From Hydractinia symbiolongicarpus (Eukaryota > Cnidaria > Hydrozoa > Anthoathecata > Hydractiniidae), in assembly GCF_029227915.1 (NCBI RefSeq), contig NC_079876.1:32655828-32719827 (forward strand): 64,000 bases of DNA. The letters are read 5' to 3'. The translations under genes and the position numbers were made by a program. Each line of letters opens with the position of its first letter. Positions within the stretch are counted from its first letter, which is position 1. The notes beneath the pieces were generated by a model. That model was not told the DNA's origin. It saw only the letters and a list, made by a program, of their open reading frames with translations, and ran no database searches. Positions 1-64,000 of this stretch are shown piece after piece.

Positions 1-577
1 ATAAAACGAATTCTTTTTTTCGTGACATTACCTTAGGTGCATATTTCCGTGCAGTAGAGAAAAAGAAGAATTGACGTTTGCGAAGAAAACAAGCCTTCAA
101 TACCCCTGCCGAAAGACCCTGTAGAGAGGAAATTGTTGAAAACTCAATTAAATACTCACGAATGACATAATTTTGTTTTACTCTTTATTTCATGTAATTT
201 GTACATATTATTTATTTAATAAATCATCTATCTCATAAATATTTAATACTTCGGAACATATCAACAAGGCATTCTAAACACGAATTATGTCACCACGAGG
301 CATCCTATAATTCTTTGGTCCTTGTGACTTCAATTATGCAGCCATTATGAATTTCAAAGTTCGAGAAGAAGCGTGAGCATGATAAAGCTGCATGAAGTGA
401 GGTAGCTCAATATTTGAAAGTTTATTTACAATTATTTGCTGTACTAAACTTTTCTGTAAAAAACGACTGTTATTTTCTTAAATACTTATATCAATAGAAA
501 TTAATTAGGTAGAATCATTAAAACGTCAGAGGGAACCTTTAAGCTGTATAGCTTGATTTAGATGTCAGCTTAAAGCT
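1..577. other. AT-rich DNA without recognisable gene
   Basis: I see no coding exon, RNA gene or repeat boundary that I can support here. The stretch is AT-rich and leads up to the left end of a TIR element at 580. Confidence 0.5.
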
Positions 578-579
578 TA

Positions 580-2260
580 CCTCCCACTTCAAAAAAAGTT
601 CATCTTATTCTGTTTATATTATGTTGAGAATTTGTAATTTAACATTTATTAAGTAAAATTTGGAATAATAAAGCTAATCTAAAGCCACATTTTCTTGTGT
701 TTACAGCATGCTTCTTTTCGAAAGCCGCTATTTTTTGATAATTTTTTTTTGGATTAAACCCAGTTTGACGTCATCTCCCGGATGGCAAAAAAGGCCCCCT
801 GAACATGTTGCCGCAAAACAATAACTCAGAGAAAAGGAAGAAGAGTAAATTGTTGCAACTAAGATTAATTTTGTTAATAATTATAAAATGTGTTTTTGTG
901 CTATGGCTTGTTGTAATAAGAATAATAGAAGTAGCGCTGGAAAGCATTTCTTTGCCAGTCTTCCAACAAGCAAGAAAAAACGAGCTGCGTGTACTCATTA
1001 ACAGAGTCGAGTTTTCACTAGAATCACTAGAATGTTTTGATCAACGTTGGCAAAAAAGGCTTAGGCAATTCTAAATCTCTGTCTAGTCTTCGCATTAGGC
1101 CATATGAAAATTCTGGTTAGGTGCTCGCTCTTCTACGTTGCGTCTAAGACTTTTCTATTATATTGTGGTACACTAGGCAGGGGATTTAAAGGATTTTATT
1201 TTGTCCTGCGCACGCATGTTGATTCTTCTTTCTTTTTTTTCTTTTTTGCTTTCTTATATTAATCTATTTTAATTTATTTTTTGTGTCGCGTTTCACTCTC
1301 ATACGCTATAGGTCCTGGGATCGAGGTTGCTTGATTTGTTATTATAATAAGCCATGGGTTGTGTTTTTGCACCCGTTCTTTCTATGTTTACTTCCGCTTG
1401 GTCGTGATTATTAACGCTGCCAATAGTCTAGTCATAAAATGAAGTTTTCTGCAAATCTTCTAAATTAAAAACGCTTTCAGAGTGTCTAAATCTTCTAACC
1501 AATACAAACTCTTAGGGATCACAGCGCGGCATTTTTCGAAAGAGTAAAATAAAATGTCGCCCGCCATGGTTTGCTCTGATAGCCCTAAATAGCTTCTTTT
1601 TCACTTTAAAATATACTTTCCGGCGCCGCGACCCGTCTCCTGTGGGCATTGAAGTCTCTACACAAGTCAGAAAGAGCCAATCTCGTTCTGAGAGCATCGG
1701 AATAGCTAAAAAGGCCACGGTTCACTACTAAGCTATTGCTTCAACTTCCATTCTCATCCTCATATCAGCTTTCCCAGCTAGAGTCTGATTCACTGTGAGG
1801 TTAGACTTTTCACTGGCTGAAACTTCAAAACTAAGAAAGCCCCCACAAATTTTTCACGGGAACACGGGAAGAGTTTTAAAAAGGGAAGTAAAAAACAAGT
1901 GTTTACTTATCTTCAGTATATACTTGTTACAAACTCATCTTCAGTACCCGTTAGAAATGTTGAAAAACAACAACCGCTTTGTCATATGTAAAACTACTAT
2001 GTATATAAAAACATGGGCCAACGGCAGAGTCAGCGAAAATATCATCCGGGAGTTGACGTCACAAGCCCTCCCACGAAGGAATTCATTTAAAATCGGGACA
2101 CAAGATGGCGACTGGCACGAAGCTTCTTCTTCAGCTAATATTTTACAACTTCAACAACGAATATCTTGCGAACAAATCAAAATAAGTACAAAAGAATTTT
2201 TTTTCGTTATTAGTACAATATTTTGAGTTGATTTTCGAATACTTTTTTTAAAGTGGGAGG
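580..2260. mobile_element. 1.7-kb DNA element with TIRs CCTCCCACTT and TA flanks
   Basis: The left end reads CCTCCCACTTCAAAAAAAGT at 580, and the reverse complement of the right end (2240-2260) reads CCTCCCACTTTAAAAAAAGT, about 19 of 21 positions matching. Both ends abut the dinucleotide TA, as expected for a Tc1/mariner-type duplication. No transposase is readable inside, so it is either non-autonomous or decayed. A short THAP-like fragment lies at 903. The TIRs are seen directly; the superfamily is inference. Confidence 0.45.
903..1001 (+). pseudogene. possible THAP-type zinc-finger remnant
   Basis: The frame at 903 begins MACC, followed about 20 residues later by HFFASLP, then a lysine-rich stretch and a stop. 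THAP domains start with a C-x2/4-C pair and have an FHxFP-like segment about 20 residues on, so the fragment is reminiscent of the first third of a THAP domain. The other Cys/His ligands and the AVPTIF-like end are not visible, so this is a weak call. It lies inside the TIR element, and THAP domains are common in animal DNA transposases. Confidence 0.2.
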
Positions 2261-2577
2261 TAATCTTTAATTAGGATGTATGGTACAGTCTAATTAGGCG
2301 TTTTACAGCTTAGTTAAGATGTACAAAACTTTCATCGCCTAAAACACATATTATACTGAATTTTGGCATCTATCTAATTGAAAAAATCCGATATTTACGT
2401 GCATATAAACATCTCCAATACATTAGTTTATTTCGTAGCACCCGGGAGATCCGCTAAATTTAAAGTTATAAAAATATTCGCTTAAATAGGATGTATCACT
2501 AGGGTGTATCACGTATCACTTATTACCCCAGTCAAAAAGGAAAAAACAAAAAACTAAAAAAACAAAAAAATAAAAAT

Positions 2578-2996
2578 TATGTCGGCAAGGGGGTTTGACT
2601 GCACTGGTCTTATCTTTGGAGAGTGACGACTCCACTTCTTACCCCAGTCACACAAGATTGTACAGAGTAGGACAGATGAAAAGTTATGGATGAAAGAAAT
2701 GTCTAGTTCCTGCTGAAGACTGTTCGCAGACTTCTTATGAGGTGACTCAGCTAGGCATTTTGGGTACCTTGGTTCAGGAATATGAGTCGAAACCCTTGTA
2801 CCCTTTACAGAAGTCCTGTCCTACTCTCTCTGTCTGTTTGTTTGTTTAATTTTTGTGCTAATTACCTCCTTGGAAAAAGGAAGAATTGTGTTCCTTTATA
2901 TGAGTATATTTTTAGAGGAGCAAAACCTCTAGAATTTAAATTTTAAGACTTAACTGGTCGAGTTTATCATTGTGCGTGCACTTGGTAATTTTCATT
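2578..2996 (+). repeat. 3' tail of a USP-LINE copy (body absent)
   Basis: This stretch contains the GCAAGGGGG...TTACCCCAGT hairpin block at 2584-2650, the block TGTCTAGTTCCTG near 2700, and the terminal block GAGGAGCAAAACCTCTAGAA near 2915 followed by a shared end near 2955-2996. The same blocks recur after the USP-type LINE copies elsewhere in the window. No coding sequence of this copy is present, so it is an extreme 5' truncation or the tail of a partly lost element. Confidence 0.6.
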
Positions 2997-3308
2997 CTTA
3001 TGCTAGCCTTCTGAAAGGAGGGCAAATAACAATCTGGAAAGACAGATACACACTGGGAAAGACTAGTTCTTTTTTTGTTTTTTGTTTGTTTGTTTGGGTT
3101 TGTTTTTTTGTGTGTACGTTTGTGTGTGTGTATGTTTGTGCTGTTTGTCTCGCATGCATTTGTGTTACTTTAAACATCACTCCCTATTGACAGTTACCAG
3201 TTATAAGTGAAATATTCAGCAATAGACAGATAGTACTGTCACACAAGGGGTCAATAGGTAGAGTCGTGGGATGGCATGAAAAACATGCCTGCTGAGCCCG
3301 CGTAAAAG

Positions 3309-4110
3309 TTGGCAGCCCCAACCCAATTGTTATCTGTTGCTCACACCAAGCTTAGGCCGACCCGTGGGATTTTTATGGTCTACAACAAAGTTACATTTTT
3401 CACTACCCCTCCGGATATTGATTTCGTTATTACTAACTCCTCTGTCCTTTCTGCTACCTGTGATTCTTTGTTACTCCCTTCCACTAAGCATTGGACATTA
3501 AAACCGTGTAAAGTTGTTTTGCAAGATGTGCTAGCTGTTGATTTCACTGAAAAGTCTCGGCTGCTGAAAGCTAACCCGGATAACTCCCACAGTGTCCTTT
3601 CTCAGCCATCAACAGAACCTGACCATCTTAGCACTATGAAATGGAAACAAACTATTGCTTGGCCGAAGTCAATTGACACAAAATTTTGGAATTCCCTTGA
3701 TGATTTTCCACAATCTTCTAGGCTCTTACCCATTTTCAAAAAAAGTGGAGCTGTTGGAATCAACAATTTACTAGCATGCGTCTCACCTGTTGGTGTAAGG
3801 TCACTTCCCCAGCACAACCTATCAGGTTTGAACAGGAGAGCTTTACGCAGCATCAGTTTGGTGAACGAGAAGAACAATCTACTCCGAACTCTTAAGAGCA
3901 CATCTGACCCAGTTGAGAAAAGCAACATGCAAAACCTTTTAGATGATATAATGGCCAAGTTAAGGTTACTTCGCAGAGGTGAGCGGAATAGGAAAAGACG
4001 TTGGAAAATCTCGAATGCACGCCGGGCTTTCTCTAAGAATCCTTATCAGGCTGGAAGAAATATTTTAGATTCTAAATGTTTAATAAAACTTAAAGTTGCC
4101 CATAGGGGAA
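3309..4110 (+). pseudogene. LINE copy A, N-terminal region of polyprotein
   Basis: An open frame of about 265 codons lies directly upstream of the RT. It contains a WKQTIAWPKS segment followed about 15 residues later by a W..L..F motif, then a basic stretch (RRGERNRKRRWK), probably nucleic-acid binding. I recognise no named domain. It runs out of frame near 4110, where the RT continues in another frame, so one indel separates them. Its place before an RT core and its basic character fit the N-terminal part of an R2-like single-ORF LINE. The start codon is uncertain because the frame may extend upstream. Confidence 0.55.
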
Positions 4111-4115
4111 TTATT

Positions 4116-6885
4116 ATCGGCTGTACACTTTCCATTAACTCTTCTAGCAAGCAGGAGAAACGCTTCATCTCCTGGTGTTAATGCAATTCCTTACAAAGTT
4201 TATAAGAAGTGTCCCAAGATTAATACCCTCTTGTTTAATGTTTTTAAATGTTGTGTCAAAAATTGTGTCGTACCTGTTCAATGGCGTATTGCTCGTGAAA
4301 TTTACATATTTAAATCGAAAACTCCTAAGGAGTCAAACATAAAAGACTTTAGACCTATAGCAATTTCAAATGTCGAAGGTAAGCTTCTCTTCAGCCTTGT
4401 ATCAAGGCGGTTGGAATCTCATATCATAACAAACAACAAGTTTATAAATACATCTGTCCAAAAAGGTTCTATGGAAAAGGTTCCTGACTGCTGGAAACAT
4501 ATGTCAATGGTTTGGTCAGCACTCAAAGATGCCCGTTCATCAAAGTCATATTTAGCAACTATTTGGCTAGATATCGCAAATGCATATCCTTCAATTCCTC
4601 ACCGTCTTATCTTCTTTGCTCTTCAGCGGTACAGTGTTCCACCACCTTGGATTGCTTTTATTAGAAACTACTATATTGGTATCTACAGTAAATCATTTTC
4701 TGAATATGCACCAAGTTCTTGGCATAAACACATGCGAGGCATATTTGCTGGTTGTACGCTATCCATTGTCCTCTTTTTAGCTGGCATCATTCAGAAAGCT
4801 TTTCTGTTTCCAGGTTTGCTGCTTTTTATTCTTTGTCACAACCTCTCTAAGGGCTGGGTTCCAAGTCTACCTCTCTTAGCCCTGGGCTCTGTGTCAGTAG
4901 GTAAAAGCAACAACGATATGATTTGCAGCTGGCGACTTTTCTTTTTCCAAAGTTTAACAAAAGTTATTGGTTTTGGCGGACGGTGTCAATGAATGTGGCT
5001 GGTGTCTTGCAGGAGGCAGGGGATGCTTACTCAAGGGCCCGCACCAGATCCCAAGCATGAGTGAATTTCACCAATCCTCGTGTTTCCACATTCATAGGTG
5101 TTTGTTTCAGTACAGTCGAAATCCATTAACTTTCCGATTATCCCTGTAAAGGGGAGAATGCAGAAGTTCTCCAGCAGCTTCTTATTCTTTGGAGAGAAAC
5201 CTCCTTTTTTAATTAAACTTTCCGTCTTAAAAGACTAGTTTTATCTGCATTGCGATGTAGTTACTCCTATTCTCATTATTCTTGAATATACCTTAGTGGC
5301 TTCCGTTCCGGGATTTATCACATCAAGCAAGGTGGCACTTTCCTTAATGAGAGCTTTCATGGACGACATTAACCTTGTGTCTTCATCTGTTTCGGGTACT
5401 CAAAAGCTATTAGACAGATGTGCTACCGCACTCAAATGGGCTGGTATGGACTTCCGAACCCAGAAGTCGCGAAGTATTGTTATTATAAAAGGCAAGTCTC
5501 TGAATTCTACACCTTTCACCGTCCAAAAGCCTGCAAACCCTACAGACTTCTCTTCCTATATACCATCTATCCACTCCATGCCAATACGGTTTTTAGGTCG
5601 CCTCATAGATGATTCTATTTCTGATAGGAAAGCTATTGGCGAGCTTCAGGAGAAATTATCTGTAGGCCTCTCAACAATAGATAAGTCAGTTTACAAAGGT
5701 CCCCAAAAGTTGTGGATTTTACAACACCTTCTAATCCCGCGTATCCAATGGCCATTGCTGATTTATGAAGTCTCAATGTCGTGCGCCAGTACTCTTGAGC
5801 AAAAGGTATCATATTTTATAAGAAAGTGGCTTCGTCTGCATCATTCCACCACCAATTTGTGTTTATACGCGTCATGTACACCCTGTCCATTACCGATAAA
5901 AAGCCTAACTTCCGCACTAAAATCATCTAAAATTAGTGGACACTTGCTCCTAAGGGATTCAAAGGACCCATTGGTTTCAGCAGGCTTGCCAATATTAAAG
6001 GCGGGTAAATGGAGTGTATTTGGCACAGTTAGGACGGCTGAAGCTGAAATGAAGATTAGATCCATAATATGTTCACCTCAACATGGTAAAAGTAGCCTAG
6101 GTATGCATCCCAACCCTAAAGTACCCACAGTCAAGGGATGTTACCCTTACAGAAGATTGGTAACAGAAACTGCTAGAGACATCAATACAGAAGACCATAT
6201 AAGTAAGGCTATGCAGTTACAAGTGCAAGGGTACTGGACCAGATGGGAGAATTACATTAAAAACGATTTCTCCTGGAAATCCTTGCTGGGCATGCCCCCA
6301 AACTTGCTTGCTTTTTGTTTAGGCTCTACCTATGATGTTCTCCTATCACCAAGTAATTTGAAGAGGTGGCGTTTGTGCACTGAAACCTCCTGTTTCTTAT
6401 GCGGTAAGCAAGTGTGCACCACAGCCCACGTCTTAGGTGGCTGCAAAACTGCTCTTACACAGGATCGGTTTACATTTCGCCACGATTCTGTTTTGCGTCT
6501 ACTTTTAGAGCTTCTTACTGAGTTTACTACTTTTATCTCTTTCCCGCTAAAACAACTAAACAACATCAAATTTGTTAAACCAGGTGCTCGTCCCCCTAGT
6601 GAAATGTCTAAGCCCATAGGTCTCTTACATCTTGCCTCCGATTGGTTGCTTCTTTCTGACTTAAAAAGTGGATTCGTTTTCCCTGGTCATATCGCAATAA
6701 CATCGCTTAGACCAGATCTTGTCATGTACTCTAACAACAGTAAACGTGTAATTTTGATAGAGCTTACCTGTCCATGTGAGGAGAATATGGAAATCTGGCA
6801 TTCAAAAAAGCTTTCGAAGTATTCACCCTTAGTTGAAATTATTAAACAGAACGGATGGAATGTAGATTTTTCGCAATTGAAGTAG
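4116..6885 (+). pseudogene. LINE copy A, reverse transcriptase + CCHC + restriction-like endonuclease
   Basis: RT motifs appear in order: DFRPIAISNVEGK, then IWLDIANAYPSIPH (motif A Asp), GIFAGCTLSIVLF, and after an insertion AFMDDINLVS (the FxDD catalytic pair) and PIRFLGR. A CCHC knuckle follows, C-x2-C-x7-H-x4-C, beginning CFLCGKQ, with RFTFRHDSVL next to it. The endonuclease core has RPDLVMYS and VILIELTCPCEE, matching the D...ExT spacing of PD-(D/E)XK nucleases in R2/NeSL LINEs. The frame is broken by an insertion at 4791-5282, and a T-run near 6870 has lost a base so that VDFFA reads VDFSQ and stops. Confidence 0.8.
4791..5282. mobile_element. ~490-bp insertion inside the RT of LINE copy A
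   Basis: The RT frame stops making sense after FLAGI at 4790 and resumes at 5283 (ILEYT, then VASVPGF). The flanks ATCATT and CATTATT suggest a short duplication. The insert has no recognisable gene. Its right end, TGCGATGTAGTTACTCCTAT, recurs near 13750, as does a GGTTTTG...GGACAC/GTGTCAATG-like block, so it belongs to a dispersed non-autonomous family. The class is not determined. Confidence 0.55.
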
Positions 6886-8052
6886 GTGCTCGAGGTTATT
6901 GCTCCCGATCAGTGTCACTGTGTTTAAAAAGATTAGGGTTGAACAACAACAAAACTTTCCGAGCTGCGCGTCACCTTGCTGATGTATGTATGAAATCCTC
7001 TTTTTGTGAATGGAATCAAGATGGACTTATCTCCATATCCTCCACACCAACAAGGCCTGATTCTCAAATCCCAAAAACAAAAACCTTGCCACAGAAACAA
7101 AAACGAACTTACTGTAAGAGCAACCCGTCTAAAAAGCCTTTCCCTGATTTGCCTACCCACAGGACTGCTTCAATAACTTTACATGCAGGGCTTATAAATA
7201 AAGGTTATACGTGCTACGCCAATTCTATTTTGCAATCTTTAACTGTAACTCCTACACTTTGGTCACAATGTGCATCTGAGTCCTCTTATGTTTCTCCTCT
7301 CTCCAAGTCAGTTTTACTGAACTTATCTCTGCTGTATAAATCACGCTCTGCTATAGACCCGTCCAACTTTCTCAGAGCCTTGCAGTGTAAGATGTCAAGC
7401 ATTAGGGGCGCTCCATTTAATATTAACACTCAACAGGACGTTCCAGAGATACTTTTACACATCTTGGATGAATTAACAGGACCGTCGGTTATTGCAAACA
7501 ATAGCATTACTAATATTTTAACAACGACCATGTCATGCAATTCGTGTCTCTTTTCATCTAGTAGGGAGGAGAGGATGACTATTGTGCCACTTGCTACCTC
7601 AAGTAGCGTTGCAAACTCCTTTCACTTGTTTTTCCAACCCGAAGAGCTGACTGGCAATGACATGTGGCTTTGTCCACAGTGTTCTTCGCTCCAGGATAGT
7701 ACAAGAGAGACAGCTTTTAGTCAGTGTGGTGTTGATTCTCTAACTAAAAAGATTTACCTGTGTCGAGGGAAGATCAGTAAAAAACAACCAATTTGTTAAT
7801 TGTATCTCTCACTCTGCCAACATATTGGAGGTACCTTCACATCCTGCAGATGATGTATCCTTTACCAACAAATACAAACTAGTGGCAACTATAAATCATT
7901 CAGGCACACTAGCAGCAGGTCATTATTGGGCATTTTTTTAAAGATCGGAATGTAGACGAGTGGTTGAAATGCGATGACAGGGCAGTAGTTAAGGTTAAGC
8001 CGTCTGATATAAATAACTCAACAGTGTATGTGTTGTTCTTTCTCAAGCTGTG
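6886..8052 (+). pseudogene. LINE copy A, USP deubiquitinase domain
   Basis: After the endonuclease tail EVGARGYC and about 90 linker residues comes a peptidase C19 (USP) fold. The Cys box reads LINKGYTCYANSILQ, with the nucleophile Cys in TCYA. The Zn ribbon is SCNSC...LCPQC. The His box is NHSGTLAAGHYWAF, followed by WLKCDDRAV, which supplies the third triad Asp. USPs cleave ubiquitin from substrates. Frameshifts near 7760 and in the T-run near 7935 break the frame. The domain is continuous with the LINE polyprotein, and the same order recurs in copy C at 34257. Confidence 0.8.
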
Positions 8053-8626
8053 AAAACGCAAGTTTTGCTTTGCAAAAGGGGGAGGATCTCTTTTCCTAGC
8101 GGTTTTATTACCCCGGTTGTTATTTTCACCGGCAGCCTACCGTAATTCAGGAGTTTGCTCACTCCCCACTCTCTTACAGAGTAATTAAAAGAGTACAGAG
8201 TAATTAAAAGAAGCTAAGCAAGGGGGTTTGACAATCTGTCTTGTCTTTGGGTGTGACGGCCCCACTTTTAACCCCAGTCCATATTGGATGCCAAGTTTGG
8301 TCACTTTGTCTACTGGGTTAACGATCCTGATGTACCCACAGTTATTGTTATAAGAAGCTTTGCAAGGGGGTTTGAAATTTCTAGGACCTAGCATTCTAGG
8401 ACCTCCTAATGACCACTTAGTGGACCTCTGATTAGAGTTGCCCCGCCTGGAATCCTGACATCCCTTGGCTTTATGGCGAAACTGTTTGATGTCAAGGTTG
8501 GTATTTGCAATCTTTGTGTGTGTATTTTTTTCTTTTTTTTTCACTGATATTGTGTATCCTGCAGAAAGGAAGTTGAACTGTCTTTTTTGGCAGCAACTTA
8601 GGAGGAACAAAACCTTTATGATTTAA
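8053..8626 (+). repeat. LINE copy A 3' UTR with tandem hairpin blocks
   Basis: The GCAAGGGGGTTTGAC...AACCCCAGT block occurs at 8216-8280 and again, partly, from 8350. Inside it GGGTGTGACGGCCCC forms a short stem-loop, and GGGGTT can pair with AACCCC as an outer stem. The tail with GGAGGAACAAAACCT near 8600 matches the tails at 2915 and 15775. The tail stops abruptly at the Penelope arm. Confidence 0.6.
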
Positions 8627-8667
8627 TACCAATATTAGGACCAACAATGAGTATGTTTATTATTTTT

Positions 8668-8710
8668 TATTGACAATATATTTCGGATAAACATTATCCA
8701 TCATCAGGTC
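8668..8710 (-). ncRNA. hammerhead-like ribozyme motif in Penelope left arm
   Basis: On the minus strand: CTGATGA (8707-8701), a stem GGATAA/TTATCC with a TGT loop, then GAAA and, after six bases, GTC (8674-8672). These are the three core elements of a hammerhead in type I order with a very short stem III. Penelope-like elements are known to carry such ribozymes. Stem I pairing is poor in the single copy, so cleavage is uncertain. Confidence 0.55.
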
Positions 8711-8856
8711 TAAAAGCAAATAAATAATGTTAAAAACAGTTAAAAACAAGTATAAAATTATTCAACATATCATACATAAACTACACCTCACATTACAACA
8801 AATCAAATTTACAAGAAAATCTAAAAACAAAACGAGTTTAAAAGAGAGTAAGGTAA

Positions 8857-10671
8857 TTAAATTTTTATTACCAATGCTCTGCTTCTATATTCGTCTTTTG
8901 TATTTAAAACCGGTTTGATGTAATTGATCATTAACGCCTCAAGAGTCATTAAATGATAAACGTTCCGTGTTGATGAACATAAAATTGATACATTTTCCAT
9001 TGTTAAAAGATTATTGCAATCGTCGAAATGCTTTCCCACCGGACCAGTTCTTTTATGTTCCTTAAGTCGTTTGATTAAATGTCGGCTCGTCTGTCCGACA
9101 TAGCACGAGTTGCATCGTGGACATTCTATTTTGTATACCAAACAACTTTTGAAACATTTTTCAATTACAGGTTTCAATGGAGGCAGAGAACTTTTCAACT
9201 TTTTCAATGTGAAAATAATTTTACACGGAATATTCAACTTTCTCATAGAAGTTTCAAATTTCTCCGAAACTCGCCCGAGATATTGAATGAAAATCATCTT
9301 CTCTTCAGACTCTTCTTTCTCGTTTTCTTCATCAGGATTCTCGTTATCATTATTTTCCATAATCTTAGATATCGTACTTTTAACTATCGGGTCATAGAAA
9401 GCTTTCGGATATTGATTTTTCTCAAGAACAGTTTTACCTTTTTCTAGACTTTGGTGAAAATTCGACCATGTGCTACACGCTCGATGTATTCGATGAACTA
9501 GGCCGGATACGACTGACCGTTTATATTTCCGTGGTGCCAGTGAATGAAAGTTCATCGTCAGGCCTGTATCGGTAGCTTTCGTGTACCATGTCGATGATAA
9601 ATTGTTATTTGAACGAATAATTAACATATCCAGAAAAGGTATAGACGTATTCTTCCCTTCTTTTTCAATGGTAAATTTGAGTGACGGATGCAGGTCGTTA
9701 ATTTGTAGAAGTTTTTCGTCAATTCTATTACGTTCTATGTTTCTCAAAACATCATCCATATACCTTGAATACAGTACAGCATCGTCTTTGAGGATAGAGT
9801 CAAACTTGCTTAGCCAACTATTAGCGAGAAGTGGAGCTGGTGGGCTGCCCATAGCTAAGCCATCGATTTGCTTGTAATAACCATCGTGTGATAATAAAAC
9901 TACTTCACGACTGCACAAAGAGACTAAGGTTTTAAAGGTTTCTTTATCTACAGGAGGCTGTTCGTATTTACCAGAAAATAAAAGCTCGGTGCAATCATTT
10001 ATGGCTTCATCAAGCGGAACGTTTGTATACAAAGACTTTATATCAAAACTAACTAGTTCTTCGTTCGTATTAAGTTGAATTTGAGATAACAGCTCAGAAA
10101 TTTCCTTTGTTAAGGAATTGATATTGCACTCCTTTACAACAGATAACCATTTTGAAACTTGATTACCAATTTTATAGTAGGCTGAGCCAGGCATGGGAAG
10201 TACTGGTCGAACTGGTGTATCTTTCTTATGTACCTTCGCTAGGCCATATAGACGTGGCGGTTGGCTTCCTACTGGTTTCATCTTATCGTACAATGCGTCC
10301 GAGATTTTATTATCTTCTTTCAACAACTTTAACATGGATAAAACTCTTTCTTCTTCTTTAAGCATTGGGTGCTTCTCATTCTTCCTTCTCCCGACGAGTT
10401 TTTCAAATTGAGGTAAATCGGTGATTTCACTCATTTTATTATTGTACGTTTCTACTTTCATGATGCAAATTCCGATGCCCTTATCGAAAGGTAGCGCAAC
10501 GAGGTTATTCTCTTTAAGGTATCTATTCGTCAATTGCAAATTTCTGGATCTTTTTTGTTTACTGCATCTTTTGATATATGCTAGTGTTTTAATATTCATA
10601 TCAGTAATGACATCTTCTTCCACCTTTTGTCCTCTGCAAAATCTAATCAGATCATCAAGCTCTGTAAGAAC
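8857..10671 (-). CDS. Penelope-like RT with GIY-YIG-type endonuclease
   Basis: The 5'-truncated open frame encodes about 600 residues. RT motifs are PRLYGLAKVHK, SFDIKSLYTNVP (motif A), LAMGSPPAPLLANSW and YSRYMDD (YMDD catalytic pair), then IPFLDMLI. The C-terminus has KIECPRCNSCYVGQTSRHL followed by RLKEH, the zinc-finger plus GIY-YIG arrangement of Penelope-like elements, where the nuclease nicks the target and the RT primes cDNA synthesis from it. The frame runs past 10671 into the inverted arm, giving an artificial N-terminus of about 25 residues. No internal stop is seen, so the copy is young, but lacking the real N-terminus it is probably not autonomous. Confidence 0.85.
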   Translation of the reverse strand, partial: VLTELDDLIRFCRGQKVEEDVITDMNIKTLAYIKRCSKQKRSRNLQLTNRYLKENNLVALPFDKGIGICIMKVETYNNKMSEITDLPQFEKLVGRRKNEKHPMLKEEERVLSMLKLLKEDNKISDALYDKMKPVGSQPPRLYGLAKVHKKDTPVRPVLPMPGSAYYKIGNQVSKWLSVVKECNINSLTKEISELLSQIQLNTNEELVSFDIKSLYTNVPLDEAINDCTELLFSGKYEQPPVDKETFKTLVSLCSREVVLLSHDGYYKQIDGLAMGSPPAPLLANSWLSKFDSILKDDAVLYSRYMDDVLRNIERNRIDEKLLQINDLHPSLKFTIEKEGKNTSIPFLDMLIIRSNNNLSSTWYTKATDTGLTMNFHSLAPRKYKRSVVSGLVHRIHRACSTWSNFHQSLEKGKTVLEKNQYPKAFYDPIVKSTISKIMENNDNENPDEENEKEESEEKMIFIQYLGRVSEKFETSMRKLNIPCKIIFTLKKLKSSLPPLKPVIEKCFKSCLVYKIECPRCNSCYVGQTSRHLIKRLKEHKRTGPVGKHFDDCNNLLTMENVSILCSSTRNVYHLMTLEALMINYIKPVLNTKDEYRSRALVIKI

Positions 10672-10906
10672 GACGAGCCGACATTTAATCAAACGACTTA
10701 AGGAACATAAAAGAACTGGTCCGGTGGGAAAGCATTTCGACGATTGCAATAATCTTTTAACAATGGAAAATGTATCAATTTTATGTTCATCAACACGGAA
10801 CGTTTATCATTTAATGACTCTTGAGGCGTTAATGATCAATTACATCAAACCGGTTTTAAGTACAAAAGACGAATATAGAAGCAGAGCATTGGTAATAAAA
10901 ATTTAA
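10672..10906 (+). pseudogene. inverted copy of the Penelope endonuclease C-terminus
   Basis: The plus strand of the right arm encodes the last ~75 residues of the same protein (SRHLIKRLKEH to ALVIKI stop). It differs from the minus-strand copy at one visible residue (VLS versus VLN). It has no RT or GIY part and is not expected to be functional. Confidence 0.8.
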
Positions 10907-11052
10907 TTACCTTACTCTCTTTTAAACTCGTTTTGTTTTTAGATTTTCTTGTAAATTTGATTTGTTGTAATGTGAGGTGTAGTTTATGTATGATATGTTG
11001 AATAATTTTATACTTGTTTTTAACTGTTTTTAACATTATTTATTTGCTTTTA

Positions 11053-11095
11053 GACCTGATGATGGATAATGTTTATCCGAAATATATTGTCAATA
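11053..11095 (+). ncRNA. hammerhead-like ribozyme motif in Penelope right arm
   Basis: Mirror copy of the motif at 8668-8710: CTGATGA at 11056-11062, GGATAA/TTATCC stem, GAAA at 11079-11082, GTC at 11089-11091. It is identical in the core to the left-arm copy. Confidence 0.55.
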
Positions 11096-11136
11096 AAAAA
11101 TAATAAACATACTCATTGTTGGTCCTAATATTGGTA

Positions 11137-11985
11137 TGTTATATTGCAAGCACTAAGTACTATTCCATCCCTATGGTCCCAGAGTGCTTCGGAGTCATCC
11201 CGTTTGTCACCAATTATGAGGGCGATTGCTCTTAACATGACCATGTTAAACCGTGCTTTGACCCCCGTTGATCCTTCAAACTTTCTCAAGGCCCTACAAC
11301 GTAAGATACACTCTTCTGGAAATACAACTTTCCAATACAATTCTCAGCATGATGTGGCAGAGATGTTACTTCTTGTCTTTGATGAATCGAAAGGGTTCTC
11401 GGTAATTGCGTCTCAGAACATCTCGACAGAAGTATCGGTGTCAGTTAGCTGTAACACCTGTCTCTGTTCTTGAGTTACTGTTAAAAATCAGGACATCCTA
11501 ACACTGTCACCGTCTTCCAGCGTACAATTGTCAGTTAGTATATTTTTAGCTTCTGAAAATCTGGAGAATGAAAATAAATGGTTTTGCCCACAATGTTCCC
11601 TGCACCAAGAGAGCACTAAGGAAACAAGGATTACGAGAAATAGCGAAATTTTAACCTTGCACCTGAAAAAGTTTGCAAGAGATAGAGAACATCTGGTTAA
11701 GGACAATAAATATGTTGAAAGTTTTTCCTCTTCTAATCCTTATCTCAATATCCCGATATCTAGTGACTCGGACACATCTTTTATCCAAAAGTATGCTTTG
11801 GTAGCTGTGATAAATCACTCTGGAACATTGAATGCAGGCCACTATTGGGCCCATATCAAAGATCGGTCCACAAACTCTTGGTACCTCTGCAATGATAAGG
11901 CAATGAGCAAATTTGATCCAAGAGCGCTCAACAGCACTACATCATGTTTTCTTTTATCCCCGCTGCTAGTTTTTTTTGGTTTGTT
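11137..11985 (+). pseudogene. USP-LINE copy B, truncated deubiquitinase domain
   Basis: The copy begins in the Cys box: TGTTAT followed by ATTGCAAGCACTAAG corresponds to CY...ILQALS in copy C, so the Penelope junction falls in or just after the catalytic Cys. It continues with VDPSNFLKALQ, HDVAEMLL, the first Zn pair SCNTCLC followed by a stop (TGA at 11472), then WFCPQC, the His box NHSGTLNAGHYWAH and WYLCNDKAM. One premature stop and the missing upstream part make it a pseudogene. The His and Asp boxes are intact. Confidence 0.75.
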
Positions 11986-13017
11986 TTTTTTCCTCTTCAT
12001 AAATGCCTTCGCTGTTGCTTTAAACCTGTACTACCAGGGGCATGGGGAGGAAAATGTAAATCCGAGCGGTTTTGTATTACCCCAGCTGGTTCATACAAGC
12101 CAGTTTACCGTTAATCCCAGAGGGTAAAGAGTTCACTCTTCTCTGGTAACTTATAAGAAGCTTAGCAAGAAGGTTTGCTTTTAGCTTGTCTTTGGGTGTA
12201 ACGACCCCACTCTTTACCCCAGTTCAGTAAGGTGCCCAAGTTTACTAACTTGGTCTTCTGTCCTTAGTCAAAATATCGACAGGCTGGTCCTGTCGTGACA
12301 ACCTCCTATGTAAGGCTGAGTGTTGGGGCCCTGTAACACATGTGGAAAGCTACAGCCAGAGTCACAAGTTCTGGCGCACAGGAGGGTCTTATTTAATTCT
12401 TTTCTATATTAATATATTTTTGGCATATACATTTTTCTATTTGTGTTTGTTCTGTAACCAGTCCGTTTATGTTGTTAGCTCTGTCTTGTGTCGTATTGTT
12501 TGTGATAGAAGGATTGCTTTTTCTCTTTACGATTTTCTTAAAGAATAGTTTTAGGTCCAAGTTGGACAGTACTCATGCTTGTAAGAAGCAAGAAAGTGTA
12601 TTCAGCACCTTCTTCTGGGACCCTAATCTCAGTTTTGACAACCACCGTCCCTGTAGACAAGGTACTTCGGTGCAGCTTGCTGTATTGTAAACCTTTTTCA
12701 TTTAAGGTTGTTTTTATAGAAAAGTTCTTTCGGATGTACGGAGTGGAAGTGTTTGTTGAGAAGAGAGAAAGAGGGATTTTTTCGCTAAAATTGTGGACAC
12801 TTTTGTTATATTGAGGATTGCACAGAATTATATTTCCTGAGCAAATTTTTTTTTCGGAATAGTGGATTTTGAAAAGTTTAATACACTTTCATCCTTTTTT
12901 GCGTTCTGGAAGATGATTTCTTTTACATTCTTGCTGAAAGAGAAATTTGCAACTTCTAACTATAGTATAGCCAGCTTTCATTAGACAAGTTATATCACTG
13001 CATTAGAAAGGTGATTC
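11986..13017 (+). repeat. USP-LINE copy B 3' UTR
   Basis: It carries GAGGAAAATGTAAATCC (12047), the GCAAGAAGG hairpin block (12163-12225), and the box GTGTTGGGGCCCTGTAACAC (12320-12339) followed by the CCAGAGTCACAAGTTCTGG stem-loop. The terminal block CTAACTATAGTATAGCCAGC lies near 12957, with CATTAGACAAG downstream. Copies C and F have the same order. The 12400-12900 part is T-rich with no gene. Confidence 0.65.
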
Positions 13018-13080
13018 ACCAGCAATGAGTATTTTTTATCAATATATATTTTGGAATTTTCTTCCATCATCAGGGTTCGG
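13018..13080 (-). repeat. solo end of a second Penelope-like element
   Basis: CAATGAGTATTTTTTATCAA and the following bases align with the Penelope arm end at 8645-8715. The minus strand has CTGATGA (13073-13067), stem GGAA/TTCC, but AAAA where the functional core would have GAAA. It directly follows the tail of LINE B. Confidence 0.55.
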
Positions 13081-13870
13081 ACGCTCTTCTCTGGCCATGT
13101 AGTGGAAGCATTATTCTTGTTAACATCTTAGGTTTTTTTCTGTATGGCTTTATGCCTAATCTTACAGCCAGGTTTCGTGTTGTATTTGGACGAAAATGTT
13201 CTATTCTATTAAAAAAATTCTAAAAATAAGTTAAGGCTCTGAAAATATTGGAAATAAGACAAACGTTCTTCTATTCTATAAGATGCAAATAATGTTATCT
13301 AAAAAGATTTAATATGGTCCGTATTTTTTGGTTTACTTTTTGCCAAATCACATTCGTGGGAACAATGGAATAGTCTTACACAATTTTGAGTTTGTACCTT
13401 ATGAGGTCTAATTTGAGTCCCTGTTCAGATATTTGTTTGACCTGCTGATAGGACCGTATTTTTGGTAAGCTAGACTCTGCCACAAGGTTAGACCTGTCAA
13501 CCAACACCTATTGTTCCAAATCCAGGAAGCCAAGAAGAATTTCTCGGTCAATCCCGAATGGGTTTAGGTTATTTTTTGAATAAATTGGTTTTGAAAAGCT
13601 TTGGACACAATGTTTTCTTCATACTTGCTTAACATTGGCATTAACTGTTTGAATTGCATGTTCTGAAAACTCTTTAGCAGGGGCTACAGTACGCCTCCTT
13701 TTTTCTTTACACATTGCTTAAAGAGCATTTTTGTTTGCATTCCGATGTAGTTACTCCTATTCACCTTGTTCCAGTGTATTTCATTATATTGATATCTAAT
13801 TGCTTAGTGACATTAACATTCACAATTTTGTGCCAAATGAGGAAAAAGCTATTGTAACAATTCTTCACAC
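13081..13870. other. degenerate repeat DNA, no gene
   Basis: I see no exon. The block TTCCGATGTAGTTACTCCTA near 13750 matches the right end of the 490-bp insertion at 4791-5282, and a GGTTTTGAAAAGCTTTGGAC block near 13590 resembles other inter-repeat DNA nearby. The rest is unassigned. Confidence 0.4.
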
Positions 13871-14010
13871 TATTCTTTATTACAACAAGCATTTACTGTA
13901 AATCCTGCACTCTGGTCACAATATGCATCTAAATCCTCCTACAAATCCGTTGTTATTAACATATGTCTTTTTCTGCTGTTGACCTGTCTAAATTTTGAGA
14001 GCACTGTGAT
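13871..14010 (+). pseudogene. decayed USP-LINE fragment
   Basis: The text TAAATCCTGCACTCTGGTCA followed by ATATGCATCTAAATCCTCCT parallels the segment of copy A at 7248-7290 (TLWSQCASESS), and GACCTGTCTAAATTTTGAGA parallels DPSNFLR. Only about 130 bp are recognisable. Confidence 0.5.
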
Positions 14011-14615
14011 GCCTTTTTCTCATTTAGCTTCGACTGTTCTTATTTGTGTTTCTTGTAATCCGACAATCTATTAAGAAATTCAGGCTGAGTATGTTCTTAT
14101 TGTGTTCTTAATTTTTCGCACAATCAACAAAAAATTCTTATAAAAAGAGACGTATAAAGTGCTGTTTTATTACACTCTTTAACCTCTCGAGTGCACCTAA
14201 AATTAGTGTAATATAAATACCGTCTGTATAAGTAAATGGATTGAAGACAAGTGGTAAAAAGAAATATTGGAGATGTTTTATACTTTTAAACACAATTTTA
14301 TGCATTTAATATTGAATACTAGCAAAAAAGCAAAAATTTAAACCACACGCATGAGTTTGTAAAAGCGTCATCCTGTTTATTATACCACATGCAAGAGAAT
14401 TGCTTTTAATTGTAAAACACACATATTTTTATAACCAGTTTGTAATAGATGCACTAAAAATCCTAAAGTGTTGTTACGCTTGATGATTTGAATGCGCATT
14501 TGTATGGATGTTTCGCATCACGAAGTTCTTCCATACCGATTATCTAAATCAATAATGTCATTCTTACAACTAAACATGTTTTGGAATTAAAAAATATAAA
14601 CATGTTACAAACAAC
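14011..14615. other. AT-rich DNA, nothing recognised
   Basis: No exon, TIR or RNA gene is visible between the decayed USP fragment and the recombinase remnant. Confidence 0.4.
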
Positions 14616-14619
14616 ACAA

Positions 14620-16410
14620 TGAAAGTTACTATTAAAGACAAAGACCTTACCTTTTTTGAACTTGTATATCCTTCTTTCGTATTTTTAATCTCGTCTGAAT
14701 TTGATTCATCTTATAGTTTCCTAATATGTGCCGAATACCTTGACAGCATTTTTTTTATTTCTTTGCCCTCGCTTGAGTTGAAACATTTTTGGTGTGCTAT
14801 CAAGGTAGACTCTGTTGGTGCAATAATGCTTGAAATTGAGATCTCATCTCTTTGGTTTTCGTCAAGTTCAATGCCCGGTACATAGTTAGGGTCATCGTTA
14901 ACTATCCTTTGAACTCGTTGAACAGCTGTTTTTCTTCAATTGGTGGAAAATATCTTCGCTTGGTCCATCTTCTTCTGGGGAGTTATTAAAGAATACTGCA
15001 AGATGCGATTTCTTTTTCAAAGTATGGAAGTACTGTACCTTCCTGCACTTGTGTCTATTGAGGACTTATACCTATACCACTTATACCAGTCGTAACTGAA
15101 TGTGAAAGTAGGCCAGCAACAGGCTCAATATCATTTCTTTGATTGTTATGAATCAGAGTTGTTACTGATTTTCTTATCACAGTAGTGCTGATGTTGCCTT
15201 TAGTACCATCGTTACCGCTGTAGACACCGCTTCTGACCCATATAGAATTTATCTGCCTACTAATATAAATATATTATCAACATCAGATTTGATTTGTGAG
15301 CTTACGCAAATCACAAAAATGTCAAGTAAATGTGTTTCGTGTTTTAACAAGCATATAACCGCAGCCCCATAAATGATTTTTGTCTTGTGATCTTTTACTC
15401 GAATGATGACATTCTGGCCACTTTCGTCAGGTTTCTTTCGACTGTATTCGCGTTTGTATGGGCATTTTCAAGAACAATACTTGTCATCAAATAATCTCAC
15501 ATAGGCTCGTTGTTTTCTTGATATACGCTCACTGAGCAACGTTGTTGCGTTTCTTGCCATATCACTTTGTTGGAAACAATCCACTTGCTCAGGTGTTACC
15601 AATCTCTTTAAGATCTCCTCTTCCTTTTCATTTCTGACTTGCGATCAACTTATTGTAGCTTCTTCTCCAGACGTACAATCGCAGTTTCACACATATAAAA
15701 TCCTCTGGGGTGAAGTCTCCTATTGTCACACCCTCAAGGAAGAATTGTGTTCCTTTATATGAGCATATTCTTCAGAGGAGCAAAACCTCTAGAATTTATA
15801 TTTTAAGACTTAACTGGTCGAGTTTATCATTGTGCGTGCACTTTGTAATTTTCATTCTTCTGCATACTCAAAAAAAGATATTAATGATGAAAGATAGTGC
15901 TTTGACGTTGCTGGCTTTCTTTAATTTTATCAAAGTAATTTCGGAAGAAGTCGTCTCCAACCTTGATTCTATCAAGCAGACTTTATTTACAGAATTTTTT
16001 TTTCTACCATCAAGGGAAACCATGTGATTCAGAAAATGTGCCATGATTTTCCGTACGGTATTTTCTTGTTAGCCTCCAATCTAGTCATTTCTGAAATCAA
16101 TCAATTCTTTTTTTGGGGAATTACTTTTTTCATTTCCCGCACTACAATGGAACTACAAGTTTACCTCTTATTCGTTTAGAATTTCAGAATTCGCATCATT
16201 TAAATTTTGACTTTCTGCTGCTTTGTAGGATCTGGATTTTTTTAGCATCCCATAATATTCAATGCCAACTGGAATTTTATAATATTGTTTCAAGTGTCTG
16301 TGGAGCTTGCATTACATTTGTTGCCAGGGCAGTAGCGTTATAGTCAGCATACACCTTGACATTCTCATTTGCAGTTACTTTGCGTCGAGTAGGTTTCTTT
16401 TTCTTCCAGA
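14620..16410 (-). pseudogene. Crypton-like tyrosine-recombinase element, decayed
   Basis: Several minus-strand frames recall tyrosine-recombinase (YR) proteins of animal Crypton-like elements. Near 15600 is TPEQVDCFQQSDMARNA; near 15400, VKDHKTKIIYGAAVI; near 15190, TTVIRKSVTTLIH followed by GLLSHSVTTG, which resembles the R...H-x-x-R/H catalytic region of YRs. Further upstream (16270-16410) VWKKKKPTRRKVTANENVKV is open. Stops and frame changes occur throughout, and a LINE tail fragment sits in the middle. The RAG1-N transposon at 16426 interrupts its upstream side. The family call is from motif recall only; the catalytic Arg/His/Tyr set is not fully resolved. Confidence 0.4.
15721..15872 (+). 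repeat. USP-LINE 3' tail fragment inserted in the recombinase remnant
   Basis: GGAAGAATTGTGTTCCTTTA, then GAGGAGCAAAACCTCTAGAA, and an end at CATTGTGCGTGCACTTTGTA nearly match 2880-2996 letter for letter. It ends in the same CATTCTT-like sequence, so this is the true LINE 3' end. Confidence 0.65.
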
Positions 16411-16421
16411 CATAAGGCGTT

Positions 16422-16425
16422 CTCA
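16422..16425. other. left 4-bp target-site duplication CTCA
   Basis: CTCA directly precedes the CACGG terminus and is repeated directly after the right terminus at 21748-21751. Four bases can match by chance, but frame continuity of the flanks supports it. Confidence 0.55.
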
Positions 16426-16476
16426 CACGGTCATTCAAGTTCGCCTAGAAGCGGGAAATTCAGTCTGCGCATGCGC
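16426..16476 (+). repeat. left TIR of the RAG1-N transposon
   Basis: It starts CACGGTCATTC; the conserved inner box TTCAGTCTGCGCATG begins at 16459, 33 bases from the end. CGGGAAA precedes the box. Compared with the right TIR it holds about 11 additional bases between terminus and box. Confidence 0.7.
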
Positions 16477-16899
16477 TAATTTTGAAATTTCAAAACAACC
16501 GCAAATAAGGCGTGAAAATGACGTCATCATATTTGCATCCCTGCACAAACAACCCATTTCAGGAGAAACGGCATTACATATAAATAAACCAAACGTTTTG
16601 CCATGGTATATGAGGCCAGGGGAAGTTAGAAACATAATCTTTATCGCGCTTGCATTTGTTGTGGTTACAAAAAGCCCCTGGGAAGTAGCAACTTCTAGTG
16701 AAAAAAATTTCACAAATTCTCAGCAAAAAATCACCCAAACAAAAGTTTTCCGGCCAACAAACTAAATATTTTTAGAAAAACCGCACATTCTACTTTTATT
16801 TAGTGAAACTTTTGAGGTGCTTACATATTTTGCAAAGAGATATTTCAACATATAGTAGACCTATGATTTCACCAACCTAGCTACCGTTTACAAACAAAT

Positions 16900-19800
16900 A
16901 TGGCTGCTGATCACGTCTTGAACCTAGCCAAACTTTGCAGAATTTGTGGGTTTCTTCTGTCAAAGGATAAAAGAAACAATTTTAATGTTCTTAACGAAAA
17001 AGTTAAAGAAAAAATTCAGAAGCACTTATTTATAGACGTGTGTAACGACAAAGCAGAGCTACACCCCGCACAAATCTGTAATAAATGTTATGCTAGACTT
17101 GTTCAAAATGACAAACGCAAAAGTACAAGCAAGCATGAGTTCTTTGCTTGGAAAAAACATACTGATTTAAACTGCACTGTGTGCGAACATGTCTGTGTTA
17201 AACGAAAAGGAGGTCGGCCTAAAAAAAGACTTTCTACAGGTCGGTATTGCACTACCACAAATGCATACTGGACGAAGACTGTATCTTCAAAAATTTACGA
17301 AAAGCTAGATGAAACAAATGAACTTTACAATGAAAACTTTAAAAAGGAGAACAATCCACATTTAGATCTGTGCTTATGTCCCTCCTGTAAATCTATAATG
17401 AAAGCACCAGTTTTATTAGCCACATGCCAGCATTCTCTCTGTTACAGATGTTTCATACCAACAGTTGAAGGTCAAACTTTAGAAAGTGCAAAATGTCCAA
17501 TATGTTATACACCTGTTTCTCCTGACTTTGTCACACCTTCTAAAACAATAACGCAACTTATAAAAAACTTGCACCCTCTCATTGATCAGAAGCCAGAAAC
17601 AGCAAAACCACGTTTACTAAGCGAGGTTTATAGTATTGACAAGGAAAGCAAAATCCCCAGAGATTTCGAAGAAGCAGCTCTTCATGTTATAAAAACCAAA
17701 ATGGCTAAATCTACGCTACCTAATAGTGGCATAGAATTTATGACTGGTGGTTCAAGAGTAAGAACAATTATTTTTTTTTTTTTTTTTTTTTTGTTTAGTC
17801 AGCATAATATATTGGCTTAAATTTGGATAAATTTTTGTACAGTCTTCATATAAAATATATACATTCAAATATATCTACACATAATTTAACTTCTCATAAT
17901 TTAATATCTATATATACATGATATAATATCTACACATATATAATTCAATATCTGCACATAACTTAATATCTCACATAATTCAATATATGCACATAACAAC
18001 TTATTTAAAAACTTATATTTTCTTGCAGCCCCTGGTCTTGACTTCAACACCAAGAGCTATAAAGTCTTCAGCAGTTTGCAGAAAAACTATAGAGAACAGA
18101 AACAAGTTTATTCTTGGCCAATTGAAACTTTCAACATGTGGTACAACCGATTCTCTAATTAATCAAACCTCAAAATTGGTAAAATCATTTGCAGAACATG
18201 AAAAGGAGGAAATTTTGAACAAAGCCAACATTGCAGCTCCTATCCTTTCAGCCGAAACCATGGTCACAATGAAAGTTGATCTTGGAATCCCATGGGAAAA
18301 ATTAAAGAAAATGGGCAGGTCAATTTTTTTCTATTTTTGTTTCTTTGTGTTGTGTATTTATCCAAAAAGAAACACAGATACCTAATAGTGTTGGTACTAA
18401 GTATATATAACAAAAAATTTCAAGTGCAAAATTCTTTTACAATTTCCTAAAATTATAAGTGGCTGAAATCATTAAATATTAACATAGAATCTCAGTCAAA
18501 ACAAAGAAGTCTCGCAAAAAAGTGGACAGGAGAAGACATTAATGTTGAAAACATGCCGTTTCAATTTCCTGTTAAAGAGGGGAATGGAAAATTTTTATTG
18601 AATGAAGCACCATGGGGATATGTTGTAGATGTTCCAACACACATTCTTAAGTATCTTGATGCACTCAATGAGTACGTTTGTGCATAGAAATAGTACATGT
18701 TTTAAAAAAGCTTATCTACAAAGTTTTTTAAAATTATTGCATCTTAAAAATATAAAAATGTGAAATGATCTCAAATTAAATTATTTTTTTAGCTACTCAC
18801 AATTTGTTGAAAAGAAAATCCACAACAATGAGATACATGTGAAAATTGGGGGAGATCACGGTGGAAAGTCATTTAAAATGTCTTATCAGTGTTGCAACAC
18901 TCTACATCCTAATAGTAAAGAAAATACTGTTGTCTTCAGCCTCTTTGAGGCTAAAGACTATCGCATAAATTTAAAAATAGGATTATCCAGATTTAAAGAA
19001 CAGATAGATTTGCTTCAAACTCTTGATTGGCAGTAAGCATGAAATTTTATATAGCAAATTATAATATATAAACAAAACCCAGACAAAACTGTACCCAGTA
19101 ATAATTTAATGTATATAGTCATAATAGCTAACAATGTTGTTAAAAATTGTTGACAGGTTAAATATTTACAATTTCTCAGTTCACAATAAACTTTTTTTTT
19201 ATATATATATCAGTAGAAATTCATAAATGCCTAAGAAAGACAATTTTTTTCAATGTTTTTTTTATTCATAGGGAAAGGAAAATCAGAGTATTCATGTTTG
19301 GGGATTATGAATTCCTATGTGCAATGTATGGGATCACTGGAGCTAATGGTAACAATTAAATAATAATTTTCTGACATTTAGTTTAATTTCTGCCACTGTA
19401 AAACTAAATATTTTTCACTATGTCTTTTTTCCTCTATAGGACGTCACTGCTGCCTGTTTTGTGAAATTACTTCACAAAACATGAAAATTCCAACTTCGGT
19501 GCGGGGAAAAGCCAAACAACGAACTTTGGCAACATTAAAAGCAGATTATGAGAGCTTCAAAAATGCTGGTGGTAATATAAAATTTGCCAAAAACTACAAC
19601 AATGTCATTGATGAAGTTATGTTCAACATCCCTCTTGATCAGGTTATTATTTTAAATGATCAATTAAAATTCTTTGCACTGCAGAATTAAACACAAGACA
19701 TAAACTGAATAATATATTTTTAGGTTTCACTTCCCTCACTCCACATATCTTTGGGCACGTATTTAAAATTTTTTAACATGTTCGAAGATAGATGTCATCT

Positions 19801-21108
19801 GTTAGACGTTAAAATAGCTGGTAGCATGGCTATCAATGACAAGGTGATAGATGAAGCAGGCTTCAAGTCGTATGTAGATAGTCAAATAAAAATACGTGAT
19901 CTGGAATACCTTGTTCAGGATTATAAGGAAAAAATTGACTTGGTTCATGAAGCACTTGCCACCAATGTTTTGAAGAGCCCTGAAAAGGAAGAAGAATTAC
20001 GTAACATTTTTGAACCAAGATTGGAGCATTTAGAAATAAAATTAAAGGAAAAGGTATAAATATTTCTACATTTATTAACTCATTTATTAAAGTAAGAATT
20101 GTATCACTTAGTCACACTTTTATTCCTAAACTTAGTTGAAACAGATTGATGATTTAGAGAAGATAAGTATATTGGAGAAAAATACTGGCCCATGCGTCAA
20201 ACAATTGGACGAAAAGTTGAAAGAATTGGGAGTAGAACGTCAAGCATATCATGGTAAATCATTTGTGGGCAATGATGTCCACAAAATGCTTAAGGTAAAG
20301 TTTAACACTAGTAATATCATTAATGCATATTATATGTGCTCCTTAGAGGAGGTGAATCACAAATTGTAGGTTCCAGTAATTTTTGTTTTAATATCAAAAT
20401 TACTTCTATATAGGTACAGAATATTCTAAAGCTGTGTAACAGTATTCCGATTCTGGTAGTGTCCTTGGGTTTTGGTGCTACAGATGTTCATATGGAGGCA
20501 ATAGAGATATGCAATAACTTTAAGCTGCTCTTCCAGCACTATTCGAAGTGTCATCAGTTGATGAATTCAACACTCTACTTTGATGACAACAAACTTCGGG
20601 AAATAGGTATAATGCTTTGTTTACATTATTTTTTTTTTTAACATAGCTATAGACAAAACATCAAGCTTTCTCAACTAAAGAATATACACACATATATAAA
20701 AGAACTGAGGTATTATATAGCCACACCATACATATTTTGATATTTCTGTTGCACACTTTAATGTTCTTATTTTTAAACTATATTACAGATACAGCTATCA
20801 AAACACTGATGGCCTATTTAAGATTAACCTTTCCCAATGCATCAGTAACTCCAAAGTTACATATGTTGGAGGATCACGTGGTTGATTTCATCAGGAAATG
20901 GAAAATCGGACTGGGGATGTACGGAGAACAAGGGGCAGAAAGTATCCACCCAGTATTTAATAATTTAAGGGCAGTGTATGCAGCAGTGAGACCACATACT
21001 GCCAGACTAAAGGCTATGTTAGAGCATCATCATTTAAAAGTAAAACCTGTGGCCAAAAGTCTCACACCACAAGTAAAAAAAAGAAAGTTTAAGAACTCTG
21101 AAGAATAA
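16900..21108 (+). CDS. RAG1-N/RING transposase-like protein, about ten exons
   Basis: Probable exons: 16900-17757, 18029-18318, ~18460-18671, 18793-19032, 19272-19348, 19440-19642, 19724-20053, 20136-20294, 20414-20606, 20789-21108; nearly all have GT-AG borders with matching phase, giving about 960 residues. Exon 1 resembles the vertebrate RAG1 N-terminus: KLCRICG, then FIDVCNDKAELHPAQICNKC, then NCTVCEHVCVKRKGGRPKK; a RING follows (LCPSCKS...ATCQHSLCYRC...CPICYTP). The C-terminal part has KIGGDHGGKSFK, VFMFGDYEFLC, RHCCLFCEI (a CxxC-like pair), LHISLGTYLKFF, AYHGKSFVGND and GEQGAESIH; Asp of GGDHGG and Glu of GAESIH are candidate catalytic acids, by loose analogy with RAG1 EGNESGN. The exon 2/3 junction is off by one base with the visible sites, perhaps a small deletion. 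No in-frame stop is seen. Confidence 0.75.
17758..18028 (+). other. intron 1 of the RAG1-N gene
   Basis: The intron starts GTAAGA, holds a T-run of about 23 bases, and ends TTTTCTTGCAG. The exon before it ends in the residues TGGSR, and the same residues occur at the same intron border in the remnant at 33002, so the border is conserved between families. Confidence 0.7.
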
Positions 21109-21701
21109 ACATATAGTTAGTTTAGACATTTTTCTTTTTTAATTTTATATATATTTTAGCTAGTTAAGTTTCGGAATAGCAGAGTAAATAGTAAATCAAG
21201 GTACTTACTAGGCAGTGCGAGTGTTGTGAGTTTCTTTTCCATCATGTCGTCTCAAAGTTGACCAGTCCGTGAAATACTGCTCCATTATTATTGCAGAGTT
21301 TCAGAGCTTATTTTTTTTAAAAAAAATATGTAAGCAGCAAACTGTTGTTTTTCACAGCTTATTCGAACATAAATCTAACTGTATATGTCTTTGAATGTTC
21401 CATAAAAACTTTAGAATATGATAATTTAATGATTATCGTAAGATGTACAAAACTTGGAAGAAAAAAAGTTGCACAACAAAAAACGGTGTTATTTAAAAAC
21501 ACCTTGCTCCATGCTTCGTTTTTTCACCGCAAGCGTCTTTCTGAACACACGATAAATCGTTTTGCATCAAAGAATAAATATTTTTTTATTTATGAAAGAT
21601 GCTGTTGTTCAAAATCATTCAAGGGTAACATCTGAAAACATAATTAGCTAGCGCTCCGCAACATGCGCTACCATCTTGAAATTTTGCTGAAAAAGCGAAA
21701 G

Positions 21702-21747
21702 TCCGCCGCCCATGCGCAGACTGAACTTCCCCGCCCGAATGAACGTG
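21702..21747 (-). repeat. right TIR of the RAG1-N transposon
   Basis: Read inward on the minus strand it starts CACGTTCATTC, then GGGCGGGGAAG, and the inner box TTCAGTCTGCGCATG begins at 21725, 22 bases from the end. The box is identical to the left one. Confidence 0.7.
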
Positions 21748-21751
21748 CTCA

Positions 21752-22500
21752 AGGCATGCACTGCAGTTATGCTTTTATGGAGCTTTTATGGAAAGCTTTT
21801 CTTGCTTCTAATGTATTTAACCTGAAATCACAAAATACGAAAATATTACAGGTAATCCAAACTCCAATAGTTCAATAATTTTGGATGTTTAATTTTAAGA
21901 CAAATTTTAAAATTTTAGTATAAATATAGGTTTCTGTTATGGCATGCTTAAAATTTTAGCATGAACGAGAAGGAAAGGAATATAATAACGTAAAATAACA
22001 AACTAAAGTCCCCAAAGGAAACTTTATTCTGCAACTCAATAGTGTCAACGGTGTGGCATTAAAGCATCTTGTAGCATGCCTGTCAAAATGAAATCGTCAC
22101 AACAAAATTCGGGAAACAATGTTATGGGAAAATTAAGGAATACGATAAGGTGTTTTTTTTTACCCTGTCTTTTTGTTAAAACGTTTGTTGCTGCGGATTG
22201 TAAGACAGAATACAATGAAACAATATGCGTAGACAGAAATAATAATAAAAAAATACATGCTAAACATATAACAAGTTGTAAAAATGTTATTGTTTTACAA
22301 CAACGTTGCAGATGCGAAGACATTTAATACTAAGAATAATATGCTACAACAAGATGCCGTTTTTGTCTGGTGTAGGCATCTACTTGACTTCTTCTTTAGA
22401 TGATAAATATTGATGTTCGGAATCACTCTCTGGCATGCGGGTTGTAATCTTTGATTTTTTGCTAACTAAGAAGAACAGTGGGATGAATAATTTAGTGTTT
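21752..22500. other. flank of the RAG1-N insertion; no clear gene
   Basis: The first bases continue the minus-strand frame ALRTPYVW of the interrupted flank. Beyond that I see only a short plus-strand ORF at 22076, listed separately. 21860-22030 is AT-rich. Confidence 0.35.
22076..22327 (+). CDS. hypothetical small secreted cysteine-bearing peptide
   Basis: This short ORF encodes 83 residues, or about 67 from the internal Met in VMGKLRN. A hydrophobic stretch (RCFFLPCLFVKTFVAA) is followed by DCKTEYNETICVDRN and a C-terminal part with three more cysteines ending CRCEDI. The layout, signal-like segment then five cysteines, suits a small secreted peptide. I recognise no family and see no introns or neighbours that support expression. 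An odd cysteine count and the repeat-rich setting argue for caution; it may be chance. Confidence 0.2.
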   Translation: MPVKMKSSQQNSGNNVMGKLRNTIRCFFLPCLFVKTFVAADCKTEYNETICVDRNNNKKIHAKHITSCKNVIVLQQRCRCEDI

Positions 22501-22504
22501 TATG

Positions 22505-22720
22505 CAAAATCATCAGCCGTTATTAGACAAGTTATATAACAACAGGAATGAAAGGAATGTCTAGTTCCTGTGGAAAACTGTTCGTTGACCTCTTTTGAGG
22601 TGATTCTGTTAGACATTTTGGAGCCTTGGTTCCGGAATATTGGCCGAAACCCTTTTACAGAAGTTTTGTTCATACGTGACAATTACCTCCTTGGAAAAAG
22701 GAAGAATGGTATTATTTTGG
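22505..22720 (+). repeat. USP-LINE 3' tail fragment
   Basis: CCGTTATTAGACAAGTTATA, then GAATGTCTAGTTCCTG, then GAAACCCTTTTACAGAAG and AATTACCTCCTTGGAAAAAG parallel 2690-2880. This is a solo 3' tail without coding sequence. Confidence 0.55.
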
Positions 22721-22759
22721 AAGCACATTTTTCTTTCTACAAACTGACCCTATTCCTTT

Positions 22760-23473
22760 ATTGAAGTCTTCAAAAAGCGTCAACAATATTACGGCAATAT
22801 GCCCATGTAAGAGATAATCTTGTAGGGCGTTTTTTTAATAAATATAAATTTTTGGTAGAGTAGCCAAATAAAAGAAAAAAGAAAACTGTTTATTCTTCGG
22901 AAGATTTTTAATTTAATTTTCTTCTTTTGTGACTGGACGTTGTCGAAGGATTTGAGTGCCTACGTTTCCGGCATTTGTGGCGTCCTATCAGGTGACAAAG
23001 CCTTTTTCCCTAACGGCATGAGAGCCAACAACATTCCAGTTTCTTTGTACGTTTCCCATGTTGTGACGATCCTTCTAAATGAAAATCAGTCATAATACAT
23101 ATAAAATGTACAGTGCAAACATGATGCAAGGAATGTTCCGAACTTATATTAGTTGCTTTAGGGAGGTACCTCCTCCTTGCTTTATACATATATGATTTGC
23201 CGCTTTCGGCAAAAAATGCACTACTGGTTTATATTTAAGATTGTTTGATTGCTGAAATTAAACTAAAATTTAATTGTTCTTTCTATGTTTATTTTTAAAG
23301 AAGCCAACTCCTCTGCAAATTTTTCACTTTTCTCTTTCTCCAACATAGAAAATTAAAATTAACAAAGTAAATTAATGCTGCTTTTAGAACTAAAACATTA
23401 TACTCAAATTTGTTTGTAAGGAATTTATAAGGCCTAAATGCTGATTTTATGACTAAATCTTGTGGGTGCGTAA
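22760..23473. other. AT-rich DNA, no gene recognised
   Basis: No exon or TIR is supported. The stretch ends at the proposed Helitron 3' end. Confidence 0.35.
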
Positions 23474-23505
23474 CTAATGCGATGTTAAAGTGGAAAAATC
23501 CACTG
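23474..23505 (-). other. candidate Helitron 3' hairpin terminus
   Basis: Minus strand: GTGGATTTTTCCAC is a perfect 5-bp stem with a TTTT loop, followed 16 bases on by CATTAG and a host T. The hairpin is shared exactly with 52095-52108 and 61418-61431. Confidence 0.5.
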
Positions 23506-24007
23506 AGACAGCATAAAAATGAAGAAGAATTTAGATTTGAATTTTAATGACGTCAGCAACTCATGCACAAAAAAATTTAGGGCTTGTTTTCACAATGTCT
23601 CTATTGTGTAAAATTTAAAGCGCTGATTAAGAAAATGTGTATGATCATTCTTTTGAAAAAAACAATACATTATTCAAGGTAACAATTTTAATGAAAAAAA
23701 CAACAACTTGACATTAGGTAAGTAACAATATTTTTTAACATATTATAACTACAATTACATTAAATTTTGTCAAAAATGATTGAGGATTTTTGTTTTTCAT
23801 TGCCTAAGCGTAAAGTAAATTTTAAATATTTTCTAGTTGGCATTGCGTGGGGCGCATTTATTTATTTTTGTAAAATGTTATTTACATTTTCTCAATTTTT
23901 CCAAATGAGATTGTCTTCTTGTAATGAAGAAAATACAGTATGGATATGCCTTTTAGTTGTATGACTCGGGAAGACAAATAGATAAATAAATCAAGCATAA
24001 TTTTAAA

Positions 24008-24358
24008 TGCCAAAAAAATTCTGTTACCAGTTTTTTAAACGGTTAAGTACACTGTTTTCCTATTAAAAAATTATAATTTTTATTAACTGCAAATATCAAA
24101 TATAAAAACTGATTAAATAAATAAATTAATAACTGCAAATATTAAATATAAAAACTGATTAAATAGATAAATTAATTAATAAATTATTATATGGATTATA
24201 TATATACAACAAACAAACAAACAAAAAAATATTATAATCGGAGAAATACCTTTCCAAAACTGGTAACAGTATTAACAGATGAATTGTTGCTGGAATGCTG
24301 GTATCAATACAGGTAGATATTACCAGTTAATGGTAATGTATTTCCCCGATTTCACAGT
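24008..24358. mobile_element. MITE-like inverted-repeat element(s)
   Basis: AATCGGAGAAATACC near 24236 is inverted as GTATTTCCCCGATT at 24341-24354, and AAACTGGTAACAGT near 24257 is inverted at 24317-24325 (TTACCAGTT). A further inverted CTGTTACCAGTTTT lies at 24021. The arms could fold a ~120-bp hairpin. Boundaries are not fixed and no duplication is assigned. Confidence 0.4.
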
Positions 24359-24599
24359 GGGCAGAAAATGTAATGTTTGTACTTTTTTGTGTGTCTTTAA
24401 TTTGTTTTTTTTTTGATTTTTTAAACGTTTTTTGGGGGTACCCAATTGTACCCCTCATGGTCTTGGTCACCGTTTTTTTTCCAGCATTTATATGCTCTTT
24501 TTGTTTCGGACCCAGGGTGACTTTTTCTGTATTCCACAAAGGCTTTGAAAGTAAAGTCAGATTGTAAAATGCGAGGAAAATGGCAAAACAATTACTTTT

Positions 24600-25204
24600 A
24601 TTAATAATTGTAGTTATTAAATACGCATCACTTTTATAACATACTTACTGTCACGACTGGGTTCATCCTCCCCATTTTTGGTAATGTTACGAACACAACT
24701 CTCTGTGTTATCTTTGTTATCTGATACTAAAATGTAAATATGTAAATAAATTAAAAACCAATATATATAACTTAAAATCAGAGATAAAAACACGATGGTG
24801 TTTATAATAATTATTTGCCGTTTTCTTATTATTTTCTTTATTATTTTCTTTAGGCTCTGGTAAAATCAAAAAGAATAGAAAGTAATGCATAGAATATTAT
24901 AAAAGGTGTTAATATTGGCGCTGTTTATGAAGCAAACTTTTTATATTTTTTACACCCTTACACCTCAAGATAATAAAATTATTTATATATTATATAAAAA
25001 CGAGTTAAAAATTATATAAAAACGAGTTAAAAATTTATCGTGAAGATGATGTAGACTAAAAAGATTCGAGAAGGAGATAGCTGCGAGAACGAAAAAGAGA
25101 GGACTGTTGGGGACTTGATGCCTAATGTGTGCCAGCTATTAGAACAAACAAACAACAAAAATAAATATTGAAACAACAAACAATTTAAAAAAAACACTAT
25201 AATA
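24600..25204. other. AT-rich filler inside the Helitron span
   Basis: A short direct repeat (ATATAAAAACGAGTTAAAAATT twice near 24990-25030) and a TTATTTTCTTTATTATTTTC run near 24827 are visible. No gene. Confidence 0.35.
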
Positions 25205-25830
25205 ACTAAAACAGAATGTCAAAGCCTGGCTTCGTCACATGCGAAGCTGAAGTCATCAGCTGGCTCCACGTTAACCTTCACAGAACGACTACCCCTCAGA
25301 CACAACAAAGCAGAACGCATTATTACAAAACTTAATTTACATCTTATCCATGACATTATTCGTTCATACTTTTGTCCCGTCTTGTTAGCAATCTTTTCAG
25401 CGAGATGTTTGTGAAATATGGTACCTTCTTGACTCATACCTCCATTAATGGAAAAAACAAGTGAAGTGAATGAGCCATGTTCAAGGTTGATGACGCGGTC
25501 GTTATATTTCCTCTTCTTTCCGCTCTCGTGATATATTGCTGCTACTGGAATGTTCGCTTGTGAGTTGGAGTTGACATTGGTAATTCGAACGTCGAAATAA
25601 GCGGATTGTCCCGGACGCCAAAAACTATATCTAGTCGGGCTTCATCATTTTCAACCGGTTGTAGTTTCGGTTCAATTTCAACGTCATTGCATGCCATTTT
25701 AAGAAGGTTTGCCTCAAAATCTCTTACGTTGTCGTGACGAATAGAAACAAATCCCCCCTTTTTGCAGTTCATGGCATGATTCGTATCGAATGGTTGTCCA
25801 CATGCACACTTTGATGGTAAGTTCACGAAA
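25205..25830 (-). pseudogene. LINE restriction-like endonuclease fragment
   Basis: Minus-strand frame 1 (25826-25542) has KCACGQPFDTNHAMNCKKGG, RHDNVRDFEA, then EARLDIVFG and STFELPM, a zinc-knuckle-like C-x-C...H...C followed by a PD-(D/E)XK-like D...E core. After one frameshift, frame 2 (25437-25219) continues with MSQEGTIFHKHLAEKIA and IRCKLSFVIMRSALLCLRGS, the usual downstream block of this retroelement C-terminus. It is a different LINE family from the USP elements. No RT is present, so it is a 5'-truncated or captured piece lying within the Helitron span. Confidence 0.6.
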
Positions 25831-25859
25831 ATTTAGGAAACATTTTCACAAATCAACCT

Positions 25860-27220
25860 TAAATTAAAAAAATATTTAGATTGAAGCCAAACAAAATGGG
25901 GTAAGAAGAAGTTACCTTGAGAATTTAACAGTAGACGTTTTATCTATATCCATTCCCGTTTTTATTATTGTTATTATTAGTATTATTTTTCTATGACACC
26001 TATAAGTAGAAGTTGAGAATATAGAGTTTTAAAAATAAACATAAAGAATAAAACAAACTATATATTGAAAAATATGAAGAAAAAATAGTAGCTATCAGAA
26101 TAGGTTAAGAGTTATATATAATATTTATTAGAATAATGGGACCAACAAACAACGCACTTCCGCTTACGTAAAGTTAAAATCATATTTTATCTTTATTTAC
26201 ACAAACTAAAACTACATTTAGTTTGAAAAAAAATGTGATTTTTATATTTTCATAGTGACATGTTTAGTATGAAACAGTGGAAACTTTTAAATGGTTAAAT
26301 CACTTTAACATGCCACTGCTCCGACTTTTAGTTTGTGAATTTTTTTAGGATAGAAATAATTCACGTAACGAATCACGCCACGGGAAGGCAAGCCATGGGA
26401 CTTTGTGCTTCATCTAAAAAGAAAAAACTGCAAGTGTTAGAAAAGCATAATTAAATAATATGACAACAAATTAAGGAAACTGAAGAAGAAATGCTTACAA
26501 TCACAAAACTGAAAAGTAAAAATATGAACACTTGGCAAAACTCCTCTAAATCTATTTTGTTAAGGCAAAAAGTTGGAAGACATTTCTTACGAATCGAAAA
26601 AAAAATTAACTATAAACTTCCAAGTAAAAAATAAAACTATGAAATAAAAAATATATACTACTCTTAAATTCAATCATGCCGGAAAAAAATACATTAAGTA
26701 TTATTAAAATATTTACAAAAAAATACTATAGATTTGGTCATATATTGTCAACATTGTATCAGAAGAGTATAGGCTTTGTGTTTACAATGCATAAAAATTC
26801 CTAAAAATCACATTTTAAATCATTTAATAACTTAGAGAAGATAAAATTAATGAAAAGAGAAATTAGGTAGAATTGATGGATTTTAAATATATTGATAATA
26901 AAGGTGGAAATTGCCGGAGTCTATATATATTTTTTTAGAAGATAACGAAAATATACCTAATATCATTTCTTTCAAAAAAAGTATATCGTAATTAAAGGAG
27001 AAACATATAGCTAAGTAAATGACACTTCAAAAGAATGTTTATACTGATCGTTCTCATGTCCCTGTACAGTAGGACTGACAGACGCACATATAGTGTACAA
27101 TAGCACGACACACCTATAACGTCCACGTCAGCAAGGTTGTACATAACATGTGGACATATAGGCGATAAAAGTGTGCTGAAAAATGTAATATATACATGCT
27201 CTCATCCAATGGTGAGAAAA
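25860..27220. other. AT-rich DNA between LINE fragment and Helitron helicase
   Basis: No coding exon is recognisable. The stretch is rich in A-runs and T-runs with scattered ATATA motifs; it could be Helitron 3' sequence or later insertions. Confidence 0.35.
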
Positions 27221-27226
27221 ATATTC

Positions 27227-30200
27227 TCAATTCAGAATTTGGCTATAAACCACATTTTGGGTATAACATTTCCCATCAATGCATCCGAAGGTGGGAACAA
27301 TGCTAACTTTAACATCTTTAAATGCTCTTGCTCTAGAAAAAGCAACATATAACTGGCCATGAGAAAAACATGGCCTGCGCAACAATATACCAACTTTTTC
27401 AAAAGTTTGACCTTGTGCCTTGTTTATTGTCATAGCATGAGAGAAGCTTAGTGGAAACTGTCTACGACGCAAAAAAAAGGCATACCTGTATCCGACGGTG
27501 CAAGTTGCACCCTTGGAATAAGTACTCGATCACCAATAGCATTCCCAGTAAGTACTTCAGCATCGATACAGTTGTCATGAAGACGTCTTACAATAAGGCG
27601 AGTGCCATTACATAAACCTTATTTATGTTTATGTTTCTTAATAACATAACAATAGCACCGGATTTTAATTTAGGACAATGAGGAGGCATACCTGAGGGTG
27701 TGATACTATTTAAAAATTCCACCGGATATTGATTCCGTTCCTCCTCATCATCACACACAACATCATATGCACTGTAGTAAATCTTTTCTTCACCTGGCAA
27801 TAACGCAAGCACCAGATCATTAATGAGAAGTGAATCATCATTTGTAGGTGTTAGTATTACATATGATGCCATATTTTCGGGGTGAAAATCCATAAACAAA
27901 GTATCAACAATACTTTGATTTTGTTGTAAAACACAATTGCGTGGCACCTCAATGCACCTTGGAATGGTGCTTGTTCACGAACAGGTAAAACACCTTTCCC
28001 AAGTTTGCAGAGGCCATGCAGCAAGTTCTTGTTCTCCTGGCCTCGTTCTCATGTTGCGAGTCAATCCAAATTCTGTTACCAAATGCCATAGTGGAGAACT
28101 TTTTAAGCACATGTCAACAATCCCAGTTGGTTTTCCTTTTCTGACAAAAGGCAATAACTGTGAATAATCACCACCTAAAAGAACAACTTTACCTCCAATT
28201 TGAAGTTCGTTATTGCAAATGTCTTTAAGAAGACGGTCTATCGCATAGAAAGCATGCTTAGGAATCATGGAAGATTCATCAAGTAGAAAGAGATTTTTTG
28301 TCGTAGCTCTGCAGCATAAGCAGACACTGGACTTATGTTGCATGTACTGTTTTCTAAAATAGGAACTTGTAATCGAAACAGTTTATGTATTGTGGTACCG
28401 TTTTTCAAAACAGTTGCTGCTATACCAGTAAATACAGCAGTTCCAACATGAAAACCTGAAAGTTCAGAAATAAGGTAATTATAAGTAAAGGTTTTACCAC
28501 TGCCACCAGCACCTTCTAAATAAAACAGACGGTTGTTTTGGGCTGTATTGTAAGCAACATTTACAACAGCCTCTGAAACAGCATTAGCCAGTCCTGTCTG
28601 TTCTTCAGTAAGTTGAACCCTCAGTTGAGAAACTCTTTCAGCCTCCATAGCTACGTCAATGTTTTCAGCTAGAGGTATTTCATCTAAATTTGGAAGATTA
28701 TAATCAGTAAGAGATTTACCAAATTGTCTAAGTGCAGAATGAATGTCTTGAAGCACCCTGTACTGGGAATTCATTCATTTGGCGAAGATAATCCTTGCAC
28801 ATAGCATCCTTGTATCTTGTCCACAAAGTATAAGGATCAGAATGTTCACAGTGGATAAGTATTACTGCAAACAGTTGTCTCAATTGTCGAGGCATCTGAA
28901 AGTTTACAGCCTCCTGCGAAGTGTTGTTCCATTCAGTATCATCTTGCAGGTGTCCACGCAATAAACAGGTTTCGCGAAATGTTTCAGTGACATTACCATC
29001 CACAGTTTTTAAATCTTCAAAAGATGTTACACCATGTATATGCAATAATAGCATACGTAAATAAAAAAGCTCACCTGCGCGAGGACTCACACTATTCATT
29101 CTGGAAACAATTTTAAAGTTTAAGTTTTGCCTGGGTGTCCAAACTTTCCTGGCATTAATGAAAACAAAACAAAGAGGAATTTCTAGATAAAAATATTGGC
29201 GAGCATTGCGATTCTGTGCATTTAGCACAAACCAAGCTGTTAATTTAGTGGCTTGATTTGCAGCTCTGCGTACAGCTTCTTCAGCCTGGCCTTGCTGAAA
29301 ATAAACAATGTGGTTATTAGGCAAGTGCACTGGCAGTCTATGGACAACATGAGATTGCTGATGCATTTTAAATTCAAAAAGACGCCATTCTGCTTCTGGC
29401 GCACTGACATACCTAGCGTCCAAAAATGTCTGTAACTCATCGTGATCAATACGTTCATTGATCTTAATGTTGGCACAATCATGACCTTTATAAATATATT
29501 TATACGGGTATTTTACAGATTTAACAGACATGCAAGCATCTAAGTTTATATGTGCATTGTATTTCTTGGAGAGCCATGGATTGTAGGGAACAACCCATCG
29601 ATTATCTACATCAACATTATTGACACTGATATGTATTCCATTATTGCGACGTCTATACAATGGATATACATCTACGTCAGCAACAGTAGACACTAAAAGT
29701 TTTTTGTGCAAACACCATCCTCAATACATCTGGAATTAGGATTCAGATAGCCACATGATCCATGATTCATACATGACCGAATAATTTCAAACAGCTCAGG
29801 TTGTTCCTGTTGATTAGGAATTTCGGCTGAAATAACACTGTCTATGTCATCTGCATCCGGAACTTTATCATTGGGATCTAAATGAAGTAACAAATGACAA
29901 TGAGGTAAACCCCTCTTTTGAAATTCTATAACATAAAAATGTGATACAGTTTTACCTAAAACACCCCTTTCAGTAACATCTTTTAGGAGTTCATTTAGTT
30001 TCAATTTAAAAACTCGAGAAACTAAATCAGGTCGATCATGTGCATGTTGGCCTGCAAACAAATTTTCTGTAATTTCGCACCATTTTCGATTGCAGGTAAA
30101 CGTCAGAAAAAAATTTATTAATGACAGCCATAGCATCTTGATAGTTTTGAGCCATGGGACGTGGACTTCCTTGAAAACTTGAAGGAAGAACAACAATATG

Positions 30201-31440
30201 TCCAGTTTGAAGGCCTCGCTCTTCAGCTCGTGCATTCAAGTGGTCAGCTAAACCTTCATAACTGTCAACACGCAGGTTTGTTTGATTTGCTCGAATGTAG
30301 TTTAAGTTGTTACCCTCAACTTTAACATAAGAATCGACACAATACTGTTGAAATAATTTCTTTCCATAATGAATCAGACTAAACCGAACAGCTACACGGT
30401 AAGTATAATACTGCAACATTGTAGTAGTATTTCCAGAACGGGTTGCACGCTCAGCAACGTATCCCATAAAACCAACCTGGTTCACCCCTTGGAAAAAATT
30501 GAGGATAAACCATTGGCTCTAAATTTGCAGATAACGTAGAAATATTTTGCAAATTGTCTCCACGTGGGTAGGTAACAATATCTATGTTTCTAGGAGGAGC
30601 TCCATCTTGGCCAACAAAAACTGCGGCTACTTCTTCATGATGTGGCAAGTTGTATCGTCTTCGATCACTGCCAACTCTCATGCACATGCGTACTTCTGAT
30701 GGGACACGGTTTTCAGCTGCTGCCTGAGCTATTTCATCAGCTTCCACTTCAGCCATGTAACTGTATGCAGCTGTAAAAGGGCTAACATTGTTCGTTACAT
30801 CTTCAACAGTTTGCATCACGTCTTCTCTACGGCCATTATTTTCAGGACGTGCCATTCTCTCATTGAGTGCTCTACCTGCCTCATCAATATAAAGTTGGTT
30901 AGAAACAGAAGTTTGACCCTCAGGAGGGTGAAAACCCCCACTACGATGCCATATTTGACCGCATATACGAAAGCATGGTGGTCCGTGGCCAGGAGGAGGC
31001 TAAAGATTTGCTCCAAATGAAGCAAACGAAACTGCACTATTATACTTACGTATATTGGCTTGAAAGTTCCTTGCCTGACCAGTATCACTATTTGTTAACA
31101 GTTGCTTTAGCTGTTCAGGGTAAGGAGACAAATTATCAAGCGCGACTTTGCCGTTATGACAGCATTTTAAACACTCTTCATTGTCAAACTTAACAGCTTG
31201 ACAATACTCACAATTTTTATCCATAGCACCTAAATGATAAACATTAGGCAAAACATGTTGACGTGCAACATTATAATATTGGGCATTTCTGCGAACATAA
31301 AGAGCAGCATGTCTTTGGATATCAACTTGCTTTCTATTTATGACCTGCTAAGCGGATTCTGCATTACGCCTAGCAGTTTGTCTAACAGTGTCATTATGCC
31401 GTTTATTATTGGCCTGATCAGTCGATTCCAATCGACGTAA
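27227..31440 (-). pseudogene. Helitron Rep-helicase (RepHel)
   Basis: The minus-strand frame begins near 31440 (arginine-rich lead, then HLGAMDKNC, CCHNGKVAL, FQANIRKYNSAV). The HUH nuclease part has KRGLPHCHLLLHLD (H-x-H) and VKYPYKYIYKGHD (catalytic Tyr, YxxK). The Pif1-like helicase has LEGAGGSGKT (Walker A, ~28520), LFLLDESSM (Walker B), VVLLGGDYSQLLP, KSGAIVMLLRN, and a C-terminal HAMTINKAQGQTFEK with YVAFSRA. The protein would nick, unwind and strand-transfer the element by rolling-circle replication. At least one stop near 31340 and frame changes near 30470, 30090, 29710, 28300, 27960 and 27600 inactivate this copy. Confidence 0.85.
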
Positions 31441-31564
31441 AGATGCGACACATCTTATTTGTAAAAGAACAGTTCCATGTATAATTACACACTTTTTTAA
31501 GTTGTAGCTAGTTATGTTTTATAATATAACTAATAACGGCTAGCTAGCAGGGTTCTCTGAATAA

Positions 31565-31641
31565 AAGTAGTAGTAGTAGCAGTAGTAGTAGTAGTAGTAG
31601 TAGTAGTAGCAGTAGTAGCAGTAGTAGTAGTAGTAGTAGTG
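31565..31641. repeat. (AGT)n microsatellite
   Basis: About 25 AGT units with interspersed AGC units lie in the 5' non-coding part of the Helitron, between the Rep start and the 5' terminus. Confidence 0.9.
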
Positions 31642-32520
31642 CAGTAGCTGAAAGCTTAAACTCTCTCAATAAAGGCTATAAAAAAAGGAAACTTCAGTTA
31701 AAGCAGTCTAGTGACAGGCAAATAGATATGGATGTCGGTGAGTATTGATGTTTAGAAGCTATTTTCTGTATAATCGTTACTCCAAGGTATAACATAATTT
31801 GCTTGAACAACTACAAAATTGATTGTTCCCACATCTTTGTACAGCATTTTAAATAATTAAACACGCATATTAGTTACGCAGTTGAAGATACTGTAATTTA
31901 TGCAAAATTTCTAAACAAACAGGTTAGCTTTGTTGTTGTATTATCTATATAAACAAAACGGAAAACGAAAGCATAAGATTCCCCTTTTTTTTTGCACGAA
32001 GTTTATTTAACGAACTACTTTGATTTATACAGAAACTTCTTAATATGGTAAAAAGTAAGACTTTAGGAATACACATCACTTGATAGCAATGCTCAGTAAA
32101 CTATTAGCTAAATTGGTTTTCTGCATTTTTTAAAAACACTTTCAGCAGCTTTATAATTTAAAAACAAAAACTTTACCTGTAAATTCCTCCTTCTTACTTA
32201 ACATAAAATGTTTATGTATTTTTTATCTTTATCTTTAAACGATCCTAATTTTTCTTCGCTTTTTTTAAGTTAGCCTTTTGTCGCGAGATTTTTAAAAACA
32301 ATTTTCTGTTTGTTTGTTTTTACACCAAGGAAACTTTCTATTCGAATGCCGTCCTGTTTGAAAGTACGAATCTGAGCGAACTATATTGCTTATTTTCTAT
32401 CACGTGGTTTATGACGGTTGTGCGACAAATGTAAGCAAAACAAATTAACTCGACAAACTCGCGCACTCGGTTGTTAAAAATATCGTATTTGCAAAAGTCA
32501 CAGACAGAAGCTCTGTATTA
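31642..32520. other. Helitron 5' non-coding region
   Basis: AT-rich with no exon; it would hold the element's promoter, but I cannot point to one. Confidence 0.4.
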
Positions 32521-32529
32521 TTATATAGA
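32515..32529 (-). other. Helitron 5' terminus
   Basis: Minus strand TCTATATAATAATAC preceded by host A. The same 15 bases begin the non-autonomous Helitron at 49699, also after an A. Confidence 0.65.
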
Positions 32530-32987
32530 TAATTTTATATTTTGCAGTTAAAACAGAGGTAAATAACTTTTTTCTTTACCTTTCCTTTGCCTTTTTCTTT
32601 TATGGTAGTTTAAAGGCAGACATCCAGTGTACGTACCGCGATATTCCGATTTAATTCTTGGCATATTATAATAAAAATGTATAGACAAAATACTTTTTCA
32701 TATGATTACACCTAACCCCCAACACCGAACTTCGCTTTTTGAACTATAAAACGTCATACTTCAAACTCGACCCAGCCTTCGTAAAAATGTCAATATACGG
32801 AGGTGTCTTTACGCATGTTTAACACAGATTATTTCAGAGATTTCACTTGAAAAGAATTATGGTATCCGTTTGTTTTTTTATGACTATTGTTTATAAAAAT
32901 ATAATTTTTAACCAAACTTCCCCTTTAAAAAAACAAGCCCTTTTTAATTCCTGTTTCTCATAAAACTGTGTACTCGTAACATTCAAA

Positions 32988-33362
32988 TCATGTTAGAAAA
33001 TTTTTTGTAACGAAAAATAGTAAAATTACCCTGGATCCACCCGTCTTGAACTCGATACTTTGGTTTGGAAGATTTGATTGTGCCATTTTATGTTTTATTA
33101 CAGTAAGGTCAGTGTCTTCTGACTCTCTTGAAATCTTTTCTCTTTCGTTGATTGGAAACGTTTGGTTGGGGCATAGTCTGTCACATTTCTTTTCACAGCT
33201 TAGCTGTAAGCAGCTAACCATATCTTCATGTGAACGAAAAGGCAAGACCATTCCCACTTTAACTACGCGGAAGCAGCTGGGACATATTGTGTGGGACTGT
33301 TTTTTGCCCTCAAAACGTTTTACCACGAAAATTAAGCAGAAACTCTGCTGAAATAATAACAC
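32988..33362 (-). pseudogene. second RAG1-N/RING-type transposon fragment
   Basis: The minus-strand frame ends with IKHKMAQSNLPNQSIEF then KTGGSR at a GT donor (near 33026). This matches IKTKMAKSTLPNSGIEF and MTGGSR at the exon 1 border of the gene at 16900. Upstream, ICPSCFRVV and scattered Cys/His resemble its RING. The divergence shows a different family. No RAG1-like N-terminus and no downstream exons are visible on the lower-coordinate side, where the Helitron 5' end lies within 500 bp. It is a fragment of one exon. Confidence 0.6.
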
Positions 33363-33369
33363 TAGCCTG

Positions 33370-34245
33370 TGTTAAATGTTATTGCACAGTTTGCATACAC
33401 AAAGACTTAAGTAAGCATTCAATGTTTGATTCAGGAATAACCATCCAACACTTATATTAGGATAGTGGTCTAAAAAACTTAGGAAACACGTGTTATGCAA
33501 GCTCAATTTTGCAATGTTTTTATACCCTTCCAAAAGTTAAAGAATCCATTTCTGTCAGCGATATAACCTCCAAGTTAGTCAAATCATTTGTGGGTGTTCT
33601 TCAAATTTAGCTGTTCGAAGAGTCAAGTTGACCCCTTCCATTCTTTGCGTGCTCTGAAAAATCATATCTTAATCGCAAATTGAAGCGTGTTTAATATCTT
33701 TGCTCCAAATGACGTCCCCGAGGTTCTTGATTATCTTCTACATGGTCTGTGTGTCTGTCATTGGATTTTCCATTTCCCAAGTCTTTGTAGTATTGCCGTC
33801 AAGGCATCCACCACTTGCGATACATGTAATAATACCAGCTCCTCAGAAGTTATAGATCCATGCACCCTACAATCATTTTCAGATAATTTCTTTGAAAGCA
33901 AGGAGTTGTCAGACACCAATGGCTACTTTTGACATGTTTTTACCTCTTATAAAACCGCTCTAGTTGAAAAAGAGGTTGTGTTGCGCGGTTCTCATCTTAT
34001 TTTACAATTAAAACGTTTCGCAAGTAGCAACCACTTGTGTCGAAAATTACCTCCCGTATTACGGCTTACCCTTGTACCCTTTCCATACCTTTAACTTTAG
34101 ATGGAGAAGTGAAATGTCGTAATCAATTTCAATTAGGTGCTATTAACCGTTGCTACAACTTAAGTATTGACCATCACATAACTATAGCCTTTGACCAAAA
34201 TAATCACAGGTGAATACATTGCAACGATAGAGGGGTAATTTTCTG
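33370..34245 (+). pseudogene. USP-LINE subfamily 2, deubiquitinase remnant (copy D)
   Basis: The Cys box reads GLKNLGNTCYASSILQCFY near 33470. Further on is VKASTTCDTCNNTSSSE (first Zn pair), a LILQLKRFASS segment near 34000, and IHCNDRGVI near 34220 (Asp box). The His box is eroded (LSIDHHITIA). Stops and shifts break the frame. It is closer to copy E at 38540 than to copies A, B, C and F, so two USP subfamilies coexist. Its end abuts the 5'-truncated copy C. Confidence 0.6.
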
Positions 34246-34256
34246 TAGCAACTCCT

Positions 34257-36007
34257 CCTAATCTCTTATCTTTCTGCCTGCAATCCACTTACGATGTTCT
34301 GCCATCACCAAGTAACCTAAGGAGGTGGAAAATAAATACAGAACCATCATGTTTCCTATGTCACAAAGAAATTTGCACTTCTGCTCACATTCTTGGTGCT
34401 TGTAAAACTGCTCTTTCCCAGGGTAGATATACCTTTAGACACGATTCTGTACTTACCCATTTGGTAGAAACTTTGAAAAAGTTCATTTTTGAGCTTCCTT
34501 CTGAACCTCCTAAAAATTGTCAAAAAATAACCTTTCTGAGAGCCGGGTCAAAGGCACATACAAAATCTAAAGCGTCAGGTATACTGCACCTGACCAAAGA
34601 TTGGAAGATTGTTGCTGACACACACTCGAGCTATGTGTTTCCTAGCCATATTACCATTTCTGAGCTTAAACCGGACCTTGTGCTATATTCAAATGACCTT
34701 AAGCGCGTTATTATTGTAGAACTCACTTGCCCATGTGAGGAAAACATGAATGCTTGGCACTCCACCAAAGTTGCAAAGTATTCCTGTTTAATGAATGTGA
34801 TTATGGTTAATGGCTGGCAAGTTGATTTCTTCGCAGTGGAAGTAGGAGCAAGAGGATATTGTGCAAGAACCACCACTGCCTGTTTAAAAAGAATGGGTTT
34901 CACCAACAAACTTGCTTATTCCACTGCAAATGATCTCGGTAAAATCAGTATGAGGTCTTCTTTTTGTATCTGGCTGGCACGTGAATCCAATGTTTGGTCA
35001 ACTGACTCCTTAATGCAATTACCCAAATTCAAGCAGGCTTTGCCCATTGTGGAGACCAAGGGTGTGTCATCTCGCCGAAAGGGGCCATCTAAAAAGGTTA
35101 GCCAAAATAAAAATGACACTCAACCAATTAGTGTCTATAAAAACATCGGTTTTTTAAACAAAGGCAACACTTGTTACGCCAACGCCATTTTGCAAGTTCT
35201 AAGTACCATTCCAACACTCTGGTGCCAGAGTGGGTCAGAATCGTTTCATTTATCACCTATTGCGAGGTCTATTTCGCTTAACATGGCGAAGCTGAAGCAA
35301 TCATTGTCACCTGTTGACCCTTCGAATTTTCTCTGGGCCCTTGAACGTCAAATGCACTCTGATGGGAAAGTGGACTTCCAATTTAATACTCAGCAAGATG
35401 TAGCAGAGATTTTGTTTGTGGTTTTGGACGCCCTTAAGGGATTTTCCCCGATTGCTGCAGATAAAATCTCAACTGAATTCTCAATGTCCGTAAGCTGTAA
35501 CACCTGCCTGTGCACCTCGGTAAATGTCGAAATGCAGGACATTTTAACACTGCCAATGACATCTAAAATCCAATCTTGTGTCATCAAATTTTTAGAACTG
35601 GAAATTCTAACTGATGGAAACAAGTGGTTTTGTCCGCAATGCTTTGCACATAGAGAGAGAGTACTAGAGAAACGCAAATCAGCAGGAGTAGTGAAATCTT
35701 ATTCCTGCATCTTAAAAGGTTTTTAAAACATGGTGAACATCTTTTAAAAGACAACAGAGTTGTTGAATGTGTTTCTTTACGTGACACTCTCCTGCAACTA
35801 CCTCTCGTCAGTGATACGGACACAATGTTTAATCAGAACTACTCATTGTTAGCAACGATTAATCACTCCGGTACGTTAACCGCAGGTCATTATTGGGCTT
35901 ATGTTAAGGATCCTGCCACAAGTTCTTGGTACCACTGCAACAATAGGGCGGTTTGCAAATGCTCTCCACCTATTCTTAACAACAATTCATGTTATATTCT
36001 TTGTTAG
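34257..36007 (+). pseudogene. USP-LINE copy C: CCHC, endonuclease and full USP domain
   Basis: The frame is open from NLLSFCLQSTYDVL (34257, truncated after the RT core) to 35726. Domains in order: CCHC knuckle starting CFLCHKEIC with RHDSVL; endonuclease ELKPDLVLYS and VIIVELTCPCEE, then DFFAVEVGARGYCAR; a linker of about 60 residues; USP Cys box GFLNKGNTCYANAILQ, VDPSNFLWAL, QQDVAEILF, Zn ribbon SCNTCLC...WFCPQC. One frameshift near 35690 moves the rest to another frame (LLLHLKRFLKHGE, then NHSGTLTAGHYWAYV and WYHCNNRAV). The uninterrupted run from endonuclease into USP shows the fusion directly. Confidence 0.85.
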
Positions 36008-36735
36008 CTGTTGATCCTTTTTCTTTCTTTCTTATACATTTATCATTACGTTTATAAAACCTGTACTTCCAGGGTCATGGGGGAGGAAAATGTAAATCCG
36101 AGCGGTTTTATATTACCCCAGCTAGTTCATTCGAACCAGTTTGCCGTCAATACCCAGAGGGTAAAGAGTTCAGCTCACTCTTCTCTGGTAACTTAAAAGA
36201 AGCTTAGCAAGGGGGCTGGCTTTCAGCTTGTCTTTGGGTGTAACGACCCCACTTTTTACCCCAGTTCAGTAAGGTTTACTAACTTGGTTTACTAAGTTTA
36301 CTAACTTGGTCTTCAGGCTTGACAACCCTGCTGTCCTTAGTCAAAATATGTACAGGCTGGTCCTGTCATGACACCCCCTGTGTAAGGCTGAGTGTTGGGG
36401 CCCTGTAACACATGGGGAAAGCTACAGCCAGAGTCACAAGTTCTGGCGCACAGGAGGGTTTTATATAATTCTTTTTTATATTATATATTCTGTAACCAGT
36501 CCGTTTATGTTGTTAGCTCTGTCTTGTGTCGTATTGTTTGTGATTGAAGGATTGTTTTTTCTCTTTAAGATTTTCTCAGTGAATAGTTATAGGTCCAAGT
36601 TGGACAGTACTCATGCTTGTAATAAGCAAGAAAGTGTATTCAGCACCTTCTTCTGGAAAACTAATCCCAATTTTATTTCCATCCACCGTCCCTGTAGACA
36701 AGATACTTCAGTGCAGCTTGCCGTATTGTAAACCT
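36008..36735 (+). repeat. USP-LINE copy C 3' UTR
   Basis: The order is as in copy B: GAGGAAAATGTAAATCC (36083), hairpin block GCAAGGGGG...TTACCCCAGT (36207-36266), GTGTTGGGGCCCTGTAACAC (36392-36411), CCAGAGTCACAAGTTCTGG (36428-36446), then a T-rich stretch similar to 12469-12690. Confidence 0.65.
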
Positions 36736-37139
36736 TTTTCATCAACAGCCACGAGTCATGTTTTATTTTTAGAAGAACTGAGGTAAGAGTATTTAAACTA
36801 GAATAAATCAGCAAGGGGGCATCACTGTACTCAGTATTGTCTTTGCAGAGTGACTCGACAAAAACAAATTGGGGAACCAAATTCTGCAGACTCCATATTG
36901 AGTAGAATATCTGTTCAAAACCACTTGCTTTCGCTCGCAGCAACGAATTTTATTAATAACATCTCTTGAGAGATAGAAGAGAAAAATAAAACCTTATATT
37001 CCCTACAACGACGGATATGTATTAGCTAAAGTATATAACAAAATTATAAAAAGAAGGAAAACGTTCAGCAATGCCAGCTGGATACTCGACGTGGTTTGTT
37101 GCTTTTGTATACATGTACAAAAGAAAATAAAACTATATA
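36736..37139. other. LINE-tail debris and AT-rich DNA
   Basis: AATCAGCAAGGGGGCATCAC (36806) with GAGTGACTCGAC is another hairpin block of the LINE 3' UTR type. The remainder, 36900-37139, shows no feature. Confidence 0.4.
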
Positions 37140-37830
37140 AAATAAGGCCAGTGTGGGTGGTTTCCTAGAAAGCAATTATAAGAAGTTTAGCAAGGGGGCT
37201 TGGGAATTGCCTTGTCTTTGGGTGTAACGACCGCACTTGTAACCCTAGTTTTGAAGGGAGGCTAAGGTCACTCACTTACTCTACAGGGTTTAGCGATCCT
37301 GCTATACCTGATGTTAGAAAGAAGCTATAAAAGGGATTTTCATTTCTATCTTTCTTGTTTCCGTGACTTTACATCCACGAAGATTACTCCACTGTCTTCA
37401 GCATGGTCCTGACCTGCGGCTGGTCCGATGCAAATGGCTGGTCCAAATCGAGAACTACCCGTGTAAGGCTAAGTGTTGGGATCCCGTAACACATGTGGAA
37501 AGCTACTTCCAGGTTCACAAGTCCTGCGCTCGGGCGGTTGTCTGCTCATATTTATAATTTTATATTTATTTATTTATTTCTATAGTAAATTCTTTGTTGT
37601 ATTGTTGTCGTAATGTCTGTCTTCTGTTTTCGTGTTGTCTGTTTCTGTGTAACGACCGTTAGTTGTACGTATTGTATTGTGTAGAGAGGGTTGTTTGGTT
37701 CAATTACCTTGAATCTACAGATTATCCTTGCAAAAAGGGAGATCTTGCATTGCGTTTTGATCTTCAGAGGGTGTAACCTCTACAATTTTAACTTTAAGGG
37801 TCGTTAGGCCAGTTCCATTATCACAGCTTG
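37140..37830 (+). repeat. 3' UTR of a further USP-LINE copy
   Basis: Hairpin blocks begin at 37186 and, weakly, at 37324. The palindromic box GTGTTGGGATCCCGTAACAC lies at 37473-37492 with CCAGGTTCACAAGTCCTG after it. The end block GAGGGTGTAACCTCTACAAT lies near 37767. The coding part is missing. Confidence 0.6.
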
Positions 37831-37838
37831 CTCTCTTG

Positions 37839-38160
37839 TTATTTCATAATCAAATATTCAACTCCTGAATAACTGGCAAAAACAATGGATTGATTTGGCT
37901 GCCCTTGTCTCCACGACATATGGAGTTTCTTAAAAGTAAACGTATGTTGATCCTTAGTTTTAGTCATAAATCTTACATCCAAATTATGAACACCGTACAC
38001 CCCAGAAGCCGAAGTTAAAGCTGATAGCATTGTAAGTTTTAAAGACAATGATCTTATAGGGATTTGCCTGTTATCTTTAAATATTTTTTAAATATAATCT
38101 ATGACCACCTGATCATCCCAAATAAAAGTGTGCTTTGGTTAAGGAGGCTATCCATTAAAA
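37839..38160 (-). pseudogene. DIRS-type tyrosine-recombinase fragment
   Basis: The minus strand reads LSLKLTMLSALTSASGVYGV, then HNLDVRFM, HTFTFKKLHMSW and QSIVFASY. This corresponds to the KLxxLLALTSAxR start of the YR catalytic core in DIRS elements; the expected catalytic Arg after ALTSAS reads Gly here. Orientation and order fit the DIRS pieces at 39623 and 46623, so it may be the far end of that same element, cut off by LINE copy E. The His-x-x-Arg and Tyr part is not visible. Confidence 0.5.
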
Positions 38161-38189
38161 ACCCCTGATATAAGAGAACTAACTTTAAG

Positions 38190-39365
38190 ATGTTCTCTTA
38201 CAGGCATTTCTTGATGAAATCTAACAATTGGTCTGTCTATTTTGCTGCTGAAGTAGGAGCCAGGGGCTTTTGTTCCGAAACAGTTATAGTTTGCCTCCGT
38301 CACCTGGGCTTTTCTATCATGTCTGTGCGTTTCACACTGAAATCTCTTACTGAATCTACTACGAGATTCTTTAACTTGGATCCACATAACATAGCTCGAT
38401 TGACACAAGTCGTTTCAAAGAAACGATCTAGATCACAAAATAAAATAAAACAACTACTAGCCTTAAGAACACTTCAAGGCCGCAGTACTTAACAAATAAC
38501 TGTACTAAATTGCCTGCACAAGAATTATTAAACAACAACGGCGGCTTGCTAAATTTGGGCAACACTTGTTACATCAATTCCATTTTACAATATTTTTATG
38601 TGTTACCCTCAGTCGTGACAGTCATGTTTGCAAGTGATTCTAATGTGGCGATAAGTAGAACTTTTGTAAATATTTTTCTCAAATTATCTTCCTCTAAGTT
38701 TCCAGTAAATCCATCTTCATTCCTTTGACGCATTGAAAGCCTGTATTTCTACTGCAAGAGGTAGCCCTTTTAATCCGTTCACCCAGAATGATGCGCTAGA
38801 GATTCTTGAATATCTCATACCCAAGTTGACTTTAGCGTTTACTTTCTTTGGTACATTATTCAACACTCGTGTTAATATCTGTACACTTGCAATACTTTCA
38901 ATATTATAAACACCTCTGATCAAATAACTCCATTCCTTATCTGCGCCTAAAATCGACTTTACAGTCGTCAGTACAGAGTTTTTTGGACAGAGACGAATTG
39001 TCAGGTGTTAAGCCGTACTTCTTCTAGTACTGCAATAATCACCAAACTGCAACAGTGGAAAAAAAGTGGCAGAGTGCAGTTCACTTTTGATTTTGCAGTT
39101 AAAGTGTTTTGCCTCTACTAAAGGTCTAGGCACCAATTCTTTACCTGTCTCTGTAGAAAATGAAGTCTCTTGTCACAAGCACTACAACTTAAAGGCTGTA
39201 ATCAATCACTCTGGCAATTTGGACAACGGTCATTATACTACCGTTGCGAATAATCAAGTGCATCGTAAGTGGTTTTATTGCAACGACAGAGCTGTGGCGC
39301 CTTGCAAAAAAAGCTTGCTAAATGGTGTACAACCTTACAACCTTTTTCTTCAAGAGCTTAGGTAA
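38190..39365 (+). pseudogene. USP-LINE subfamily 2, copy E (endonuclease end + USP)
   Basis: It starts inside the endonuclease tail (NNWSVYFAAEVGARGFCSE), passes a stop near 38490, then has the Cys box GGLLNLGNTCYINSILQYFY, NPSSFL, a broken middle part, and a clean last section (39066-39365): LLILQLKCFAS, YNLKAVINHSGNLDNGHYTT (His box) and WFYCNDRAV. The USP resembles canonical cellular USPs (LGNTCYINS, GHYTT) more than copies A to C do. The Zn-ribbon cysteines are not identified in the broken middle. Confidence 0.65.
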
Positions 39366-39622
39366 AGTGCAGCCATCAACACCATAAATTACGGTTTGTG
39401 TCAGCAAGGGGTTTGACTATTTTAATTGATTTTTAAGTCGACTTTTATAGACGACTCCGCTTGTTGTGTTGATCTAATTAAAGCTTTTATACATAAATAA
39501 AAAATATAAATAAAATATAAATAATATATAAATAAATAAAAATAGTAAAAATGAATAAAAATAGTAAAACTAAAAACTAAAAACATTGTGCTTGCACTTT
39601 GTTATTTTCATTCTTCCTTTGA
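39366..39622 (+). repeat. copy E 3' tail with A-rich microsatellite
   Basis: Hairpin block GTCAGCAAGGGGTTTGAC at 39400, an AAATA-rich simple repeat from 39490 to 39585, then CATTGTGCTTGCACTTTGTT (39584-39603), the same LINE 3' end as at 2970 and 15827. DIRS sequence begins right after. Confidence 0.6.
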
Positions 39623-39890
39623 AAACCACAGGAAAAAGCTTCTATTCTGTTGGGTTCTGTGTATGTTGCGACTCTCAGTCTGCCTTGCTATTAAGGCAAC
39701 CCGGAAGGTACTTTGAAGTAATTGTGATGTTGTGGAGTAATAGGAAATCCGAAATCTCTTTAACTATTTTTATCATAGTGAAATTCTTTGTTCCTCCCAA
39801 TGTGAGGAGGTAAGACAAGGCAGCCTTGTTGTCTGCTTGAATGTGAACTAATATATATTGTGCATTGTGCTAATTTGATTGCCAATAATG
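39623..39890 (-). pseudogene. DIRS RNase H segment (part 2)
   Basis: Minus strand: after LLAIKLA the frame continues as QYILVHIQADNKAALSYL, TLGGTKNFT and KYLPGCLNSKAD, the end of a DIRS RNase H domain. It is the direct continuation of the segment at 46623 once the CACTA element is removed. Confidence 0.7.
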
Positions 39891-40095
39891 CACTGCACGA
39901 AAAGTAATATAATCTTAAAATCGGGAGAAAGATTTTTCTGTATAATCTTTTACCGATTCAGGTTTATATCATGTTTGATATTATCTAAGAAATTCGCAGA
40001 TTATACGAAATGGTCTGCTATAATCACGCAACAGATTAATTTATATTTCATGCGATTATATCGATTATATGAAATACTGTATAATCTACAATAAA
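39891..40095 (+). repeat. CACTA left terminus with subterminal TATAATC repeats
   Basis: CACTGCACGAAAAGTAATAT opens the element. TATAATC or its complement GATTATA occurs repeatedly up to 40091, in both orientations. Confidence 0.75.
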
Positions 40096-40852
40096 AAACA
40101 AATTATTTCGAACCCCTATAAAACATCCAGATTGAAGTGTATGCTACCGATTTTTAACAGGCGGTTGAACTGCTAAACCTTTCTGTAAGCAGTACTCACA
40201 TATCCGCCACGTAATTACTGTCGCTTATAGCTGGGCTATCCACCCTGTGATGTCACGCAAAGAGTTTCTCGAGCGGGGTAAATTCAATATACAGTTCCTT
40301 GACTTGCATGGCTTATAAGAACTACGAAGGACTTTGGGATCCGCCTTTTTGAAAAGGTTTCCTCATATGGTACGCCCTTTTTTTACTCACTCATTCATTG
40401 AAAAAAGTAGTAGGATGTTTAGTGTATTATTTTTTCGCAAACTTAGTGAGTCGTATTTACAACTTTATACTTTATGTATAGTTTGAATAAAGATAACTAA
40501 GACAACTTTACTTAAAAAAGATAACAGACAAATTGCCCGACACAGAAGCTGAGAATAAAGAAATTTCTATTCTACACACCTGTGTTATAAAATTACCGAA
40601 AGAGTTTATTGTACGGGCGCTTATTAAAATTTCGAACTATTACCCTGGGCGCTTATTCTGTCACTGGGCGCTTATTATCTAATGGAAGTTCAAAATAATT
40701 CAGAAATCGTACAAAGAATTCAGTGCTAGACTCATACACAAAGCGTACAGTCTATCCGCTAGCTCTTTCCACGAGAAGCGTCAAGCTAGACTGGGCGCAC
40801 CTCAAACTTTACAGGATAGCGCAATTGTTTAAAGGTTCATCTTAATTCAAAT
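40096..40852. other. CACTA internal non-coding region
   Basis: It includes GGGCGCTTATTA/GGGCGCTTATTCTGTCACTG repeats near 40615-40680 and a direct repeat of a CTAGACTC-ACACAAA-GCGTACAGTCTATCC segment (40722-40757 and 40868-40900). No gene is seen. Confidence 0.45.
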
Positions 40853-43217
40853 TTAAAAGATTTCGATGCTAGACTCGTACACAAAAGCGTACAGTCTATC
40901 CACATTTTTTGTGATAATGATACTCTCACGACAAAATCTATTTATAAATTGAATTTCAATGTTTTTTTTATTTGTGGGTATATTTCCTAACAATCCATTG
41001 TATCTTTCAAAGGAAAATGGCCAAAAAGAGTAAATTGGTCCATAATCAAACATGCATTCAGCCAAGTGTCCATGTAAATGCATATTCGGAGTTACAGCCT
41101 GATCTCCATATAATTTTTGAAATTTAATGCAAAACTGAATCAAATAGTTATCACAAATTCTAATGTCGTTTGCAGTTATAACACGATTACATAAGTAAGT
41201 GCAGGCAATTACAAATTTGCGGAGACATTCAAAGTCCTCTTTCAGTAAAATTCCATGCAAAGAAAATATAGCAAACAACAGGTAAAAGTTTTTCAGCTCA
41301 TCTGCAGTAAAGCCATCAAATGTAAAATTATCAATAACTCCAGGTAGCTTGCCAACATCTGCAGGAACTTCTGCCGAATCAACTATGTCTTGAATGACTT
41401 TTAAGTTGTCACGAGTCAGGTATCCCTTCTCTTTCCAAACCCTAATCAGGTGTTTTGAAGTTCCTGTAAAATGAATAAACACGAGAAATAAAGAACAAAA
41501 GTCTCCACAAAAATTACTTTAATATTATCATGTCTGATCAGTCAACATGTAACAATCTTTTAGAATTGACAACAAATATTATAAAGTTGTAAAGAACTAT
41601 CATTTTCTGAAAAATTCTGCATGGGTTAAAAAACCTACCTGAAAATAAATTGTGCATGGGATCTATAACTGGCATTCTTATTCATAGTAGTGCAATCTGG
41701 CAAGAACAGTATATCGTGTACCATATTGTGATTCCATTGCTTCCCTTTCACCTTTATTTTTGCATTGTCTTATTTCATCCATTTCCTGTCGGTGTTTTTC
41801 ATTTGTTATTTTTGTCCACGTAGTACGATTAAAGCCACTATAATCTCTAGCTCCAATATTGCCAGGAAACCTTTTCTTGCACCTTGAACACCCAATAACT
41901 GCAGCATGACCTGAACCAAAATATGTTTTAAAATATTAAAGCTTACACTTATTAAACAGTAGTCATAAGTGGATAATTTTGAACATATCCAAAAATATCA
42001 AAATATAAGATAAATCCGTGCAGAAAATTCACCAAAGGTTCAAGAAAGGTGTTAGTTTTAGGTTCTTTTTTCATGCTTGGTATAACTCCAATTAGTAACA
42101 AATTCTCTCTTTTGAAACGCTCCGATCTGGGTAAATTGGTTATCACAACGTAAATTACACCAACAGAATAACTTTTTACATGTTTGTAAGGGCAAAACCA
42201 GTCTAAATTTATCATTAAACCATAATTGTTTTTATGCGTAAAAAAGTCATGACCATTTGGGTCAGCAAATTCTTTCCAGATATTGCCATCGTAGATGTCA
42301 CTGTAAACTCCTTCAGGATTCTCTAACTTACGCCATAACTCACATTTTTGCATGAACCCTTCCCTCGATACAAGTAATTTCAAACTACTTCTTATAGGCA
42401 GGTAACAGTATGTCTTCAATGGATATAAAAGTGTTTTCCCAGAAGCAGTAGAAATCTACATCATTAATACTTGACCACACGCTTTGCGGTGGTGCTTTTG
42501 AGTGTGGTTCGGATACAAAACATTTGAACATAATTTTGAATGCGGAACACCCTGAATTTTTGTGATACAATCCTCTAAACTATACAGCGTGAAGCACTTT
42601 GTGCAGACTACATATTTTTTGTAGGGGGTAGAATCACATCCAATATGTTTAAAAAACATGTACAAAGATGAGGGCATAAAAGCTGCTAATTCACCAATTC
42701 CATCAAACCGTTGAGCTAATACGTTTAAAAATGCTTTCAAAAATTTTATTAAATGCTCAAAGGCTGTGTCTGTTATAGAGAAGGTGTATTGCCATAATGC
42801 TAAAAACAGGCATAGCCATGTAATCAAGTATATTGGTCCATTTACTTTTTGTATATTCTCTATTGGTGTATTAACTTCAACACTGAAGTCAGTTAACAAA
42901 TCATGTAATTCAGATTCATCAACCAGCTCTTCGAGTAATGTTTGAATATGCTCCCTATCATCGTCATTATCCCCATCATCATCATCATTGTTACTGAACC
43001 CATCAATATTTTCATCATTATTCATCTCTGGTAAAGGTGTATCCTGTACAATGTCTAGTGGCTCATCAGTATCACTATCTAGAAATGACAGATTTAATGG
43101 CACAGAAGGCTTGTTTGTATTTTGCTTTTCTTCACATTTTTGAATATGTCGGCTAAAGTAATGACAGGAAAAGCTTTTTCGACAGAAGGGACAGGTTCTT
43201 CGTAGTGAATAATTACT
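40853..43217 (-). pseudogene. CACTA (Tnp2-like) transposase
   Basis: Minus-strand exons: 43217-~41950, ~41911-41644 and ~41466-40853. Exon A opens at an acceptor with a C2H2-like CPFCRKSFSCHYFSRHIQKC, has an acidic Asp/Glu stretch, then CTKCFTLY, FWENTFIS-type and SDIYDGNIWKEF, LMINLDWFCPYKH, SYSVGVIYVVITNLPRSER and RENLLLIGVIPS, the recognisable Tnp2-like core. Exon B has GHAAVIGCSRCKKRFPGN and DYSGFNRTTW. Exon C has GTSKHLIRVW, TPNMHLHGHLAEC and SFERYNGLLG. An in-frame TAG near 42455 and a frameshift near 41690 break it. It would cut and rejoin the CACTG ends. It may start further upstream with an unseen first exon. Confidence 0.75.
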
Positions 43218-44029
43218 CCTAAAATAAAAATAAACATCTTGGCACAAATGAAATTTATTTTAGTTCCCGAAACAATTGTTTGTCAATATTCTTAAATTCA
43301 ATTTAGAAATTAATTCTGCATTTTGCACTAAAAAGAGTTTCTAGCTAGGCTGCTGCTGGAAACTGTTTCCATAAAGATAAATTATTTCCTTATCTCATTG
43401 GACTATGTGGGCAGCAGGGGGGGGGAGACAACATTGTTTTTTAGCTAGCTAGCTATCATCTGGACTGAGAAATAGAAAAACACATATATATTAGCTGGCT
43501 CTATACTCCCCCTACTCATCGAAAAGAATTATTCTTGCAAAGCGGGCCTTCTTCACAATCCTATTTTTTAAATGAATGTTAGCTATAACTTACATTGCAG
43601 ATTCTTGTTTAGTCTTTCTTTCCCTTTCCTCGTGTTTACATAGCTTTAGCTAGCATCTTTTTTGGTCTTTGTTCGGAAGACGCGCGCAACGAAACAATGC
43701 CGGTAGCCATCTGGTTTCCTGTGCACCTAGCACAGAATTTACGGGGGTAATAATTACAATGATTAATGAATAATAATTCAAATTATTTAATAAAATAAAT
43801 AAATAGAGCTCCTGCTCATTTTTTCTTTTATTTTTGTAGTTCTTGGCATTAACATTTTGGCCTCAATATTAATTTAATTCGTCTTAAAGATAATGATATT
43901 ATTACTTAAACACCCTTTGATAATAAAAAGGAGACTAGAACTAGAAAGCGCGAAAGCGTAGTCAATACAAAAAGCTGGCTGACGGCCATGCTGACTTTCT
44001 TTTTCTGTTGGCGCATGCAAAGTTGAATC

Positions 44030-45984
44030 ATGTCTGCTTCAAATTCAAAAAGAGCAAAAGTAAGAAACGACAGCAAGTTGGCTTTCCTCAGCTGTAGTGA
44101 AGACGAAAGTGGTAACTCAGGATATTGCAGTGATCACCACTTCTTCTTATCTTCTTCATTATCGTCGTCGTTGAACCACAGTCCAAACATCACTGTAAAC
44201 AACACACCAAAACCTAAACCTCGCCCAAGGAGTACACCCATACTAAAAAGAAAGGTGGCTAGGCAAGAAAGTGAGGAGAATGATATACTTGGAGACTTAT
44301 CTGGTAAGAAAGTTTTTCTAATTTTTGCCTCATATCTTCTAGCTAGTATATATATAATTGCTGTCTTTTTATAGGCTAGTAGTTTCCAATATTTACAAAA
44401 TGTACGTGCTTTTGTGGGGGCAGAAAAAGCAAAGCCACAGGGATATAGCTACAAAGACACTGAAATTAATTATTCCTAGCTTCATATGCTCTTTTTAAAG
44501 GCAACACAGGTTTATATTTTCTGCCCTTATGTATGCACTGCATGCCCATTGTTCTCGACGTAAAATCACAACATGTCACACAACGTGCCGACGTAAAGCA
44601 GGCAAATTGCATCACGTCAGTAGTTTTTTGCCAACATGTAGTAATTGGATTAGCAAGGCTGAGCTAGAACTTTTTCTTTTTTAGTACCTGCACCAAGACC
44701 AATAACCGTTGATGATTTGGACGATCTAAATGCAAAATATCAACAAACTTTAGAAAACCAAAAAAATTTGTTTGACAGGTTAAATAGCGTAGAGACGAAG
44801 AAAAAGAAAGAAATAACTGTTAACGCATATACCAAAGTAAGATTTTTTATTTTTGTGAGCTTTATGGTAACTAACCTCGTACAAAATCAGAAGACGTTGA
44901 CCAGCATATGTAGCTAGCACTTTTAAATCTAATTTCTTTTAAGCATAGTATTGTCATTGTTATATTTTATTTCTGTAGAATTTGAGGAATTCTGGTTATT
45001 TAGAGGGATCTAACAGAGATCTAAATTGGAACTTAGATAAACCAAGGTATAAAGTTGTCAATTTGATTAACCATTGTTACATGTCGGGTTTTTTTTTTAT
45101 TATTTGCAGTTTTTTAAAAATGTTATATCTCTGTCTAAAGTTTTGAAAATCCTTTGTTTGATAAAACAGCATCTTTGGTTGTTGTTTTGTTCTAAATCTT
45201 TTTATTTTACTTTCAAATTATTATATCTCTAGCCCATTTCGTGATGGAAACGAGCAGTTATCCAATTTTATTAAACAGCATATCAGGGGATACGATAAAG
45301 ATATAACTGATGACATAATAATAGGTGAGATTTGGAAAAGTGATTTGATACTGTGTATACAATTTACTGATATATTTTAGTGATTGGAAAAGAGTGCTGT
45401 CTATGGAATATTTTAGCATCAATTGAACAATATTTCACATCAAAGAAGACAATGAGAAAGAAGGGGTCTCATCGATAAAACATTAAAGCAGTCGCTGCTT
45501 CTACACAGCGCAAGTTGAATGTAAGTTTTTCAAATTATAGTGTCTGTTGACATTGTTTACTGTGAAAAAGACACAAGACTGCCTGCTTCGATAAATGTTT
45601 ACATAGTCTTTCTTGAAGTTTATTTATGTTTATCATCTTTTGGTTTACTTTTAGAAAAGTAAAAGACGGACGAAGGTTCTTCAAGCAATGAACCTGCCTG
45701 AAGAAAAGAAGGCAAAAGTTTTGAAAGTCCTTGGGGTACAGTATATGTCATCAGAGGAAGAGATAGATGATAACAATGGGCGATATTTTACTGTCCATTC
45801 GCTTCCGTGGAGATGCAAAAAGTTGAATTCAACTTTTAAAAAACTCGATGCAAGACATCAAGAAAATCAAAACAAAAGAAGCAAAAATCAGACCGTGCGT
45901 CGCGAGGAAGGACAACCATCAGAACGAAACCCGCCACCAGATGCTCCTTCATTTGCCATTGCTCCTTTTGATGAATCACAATAA
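44030..45984 (+). pseudogene. CACTA accessory (second) protein, six exons
   Basis: Probable exons: 44030-44303, 44685-44836, 44979-45046, 45233-45324, 45371-45519, 45655-45984, with GT-AG borders and matching phases to exon 4. The N-terminus is Ser-rich with basic SKRAKVR; exon 2 holds a coiled-coil-like LNAKYQQTLENQKNLFD; exon 6 has KVLGVQYMSSEEEIDD and HSLPWRCKKLNSTF, a segment I associate with second ORFs of cnidarian CACTA-like elements (recall only). Exon 5 has an in-frame TAA after KKGSHR, so this copy is probably dead. It is divergent from the transposase, with about 800 bp between. The function is not known; a TIR-binding or regulatory partner is a guess. Confidence 0.5.
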
Positions 45985-46369
45985 AATATTGAACATTCGT
46001 GACATTCCTAAAAAGATTTTTTTGTATATATTTAGAGAAAACATTTTTGTTTATAAGTTTTTGTAAATAGACATACATCTTGTGATATTTGTTTCTCTCT
46101 TCCTTGCACCTTCTGTATACGTCAATCATCCCATCCTGCAAGCTTTAGGATATTCATTATTTTTATCAGGTGGATGAGATTATAGGTACTTTTAACTCCT
46201 AACTCAATAAAAACTAAAAAAAAATTAAGAAAGGAAATTGAGCTCTTGTTGAAAAGTATTTGCAGGTTATAATAAAGGAAATTTTAGTTAAAAAGCGGAG
46301 CATAATTTTTTAAAAAAACATTACAAAATCTGGTATTTTCGTAAAGATTATGTCAAATAAACGCAGATC

Positions 46370-46622
46370 ATCGGACAATTACTTCGCTAAAAAAATGTAT
46401 AATCTTTTCCAGAAAGTTCTTATAATTGCGTGTTTTCGGCTGTGATTATTTTATATAAAATGCATATAATCTATCAGATTAGTTAACATATGGAAATAAT
46501 TGATTCGCGAAAATTTCATATAATCGAATTTTCGATTATGTCTGAAATATTTAGATTATTCTGAATAATCGAATATAATTTTGCATAATCTCATTACCGA
46601 TTATTCCTTTTTTCGTGCAGTG
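46370..46622 (-). repeat. CACTA right terminus with subterminal TATAATC repeats
   Basis: On the minus strand it opens CACTGCACGAAAAAAGGAAT. ATAATC/GATTAT motifs recur from about 46398 to 46605. Confidence 0.75.
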
Positions 46623-48770
46623 ATTCGAAAACATTCATATGCAGAATCTGTTCTGTCTTTGACCACACGCTTCCCGTTCTGGTACCATGGAAAACTGCCC
46701 CCCAACCTTTCATAAAAGCATCTCCCTGTAACAAAATTTGTGCTTCAGATTGCACAAGCGAACGCCCATTGTACAAAATTAGATTGTTTACCCACCATAA
46801 AAGTTCCTTTAGAGACTCCTTCTTTAAATGCACTAGGATGGCATAAGTTTTTGATGCTTTTAGATTTGAATTTGTTGTTATAGAAAAAAACTCCAGACAT
46901 GTTGGCAGAACTGCTTGTATGGTGGAGGAAAGAGCTCCTATTAATTGAGTTAGCTCCAAAATAGTAGCCTCTTGCCTCAAGCACTGTTTCTGTACTCAAG
47001 CACTGTTTCTGTACTCAAGCACTGTTTCTGTACTCAAGCACTGCTTCTGTTTTTTGGCAACTTTCTCCCTTGTTAGATACAGAAATTTTCCGGGTTGCCT
47101 TTAGGGCAGATTTTTTCAAATTTATTAGAAATCCTAAATTTTGTAACAGGAAAATCAAAGTGTCTTGTGCCATCAGGACCTCCTCTTGGCACCGTCCTAA
47201 AACTAACAATCGTCTAAGCAAATTATAAGTCGTATCAATAATCGACGAAGTACTGCCATAGGGAACAAAGACAGAGGAATTCGTATAGGTTGCATGATCA
47301 TTCGAACGTCACAAATTTTTTGGAAGAATCGTGCAATGAAATAGGTATCCTTCAGGTCTAACTTGCACATCCAATCGCCTTTGGTTAATGTGAGTTTTAG
47401 TGAATACAAACCTTCCATTTTGAAGTGTTCGTAAGGAAAAAATTTGTTTAAATGCTTGATGTTTATTACTGGTCGATTTCCTCAATCTTTTTTTCTTACT
47501 AAAATTGGCGTGCTCAGAAGTTGTCCCTTTGATGGAGGCACTTTTAAAATGGCTTCTTTACTCAACATCTGCTCCACTTCTAAATCTATTAATTTTTTGT
47601 CTGGCAGACTGGAAACTGGCACATGTGGCGTCTGAATTTGTGTTTGTTCTGAAAGAAATAGGATTCGAAAACCTTTACTACTGACAAGAGATTTTGGTCC
47701 TGTGTCAACCTGCATTTATTTCAACCGTCCTGCTAACGGTGCAGTCGGGATTTGCCATCCGGTAAAAAGACATTTTATGGCGGGATGAATTTGAGTAAGG
47801 TCCTCCAAGTTCACCCAATTTTCCATCAGTAAAAGTGGTACTGAAAGTTGTGAGTTGAGAAAAAGATCCTTTTTTAATTTTTGCTATAGTAGTGTTGTTT
47901 TGAAGATGAGTATTGATTTCGCCCCTCACTTCTTCGTTGATGTGAGGGGCCACACTGAAAGGCCCTTGTATCCACCCTCGACCACTGGTGTGGCGACGAC
48001 TAGAAACAGCCACTGTAGCTTCTTGTTTCATCTATTTTGACACCTGGGCCATATGGTCTCTATAAGCTTTCTTAAACAGCTTGTTGTCATGTTTTTGTAA
48101 ATACAAAGCTTGCTCTCTACGGGTAGCAGTTGCTTGAGCCTGAGACATTTTCGACGATGCCATCAAAACATTGCATCTTCTCTCATATGTGATGAAGTTC
48201 ATTGACTGACCCACCATCGTGACTGCTTTTTCCACCACAGAAGAAATTCCTTTGGGTGATGGGAGATCATCTTCCTCATTGGTAGACGTGCGAACTTGCC
48301 CGACCATCGACCACACCTTTGGCAAAGAGCCCATGATATCTCCTACCTTCGCCTGAATCTTCTTCTAGCATCTTTCGTAGTCTCTAGTACTATCATTGCT
48401 TTTGATGAGACTCGCCAACGTCTCATCTAATGATTTGATTGGATCCCAGTTCGTGGGTCTAGGAGTCTCAACCATAACTTGCTCCTTTAATTCTTTGTCT
48501 GACATAAACTCCTCAGACGCCTCATTTGCATAAGAGGCCATGCCATCAGGAAGAGCCCATTTGAAGGCATCTTCTTCCTTAATAACTTTAAATCGTTTGT
48601 GACTTACTAAAACATTTGTCTTCGGCGTTATACGCTATTCACCCATCGTGGTTTCTGTGTCTTCATTGACCACAGAATGATCTTCTACATCTCCGTTACG
48701 CTCGTCGTCAACAGAAGTATTTGATGTTATAGGTGCCGAAGCCATGACAATGTAAATTGAAGTATGTATT
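46623..48770 (-). pseudogene. DIRS-like retrotransposon, gag to RNase H
   Basis: On the minus strand a gag-like frame starts with Met at 48745 (MASAPITSNTSVDDER) and continues in pieces to about 48030. The RT part: EVEQMLSKEAILKVPPSKG with STPILVRKKD (47480-47560), WMCKLDLKDTYF (47360), ICLDDC (47210), FLLQNLGFLINLKKSALKAT (47100). The RNase H: LTQLIGALSSTIQAVLP, LLWWVNNLILYNGRSL, FMKGWGAVFHG and KTEQILHMNVFE, where the CACTA insertion begins. DIRS elements use a tyrosine recombinase instead of an integrase; a recombinase fragment lies at 37839. Frameshifts and a short CAAGCACTGTTTCTGTACT repeat (46978-47040) show decay. Confidence 0.75.
46978..47045. repeat. short tandem repeat in DIRS RT/RNase H linker
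   Basis: The unit CAAGCACTGTTTCTGTACT is repeated about three times, the last with CTGCTTCTG. It falls between the RT and RNase H frames and helps break the ORF. Confidence 0.85.
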
Positions 48771-49698
48771 ATAGATAAAGACCTAATTCCAAGGTCCTTT
48801 TTCGATCGCGAAGAAGTTGAAAGAGAAACGATGTCTGGGCTCCATTAGCTCAGTCTAGTGGAGCTGGTTGGATTTAGACTAAGACTATTTGATCGATTGT
48901 AATTTTATGAAATAAAATCGTAATTTTTTCCACTTAACTATTCTGATATCTTGGCTATAATAAATATCATGCTGGGATTTCTGGCTGAGTACTCCAATAT
49001 TGACCACAACAGCAATAACAAATTAAATATGGTCCAAATATGTATAACCAAAATGTGTCCAACTCTTTTTACACAAAACAAATTTTGACCTGAAATCGAA
49101 GTTTGATTTGGTCCGGAAGCAATATTCGATGGGGTAGCGAAACATTTCATAAGAAAATGCTACAAAATGTTAAATTAAACTGGAATGGTATCCGGTATTT
49201 AGTTTTCTTATACGAAATATTTAGGGCAAACCCTAAAAACGAATATCAATGTGGTGACATCTTACCCTTAACAGCCAAGAAAATTTTAATATGTTTTAGT
49301 GATTTCCCGATTATTAATACTACTTTGACAGTGGGGACTGGGAAGGCAAGGAGAGCGACAAGGCATGGCAACGACCAAACGACTCCTTGTCCATTGGGCC
49401 ACTATAGCGGAGCCGATACTCCAAAATTGAGTCCAGACATTCACTAAAATAAAAATAAACGTTAATTCAATGAATTACATAGAAAAGTAAAGTATACCGA
49501 AGTTTTAAAGCCTAACACGAACTTTTAAAATATTGGAAAATTAAAATCTTACTCAATTCTAAACCAGGTGATTTTTTAGTTAGATCATAAAAGACCTGTA
49601 TCCCATTAATCCGGGATACAATTTATGAAATCAGCATAAAGTGCAACTAAAAATTGGAATTTTGCGATAAATTTTTTGTTCATGAATACGGTGAATAA
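48771..49698. other. DIRS leader / flanking DNA
   Basis: Probably DIRS 5' leader near 48771-48900. A plus-strand ORF at 49103-49447 shows no domain. I see no terminal repeat that I can pair. The stretch ends at the Helitron 5' end. Confidence 0.35.
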
Positions 49699-52124
49699 TC
49701 TATATAATAATACGCTAAGTGTGTCTGTGTGTCTGTGACAGGTAAAGTTGATATCGTCATTTTCCTTTGATGTTGCCGAAAAATTTTTTTGATGTTGCCG
49801 AAAAAAATATGTATTCTTTGTCGTGAAAAGCCGCGAGTTTTGTGTGGTTTATTAAATGAAGTTCAAGCACAAAGTAACGGAAATTGTGTTTGCAAAAAGG
49901 ATGGCTGTCCTTTTTAAGCATTTGTCGTCTGTTGCCTTCAAAATAAATCTTTACAAAAGCATTTAAAAAGGGGCATGGTATATAAATGAAGTATAGAAAG
50001 GTTTCTGTAAGGTTTGTTTATGTTTTTTAAAGTTTTGATGATATTATTGATGCGAGACATGTTTGTTAGCTAGCATCAACCACACCAACAACAACTAGCT
50101 AGGTAGCTAGGAATTTATAAATATGTAGCCATGTTCTTTATACCTAGCTAAGTCTCCAGTTTATATTTAAGTGACCAGCTATTAGCTGCTGTAGCTACCT
50201 TGTGTTAGCTTCAGTTTTATGTTACTTTTTACATGTAAGCTAATCTTAGTGGTCTTTGCTAAGAATGTGCCTGTAACTTATTTTAATTGACATTTTAAGC
50301 TTAAATTACCAAGCCACAACAACTTTTAAAAAAGTATTACATAATATTTAAGAAGAGTTTAAGGACTGTTTTTAGGCAAATAATGTATTTTTCACAATTT
50401 GTGTATGCAAATAATGTATTTTTCACATTTTGTGTAACTAAACTTATATACATCGGTTACATGCAATATGACGAAACGATTTTTATTTAACATGTAGTAA
50501 TTCTGGTACCTTAAGTGTAGTGATTTTTGTTGTTCTAGATGTTCTGACTAAAATGTTTTTGTTTATGGCATTTTGTCTCAATTAAGAAAAGTTTCAACTT
50601 TTTTGAGGGAGTACAACACCGAAAAAACTTGTGTTTTTTTTATATTTTGTATAAATTCTTACCGGGCAGGACTCTGTACAACATACCGAAATGACTGATC
50701 TCTCTCTATTTATAAATTTGATGCATTCCAAATCACAGTTTTTTGAAATTTTGGGTAATATTTAATGAGTACAAGATGCAAATACTGATTTTTGTTGAAT
50801 CAGAAGTATTTCCTACAACCATTCTTTTTTTACACTTTTGTGGAGAAAAAGTGTATGCAATATCATCAGAATAACTGATTTTGTTGCAAACTGTTTTTCT
50901 TTTTCACATTTTGGATTGAAATATTGTTATAAAGGGCATATATCAATAGAAATATATATACCAAAATAATTAAATTCTGCAAACTTTGATTTTGTCGTTC
51001 ACCTCTCATCTTTTATATTTTGATTAAACTTTTGAGGAAAACCATAGGAATTATTTAGAATTTGTATTTTGTGTTGCAAATTTAGTGCAAAAATTTAACT
51101 GTTGTGAGGGAGGACCATATGCAATTATATATACTAAAAATAATAATTTGATATTCTACAAGTTGTATTTTTGTATGCACTTAAATGACTGCTTTTTCTG
51201 AGTTGAATTTGATGGGTTTCATATCAATTTTGTGGAAGATTTTATGGCTGAAGACAATATAGAACATGCCAATTGAACTGATTTTTGTTCATATTTTGAT
51301 TTGCTCCTCATAAACCTTTGTGTTCTACATTTATTGTAAACTTTTGTGAGGAAGGACCATATATGTATACAATGTTTTCAAAATAATGATTTTTGTTGAT
51401 TTGAAATTTATTCCTTGCTCATTGCTTTTTTGACATTTCAGGTTAAAATGTTTGGTAAAGTCAGTACGGATCATTAGACAAGAAATTGTTTTGTTAACCG
51501 GTTAATTTTTACATTTTGTGCATATTTTTGTGGGAGAGGATGGTATGCAACCGAATGAATGATTTTTTAAAGTTTAACTTTTTGTTTTTAGGTGTTTTGT
51601 GTTTGTTTAAGTTTGGCTTTTTGATATTGTTTAAAATGCGTAAAGAACTTATTTCATAGATTTGTGCTTACTGTTGCAAGCCTTTCTTTTCAACACTTCA
51701 GATTAAAATATTGAAGGTTTTCAACATAATCACATAATAAGATGTATACATATTTGAGATATGTGTTATTTCTGACATTATTATTATTGTTGTCGTAACT
51801 GTCTGGGTTGTGACTGTCAATGTTGTAACTTTCTACTAACTAGATTTTACACCTTGCACGCCGTTGTTTTTCATATTTTGTCTGAAGTTTTGTTGGGAGG
51901 ATTTCATGCGATTTGACATTTGATATTTTGTGTTAGATTTTAAGAACTTTTTTGTTAAATTATGACTTATATACTTTCTTTTTATGCATTTTCAGATTAT
52001 TTTTTTTAGTAAAAGGCATATTCAATATACTGAAATATTTGCTGATGTCATCAAAATTCAAATGACAGAACTTTTCAATTGTTTTTCTGCCTAAGTGGAT
52101 TTTTCCACGGGCCTAATCGACTAG
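49699..52124 (+). mobile_element. non-autonomous Helitron
   Basis: It starts A|TCTATATAATAATAC, the same 15 bases as the autonomous-type Helitron 5' end at 32529. It ends with hairpin GTGGATTTTTCCAC (52095-52108), then CTAG followed by host T at 52125. It has no Rep or helicase. Most of the interior is a degenerate repeat array. It could have been moved in trans by a Rep-helicase such as the one at 27227-31440. Confidence 0.75.
50380..51960. repeat. degenerate internal repeat array of the Helitron
   Basis: A phrase of the type TGATTTTTGTT, TTCACATTTTG, then TTTTGTGAGGGAGGACCATATGCAAT recurs with variation about every 100-170 bp (for example near 50600, 50840, 51110, 51345, 51530, 51890). Units are heavily mutated. 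No coding potential. Confidence 0.6.
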
Positions 52125-52682
52125 TAATAACAATAATACACTTACCAATTTTTTTATCGATCGTGGTAAGAGCTAACAAAAGCTAAAAATTCATTTTTTT
52201 CTTACATTTCTTATTACGAAAGAAATAAGCTAAAAAAGTTAAATAAATTATTTAAAATAAGTTTTTATTCAAGTAAAATTAAAATAGTATATTTATTGAT
52301 ATACAGATTAGTATCATTAGCGTAACAGGGTGCACCTCATAAAAGTAAGCCATAGGATTTCGAACCCCACCTATAAAAGAAAAACATACATTGCCACAAA
52401 GGGTGGTTCCACCTATCATAGGTGTTGGACGGAAAATAACATTATTAATTGTAGAAGATAGGATTTCTAAAGCAACACCACGTGTGACAACCTTGTGTCA
52501 CAAAACACCAAGTAGACACGCAATATCCAGGCATAAAACGTGCTTTAACCTTCAGTTGAGAAACATGGCATGATTATTGCATTAGACAGGACCTAACAAT
52601 GTCCACATGCCGGTAAAGATATGAGTATACCTGGAAATGATTTTACTGCATGTTTTACAATATTTAATTACTGTCTGTAACT
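52125..52682. other. unassigned DNA between Helitron and LINE copy F
   Basis: A minus-strand frame (about 52560-52330) reads VTRGVALEIL and PTPMIGGTTLCGNV without stops for about 75 codons. I do not recognise the family. The rest is AT-rich. Confidence 0.35.
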
Positions 52683-53219
52683 GTGACCACAACAACGTCA
52701 TGCAACTGCTGTTGTTTCTCCACTTCCAGGGAACAAAAGGATTCAATTTTAATTTTACCAACGTGTAAGTCAATAGCAGACTCTTTTAACAAATTTTTAC
52801 AACCTCAAGAACTTCTAGGTGACAACAAGTGGTTCTGCCCCCAGTGTTCATCGCATCAAGAGGCCACAATTGAAACTCAGATTTCTAATTGCGGCGACTT
52901 CCTTGTTGTACAATTGTTAAGATACACATCAGTAAATGGGTCTTCTTTCAAAGACAACAAGTTAGTCAATTGCTTGCCTAAAAAACATCATGTCTTAAAG
53001 GTAGCATCTCACCCAACTGACGATGTGTCTTTCAACAACAAGTATAACTTGGTTGCTACCATTAACCACTCAGGTACATTAAAAGCAGGTCATTACTGGG
53101 CCTTCATTAAGGACCAACAAAACACCTGGTTCAAAAGCAACGATCGCTGTATTTCTCAAGTAGACACATTCCACTTGAATAATTCTTCGTCATACATACT
53201 TTTCTTTTCCAGAAGTTAG
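52683..53219 (+). pseudogene. USP-LINE copy F, C-terminal half of USP
   Basis: This 5'-truncated frame of about 178 codons runs to a natural stop. It has the first Zn pair SCNCCCFSTSRE, NKWFCPQCSSHQEAT, LVVQLLRYTS, the His box NHSGTLKAGHYWAF and the Asp box WFKSNDRCI. The catalytic Cys box is missing because of truncation, not mutation. No frameshift is seen, and the His/Asp boxes are intact, so the copy is fairly young. Confidence 0.8.
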
Positions 53220-54000
53220 CTTATTTGTATGTCACACAACAAATGGGGGAGGGAATCCATGACCCTAGCGGTTTTATTTACACCAGCTGATTTATGTTGG
53301 TCAGTGTACCGTGAAACCGGAGTTTGCTCACTCTTCTCTTTGTATAGAGACACTGTAAGAAGCACAGCAAGGGGGCTTAATATCATATCTTGTCTTTGGG
53401 CTTAACGATCCCACTTATTACCCCAGTCCAGTAGGGAGGCAGAGTTTGCTCACTTTCCTTTCAGGATTGACAATCCTGCTGCCCTTAGTCATTTTAGAAG
53501 AAGCTTTGCAAGGGGGGTAGATTTTCTTATCTGGTCTTCGTGGTGTTACGCCCACGCATATTACCCCAGTTATGACAGGCTGGTACTGTCATTAGGCAGG
53601 TCCACAGCAACAATTATCTGTGTAAGGCTGAGTGTTGGAGCTCCATAACACATGTGGAAAGCTACAGCCAGGGTCACAAGTCCTGGCGCGCAGATAGTTG
53701 TTTGCTTCTTAAACACATTCTCTAAAGAATAATTTTAAATTTATTCGTTTAAGGATATTCACGTTATGATAAGTTTTATTTATTTCATTTGTACCTATTC
53801 AATTCATTTTGAATTGCTTTAATATTTATTGTTTAGTGTTGTGTTCTGTCGCTGTTGTATTTTTCTGCCTTTTACGGTCAATGTTTTTAGGAAATCCTTG
53901 CAAAAAGGGGGATTTTGCTTTTTTGAAAAATCTCTAGAGGGTTGCAACCTCTAACTATAGTAGAACCAGCTGTCATTAGACAAGAAATATCATTACAGCT
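53220..54000 (+). repeat. USP-LINE copy F 3' UTR
   Basis: Two hairpin blocks (53366-53425 and 53508-53572) precede the palindromic box GTGTTGGAGCTCCATAACAC (53632-53651) and CCAGGGTCACAAGTCCTGG (53669-53687). The tail is CTAACTATAGTAGAACCAGC with CATTAGACAAGAAATATCAT, ending near 54000. This is the most complete 3' UTR in the window. Confidence 0.7.
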
Positions 54001-54256
54001 AGCTGTTTTGTCACCTCATCATCAATGACATAATACTTTAATAAGTGAACGTGTGTAGTAAGGCAAACATAGTGTAACACTTGCTTATACAATACACAAT
54101 TTTTCCACTCAAAAGTGAAAAGGCAGAAGTTGGTAGCAATTGCAATCTTTTACATTAAATTTTGTGTTGTTGTGGGGTTAATGCTAACATGTAACAATGT
54201 AGCACAAACCGATTCCTAGTACCATAGTGTTGCATTAAATCAAAGAATTGAATATT

Positions 54257-55040
54257 TTACCAAACTTGTGGAAAAACACATTTTTTGTGAAACATATTTC
54301 GTACATAACCTTGCTTAAAAGTATTAACAACATTGGCCTTCACGGCATGAAATGACTGAGCATGTGAAAATGCAACATAAAGCTGGACGTTACTAAAGAA
54401 ATGTCTATGTAAAAATATACCAAATTTCTCGAAAGTTTGGCCTTGACTCTTATTAATAGTCAATACGTAAGACAATCTTAAAGAAAACTGACTGCGCTTT
54501 AATTGTAAAGGTAGATTGGTATCATTTGGGCAGAGAGACACTCTAGGACTAAACACACTACCACTTCTACAAATAACAGTAAGAATTTCACAATCGATAA
54601 TTGACCTTGTACCATTATAAATGTTCCCTTATCATTTTTGGCAAAATACATAAGGTCACCGGTCTGGTTTTTAATGTCCGAATTGAATTTGTATTGCACT
54701 CTGTGTTTTAAGGTCGTTGAAGGTTCTTTTTTAAGCTTGTTAATGAAATCTCTTGTGTCTTCTATATAATTTTGTTTTAGCTGCTCTTATTTATAAGTAA
54801 AGAATTTCTTCCAATCGTCCAAAGCGGATGACCCATTTTCTCTTTGGCGCTTCGACGGATTCTCTTCTCCTGGACCTGGTAATCTTGCATGTGCTTTTGG
54901 CATCTTTTTCTATAACTTGTTACGGCTTTAATGGTTAATCGACTTGTGGAAGGGTGGAAGGTGTTGTAACTTTTACGATAGGATCTGAGGTGCCGTGTAA
55001 CAGAGCACGAAATATCATGTAACGAAAATAAATACAACTT
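54257..55040 (-). pseudogene. second Helitron family, helicase C-terminal remnant
   Basis: The minus strand reads LKRSQFSLRLSYVLTINKSQ then GQTFEKFGIFLHRH and LYVAFSHAQSF, the last helicase motifs of a RepHel protein. Upstream frames (54777-55037) hold a lysine/arginine-rich segment with no clear motif. Sequence differs clearly from the helicase at 27227 (KFGIFLHRHFFSNVQ versus KVGILLRRPCFSHGQ), so it is another family. Only about 100 residues are recognisable. Confidence 0.6.
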
Positions 55041-56815
55041 ATGTAAATTGAAAAAAAAATTGTAGTTGGAAGTAGCCTATTTATTTGAAAATAAAACTCA
55101 CCAGAACTTATGCCGTAAAATAAAATTGCTGACTTAGTCTTTGCAGTATGAAGTAACGTCAGGCTGTCCACTTTTTATTTCAACGTTTGCGAGAAAGTAA
55201 TTTTTTGAAAAGAACATTATGTCTTATAGCGCACTGCTATAGGCATTCTACACAGCGCACTACTATGAGGACTTCATAAGGTTGTGCAGCACGGTTTAGC
55301 GGCACTTAAACGCTCAATCTAACGTTCAATGCAGGGTTACCTAGATACACTCTACATTAATAATCGGTTGTGCGCGAGATAAAACTTGTGTAAACATGAA
55401 ATAGCAGATGCGATACATTTTTATTTTAAGCAACAAGGTTTCTTATTTCTATATTTCTGTTACGTGTTTAACCTTTGCTTAGACAAACCTAATTTGGCAG
55501 GTCCAGTTCACTTTTGTGGTAAAGCACTTGTGTATCACCTACTTTCCTTGGTATTATTGTATATCCTGGGTTTCCACTAATGATATACATTAAATGAAAA
55601 GCCAGCCGTTGTATCCCATTTGGTTATGGATTGCTCGCTTTGGAGAATTCGAGTTTGGTGCCTTTTAAAAGATCTCTTTTCATAAATTTTATTGTGGACT
55701 TATTGCGAACGTTTAAAATTCCTCTTGTATGTAGCCATATCTTGAGACAATACAAAATCTCCACGATATATATCTACATAAATTACATATTTCCGTCATA
55801 AAAACATTACTAATACTAAACGTCTGCACGTTAGAGCTATTATTACTTTAGGGGGGTGCATGCGGAAACACAAGAACTTTGATCTCAAGTTAAATACAAA
55901 ACAAAAGTGAAATCTATATGTCAACTTTAAGAGCTACCTGCTTGTTCTAACAAAAACGTCATTTAATTATTACTTGCATTTCTCTGACCCGCTCACATTA
56001 TAATTTTTTTATGCGGACATTGGGTGTTATTTGCAACGATACATTTAACGTCGCGATATAAAAAAAATAAAATAAATAAAATGAATAATAAAAAAAAGGT
56101 TTGGTAATTACGTCGTCAAATAAGCGCTAGCAAGATCAATTTCAGTAGTTACATCAAGTAACTATCAACGTCAAGTGTATTTGATATGACATCTTTTTAT
56201 CGAGGGCTCTTCCTGGTGCTTTATCGAGCGCTTGCCCTAGGATACATTCATATGTTACCACGACTGCAACCTAAAATTACGAAAGGATATTAAAATATAT
56301 TTAGATCGCTACTTGTACGTTTTATTTAAAAATTTAGTAAATTTTCATACAGGCTAACGAATAGTCCTTATTTATGTGTTCAAGATGGCTGCATGCGGCT
56401 TAATCCCCGAACCTACGTGTAAATGAAGACTATCCTTTACACGAAACTGGTTTATAATAATTTAAAAAATGTATGAAGCCACAAAAAGTAATTAGTTTGT
56501 CATAAGAAACTTAAGTTAAATGTTTTTGCTGCCAGTATTTCTTTAACATAAGAGTTTGTAAAAAACGTGTAACAGTAATATATGGTTTCGTGACCTTTAA
56601 GAACTGATTTAAAACAAATAGGTTTGGAACTAACGAAAAACCCAAGTGGTAACGTCATTGCATGGAGGTATTAAGGATCTCTTTAGTATGGTCATTATTG
56701 TAATTCAATAACGTAAAATTCCAATTTTTGTGCATAACGCATGTCAAAAACTTTAATTGTTGTCTTAATTACTAAAATATTCTGAACACAAAAACATTGC
56801 AAATAATAAATACAG
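55041..56815. other. no recognisable gene; possible intron of the PAN gene
   Basis: AT-rich DNA. Since the PAN exon ends in a donor at 56820, part of this stretch is probably its downstream intron. I could not find the next exon. Confidence 0.4.
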
Positions 56816-56820
56816 CTAAC

Positions 56821-57211
56821 CTTGCAGTTGTGTGGAAAAGTTTTCTACACTTGGTACATCACACTGAATTTCACCAGGACGAGTGTCGATTAGACATTGC
56901 CGTAAATAAGCTGTTTTGTCTTTGAAACCAAAACAATTATTTTCATCTACTGTGTCTGTTCTACTTTTGAAGTAAATGGAGAGACAAAACTCCTTCCGTA
57001 AGCATTCGTCAGCACATTGGATGTAATTGTTTGAAGTTGTCTTTAAAACAACAAAACGACTTTTGCAGTGTTCTCTACTTATGTTAAAAACTCTGTCATG
57101 AATTGGGAATAAAGTGTGTAAATCGCAGAATGGCTGCTCAGCTTTTACGGGAAAGAACGTAATGAGATATGAAGCAAATATAATTTTCTGTAACATTTTT
57201 GCAGCTTTCAT
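56821..57211 (-). CDS. secreted PAN/Apple-like protein, first exon
   Basis: The minus-strand exon encodes 130 residues starting MKAAKMLQKIIFASYLITFF, a signal peptide with likely cleavage after VKA, then CDLHTLFPIHDRVFN, CKSRFVVLKTTS, YIQCADECLRKEFCLSIYF and CFGFKDKTA with a final CLIDTRPGEIQCDV. The QCADECL..C spacing is that of PAN/Apple domains, which bind proteins or sugars in secreted and cell-surface proteins. The exon ends CTGCAAG|GTTAGC, a good splice donor, so further exons lie at lower coordinates. This is the best candidate for a host gene in the window; the partner domains are unknown. Confidence 0.55.
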
Positions 57212-58440
57212 TTACTCTTCTAACCGTTTTAAAACTTTCCACTATAATCTTGTTTATATTTTCTTTTCTTATTCTTCCAATTTTCTTTGATATTTTGTTC
57301 TTTATCAATTTTTTCTCGCCTTTTTTCTTTTTAGAGATTTCGTTTTACAGTTTAATTTTTCATGTGAGCGTTATATCTAAATCATTTAGGTGTTATCTCT
57401 TTATTTTTATGTTTTTGTGCAGCGAACAAAAACAGAGAATGTTCTCATAACATTGTGTAAATTATCCACACCTTCAGTTGTAGCAACTTCAAAAGCAGAA
57501 TTTCATTATTTTTATGGTATACCAAATCAGAATTTCACAAAGAAATTCTTGTTTTTATATTATGCGAAATCAACGGGATAACTTTATGTCACAATCCTTT
57601 TTAGCGATGAAATAGAATATTTTCTACGTTCTAATAATATTCATACATTAATTTGTCAACAACTTCTTTAAATTATTTGGCTTACTTAATTTTTGACAAA
57701 AAAATATTTCCCCTTTACTTAACACACAATCTGTTTTATTTAGATAGCCGTTCATGTGTGTTATCTTGAATTAACAATAAATTATTTTTCGTAATCATTA
57801 GCGTATGTAACGTATGAAGGATAAAAGGCGCCAGGAATTAAGCATGCGGCAAATTCAATGTATCTGTGATGTTTCCATTAGAAAGAGTAAAATTTTATGA
57901 TTAAAAAATATCTGTACGCCCCCCCCCCCCCCTAATTGCTTCCAAAATCAAACCACAGTAACTACTTGCATCACTTATTGCATGGAAGCTGCCACATTGC
58001 TATATTGAGAATAAAGCAATTGCAGTTTTGTTTGATCAGTCCGATCGAATGGATTTCTTCTGTGTTTCGTTTTTGTTTTTTCTCATCGTCCGCGTTTATT
58101 CAGGCTGAGATCGTTAATCTGCGAATAAGCGGTGACCTTTTGTATTTTGGGCCATGTGGTATGGTAGCGCACGTTGCGAAACGCCAGCTAATTATATAAT
58201 CAGTTGTTACCTTTGAATGATTCTGAACAAAGGCTACTTTATTGTTTAAAAGATATTTAATCTTTAATCTTGGCTGCAAAACACGGTTGCAGTAAATAAA
58301 ACAAAGGATACCACAAATGTATTTTACGACAATCATTAAAGAATCAAATTCTTAAGTTTTCACGGAATTTTGAAAAGATATCTCCAGTTTGATCAATGTT
58401 TAAATAAGTTGAGGTAAACAGCAAAGTACATGTGCATATA
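57212..58440. other. AT-rich upstream DNA, C-tract
   Basis: It contains a T-rich block at 57240-57420 and a run of about 16 C at 57917-57932. No gene is recognised. The first bases upstream of 57211 may hold the PAN gene promoter, but no element is identifiable. Confidence 0.4.
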
Positions 58441-58479
58441 AAATATGCCTGATAAAAATCTTAAGGATGTTGTGGACGT

Positions 58480-59035
58480 CTTTGCCTACAAAATATTTAC
58501 CACGATAAGCTTGTTCGTCAACCTGTTTTTTTAATTTCTACAATCGTGGACAAAAATATTGAGACTAAGGCATTTTTACTCATTATCCAAATATGGAGAA
58601 AACAGTCAAACAGTCAATGCTCTGCAGCCGGCAGGGTGCAAAGTCGCTGCTTGTGCACACAAGTAGACCAGGCAGAGAGCGTTGAAAAGTTGCTAGTCAC
58701 ATTCTTTAGCACGCCCGCACACCGAAATAATTCACATCGGGGACCACGAAGGACCCGAAATTCGTGATTTATGACCTTGCTGACATCAGCAACAATTTGC
58801 ACATTTTAAGAAATTCGTATTTACCAAATAACCTAAGCCCACTCTGAACATTTACAAGTGAACTTTGACAAGTTCAAGATGTATGAATCTAATACAGAAT
58901 TAGCCTATGTAATTACTTGTGGTTGCCAACTGCGAAATTCGTTGTCTTATGCCAACATATTGTCACCACAATTGTAGTCTCATTGTTTTACACCTATATA
59001 AAACGCGTATTGCGATTTTTTATCTTTAAAGTAGC
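58480..59035. repeat. dispersed repeat copy 1, split by a MITE
   Basis: AAAATATTTACCACGATAAG at 58488 and CACCTATATAAAACGCGTAT at 58990 match, in the same order, 59981-60095, but are separated here by the 434-bp element at 58541-58974. Confidence 0.65.
58541..58974. mobile_element. 434-bp Tc1/mariner-like MITE
   Basis: The left end CAATCGTGGACAAAAATATT and the right end reverse-complemented CAATTGTGGTGACAATATGT form imperfect TIRs. Each side abuts TA (58539-58540; 58975-58976). There is no transposase. A related repeat at 59981-60095 lacks the insert, giving an empty-site comparison. Confidence 0.7.
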
Positions 59036-59204
59036 AATGTTATGAGAACTAATCCTTTGTAACCAAGATTCTCATATGTTTAAACAAATATTTTTTTCTT
59101 TGTTTCGTCTGTTTGTTTGTCACATATAAATGCGATTTTATTGGCCACAATTTTCTGCAACGACCTATACCCGGAATGCTTATGTTTTTGTTGTTGTCAA
59201 TGTC

Positions 59205-59495
59205 TGGATGATTGTGGGCGCAAAAGGGAAGCATAAAAGCTGAAATTTTGGATCCTACGTTTTAAAAAGAATTCCAAAAATGTAACAGTGCTGGGAAACT
59301 TTGATGTAAACAAGAATGTTTGAATCTGTGAGTTTGAAATTTCGATGTCTAAATAATTGTCGGGCGCAAAAGCCTTAAAGAAAGAATTTTGGATCGTAAT
59401 TCTGTATTCGAATTACAGAGAATGTAAAAGGACTTGCGGACTTTGATGTAAACAAAGATATTCGAATTTATGAGCAGGAAATTTTGATCTGTTTT
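59205..59495. repeat. two-unit degenerate tandem repeat (~140 bp)
   Basis: GGGCGCAAAAG, GAAATTTTGGATC and ACTTTGATGTAAACAAGAAT followed by GAAATTTCGATG recur as GGGCGCAAAAGC, GAATTTTGGATC, ACTTTGATGTAAACAAAGAT and GAAATTTTGATC about 145 bp further on. Confidence 0.7.
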
Positions 59496-59974
59496 ATGTT
59501 GTTTAGTGGATTAGGCTTTGAGTTTAGTGAAATGAACGTTGTAGGTTTCCATTGGCCTTTGGATGTTGGATTTTGGGTAATACGACGCATAACTACTGTC
59601 TACACCATGAACCGGGGTGGTGAAAAATCTTTTAGCGTTTTAGTCATTTCACCAAGACAAAATGAAATGTCCATGCATTTATCGTGGTTGATCAGGATTT
59701 GGTTTATTTTGTTTATGTATTCAATGGTGTGGGTTATTGGTGAGTCTGGGGTTTTCGCCTTGAGCTTTTAGATAGCGTGTTGTTGGAACAAAAAGCGTGG
59801 TGCACAGATAGTGTGTGTATTCAAAGAGGGTGGCCTCCGCTCATGTAATATCATACTTATAGTATTAAGTTGCGGAAATATGGCCTGTGGGAAAAACGAG
59901 TTAATGTTTTTTTTTTCCAACAACCCATTTGTTTAAAAAAGCAAATTATCAATGCTCACAAATTGATAAGAATT

Positions 59975-60095
59975 AGCGTAAAAAATATTTACCATGATAA
60001 GCCTGTTCGACACCCAGTTGATTTAAGTTTTCGTCTAATTGTTTGACACCTGCATAAAATGCGCATTGTGACTTTTTATCTTTAAAGTAGCAACT
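59975..60095. repeat. dispersed repeat copy 2 (empty site)
   Basis: AAAATATTTACCATGATAAG followed by CACCTGCATAAAATGCGCAT; the intervening GTCTAATTGTTTGACACC corresponds to the flanks of the MITE in copy 1. Confidence 0.65.
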
Positions 60096-61404
60096 CCAAT
60101 ATACTTACTTTCTCTTAATCATCGATCTTTATCAACTAGTTTTAAGAAACAAAAATAAGATTCAGTGATTTTTTTTAATTTGAATAAGTTATAAAATGTA
60201 GAAATATTTATAGCTTATCCCTTATTTTCTTCCAAGATGTTTTAATCTTGGTTCGACACTTTTATGCAATTCTTCTTTTTCCGGGCGCTTTAACCTGTTG
60301 GTGGCAAATGATTTTCACCTTACAATTCTAGACGAGGTGTTCTATTACGCCACAGGCGTATGTATACGTCAAAAGATGTTTTCATGCGACCAGAGTAATC
60401 AGACGCGAACAACTATACACGTCAAGTATTGTAACCTTGTGCGACCTACCATTTTTTACCTCAACAACCAAGGATTATCATATTATAAATGTTAAAATAT
60501 ACATAAAAAATGTTCATTTCTTCTCTAGCAAGTTATCTTTCAGACTTTATTATGAAATTTTTTAAAACATGGTGCTGAGCAGAGTTCAGAATGATTTATA
60601 CAATTATTGCATTTAAAGCGATTATTTTTTCTGTTTCCTTCTTGGCGCAGGTCTGCAATGCTATTTGGGGTTTAATTTATTTTCAGTTGGTGGAACAGGT
60701 TACAAGACAAGTCTTCCAATTATTGGAGGGTCGTATTCTGCACTATGTGAAATAATTCCGCAAAGAATTTATGAGGAAGCCCTGACTATTTACTTTAATT
60801 TTCCCTTTTAATTTCAATGGAATCCTTTAATTGTGATTATTGTTTCAGTAGCTTAGTTTAATATTTTCACTAATTTCGACACTTGATCAACTAGTGAATC
60901 ACTTCTTATCACCTGTTAAAAGTTGGAATTGACCAAGAATAAGCTTGTACCTGTGTGTTATACTTTTGCTGCGAACTCATGGTGTTGAAGTCAAGACCAA
61001 GCGTTGCAAGGACAGTATAGGTTTCTTTAATTATGTTTAGATATTAATGTTGTAGATATTGGTGTGTACATAATAATTAAGTGTAGTTGTGATGTTTTTC
61101 TTCTGCAATTAATGTTTAGATATTTTATTTATGGTGTATACAGTCTCAAATATCGACATTTCATTATGTTATATATCCACAGAATTTGCATGTTGAAAAG
61201 AAGTGACGCTAAATAGGACAAATTCATAATCGATACGGATCAGATATGATTCACATCTCAACTGGGATCTTCTAATGTGCGAAAGGCGTATACTTAGAAA
61301 AGGGAGCTAAAAATGACGAGATTATGATAGACAATGCATTTAAAATACCGACACGCAAAATGGTACCGTAAGTATAAAGATGCATGCAATTGCGGTATAA
61401 AAAG
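60096..61404. other. no recognisable gene
   Basis: AT-rich DNA. A 65-codon open stretch at 60298 shows no motif. Confidence 0.4.
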
Positions 61405-61444
61405 AACGCCTGAACCCGTGGATTTTTCCACAGGCCCCGACTAA
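61405..61444 (+). mobile_element. Helitron 3' end (body not delimited)
   Basis: The hairpin GTGGATTTTTCCAC at 61418-61431 is followed by CCCCGACTAA and host T at 61445, matching the 3' structure at 52095-52124. I found no TCTATATAATAATAC start upstream, so the 5' side is truncated or diverged. Confidence 0.5.
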
Positions 61445-64000
61445 TGTTCTGATAAAGCATTAAAGTAAAGAAACTAGTACTGGATGACTAACAAAACACA
61501 ACGTAAGCAAATGTATAAACGAACACAGAAGAACAAGTTTTGTTGTGTAGAAGAAGACAGTTACACCTCGCGTTAAGACTGTTATAATGACATTTAAATA
61601 AAACAGAAATGTTACGAGGAGTTGTTTCATTTAAAAATATATTAAACAAAAACTGTCCCGATTGTTAAACTGAAAAAAAATAAAACAAAAGGAAAAAAAT
61701 AAAAATAACAAACAAGAATGTTAAATGAACGAGCGAACGAGCGAATTATCCAACAAAAATAGCTTTTGAAAATCATTGTTAACAAAGATAATGTGTACTG
61801 TGATTAAATGAGACCTCAGATGTTTTTTGTTTCTAAAAAACCTATCTACCGCATTCTTCTTGATTAAGATTCAAGTCATGCATAGAACGTTTCTTAAAAA
61901 CGTGTCTGTTTAAAGAAGTGATATGGAAATTTCAATTTTTCTCATTTTCATATTAATGCTAAAATGTACTTATAAAAGAATATGTATAGTTGAATTCCTA
62001 TTATAAATCATTACAGCTTCAGATGCTGCATTAAAAGTGTCCCGGACTTGACAATTGTCAGGCAATGTAATCGACAATGAATTCTCAATACACACATGTA
62101 ATTTTTCCAAGTCCAAATCCAAGTAGCGTAATAATAATAAAGATTATAATAATAATAAGTTTTCCACTATTTATAATAAAGTTCCGAAAATAAATTTTTT
62201 AATGTCTTTTTTTTTCTTTCTTCCAATTTTTTAATAACGCCCATGAAAACTAAGTGGTTTTTCAAAACAAATAACTCTTTGAACAATTTTGGATACCCCT
62301 GCATGGCATTTAAGAAATCTAAAAATTTTAAGCGTCACTTAACTAGTCAAGGGGCACCTTCCTCCCACCAATTACGTGAACAAGTCTTTTAGGCCCTGTA
62401 CTAAATAGTCTGATCCAGACCACTTGAGTAAAATGCGAGTGACACATTCAAATACCGCCTTTCAAGTTTATAATACAAAAGTCAACTGCGCTATCAAATT
62501 TATGATATTTTCAGTTGCTACTAGATCGTTGAGAGTTATTAATCCAGTAATAACAGGGCAAACTTTTTTCTTTGAAAGTTCACAATCAATATTATCATCA
62601 TTTTTAATGTTTTGTATCAGCAGTGATAACTCATTTAAAAAACTGCACCGGTGATCTTTCTCTGTTCCATCCATCGTTCAGTATATAATGCAAATTTTAA
62701 TCTGAAAATGGTAAAACTATTATACATTACATTAAATAAACACAGGTTTCATTTGTTGCTGTTAATGTCCTTTAGGTAATAACGTGTCAAGAGCAAGATT
62801 GACCAAGCACTTGAGAAGGGGGCAGGTAGTGTTAACTCATTATATAATCTTAAATTTTATTAACATACAGCTAAGAAGAATAACTAGGCCTGAGAATTAC
62901 TACGTACCTCTGAATTACTTATTGTATCGGCGAAAAGGGGTTAACGAGCCGTAAAGAAGCAGTTTTCAGAAACGAAAGTTTATCATGGAGCGGTGTGCGA
63001 TGTAAGCAAGGCTTAACCAGCTAAACTCTTTTCTGACAGTTGGGGGGTATTTTAGTCAATATTTGGATCTATACTTGTAACAATAACTCTGAAATGAGAG
63101 CATACACAAAATCACAACAAACAGTTTTTCTCTTCTCTCTTTTTCAAAACTCCATTCATGCTAACACACATGCTTATGAATTAACAGTTTGCAAAATATC
63201 CTTAGTGTCACCTGTATACAAAATCTGGTTGCTCTCTTTTCCTCTTGAAACAATCCGATTATAGCGATTAAGTGAAAAAAAAGAAGTTCTTACTCTGGAA
63301 TTACCAATCATAAATTCCGTGCCACTATTAGGTAAAGTATATTTAGCCATTTTGGTTTTTATAGCAAAAGCTGTTTCTTCAAAATTCTAGGTGATTTTAC
63401 TTTCATTGTTAATGTCAGTAAAGGGGTGTAAATAATTTATTTGTTGTGTTATTGTGTCAGAAGACAAAATCAGGACATGTTTCACCTTCAACTGTTTTTA
63501 TGAAACATCTGTAACAGAAAGAGTGCTGGCATTTGATTAGCTAATGCTATCATTTTAAATATACAGGAGGAAAATGAGTACAGATCCAAATTTGAATTGT
63601 TCTCCTTTTCTTAACTTTGTTTCTGCGGCTTATCAACTTTTCGTATATTTTGTAAGATGCATACTTAGTCCAGTATGCAAAATTCATTGAAATAGGTGCA
63701 ACGAATTGATTTTAAAGGCGCGACAAAACCATATTATTTTGTTATTTTATCTTATTTCTCTTAAACATTGAATTTGAAAAAATCAGGGAAGCCTAGACCA
63801 ATACGCCAAGTATCAAATAACTGGCGAAATGTTTACAACAATAACACCGCCCACGATCCAGGTCCATTATCCAGCTTTTTCTTGATTAATATAGTGCCAG
63901 TTATACACCGAGTATGTATTCTCGATTGACATATAACATATAAAAATTCCTGTGCTGGAGGGACTGAACTCTTTTGTATCATATCAATAATGGTTATGCA
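61445..64000. other. AT-rich DNA without supported genes
   Basis: GAACGAGCGAACGAGCGAA near 61727 is a small tandem repeat. A minus-strand frame at 62468-62674 (68 residues, listed separately) is the only one that looks mildly protein-like. No TIR or RNA gene is seen. Confidence 0.4.
62468..62674 (-). CDS. hypothetical 68-residue ORF
   Basis: The frame begins MDGTEKDHRCSFLNELSLL and includes KKKVCPVITGLITLND and ENIINLIAQLTF. The composition is plausible for a helical protein or an exon, but no motif, signal peptide or splice context supports it, and I do not recognise it. It may be chance in AT-rich DNA. Confidence 0.15.
   Translation of the reverse strand: MDGTEKDHRCSFLNELSLLIQNIKNDDNIDCELSKKKVCPVITGLITLNDLVATENIINLIAQLTFVL

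Follow-up and report, generated by a model that had tools for sequence, protein, structure and literature searches.

A stretch of 64,000 nucleotides from the hydrozoan Hydractinia symbiolongicarpus, referred to below as the window, contains a gene for a protein with an N-terminus resembling that of RAG1, the vertebrate antibody-gene recombinase. The N-terminal third of RAG1 is conserved and poorly understood. The locus raises the question whether the gene belongs to a mobile element and, if so, of which kind. The sequence-only reading had proposed a RAG1-type N-terminus, a RING and a transposase inside one element bounded by terminal inverted repeats (TIRs). This proposal was correct, and the element is very probably a Chapaev cut-and-paste DNA transposon of the CMC group, of the kind with Chapa and RING, built for its own movement.

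Element boundaries and genomic copies

The whole element has a length of 5322 bp (16426..21747, + strand), as delimited by the TIRs, a CTCA duplication and boundaries common to genome copies. The target site duplication is located at 16422..16425 on the 5' side and at 21748..21751 on the 3' side. Inverted-arm pairing and alignment placed the 5' terminal and subterminal inverted repeat, which starts with CACGGTCATTC, at 16426..16476 (+ strand) and the 3' repeat, ending with GAATGAACGTG, at 21708..21747 (- strand). The arms 16453-16476 and 21708-21731 showed 92% pairing; the terminal motif is CAC...GTG with CTCA flanking each end. Within the window alone, ends and duplication are not enough to exceed chance. 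When CAC...GTG pairs were sought that lie 0.3-12 kb from each other, are accompanied by a 4-bp repeat and agree in no fewer than 10 of 12 terminal bases, three were obtained, the element's own among them.

The boundaries were settled by genome copies having the same start and end positions. Matches to the first 474 bp begin exactly at 16426 in 28 of 31 cases (window copy and its twin counted), and of the 10 matches to the terminal 638 bp, 4 stop exactly at 21747 and three more lie at most 2 bases off. The inverted termini and the CTCA duplication claimed earlier proved exact to the base, and the locus is not single-copy; sister families are multi-copy as well. Four-base-pair duplications were observed at three of the four independent insertions with both ends in hand, namely CTCA in the window, TTAG at L069 and CCCA at L070; at L026 a matching duplication was absent (AATT/AAAG). 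This count left out L071, of which only the 3' end was recognised, and L021, L022, L024, L025, L027 and L028, for which the second end was not found. CAC...GTG was present at both ends of the window copy, L069 and L070, and the 5' end also in L065-L068.

The sequence-only reading had suggested that activity may be recent. A near-identical twin, L019 (C2:35.64 Mb), agrees with the window copy at every one of 769 bases of the left flank and likewise in the duplication; on the right, the first 29 bases agree and are followed by a small insertion (ungapped count 349/1175). Three tested pieces, from bases 500 to 63900 of the window, matched at one place in inverted order; in the assembly, the twin is part of an inverted duplication spanning these pieces. 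The common left flank and duplication therefore indicate one insertion copied along with its surroundings, and L019 was rejected as a second independent insertion proving recent activity. A close independent full-length sister of the window copy was not found. A search for an empty paralogous site with the 1726-bp left flank yielded two full-length matches, both adjoining the element, and thus no empty paralogue among the 40 of 344 candidates scored. Sister families of the same design comprise several near-identical copies each at different sites. Of family B, 21 matches in the genome share a first-exon frame of 347 aa, and the two copies compared were 99.1-99.97% identical across aligned pieces. 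Judged from these copies, recent activity of sister families B and C appears supported; the earlier suggestion thus holds for them and not for the window copy.

Gene structure and catalytic region

Only one gene was recognised within the element. Its ten exons form a frame of 960 aa with the terminal stop only. All nine donors are GT and eight of nine acceptors AG; the exception is the intron 2 acceptor at 18457-18458, a position at which the twin L019 and the relative L071 both show a normal AG. Because of this damaged acceptor, the window copy is probably unable to make the full protein. Exon 1 (16900..17757; all exons on the + strand) encodes the Chapa domain and a C3HC4 RING (residues 160-202), as identified by PF12560 (5.3e-9), PF00097 (7.9e-6) and correspondence with RAG1. 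Exon 2 (18029..18318) is followed by exon 3 (18459..18671), which lies directly behind the damaged acceptor. Exon 4 (18793..19032) contains the end of DUF1280 (7.5e-10) and the first conserved D (codon 18854-18856), exon 5 (19272..19348) the second conserved D (codon 19303-19305), and exon 6 (19440..19642) the C(2)C pair CLFC (codons 19451-19462). Exon 7 (19724..20053) encodes an inserted stretch whose second half is coiled-coil-like in appearance. Exon 8 (20136..20294) carries an RQAYHG motif with a conserved H (codon 20250-20252); exon 9 (20414..20606) precedes exon 10 (20789..21108), which includes H(4)H (codons 20860-20862 and 20875-20877), the candidate catalytic E (20926-20928 or 20938-20940) and the stop.

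An intact ten-exon frame and ends that do not exceed chance in the window would also suit a gene of the host that is flanked by repeats merely by chance, or a transposase domesticated for a host function. The exact 5' boundary common to the genome matches, the damaged acceptor of the window copy and the dispersed near-identical copies of the sister families render this explanation extremely improbable.

The signature residues of CMC transposases, D, D, C(2)C, H(4)H and E, occur in the C-terminal part of the protein. Conservation was determined for 16 aligned proteins, counting only rows with a residue and using L019 numbering. D480 was conserved in 14/14, D550, C569 and C572 in 16/16 each, H781 in 15/16, H884 in 15/15, and H889, E906 and E910 in 14/14 each; E906 or E910 is the candidate catalytic glutamate. 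C(2)C and H(3-4)H between the second D and the last E are described as marks of the wider group in PMC12730594. Relatives are present in Hydra, a crinoid, a sea cucumber and a sea urchin. Among 14 database relatives, PF12560 was matched in only three and PF00097 in only five (E <= 0.01); at least four (P0004, P0006, P0011 and P0012) lack an N-terminus in the alignment, and the full-length Hydra protein P0002 also gave no PF12560 match. DUF1280 (PF06918) was matched in 12 of these 14 and spans the first conserved D in L019; this Pfam family can be regarded as belonging to the catalytic region of Chapaev.

The termini, the duplication and the signature agree with published features of Chapaev, for which termini of the form CAC...GTG and duplications of 3 to 4 bp are given as hallmarks (PMC4079192); further defining features found here are DDE with C(2)C/H(3-4)H and a Chapa domain followed by a RING. 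Chapaev transposons with Chapa and RING were described by Kapitonov and Koonin (2015; PMC4411706). In two subgroups of Chapaev a RING follows Chapa. It is on these published features that the assignment to Chapaev was based.

Alternatively, the element could be a RAG-like transposon (RAGL, ProtoRAG or TransibSU) and be directly related to RAG1 along its entire length, since the zinc region of its N-terminus and its RING both match RAG1; RAGL elements are reported from cnidarians (PMC7204232). Duplications here comprise 4 bp, as against the 5 bp given for Transib and RAG (PMC8355894). Furthermore, the profile of the database relatives (A2, from which P0015 with E 1.1e-4 and 16% coverage was left out) reached RAG1 in the PDB through the RING only, among the best 60 of 66 matches; within these, the catalytic part gave no sequence match to the solved RAG1 core, although such a search can miss a distant relation. 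Genome searches with RAG1 core (PF12940) and RAG2 (PF03089) yielded no match; the control genomes were equally empty, so absence of both from the genome is not proven by this result. Taken together, a RAG-like transposon is very unlikely.

The RAG1-like N-terminus

The name Chapa is used here for the region matching PF12560 and RAG1. For profile searches 15 related N-termini were aligned (A3); a single genome contributes 13 of 15 rows to A3 and likewise to A4. The A3 profile found RAG1 residues 102-349 as top match in the PDB (E 8.8e-20), which bears out the proposed kinship of exon 1 with the RAG1 N-terminal domain. In exon 1, the match to RAG1_imp_bd (PF12560) reached 36.5 bits at a curated cut-off of 23.3, and all 15 N-termini of A3 matched this family at E <= 0.001.

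A merely generic similarity of zinc fingers and RINGs might be suspected because exon 1, searched as a single sequence against the PDB, found ordinary E3 ligase RINGs (best RBBP6, 1.2e-5), with RAG1 absent among the best 60 of 63 matches at E <= 1. When two N-termini were used as single-sequence protein queries, none of the 501 and 398 candidates proved to be a relative at E <= 1; this says little, as even the Hydra relatives were missed. A pre-RING profile, from which the RING was excluded, matched RAG1 at 4e-13 and 1.2e-10, with the next match at 0.12, and the PF12560 match of exon 1 covers residues 5-156, outside the RING. Additionally, nine Cys, His and Trp positions of Chapa (C13, C16, H55, C60, C63, W84, H87, C92 and C95) align in order with RAG1 in these alignments drawn mostly from one genome; the RAG1 pairs C110/C113, C175/C178 and C210/C213 correspond to C13/C16, C60/C63 and C92/C95. 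Generic similarity can hardly be credited as the only source of the likeness.

The RAG1 central non-core domain was reported to bind two zinc ions, to be mostly nuclear and monomeric, and to bind DNA in a zinc-dependent manner; mutants of the same three cysteine pairs were degraded during purification (PMC3124419). The proposal that the N-terminal domains of RAG1 derive from such Chapaev transposases was already made in PMC4411706. The RAG1-Chapaev link is therefore a published one, and the families described here are additional examples from another hydrozoan.

The first zinc module of Chapa, and hence of the RAG1 central non-core domain, may possibly be a ZAD-type treble-clef domain, although we regard this as rather doubtful. 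ZADs are dimerisation domains. At E <= 1, zf-AD (PF07776) matched 13 of 15 pre-RING pieces with E 6e-5 to 0.2 and 12.4-23.6 bits, and none reached the curated cut-off of 28 bits; RAG1 itself matched zf-AD at 0.005. Model positions 1-59 of the ZAD of insect zinc-finger proteins align to Chapa residues about 10-70, whereas the scores stay under the cut-off and the RAG1 counterpart is monomeric (PMC3124419). In a six-frame genome scan, 12 of 26 sub-cut-off ZAD matches were Chapa loci, the window element included. The best non-RAG1 PDB match of the pre-RING profile was 7po9 (E 0.12), which scores 27.5 bits against zf-AD and as a query matched itself only. FYVE also matches Chapa weakly, which counts against the ZAD reading. 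A literature search combining ZAD terms with RAG1 found no publication linking the two among the matches listed. If the relation were true, the RAG1 N-terminus, Chapaev transposases and insect ZAD proteins would be of common ancestry, possibly spread by transposons.

Proposed transposition cycle and comparison with known systems

We propose that splicing of a ten-exon transcript would yield the message for a single transposase of about 960 aa. In this protein, the Chapa zinc domain may help in reaching the nucleus and contacting DNA, as was seen in tests of its RAG1 counterpart, the central non-core domain; the RING may dimerise and/or ubiquitylate, as in RAG1. Cleavage at the CAC ends and insertion of the element with a stagger of 4 bp would fall to a putative RNase H-like DDE core that includes the C(2)C and H(4)H zinc site. 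Sister families B and C could allow a direct test of the roles of Chapa and RING in transposition, apart from RAG1 core and RAG2.

Vertebrate RAG1 shares with the element the order of Cys, His, Trp and RING in its non-core part (central non-core domain plus RING/ZDD, residues 102-349). RAG1 differs in its Transib-type core, its RAG2 partner and a longer stretch between C113 and H170; the RING of the element taken alone resembles an ordinary RING. RAGL, ProtoRAG and TransibSU likewise carry a RAG1-type N-terminus in a transposon, whereas their 5-bp duplication, Transib-type core and RAG2L partner were not seen in the element. N-RAG-TP of Aplysia is similar by description in having a RAG1 N-terminal-like sequence in a transposon (PMC8355894). 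Chapaevs were reported from lancelet and sea anemone, and Hydra appears in tree legends of PMC4411706 and PMC4079192. From the Chapa+RING Chapaevs (Kapitonov and Jurka 2007, cited in PMC4411706), compared by published description, no difference of kind was found; they and the element have in common the order Chapa, RING and DDE, the CAC...GTG termini and the 4-bp duplication.

Boundaries and gene of the element

The element at window positions 16426-21747 reads CACGGTCATTC at its 5' end and GAATGAACGTG at its 3' end; CTCA flanks both, and the subterminal arms, at 16453-16476 and 21708-21731, are 92% complementary. Since a loose scan of the window returned three end pairs of such quality with a 4-bp repeat, the element's pair among them, the ends alone are little proof. 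The boundaries are established by genome copies, the ends in the window being insufficient on their own. The first 474 bp gave 31 genome matches (window copy and twin counted), 28 of which started exactly at query base 1, against the single-copy locus that would have refuted the sequence-only reading. The last 638 bp gave 10 genome matches; four reached the exact last base and three were at most two bases off.

Elsewhere in the window, a multi-copy repeat occupies positions 569-2270 (about 1.7 kb); it has inverted ends and is probably a non-autonomous DNA transposon. Its longest copies listed elsewhere match at 84-94% (40 of 509 candidates scored). Another repeat, about 125 bp long (15736-15863), recurs at 89-98% in at least about 40 further places (40 of 344 candidates scored).

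The gene model was predicted from DNA, with splice sites picked by eye from signals and homology. It comprises 960 codons over ten exons, the sole stop being terminal; all nine donors are GT and eight of nine acceptors AG. The model is supported by the twin, L019 (965 amino acids, identical exons apart from 15 extra bp in exon 1), and by L070 of sister family B (976 amino acids, nine exons modelled, 37% identity, 364/977 columns). The altered acceptor, that of intron 2, is a normal AG at the same place in L019 and in L071, another family A locus. Because the ten-exon frame is present and its sole non-AG acceptor is normal in these copies, the window copy is nearly intact with one true lesion; the earlier description of a near-intact element with one unclean exon junction was borne out.

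Copies and apparent recent movement

L019 has the same left flank and the same target duplication as the window element. Besides the element and its relatives, three pieces spanning 63 kb were compared: window 500-2500 (100%), 14700-16425 (100%) and 61500-63900 (92%) matched in inverted order at one place, C2:35597235-35660729 of the genome assembly, about 2.9 Mb off on the same chromosome. Either the segment was duplicated recently, or its second copy is an artefact of assembly. As left flank, target duplication and inverted-order pieces match, the window element and L019 are one insertion in a duplicated (or assembly-duplicated) segment; a second independent insertion was ruled out by the common flank and duplication. 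Differences between the two copies are the 15-bp insertion, the intron 2 acceptor, two indels in introns and a 3'-proximal palindrome (window 21508-21515), which is longer in L019.

Within family A, to which the element belongs, the remaining relatives are truncated or less similar: L071 matches at 91-94% in four long pieces, L024 at 77-88%, L023 at 86% and the 5' fragments L021, L022 and L025 at 96-98%; L026 is the element with an internal deletion. Five short relatives (L016, L017, L018, L027, L028), perhaps MITE-like elements, have 5' ends 78-79% identical to the first ~106 bp of the window element; their 3' ends were looked for and none was identified. L027 and L028 have about 350 bp in common.

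Sister family B differs: exon 1 gave 148 genome matches, at least 21 of which hold a 347-amino-acid frame, 19 of them having one score (136 of 226 candidates scored). Two of the 21 were compared; they showed 99.97, 99.95 and 99.1% identity in three pieces and carry separate duplications, TTAG and CCCA. Sister family C consists of four 5' parts (L065-L068, 2.56 kb) with 99.2-100% identity and different left flanks. These near-identical copies with separate duplications or different flanks suggest recent movement of RAG1-N-type transposons in the Hydractinia genome. The recent activity proposed earlier is thus supported for the sister families and not for the window copy, whose twin is the same insertion.

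The N-terminus, RAG1 and ZAD

Exon 1 matched PF12560 (RAG1_imp_bd) at residues 5-156 (5.3e-9, 36.5 bits, cut-off 23.3), followed by a RING at residues 160-202. A profile of 15 N-termini, 13 from the Hydractinia genome and two from database relatives, found full-length RAG1 as top PDB match (E 8.8e-20, residues 102-349) and ordinary RINGs next, from 6.9e-13, among the best 60 of 143 matches; the 1040-residue chains are presumably mouse RAG1. Both results confirmed the proposed RAG1-like N-terminus. With the RING removed, three PDB sequences passed 0.1, every one RAG1 (21wb, 4e-13; two full-length sequences, 1.2e-10). C13, C16, H55, C60, C63, W84, H87, C92 and C95, invariant in the alignment of the 15 N-termini, align with RAG1 C110, C113, H170, C175, C178, W203, H206, C210 and C213. 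As a single query against PDB, exon 1 found RINGs and no RAG1 among the best 60 of 63 matches, and two N-termini used as single-sequence queries gave no match at E <= 1 among 501 and 398 candidates. PF12560 was found at E <= 0.01 in just 3 of 14 database relatives, partly because several have no N-terminus; the Hydra protein P0002, though full-length, also had no match.

Two more decayed relatives of exon 1 lie on the minus strand at window 33030-33422 and 63294-63684. At 19 genome places, e.g. C6:18973156-18973467, a 171-amino-acid frame with 38% identity covers the N-terminal zinc domain, Chapa (4-117), and not the RING; this is perhaps a multi-copy Chapa-only transposon.

Furthermore, 13 of the 15 pre-RING pieces gave a zf-AD (ZAD, PF07776) match at E <= 1, nine of ten in one set (not L062) and four of five in the other (not the database relative P0007); RAG1 gave one too (E 0.0052). 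Each match runs along the first zinc module, under the 28-bit cut-off; with longer pieces, 3 of 15 reached E <= 0.001 (best 2e-6). A ZAD scan of the genome gave 126 matches, 26 under the cut-off, of which 12 are Chapa loci from the exon 1 search. These profile matches tentatively suggest that the first Chapa module, and thereby that of the RAG1 central non-core domain, might be of ZAD type, which we consider rather unlikely. PMC3124419 describes this RAG1 domain as a mostly nuclear monomer with two bound zinc ions and zinc-dependent DNA binding; the monomeric state speaks against a ZAD-like function. No paper linking ZAD with RAG1 was found among the matches listed in the open-access literature.

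The other 100 ZAD matches lie above the cut-off, two of them only with neighbours counted. Several, e.g. C2:19847366 and C2:23308615, have one common score and a 314- or 345-amino-acid frame, which would fit multi-copy elements that carry ZAD itself.

Transposase and comparison with Chapaev

A database search with the transposase, scoring the 7986 candidates with most words in common, gave 15 matches, seven from Hydra vulgaris and one each from Antedon, Holothuria and Lytechinus. The first part of the transposase region carries the Pfam label DUF1280 (12 of 14 relatives; L019 residues 363-534). Two D, a C(2)C pair, an H(4)H pair and two E are constant in 16 aligned proteins wherever the residue is present, and H781 is kept in 15 of the 16. 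The second D lies 19 residues from C(2)C and the histidine pair is H-x4-H, spacings equal to those of RAG1 D708-C727 and H937-H942. A profile of database relatives met RAG1 in PDB through the RING only, among the 60 of 66 matches listed, in a sequence search that can miss distant core kinship.

The features established here are element ends, a 4-bp stagger, one transposase gene and a conserved DDE-type signature. The Chapa domain of the transposase would serve the element's DNA as its RAG1 counterpart does, and the DDE core would cut at CAC. The RAG1 RING region (ZDD) dimerises (PMC3124419), and the RING shows ubiquitin ligase activity (PMC4411706).

The sequence-only reading was accurate and well read; its central claim is already published. 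In PMC4411706, Kapitonov and Koonin identify Chapa as part of the RAG1 N-terminus, describe Chapa followed by RING in two Chapaev subgroups, and report Chapaevs from lancelet and sea anemone, with Hydra in a tree legend. The Hydractinia genome paper (PMC10411563) does not use the word "Chapaev" in its main text. Interest lies in the sister families, which look active, and in the ZAD lead. The element has each Chapaev hallmark (PMC4079192) open to check here and is therefore a further member of this known kind.
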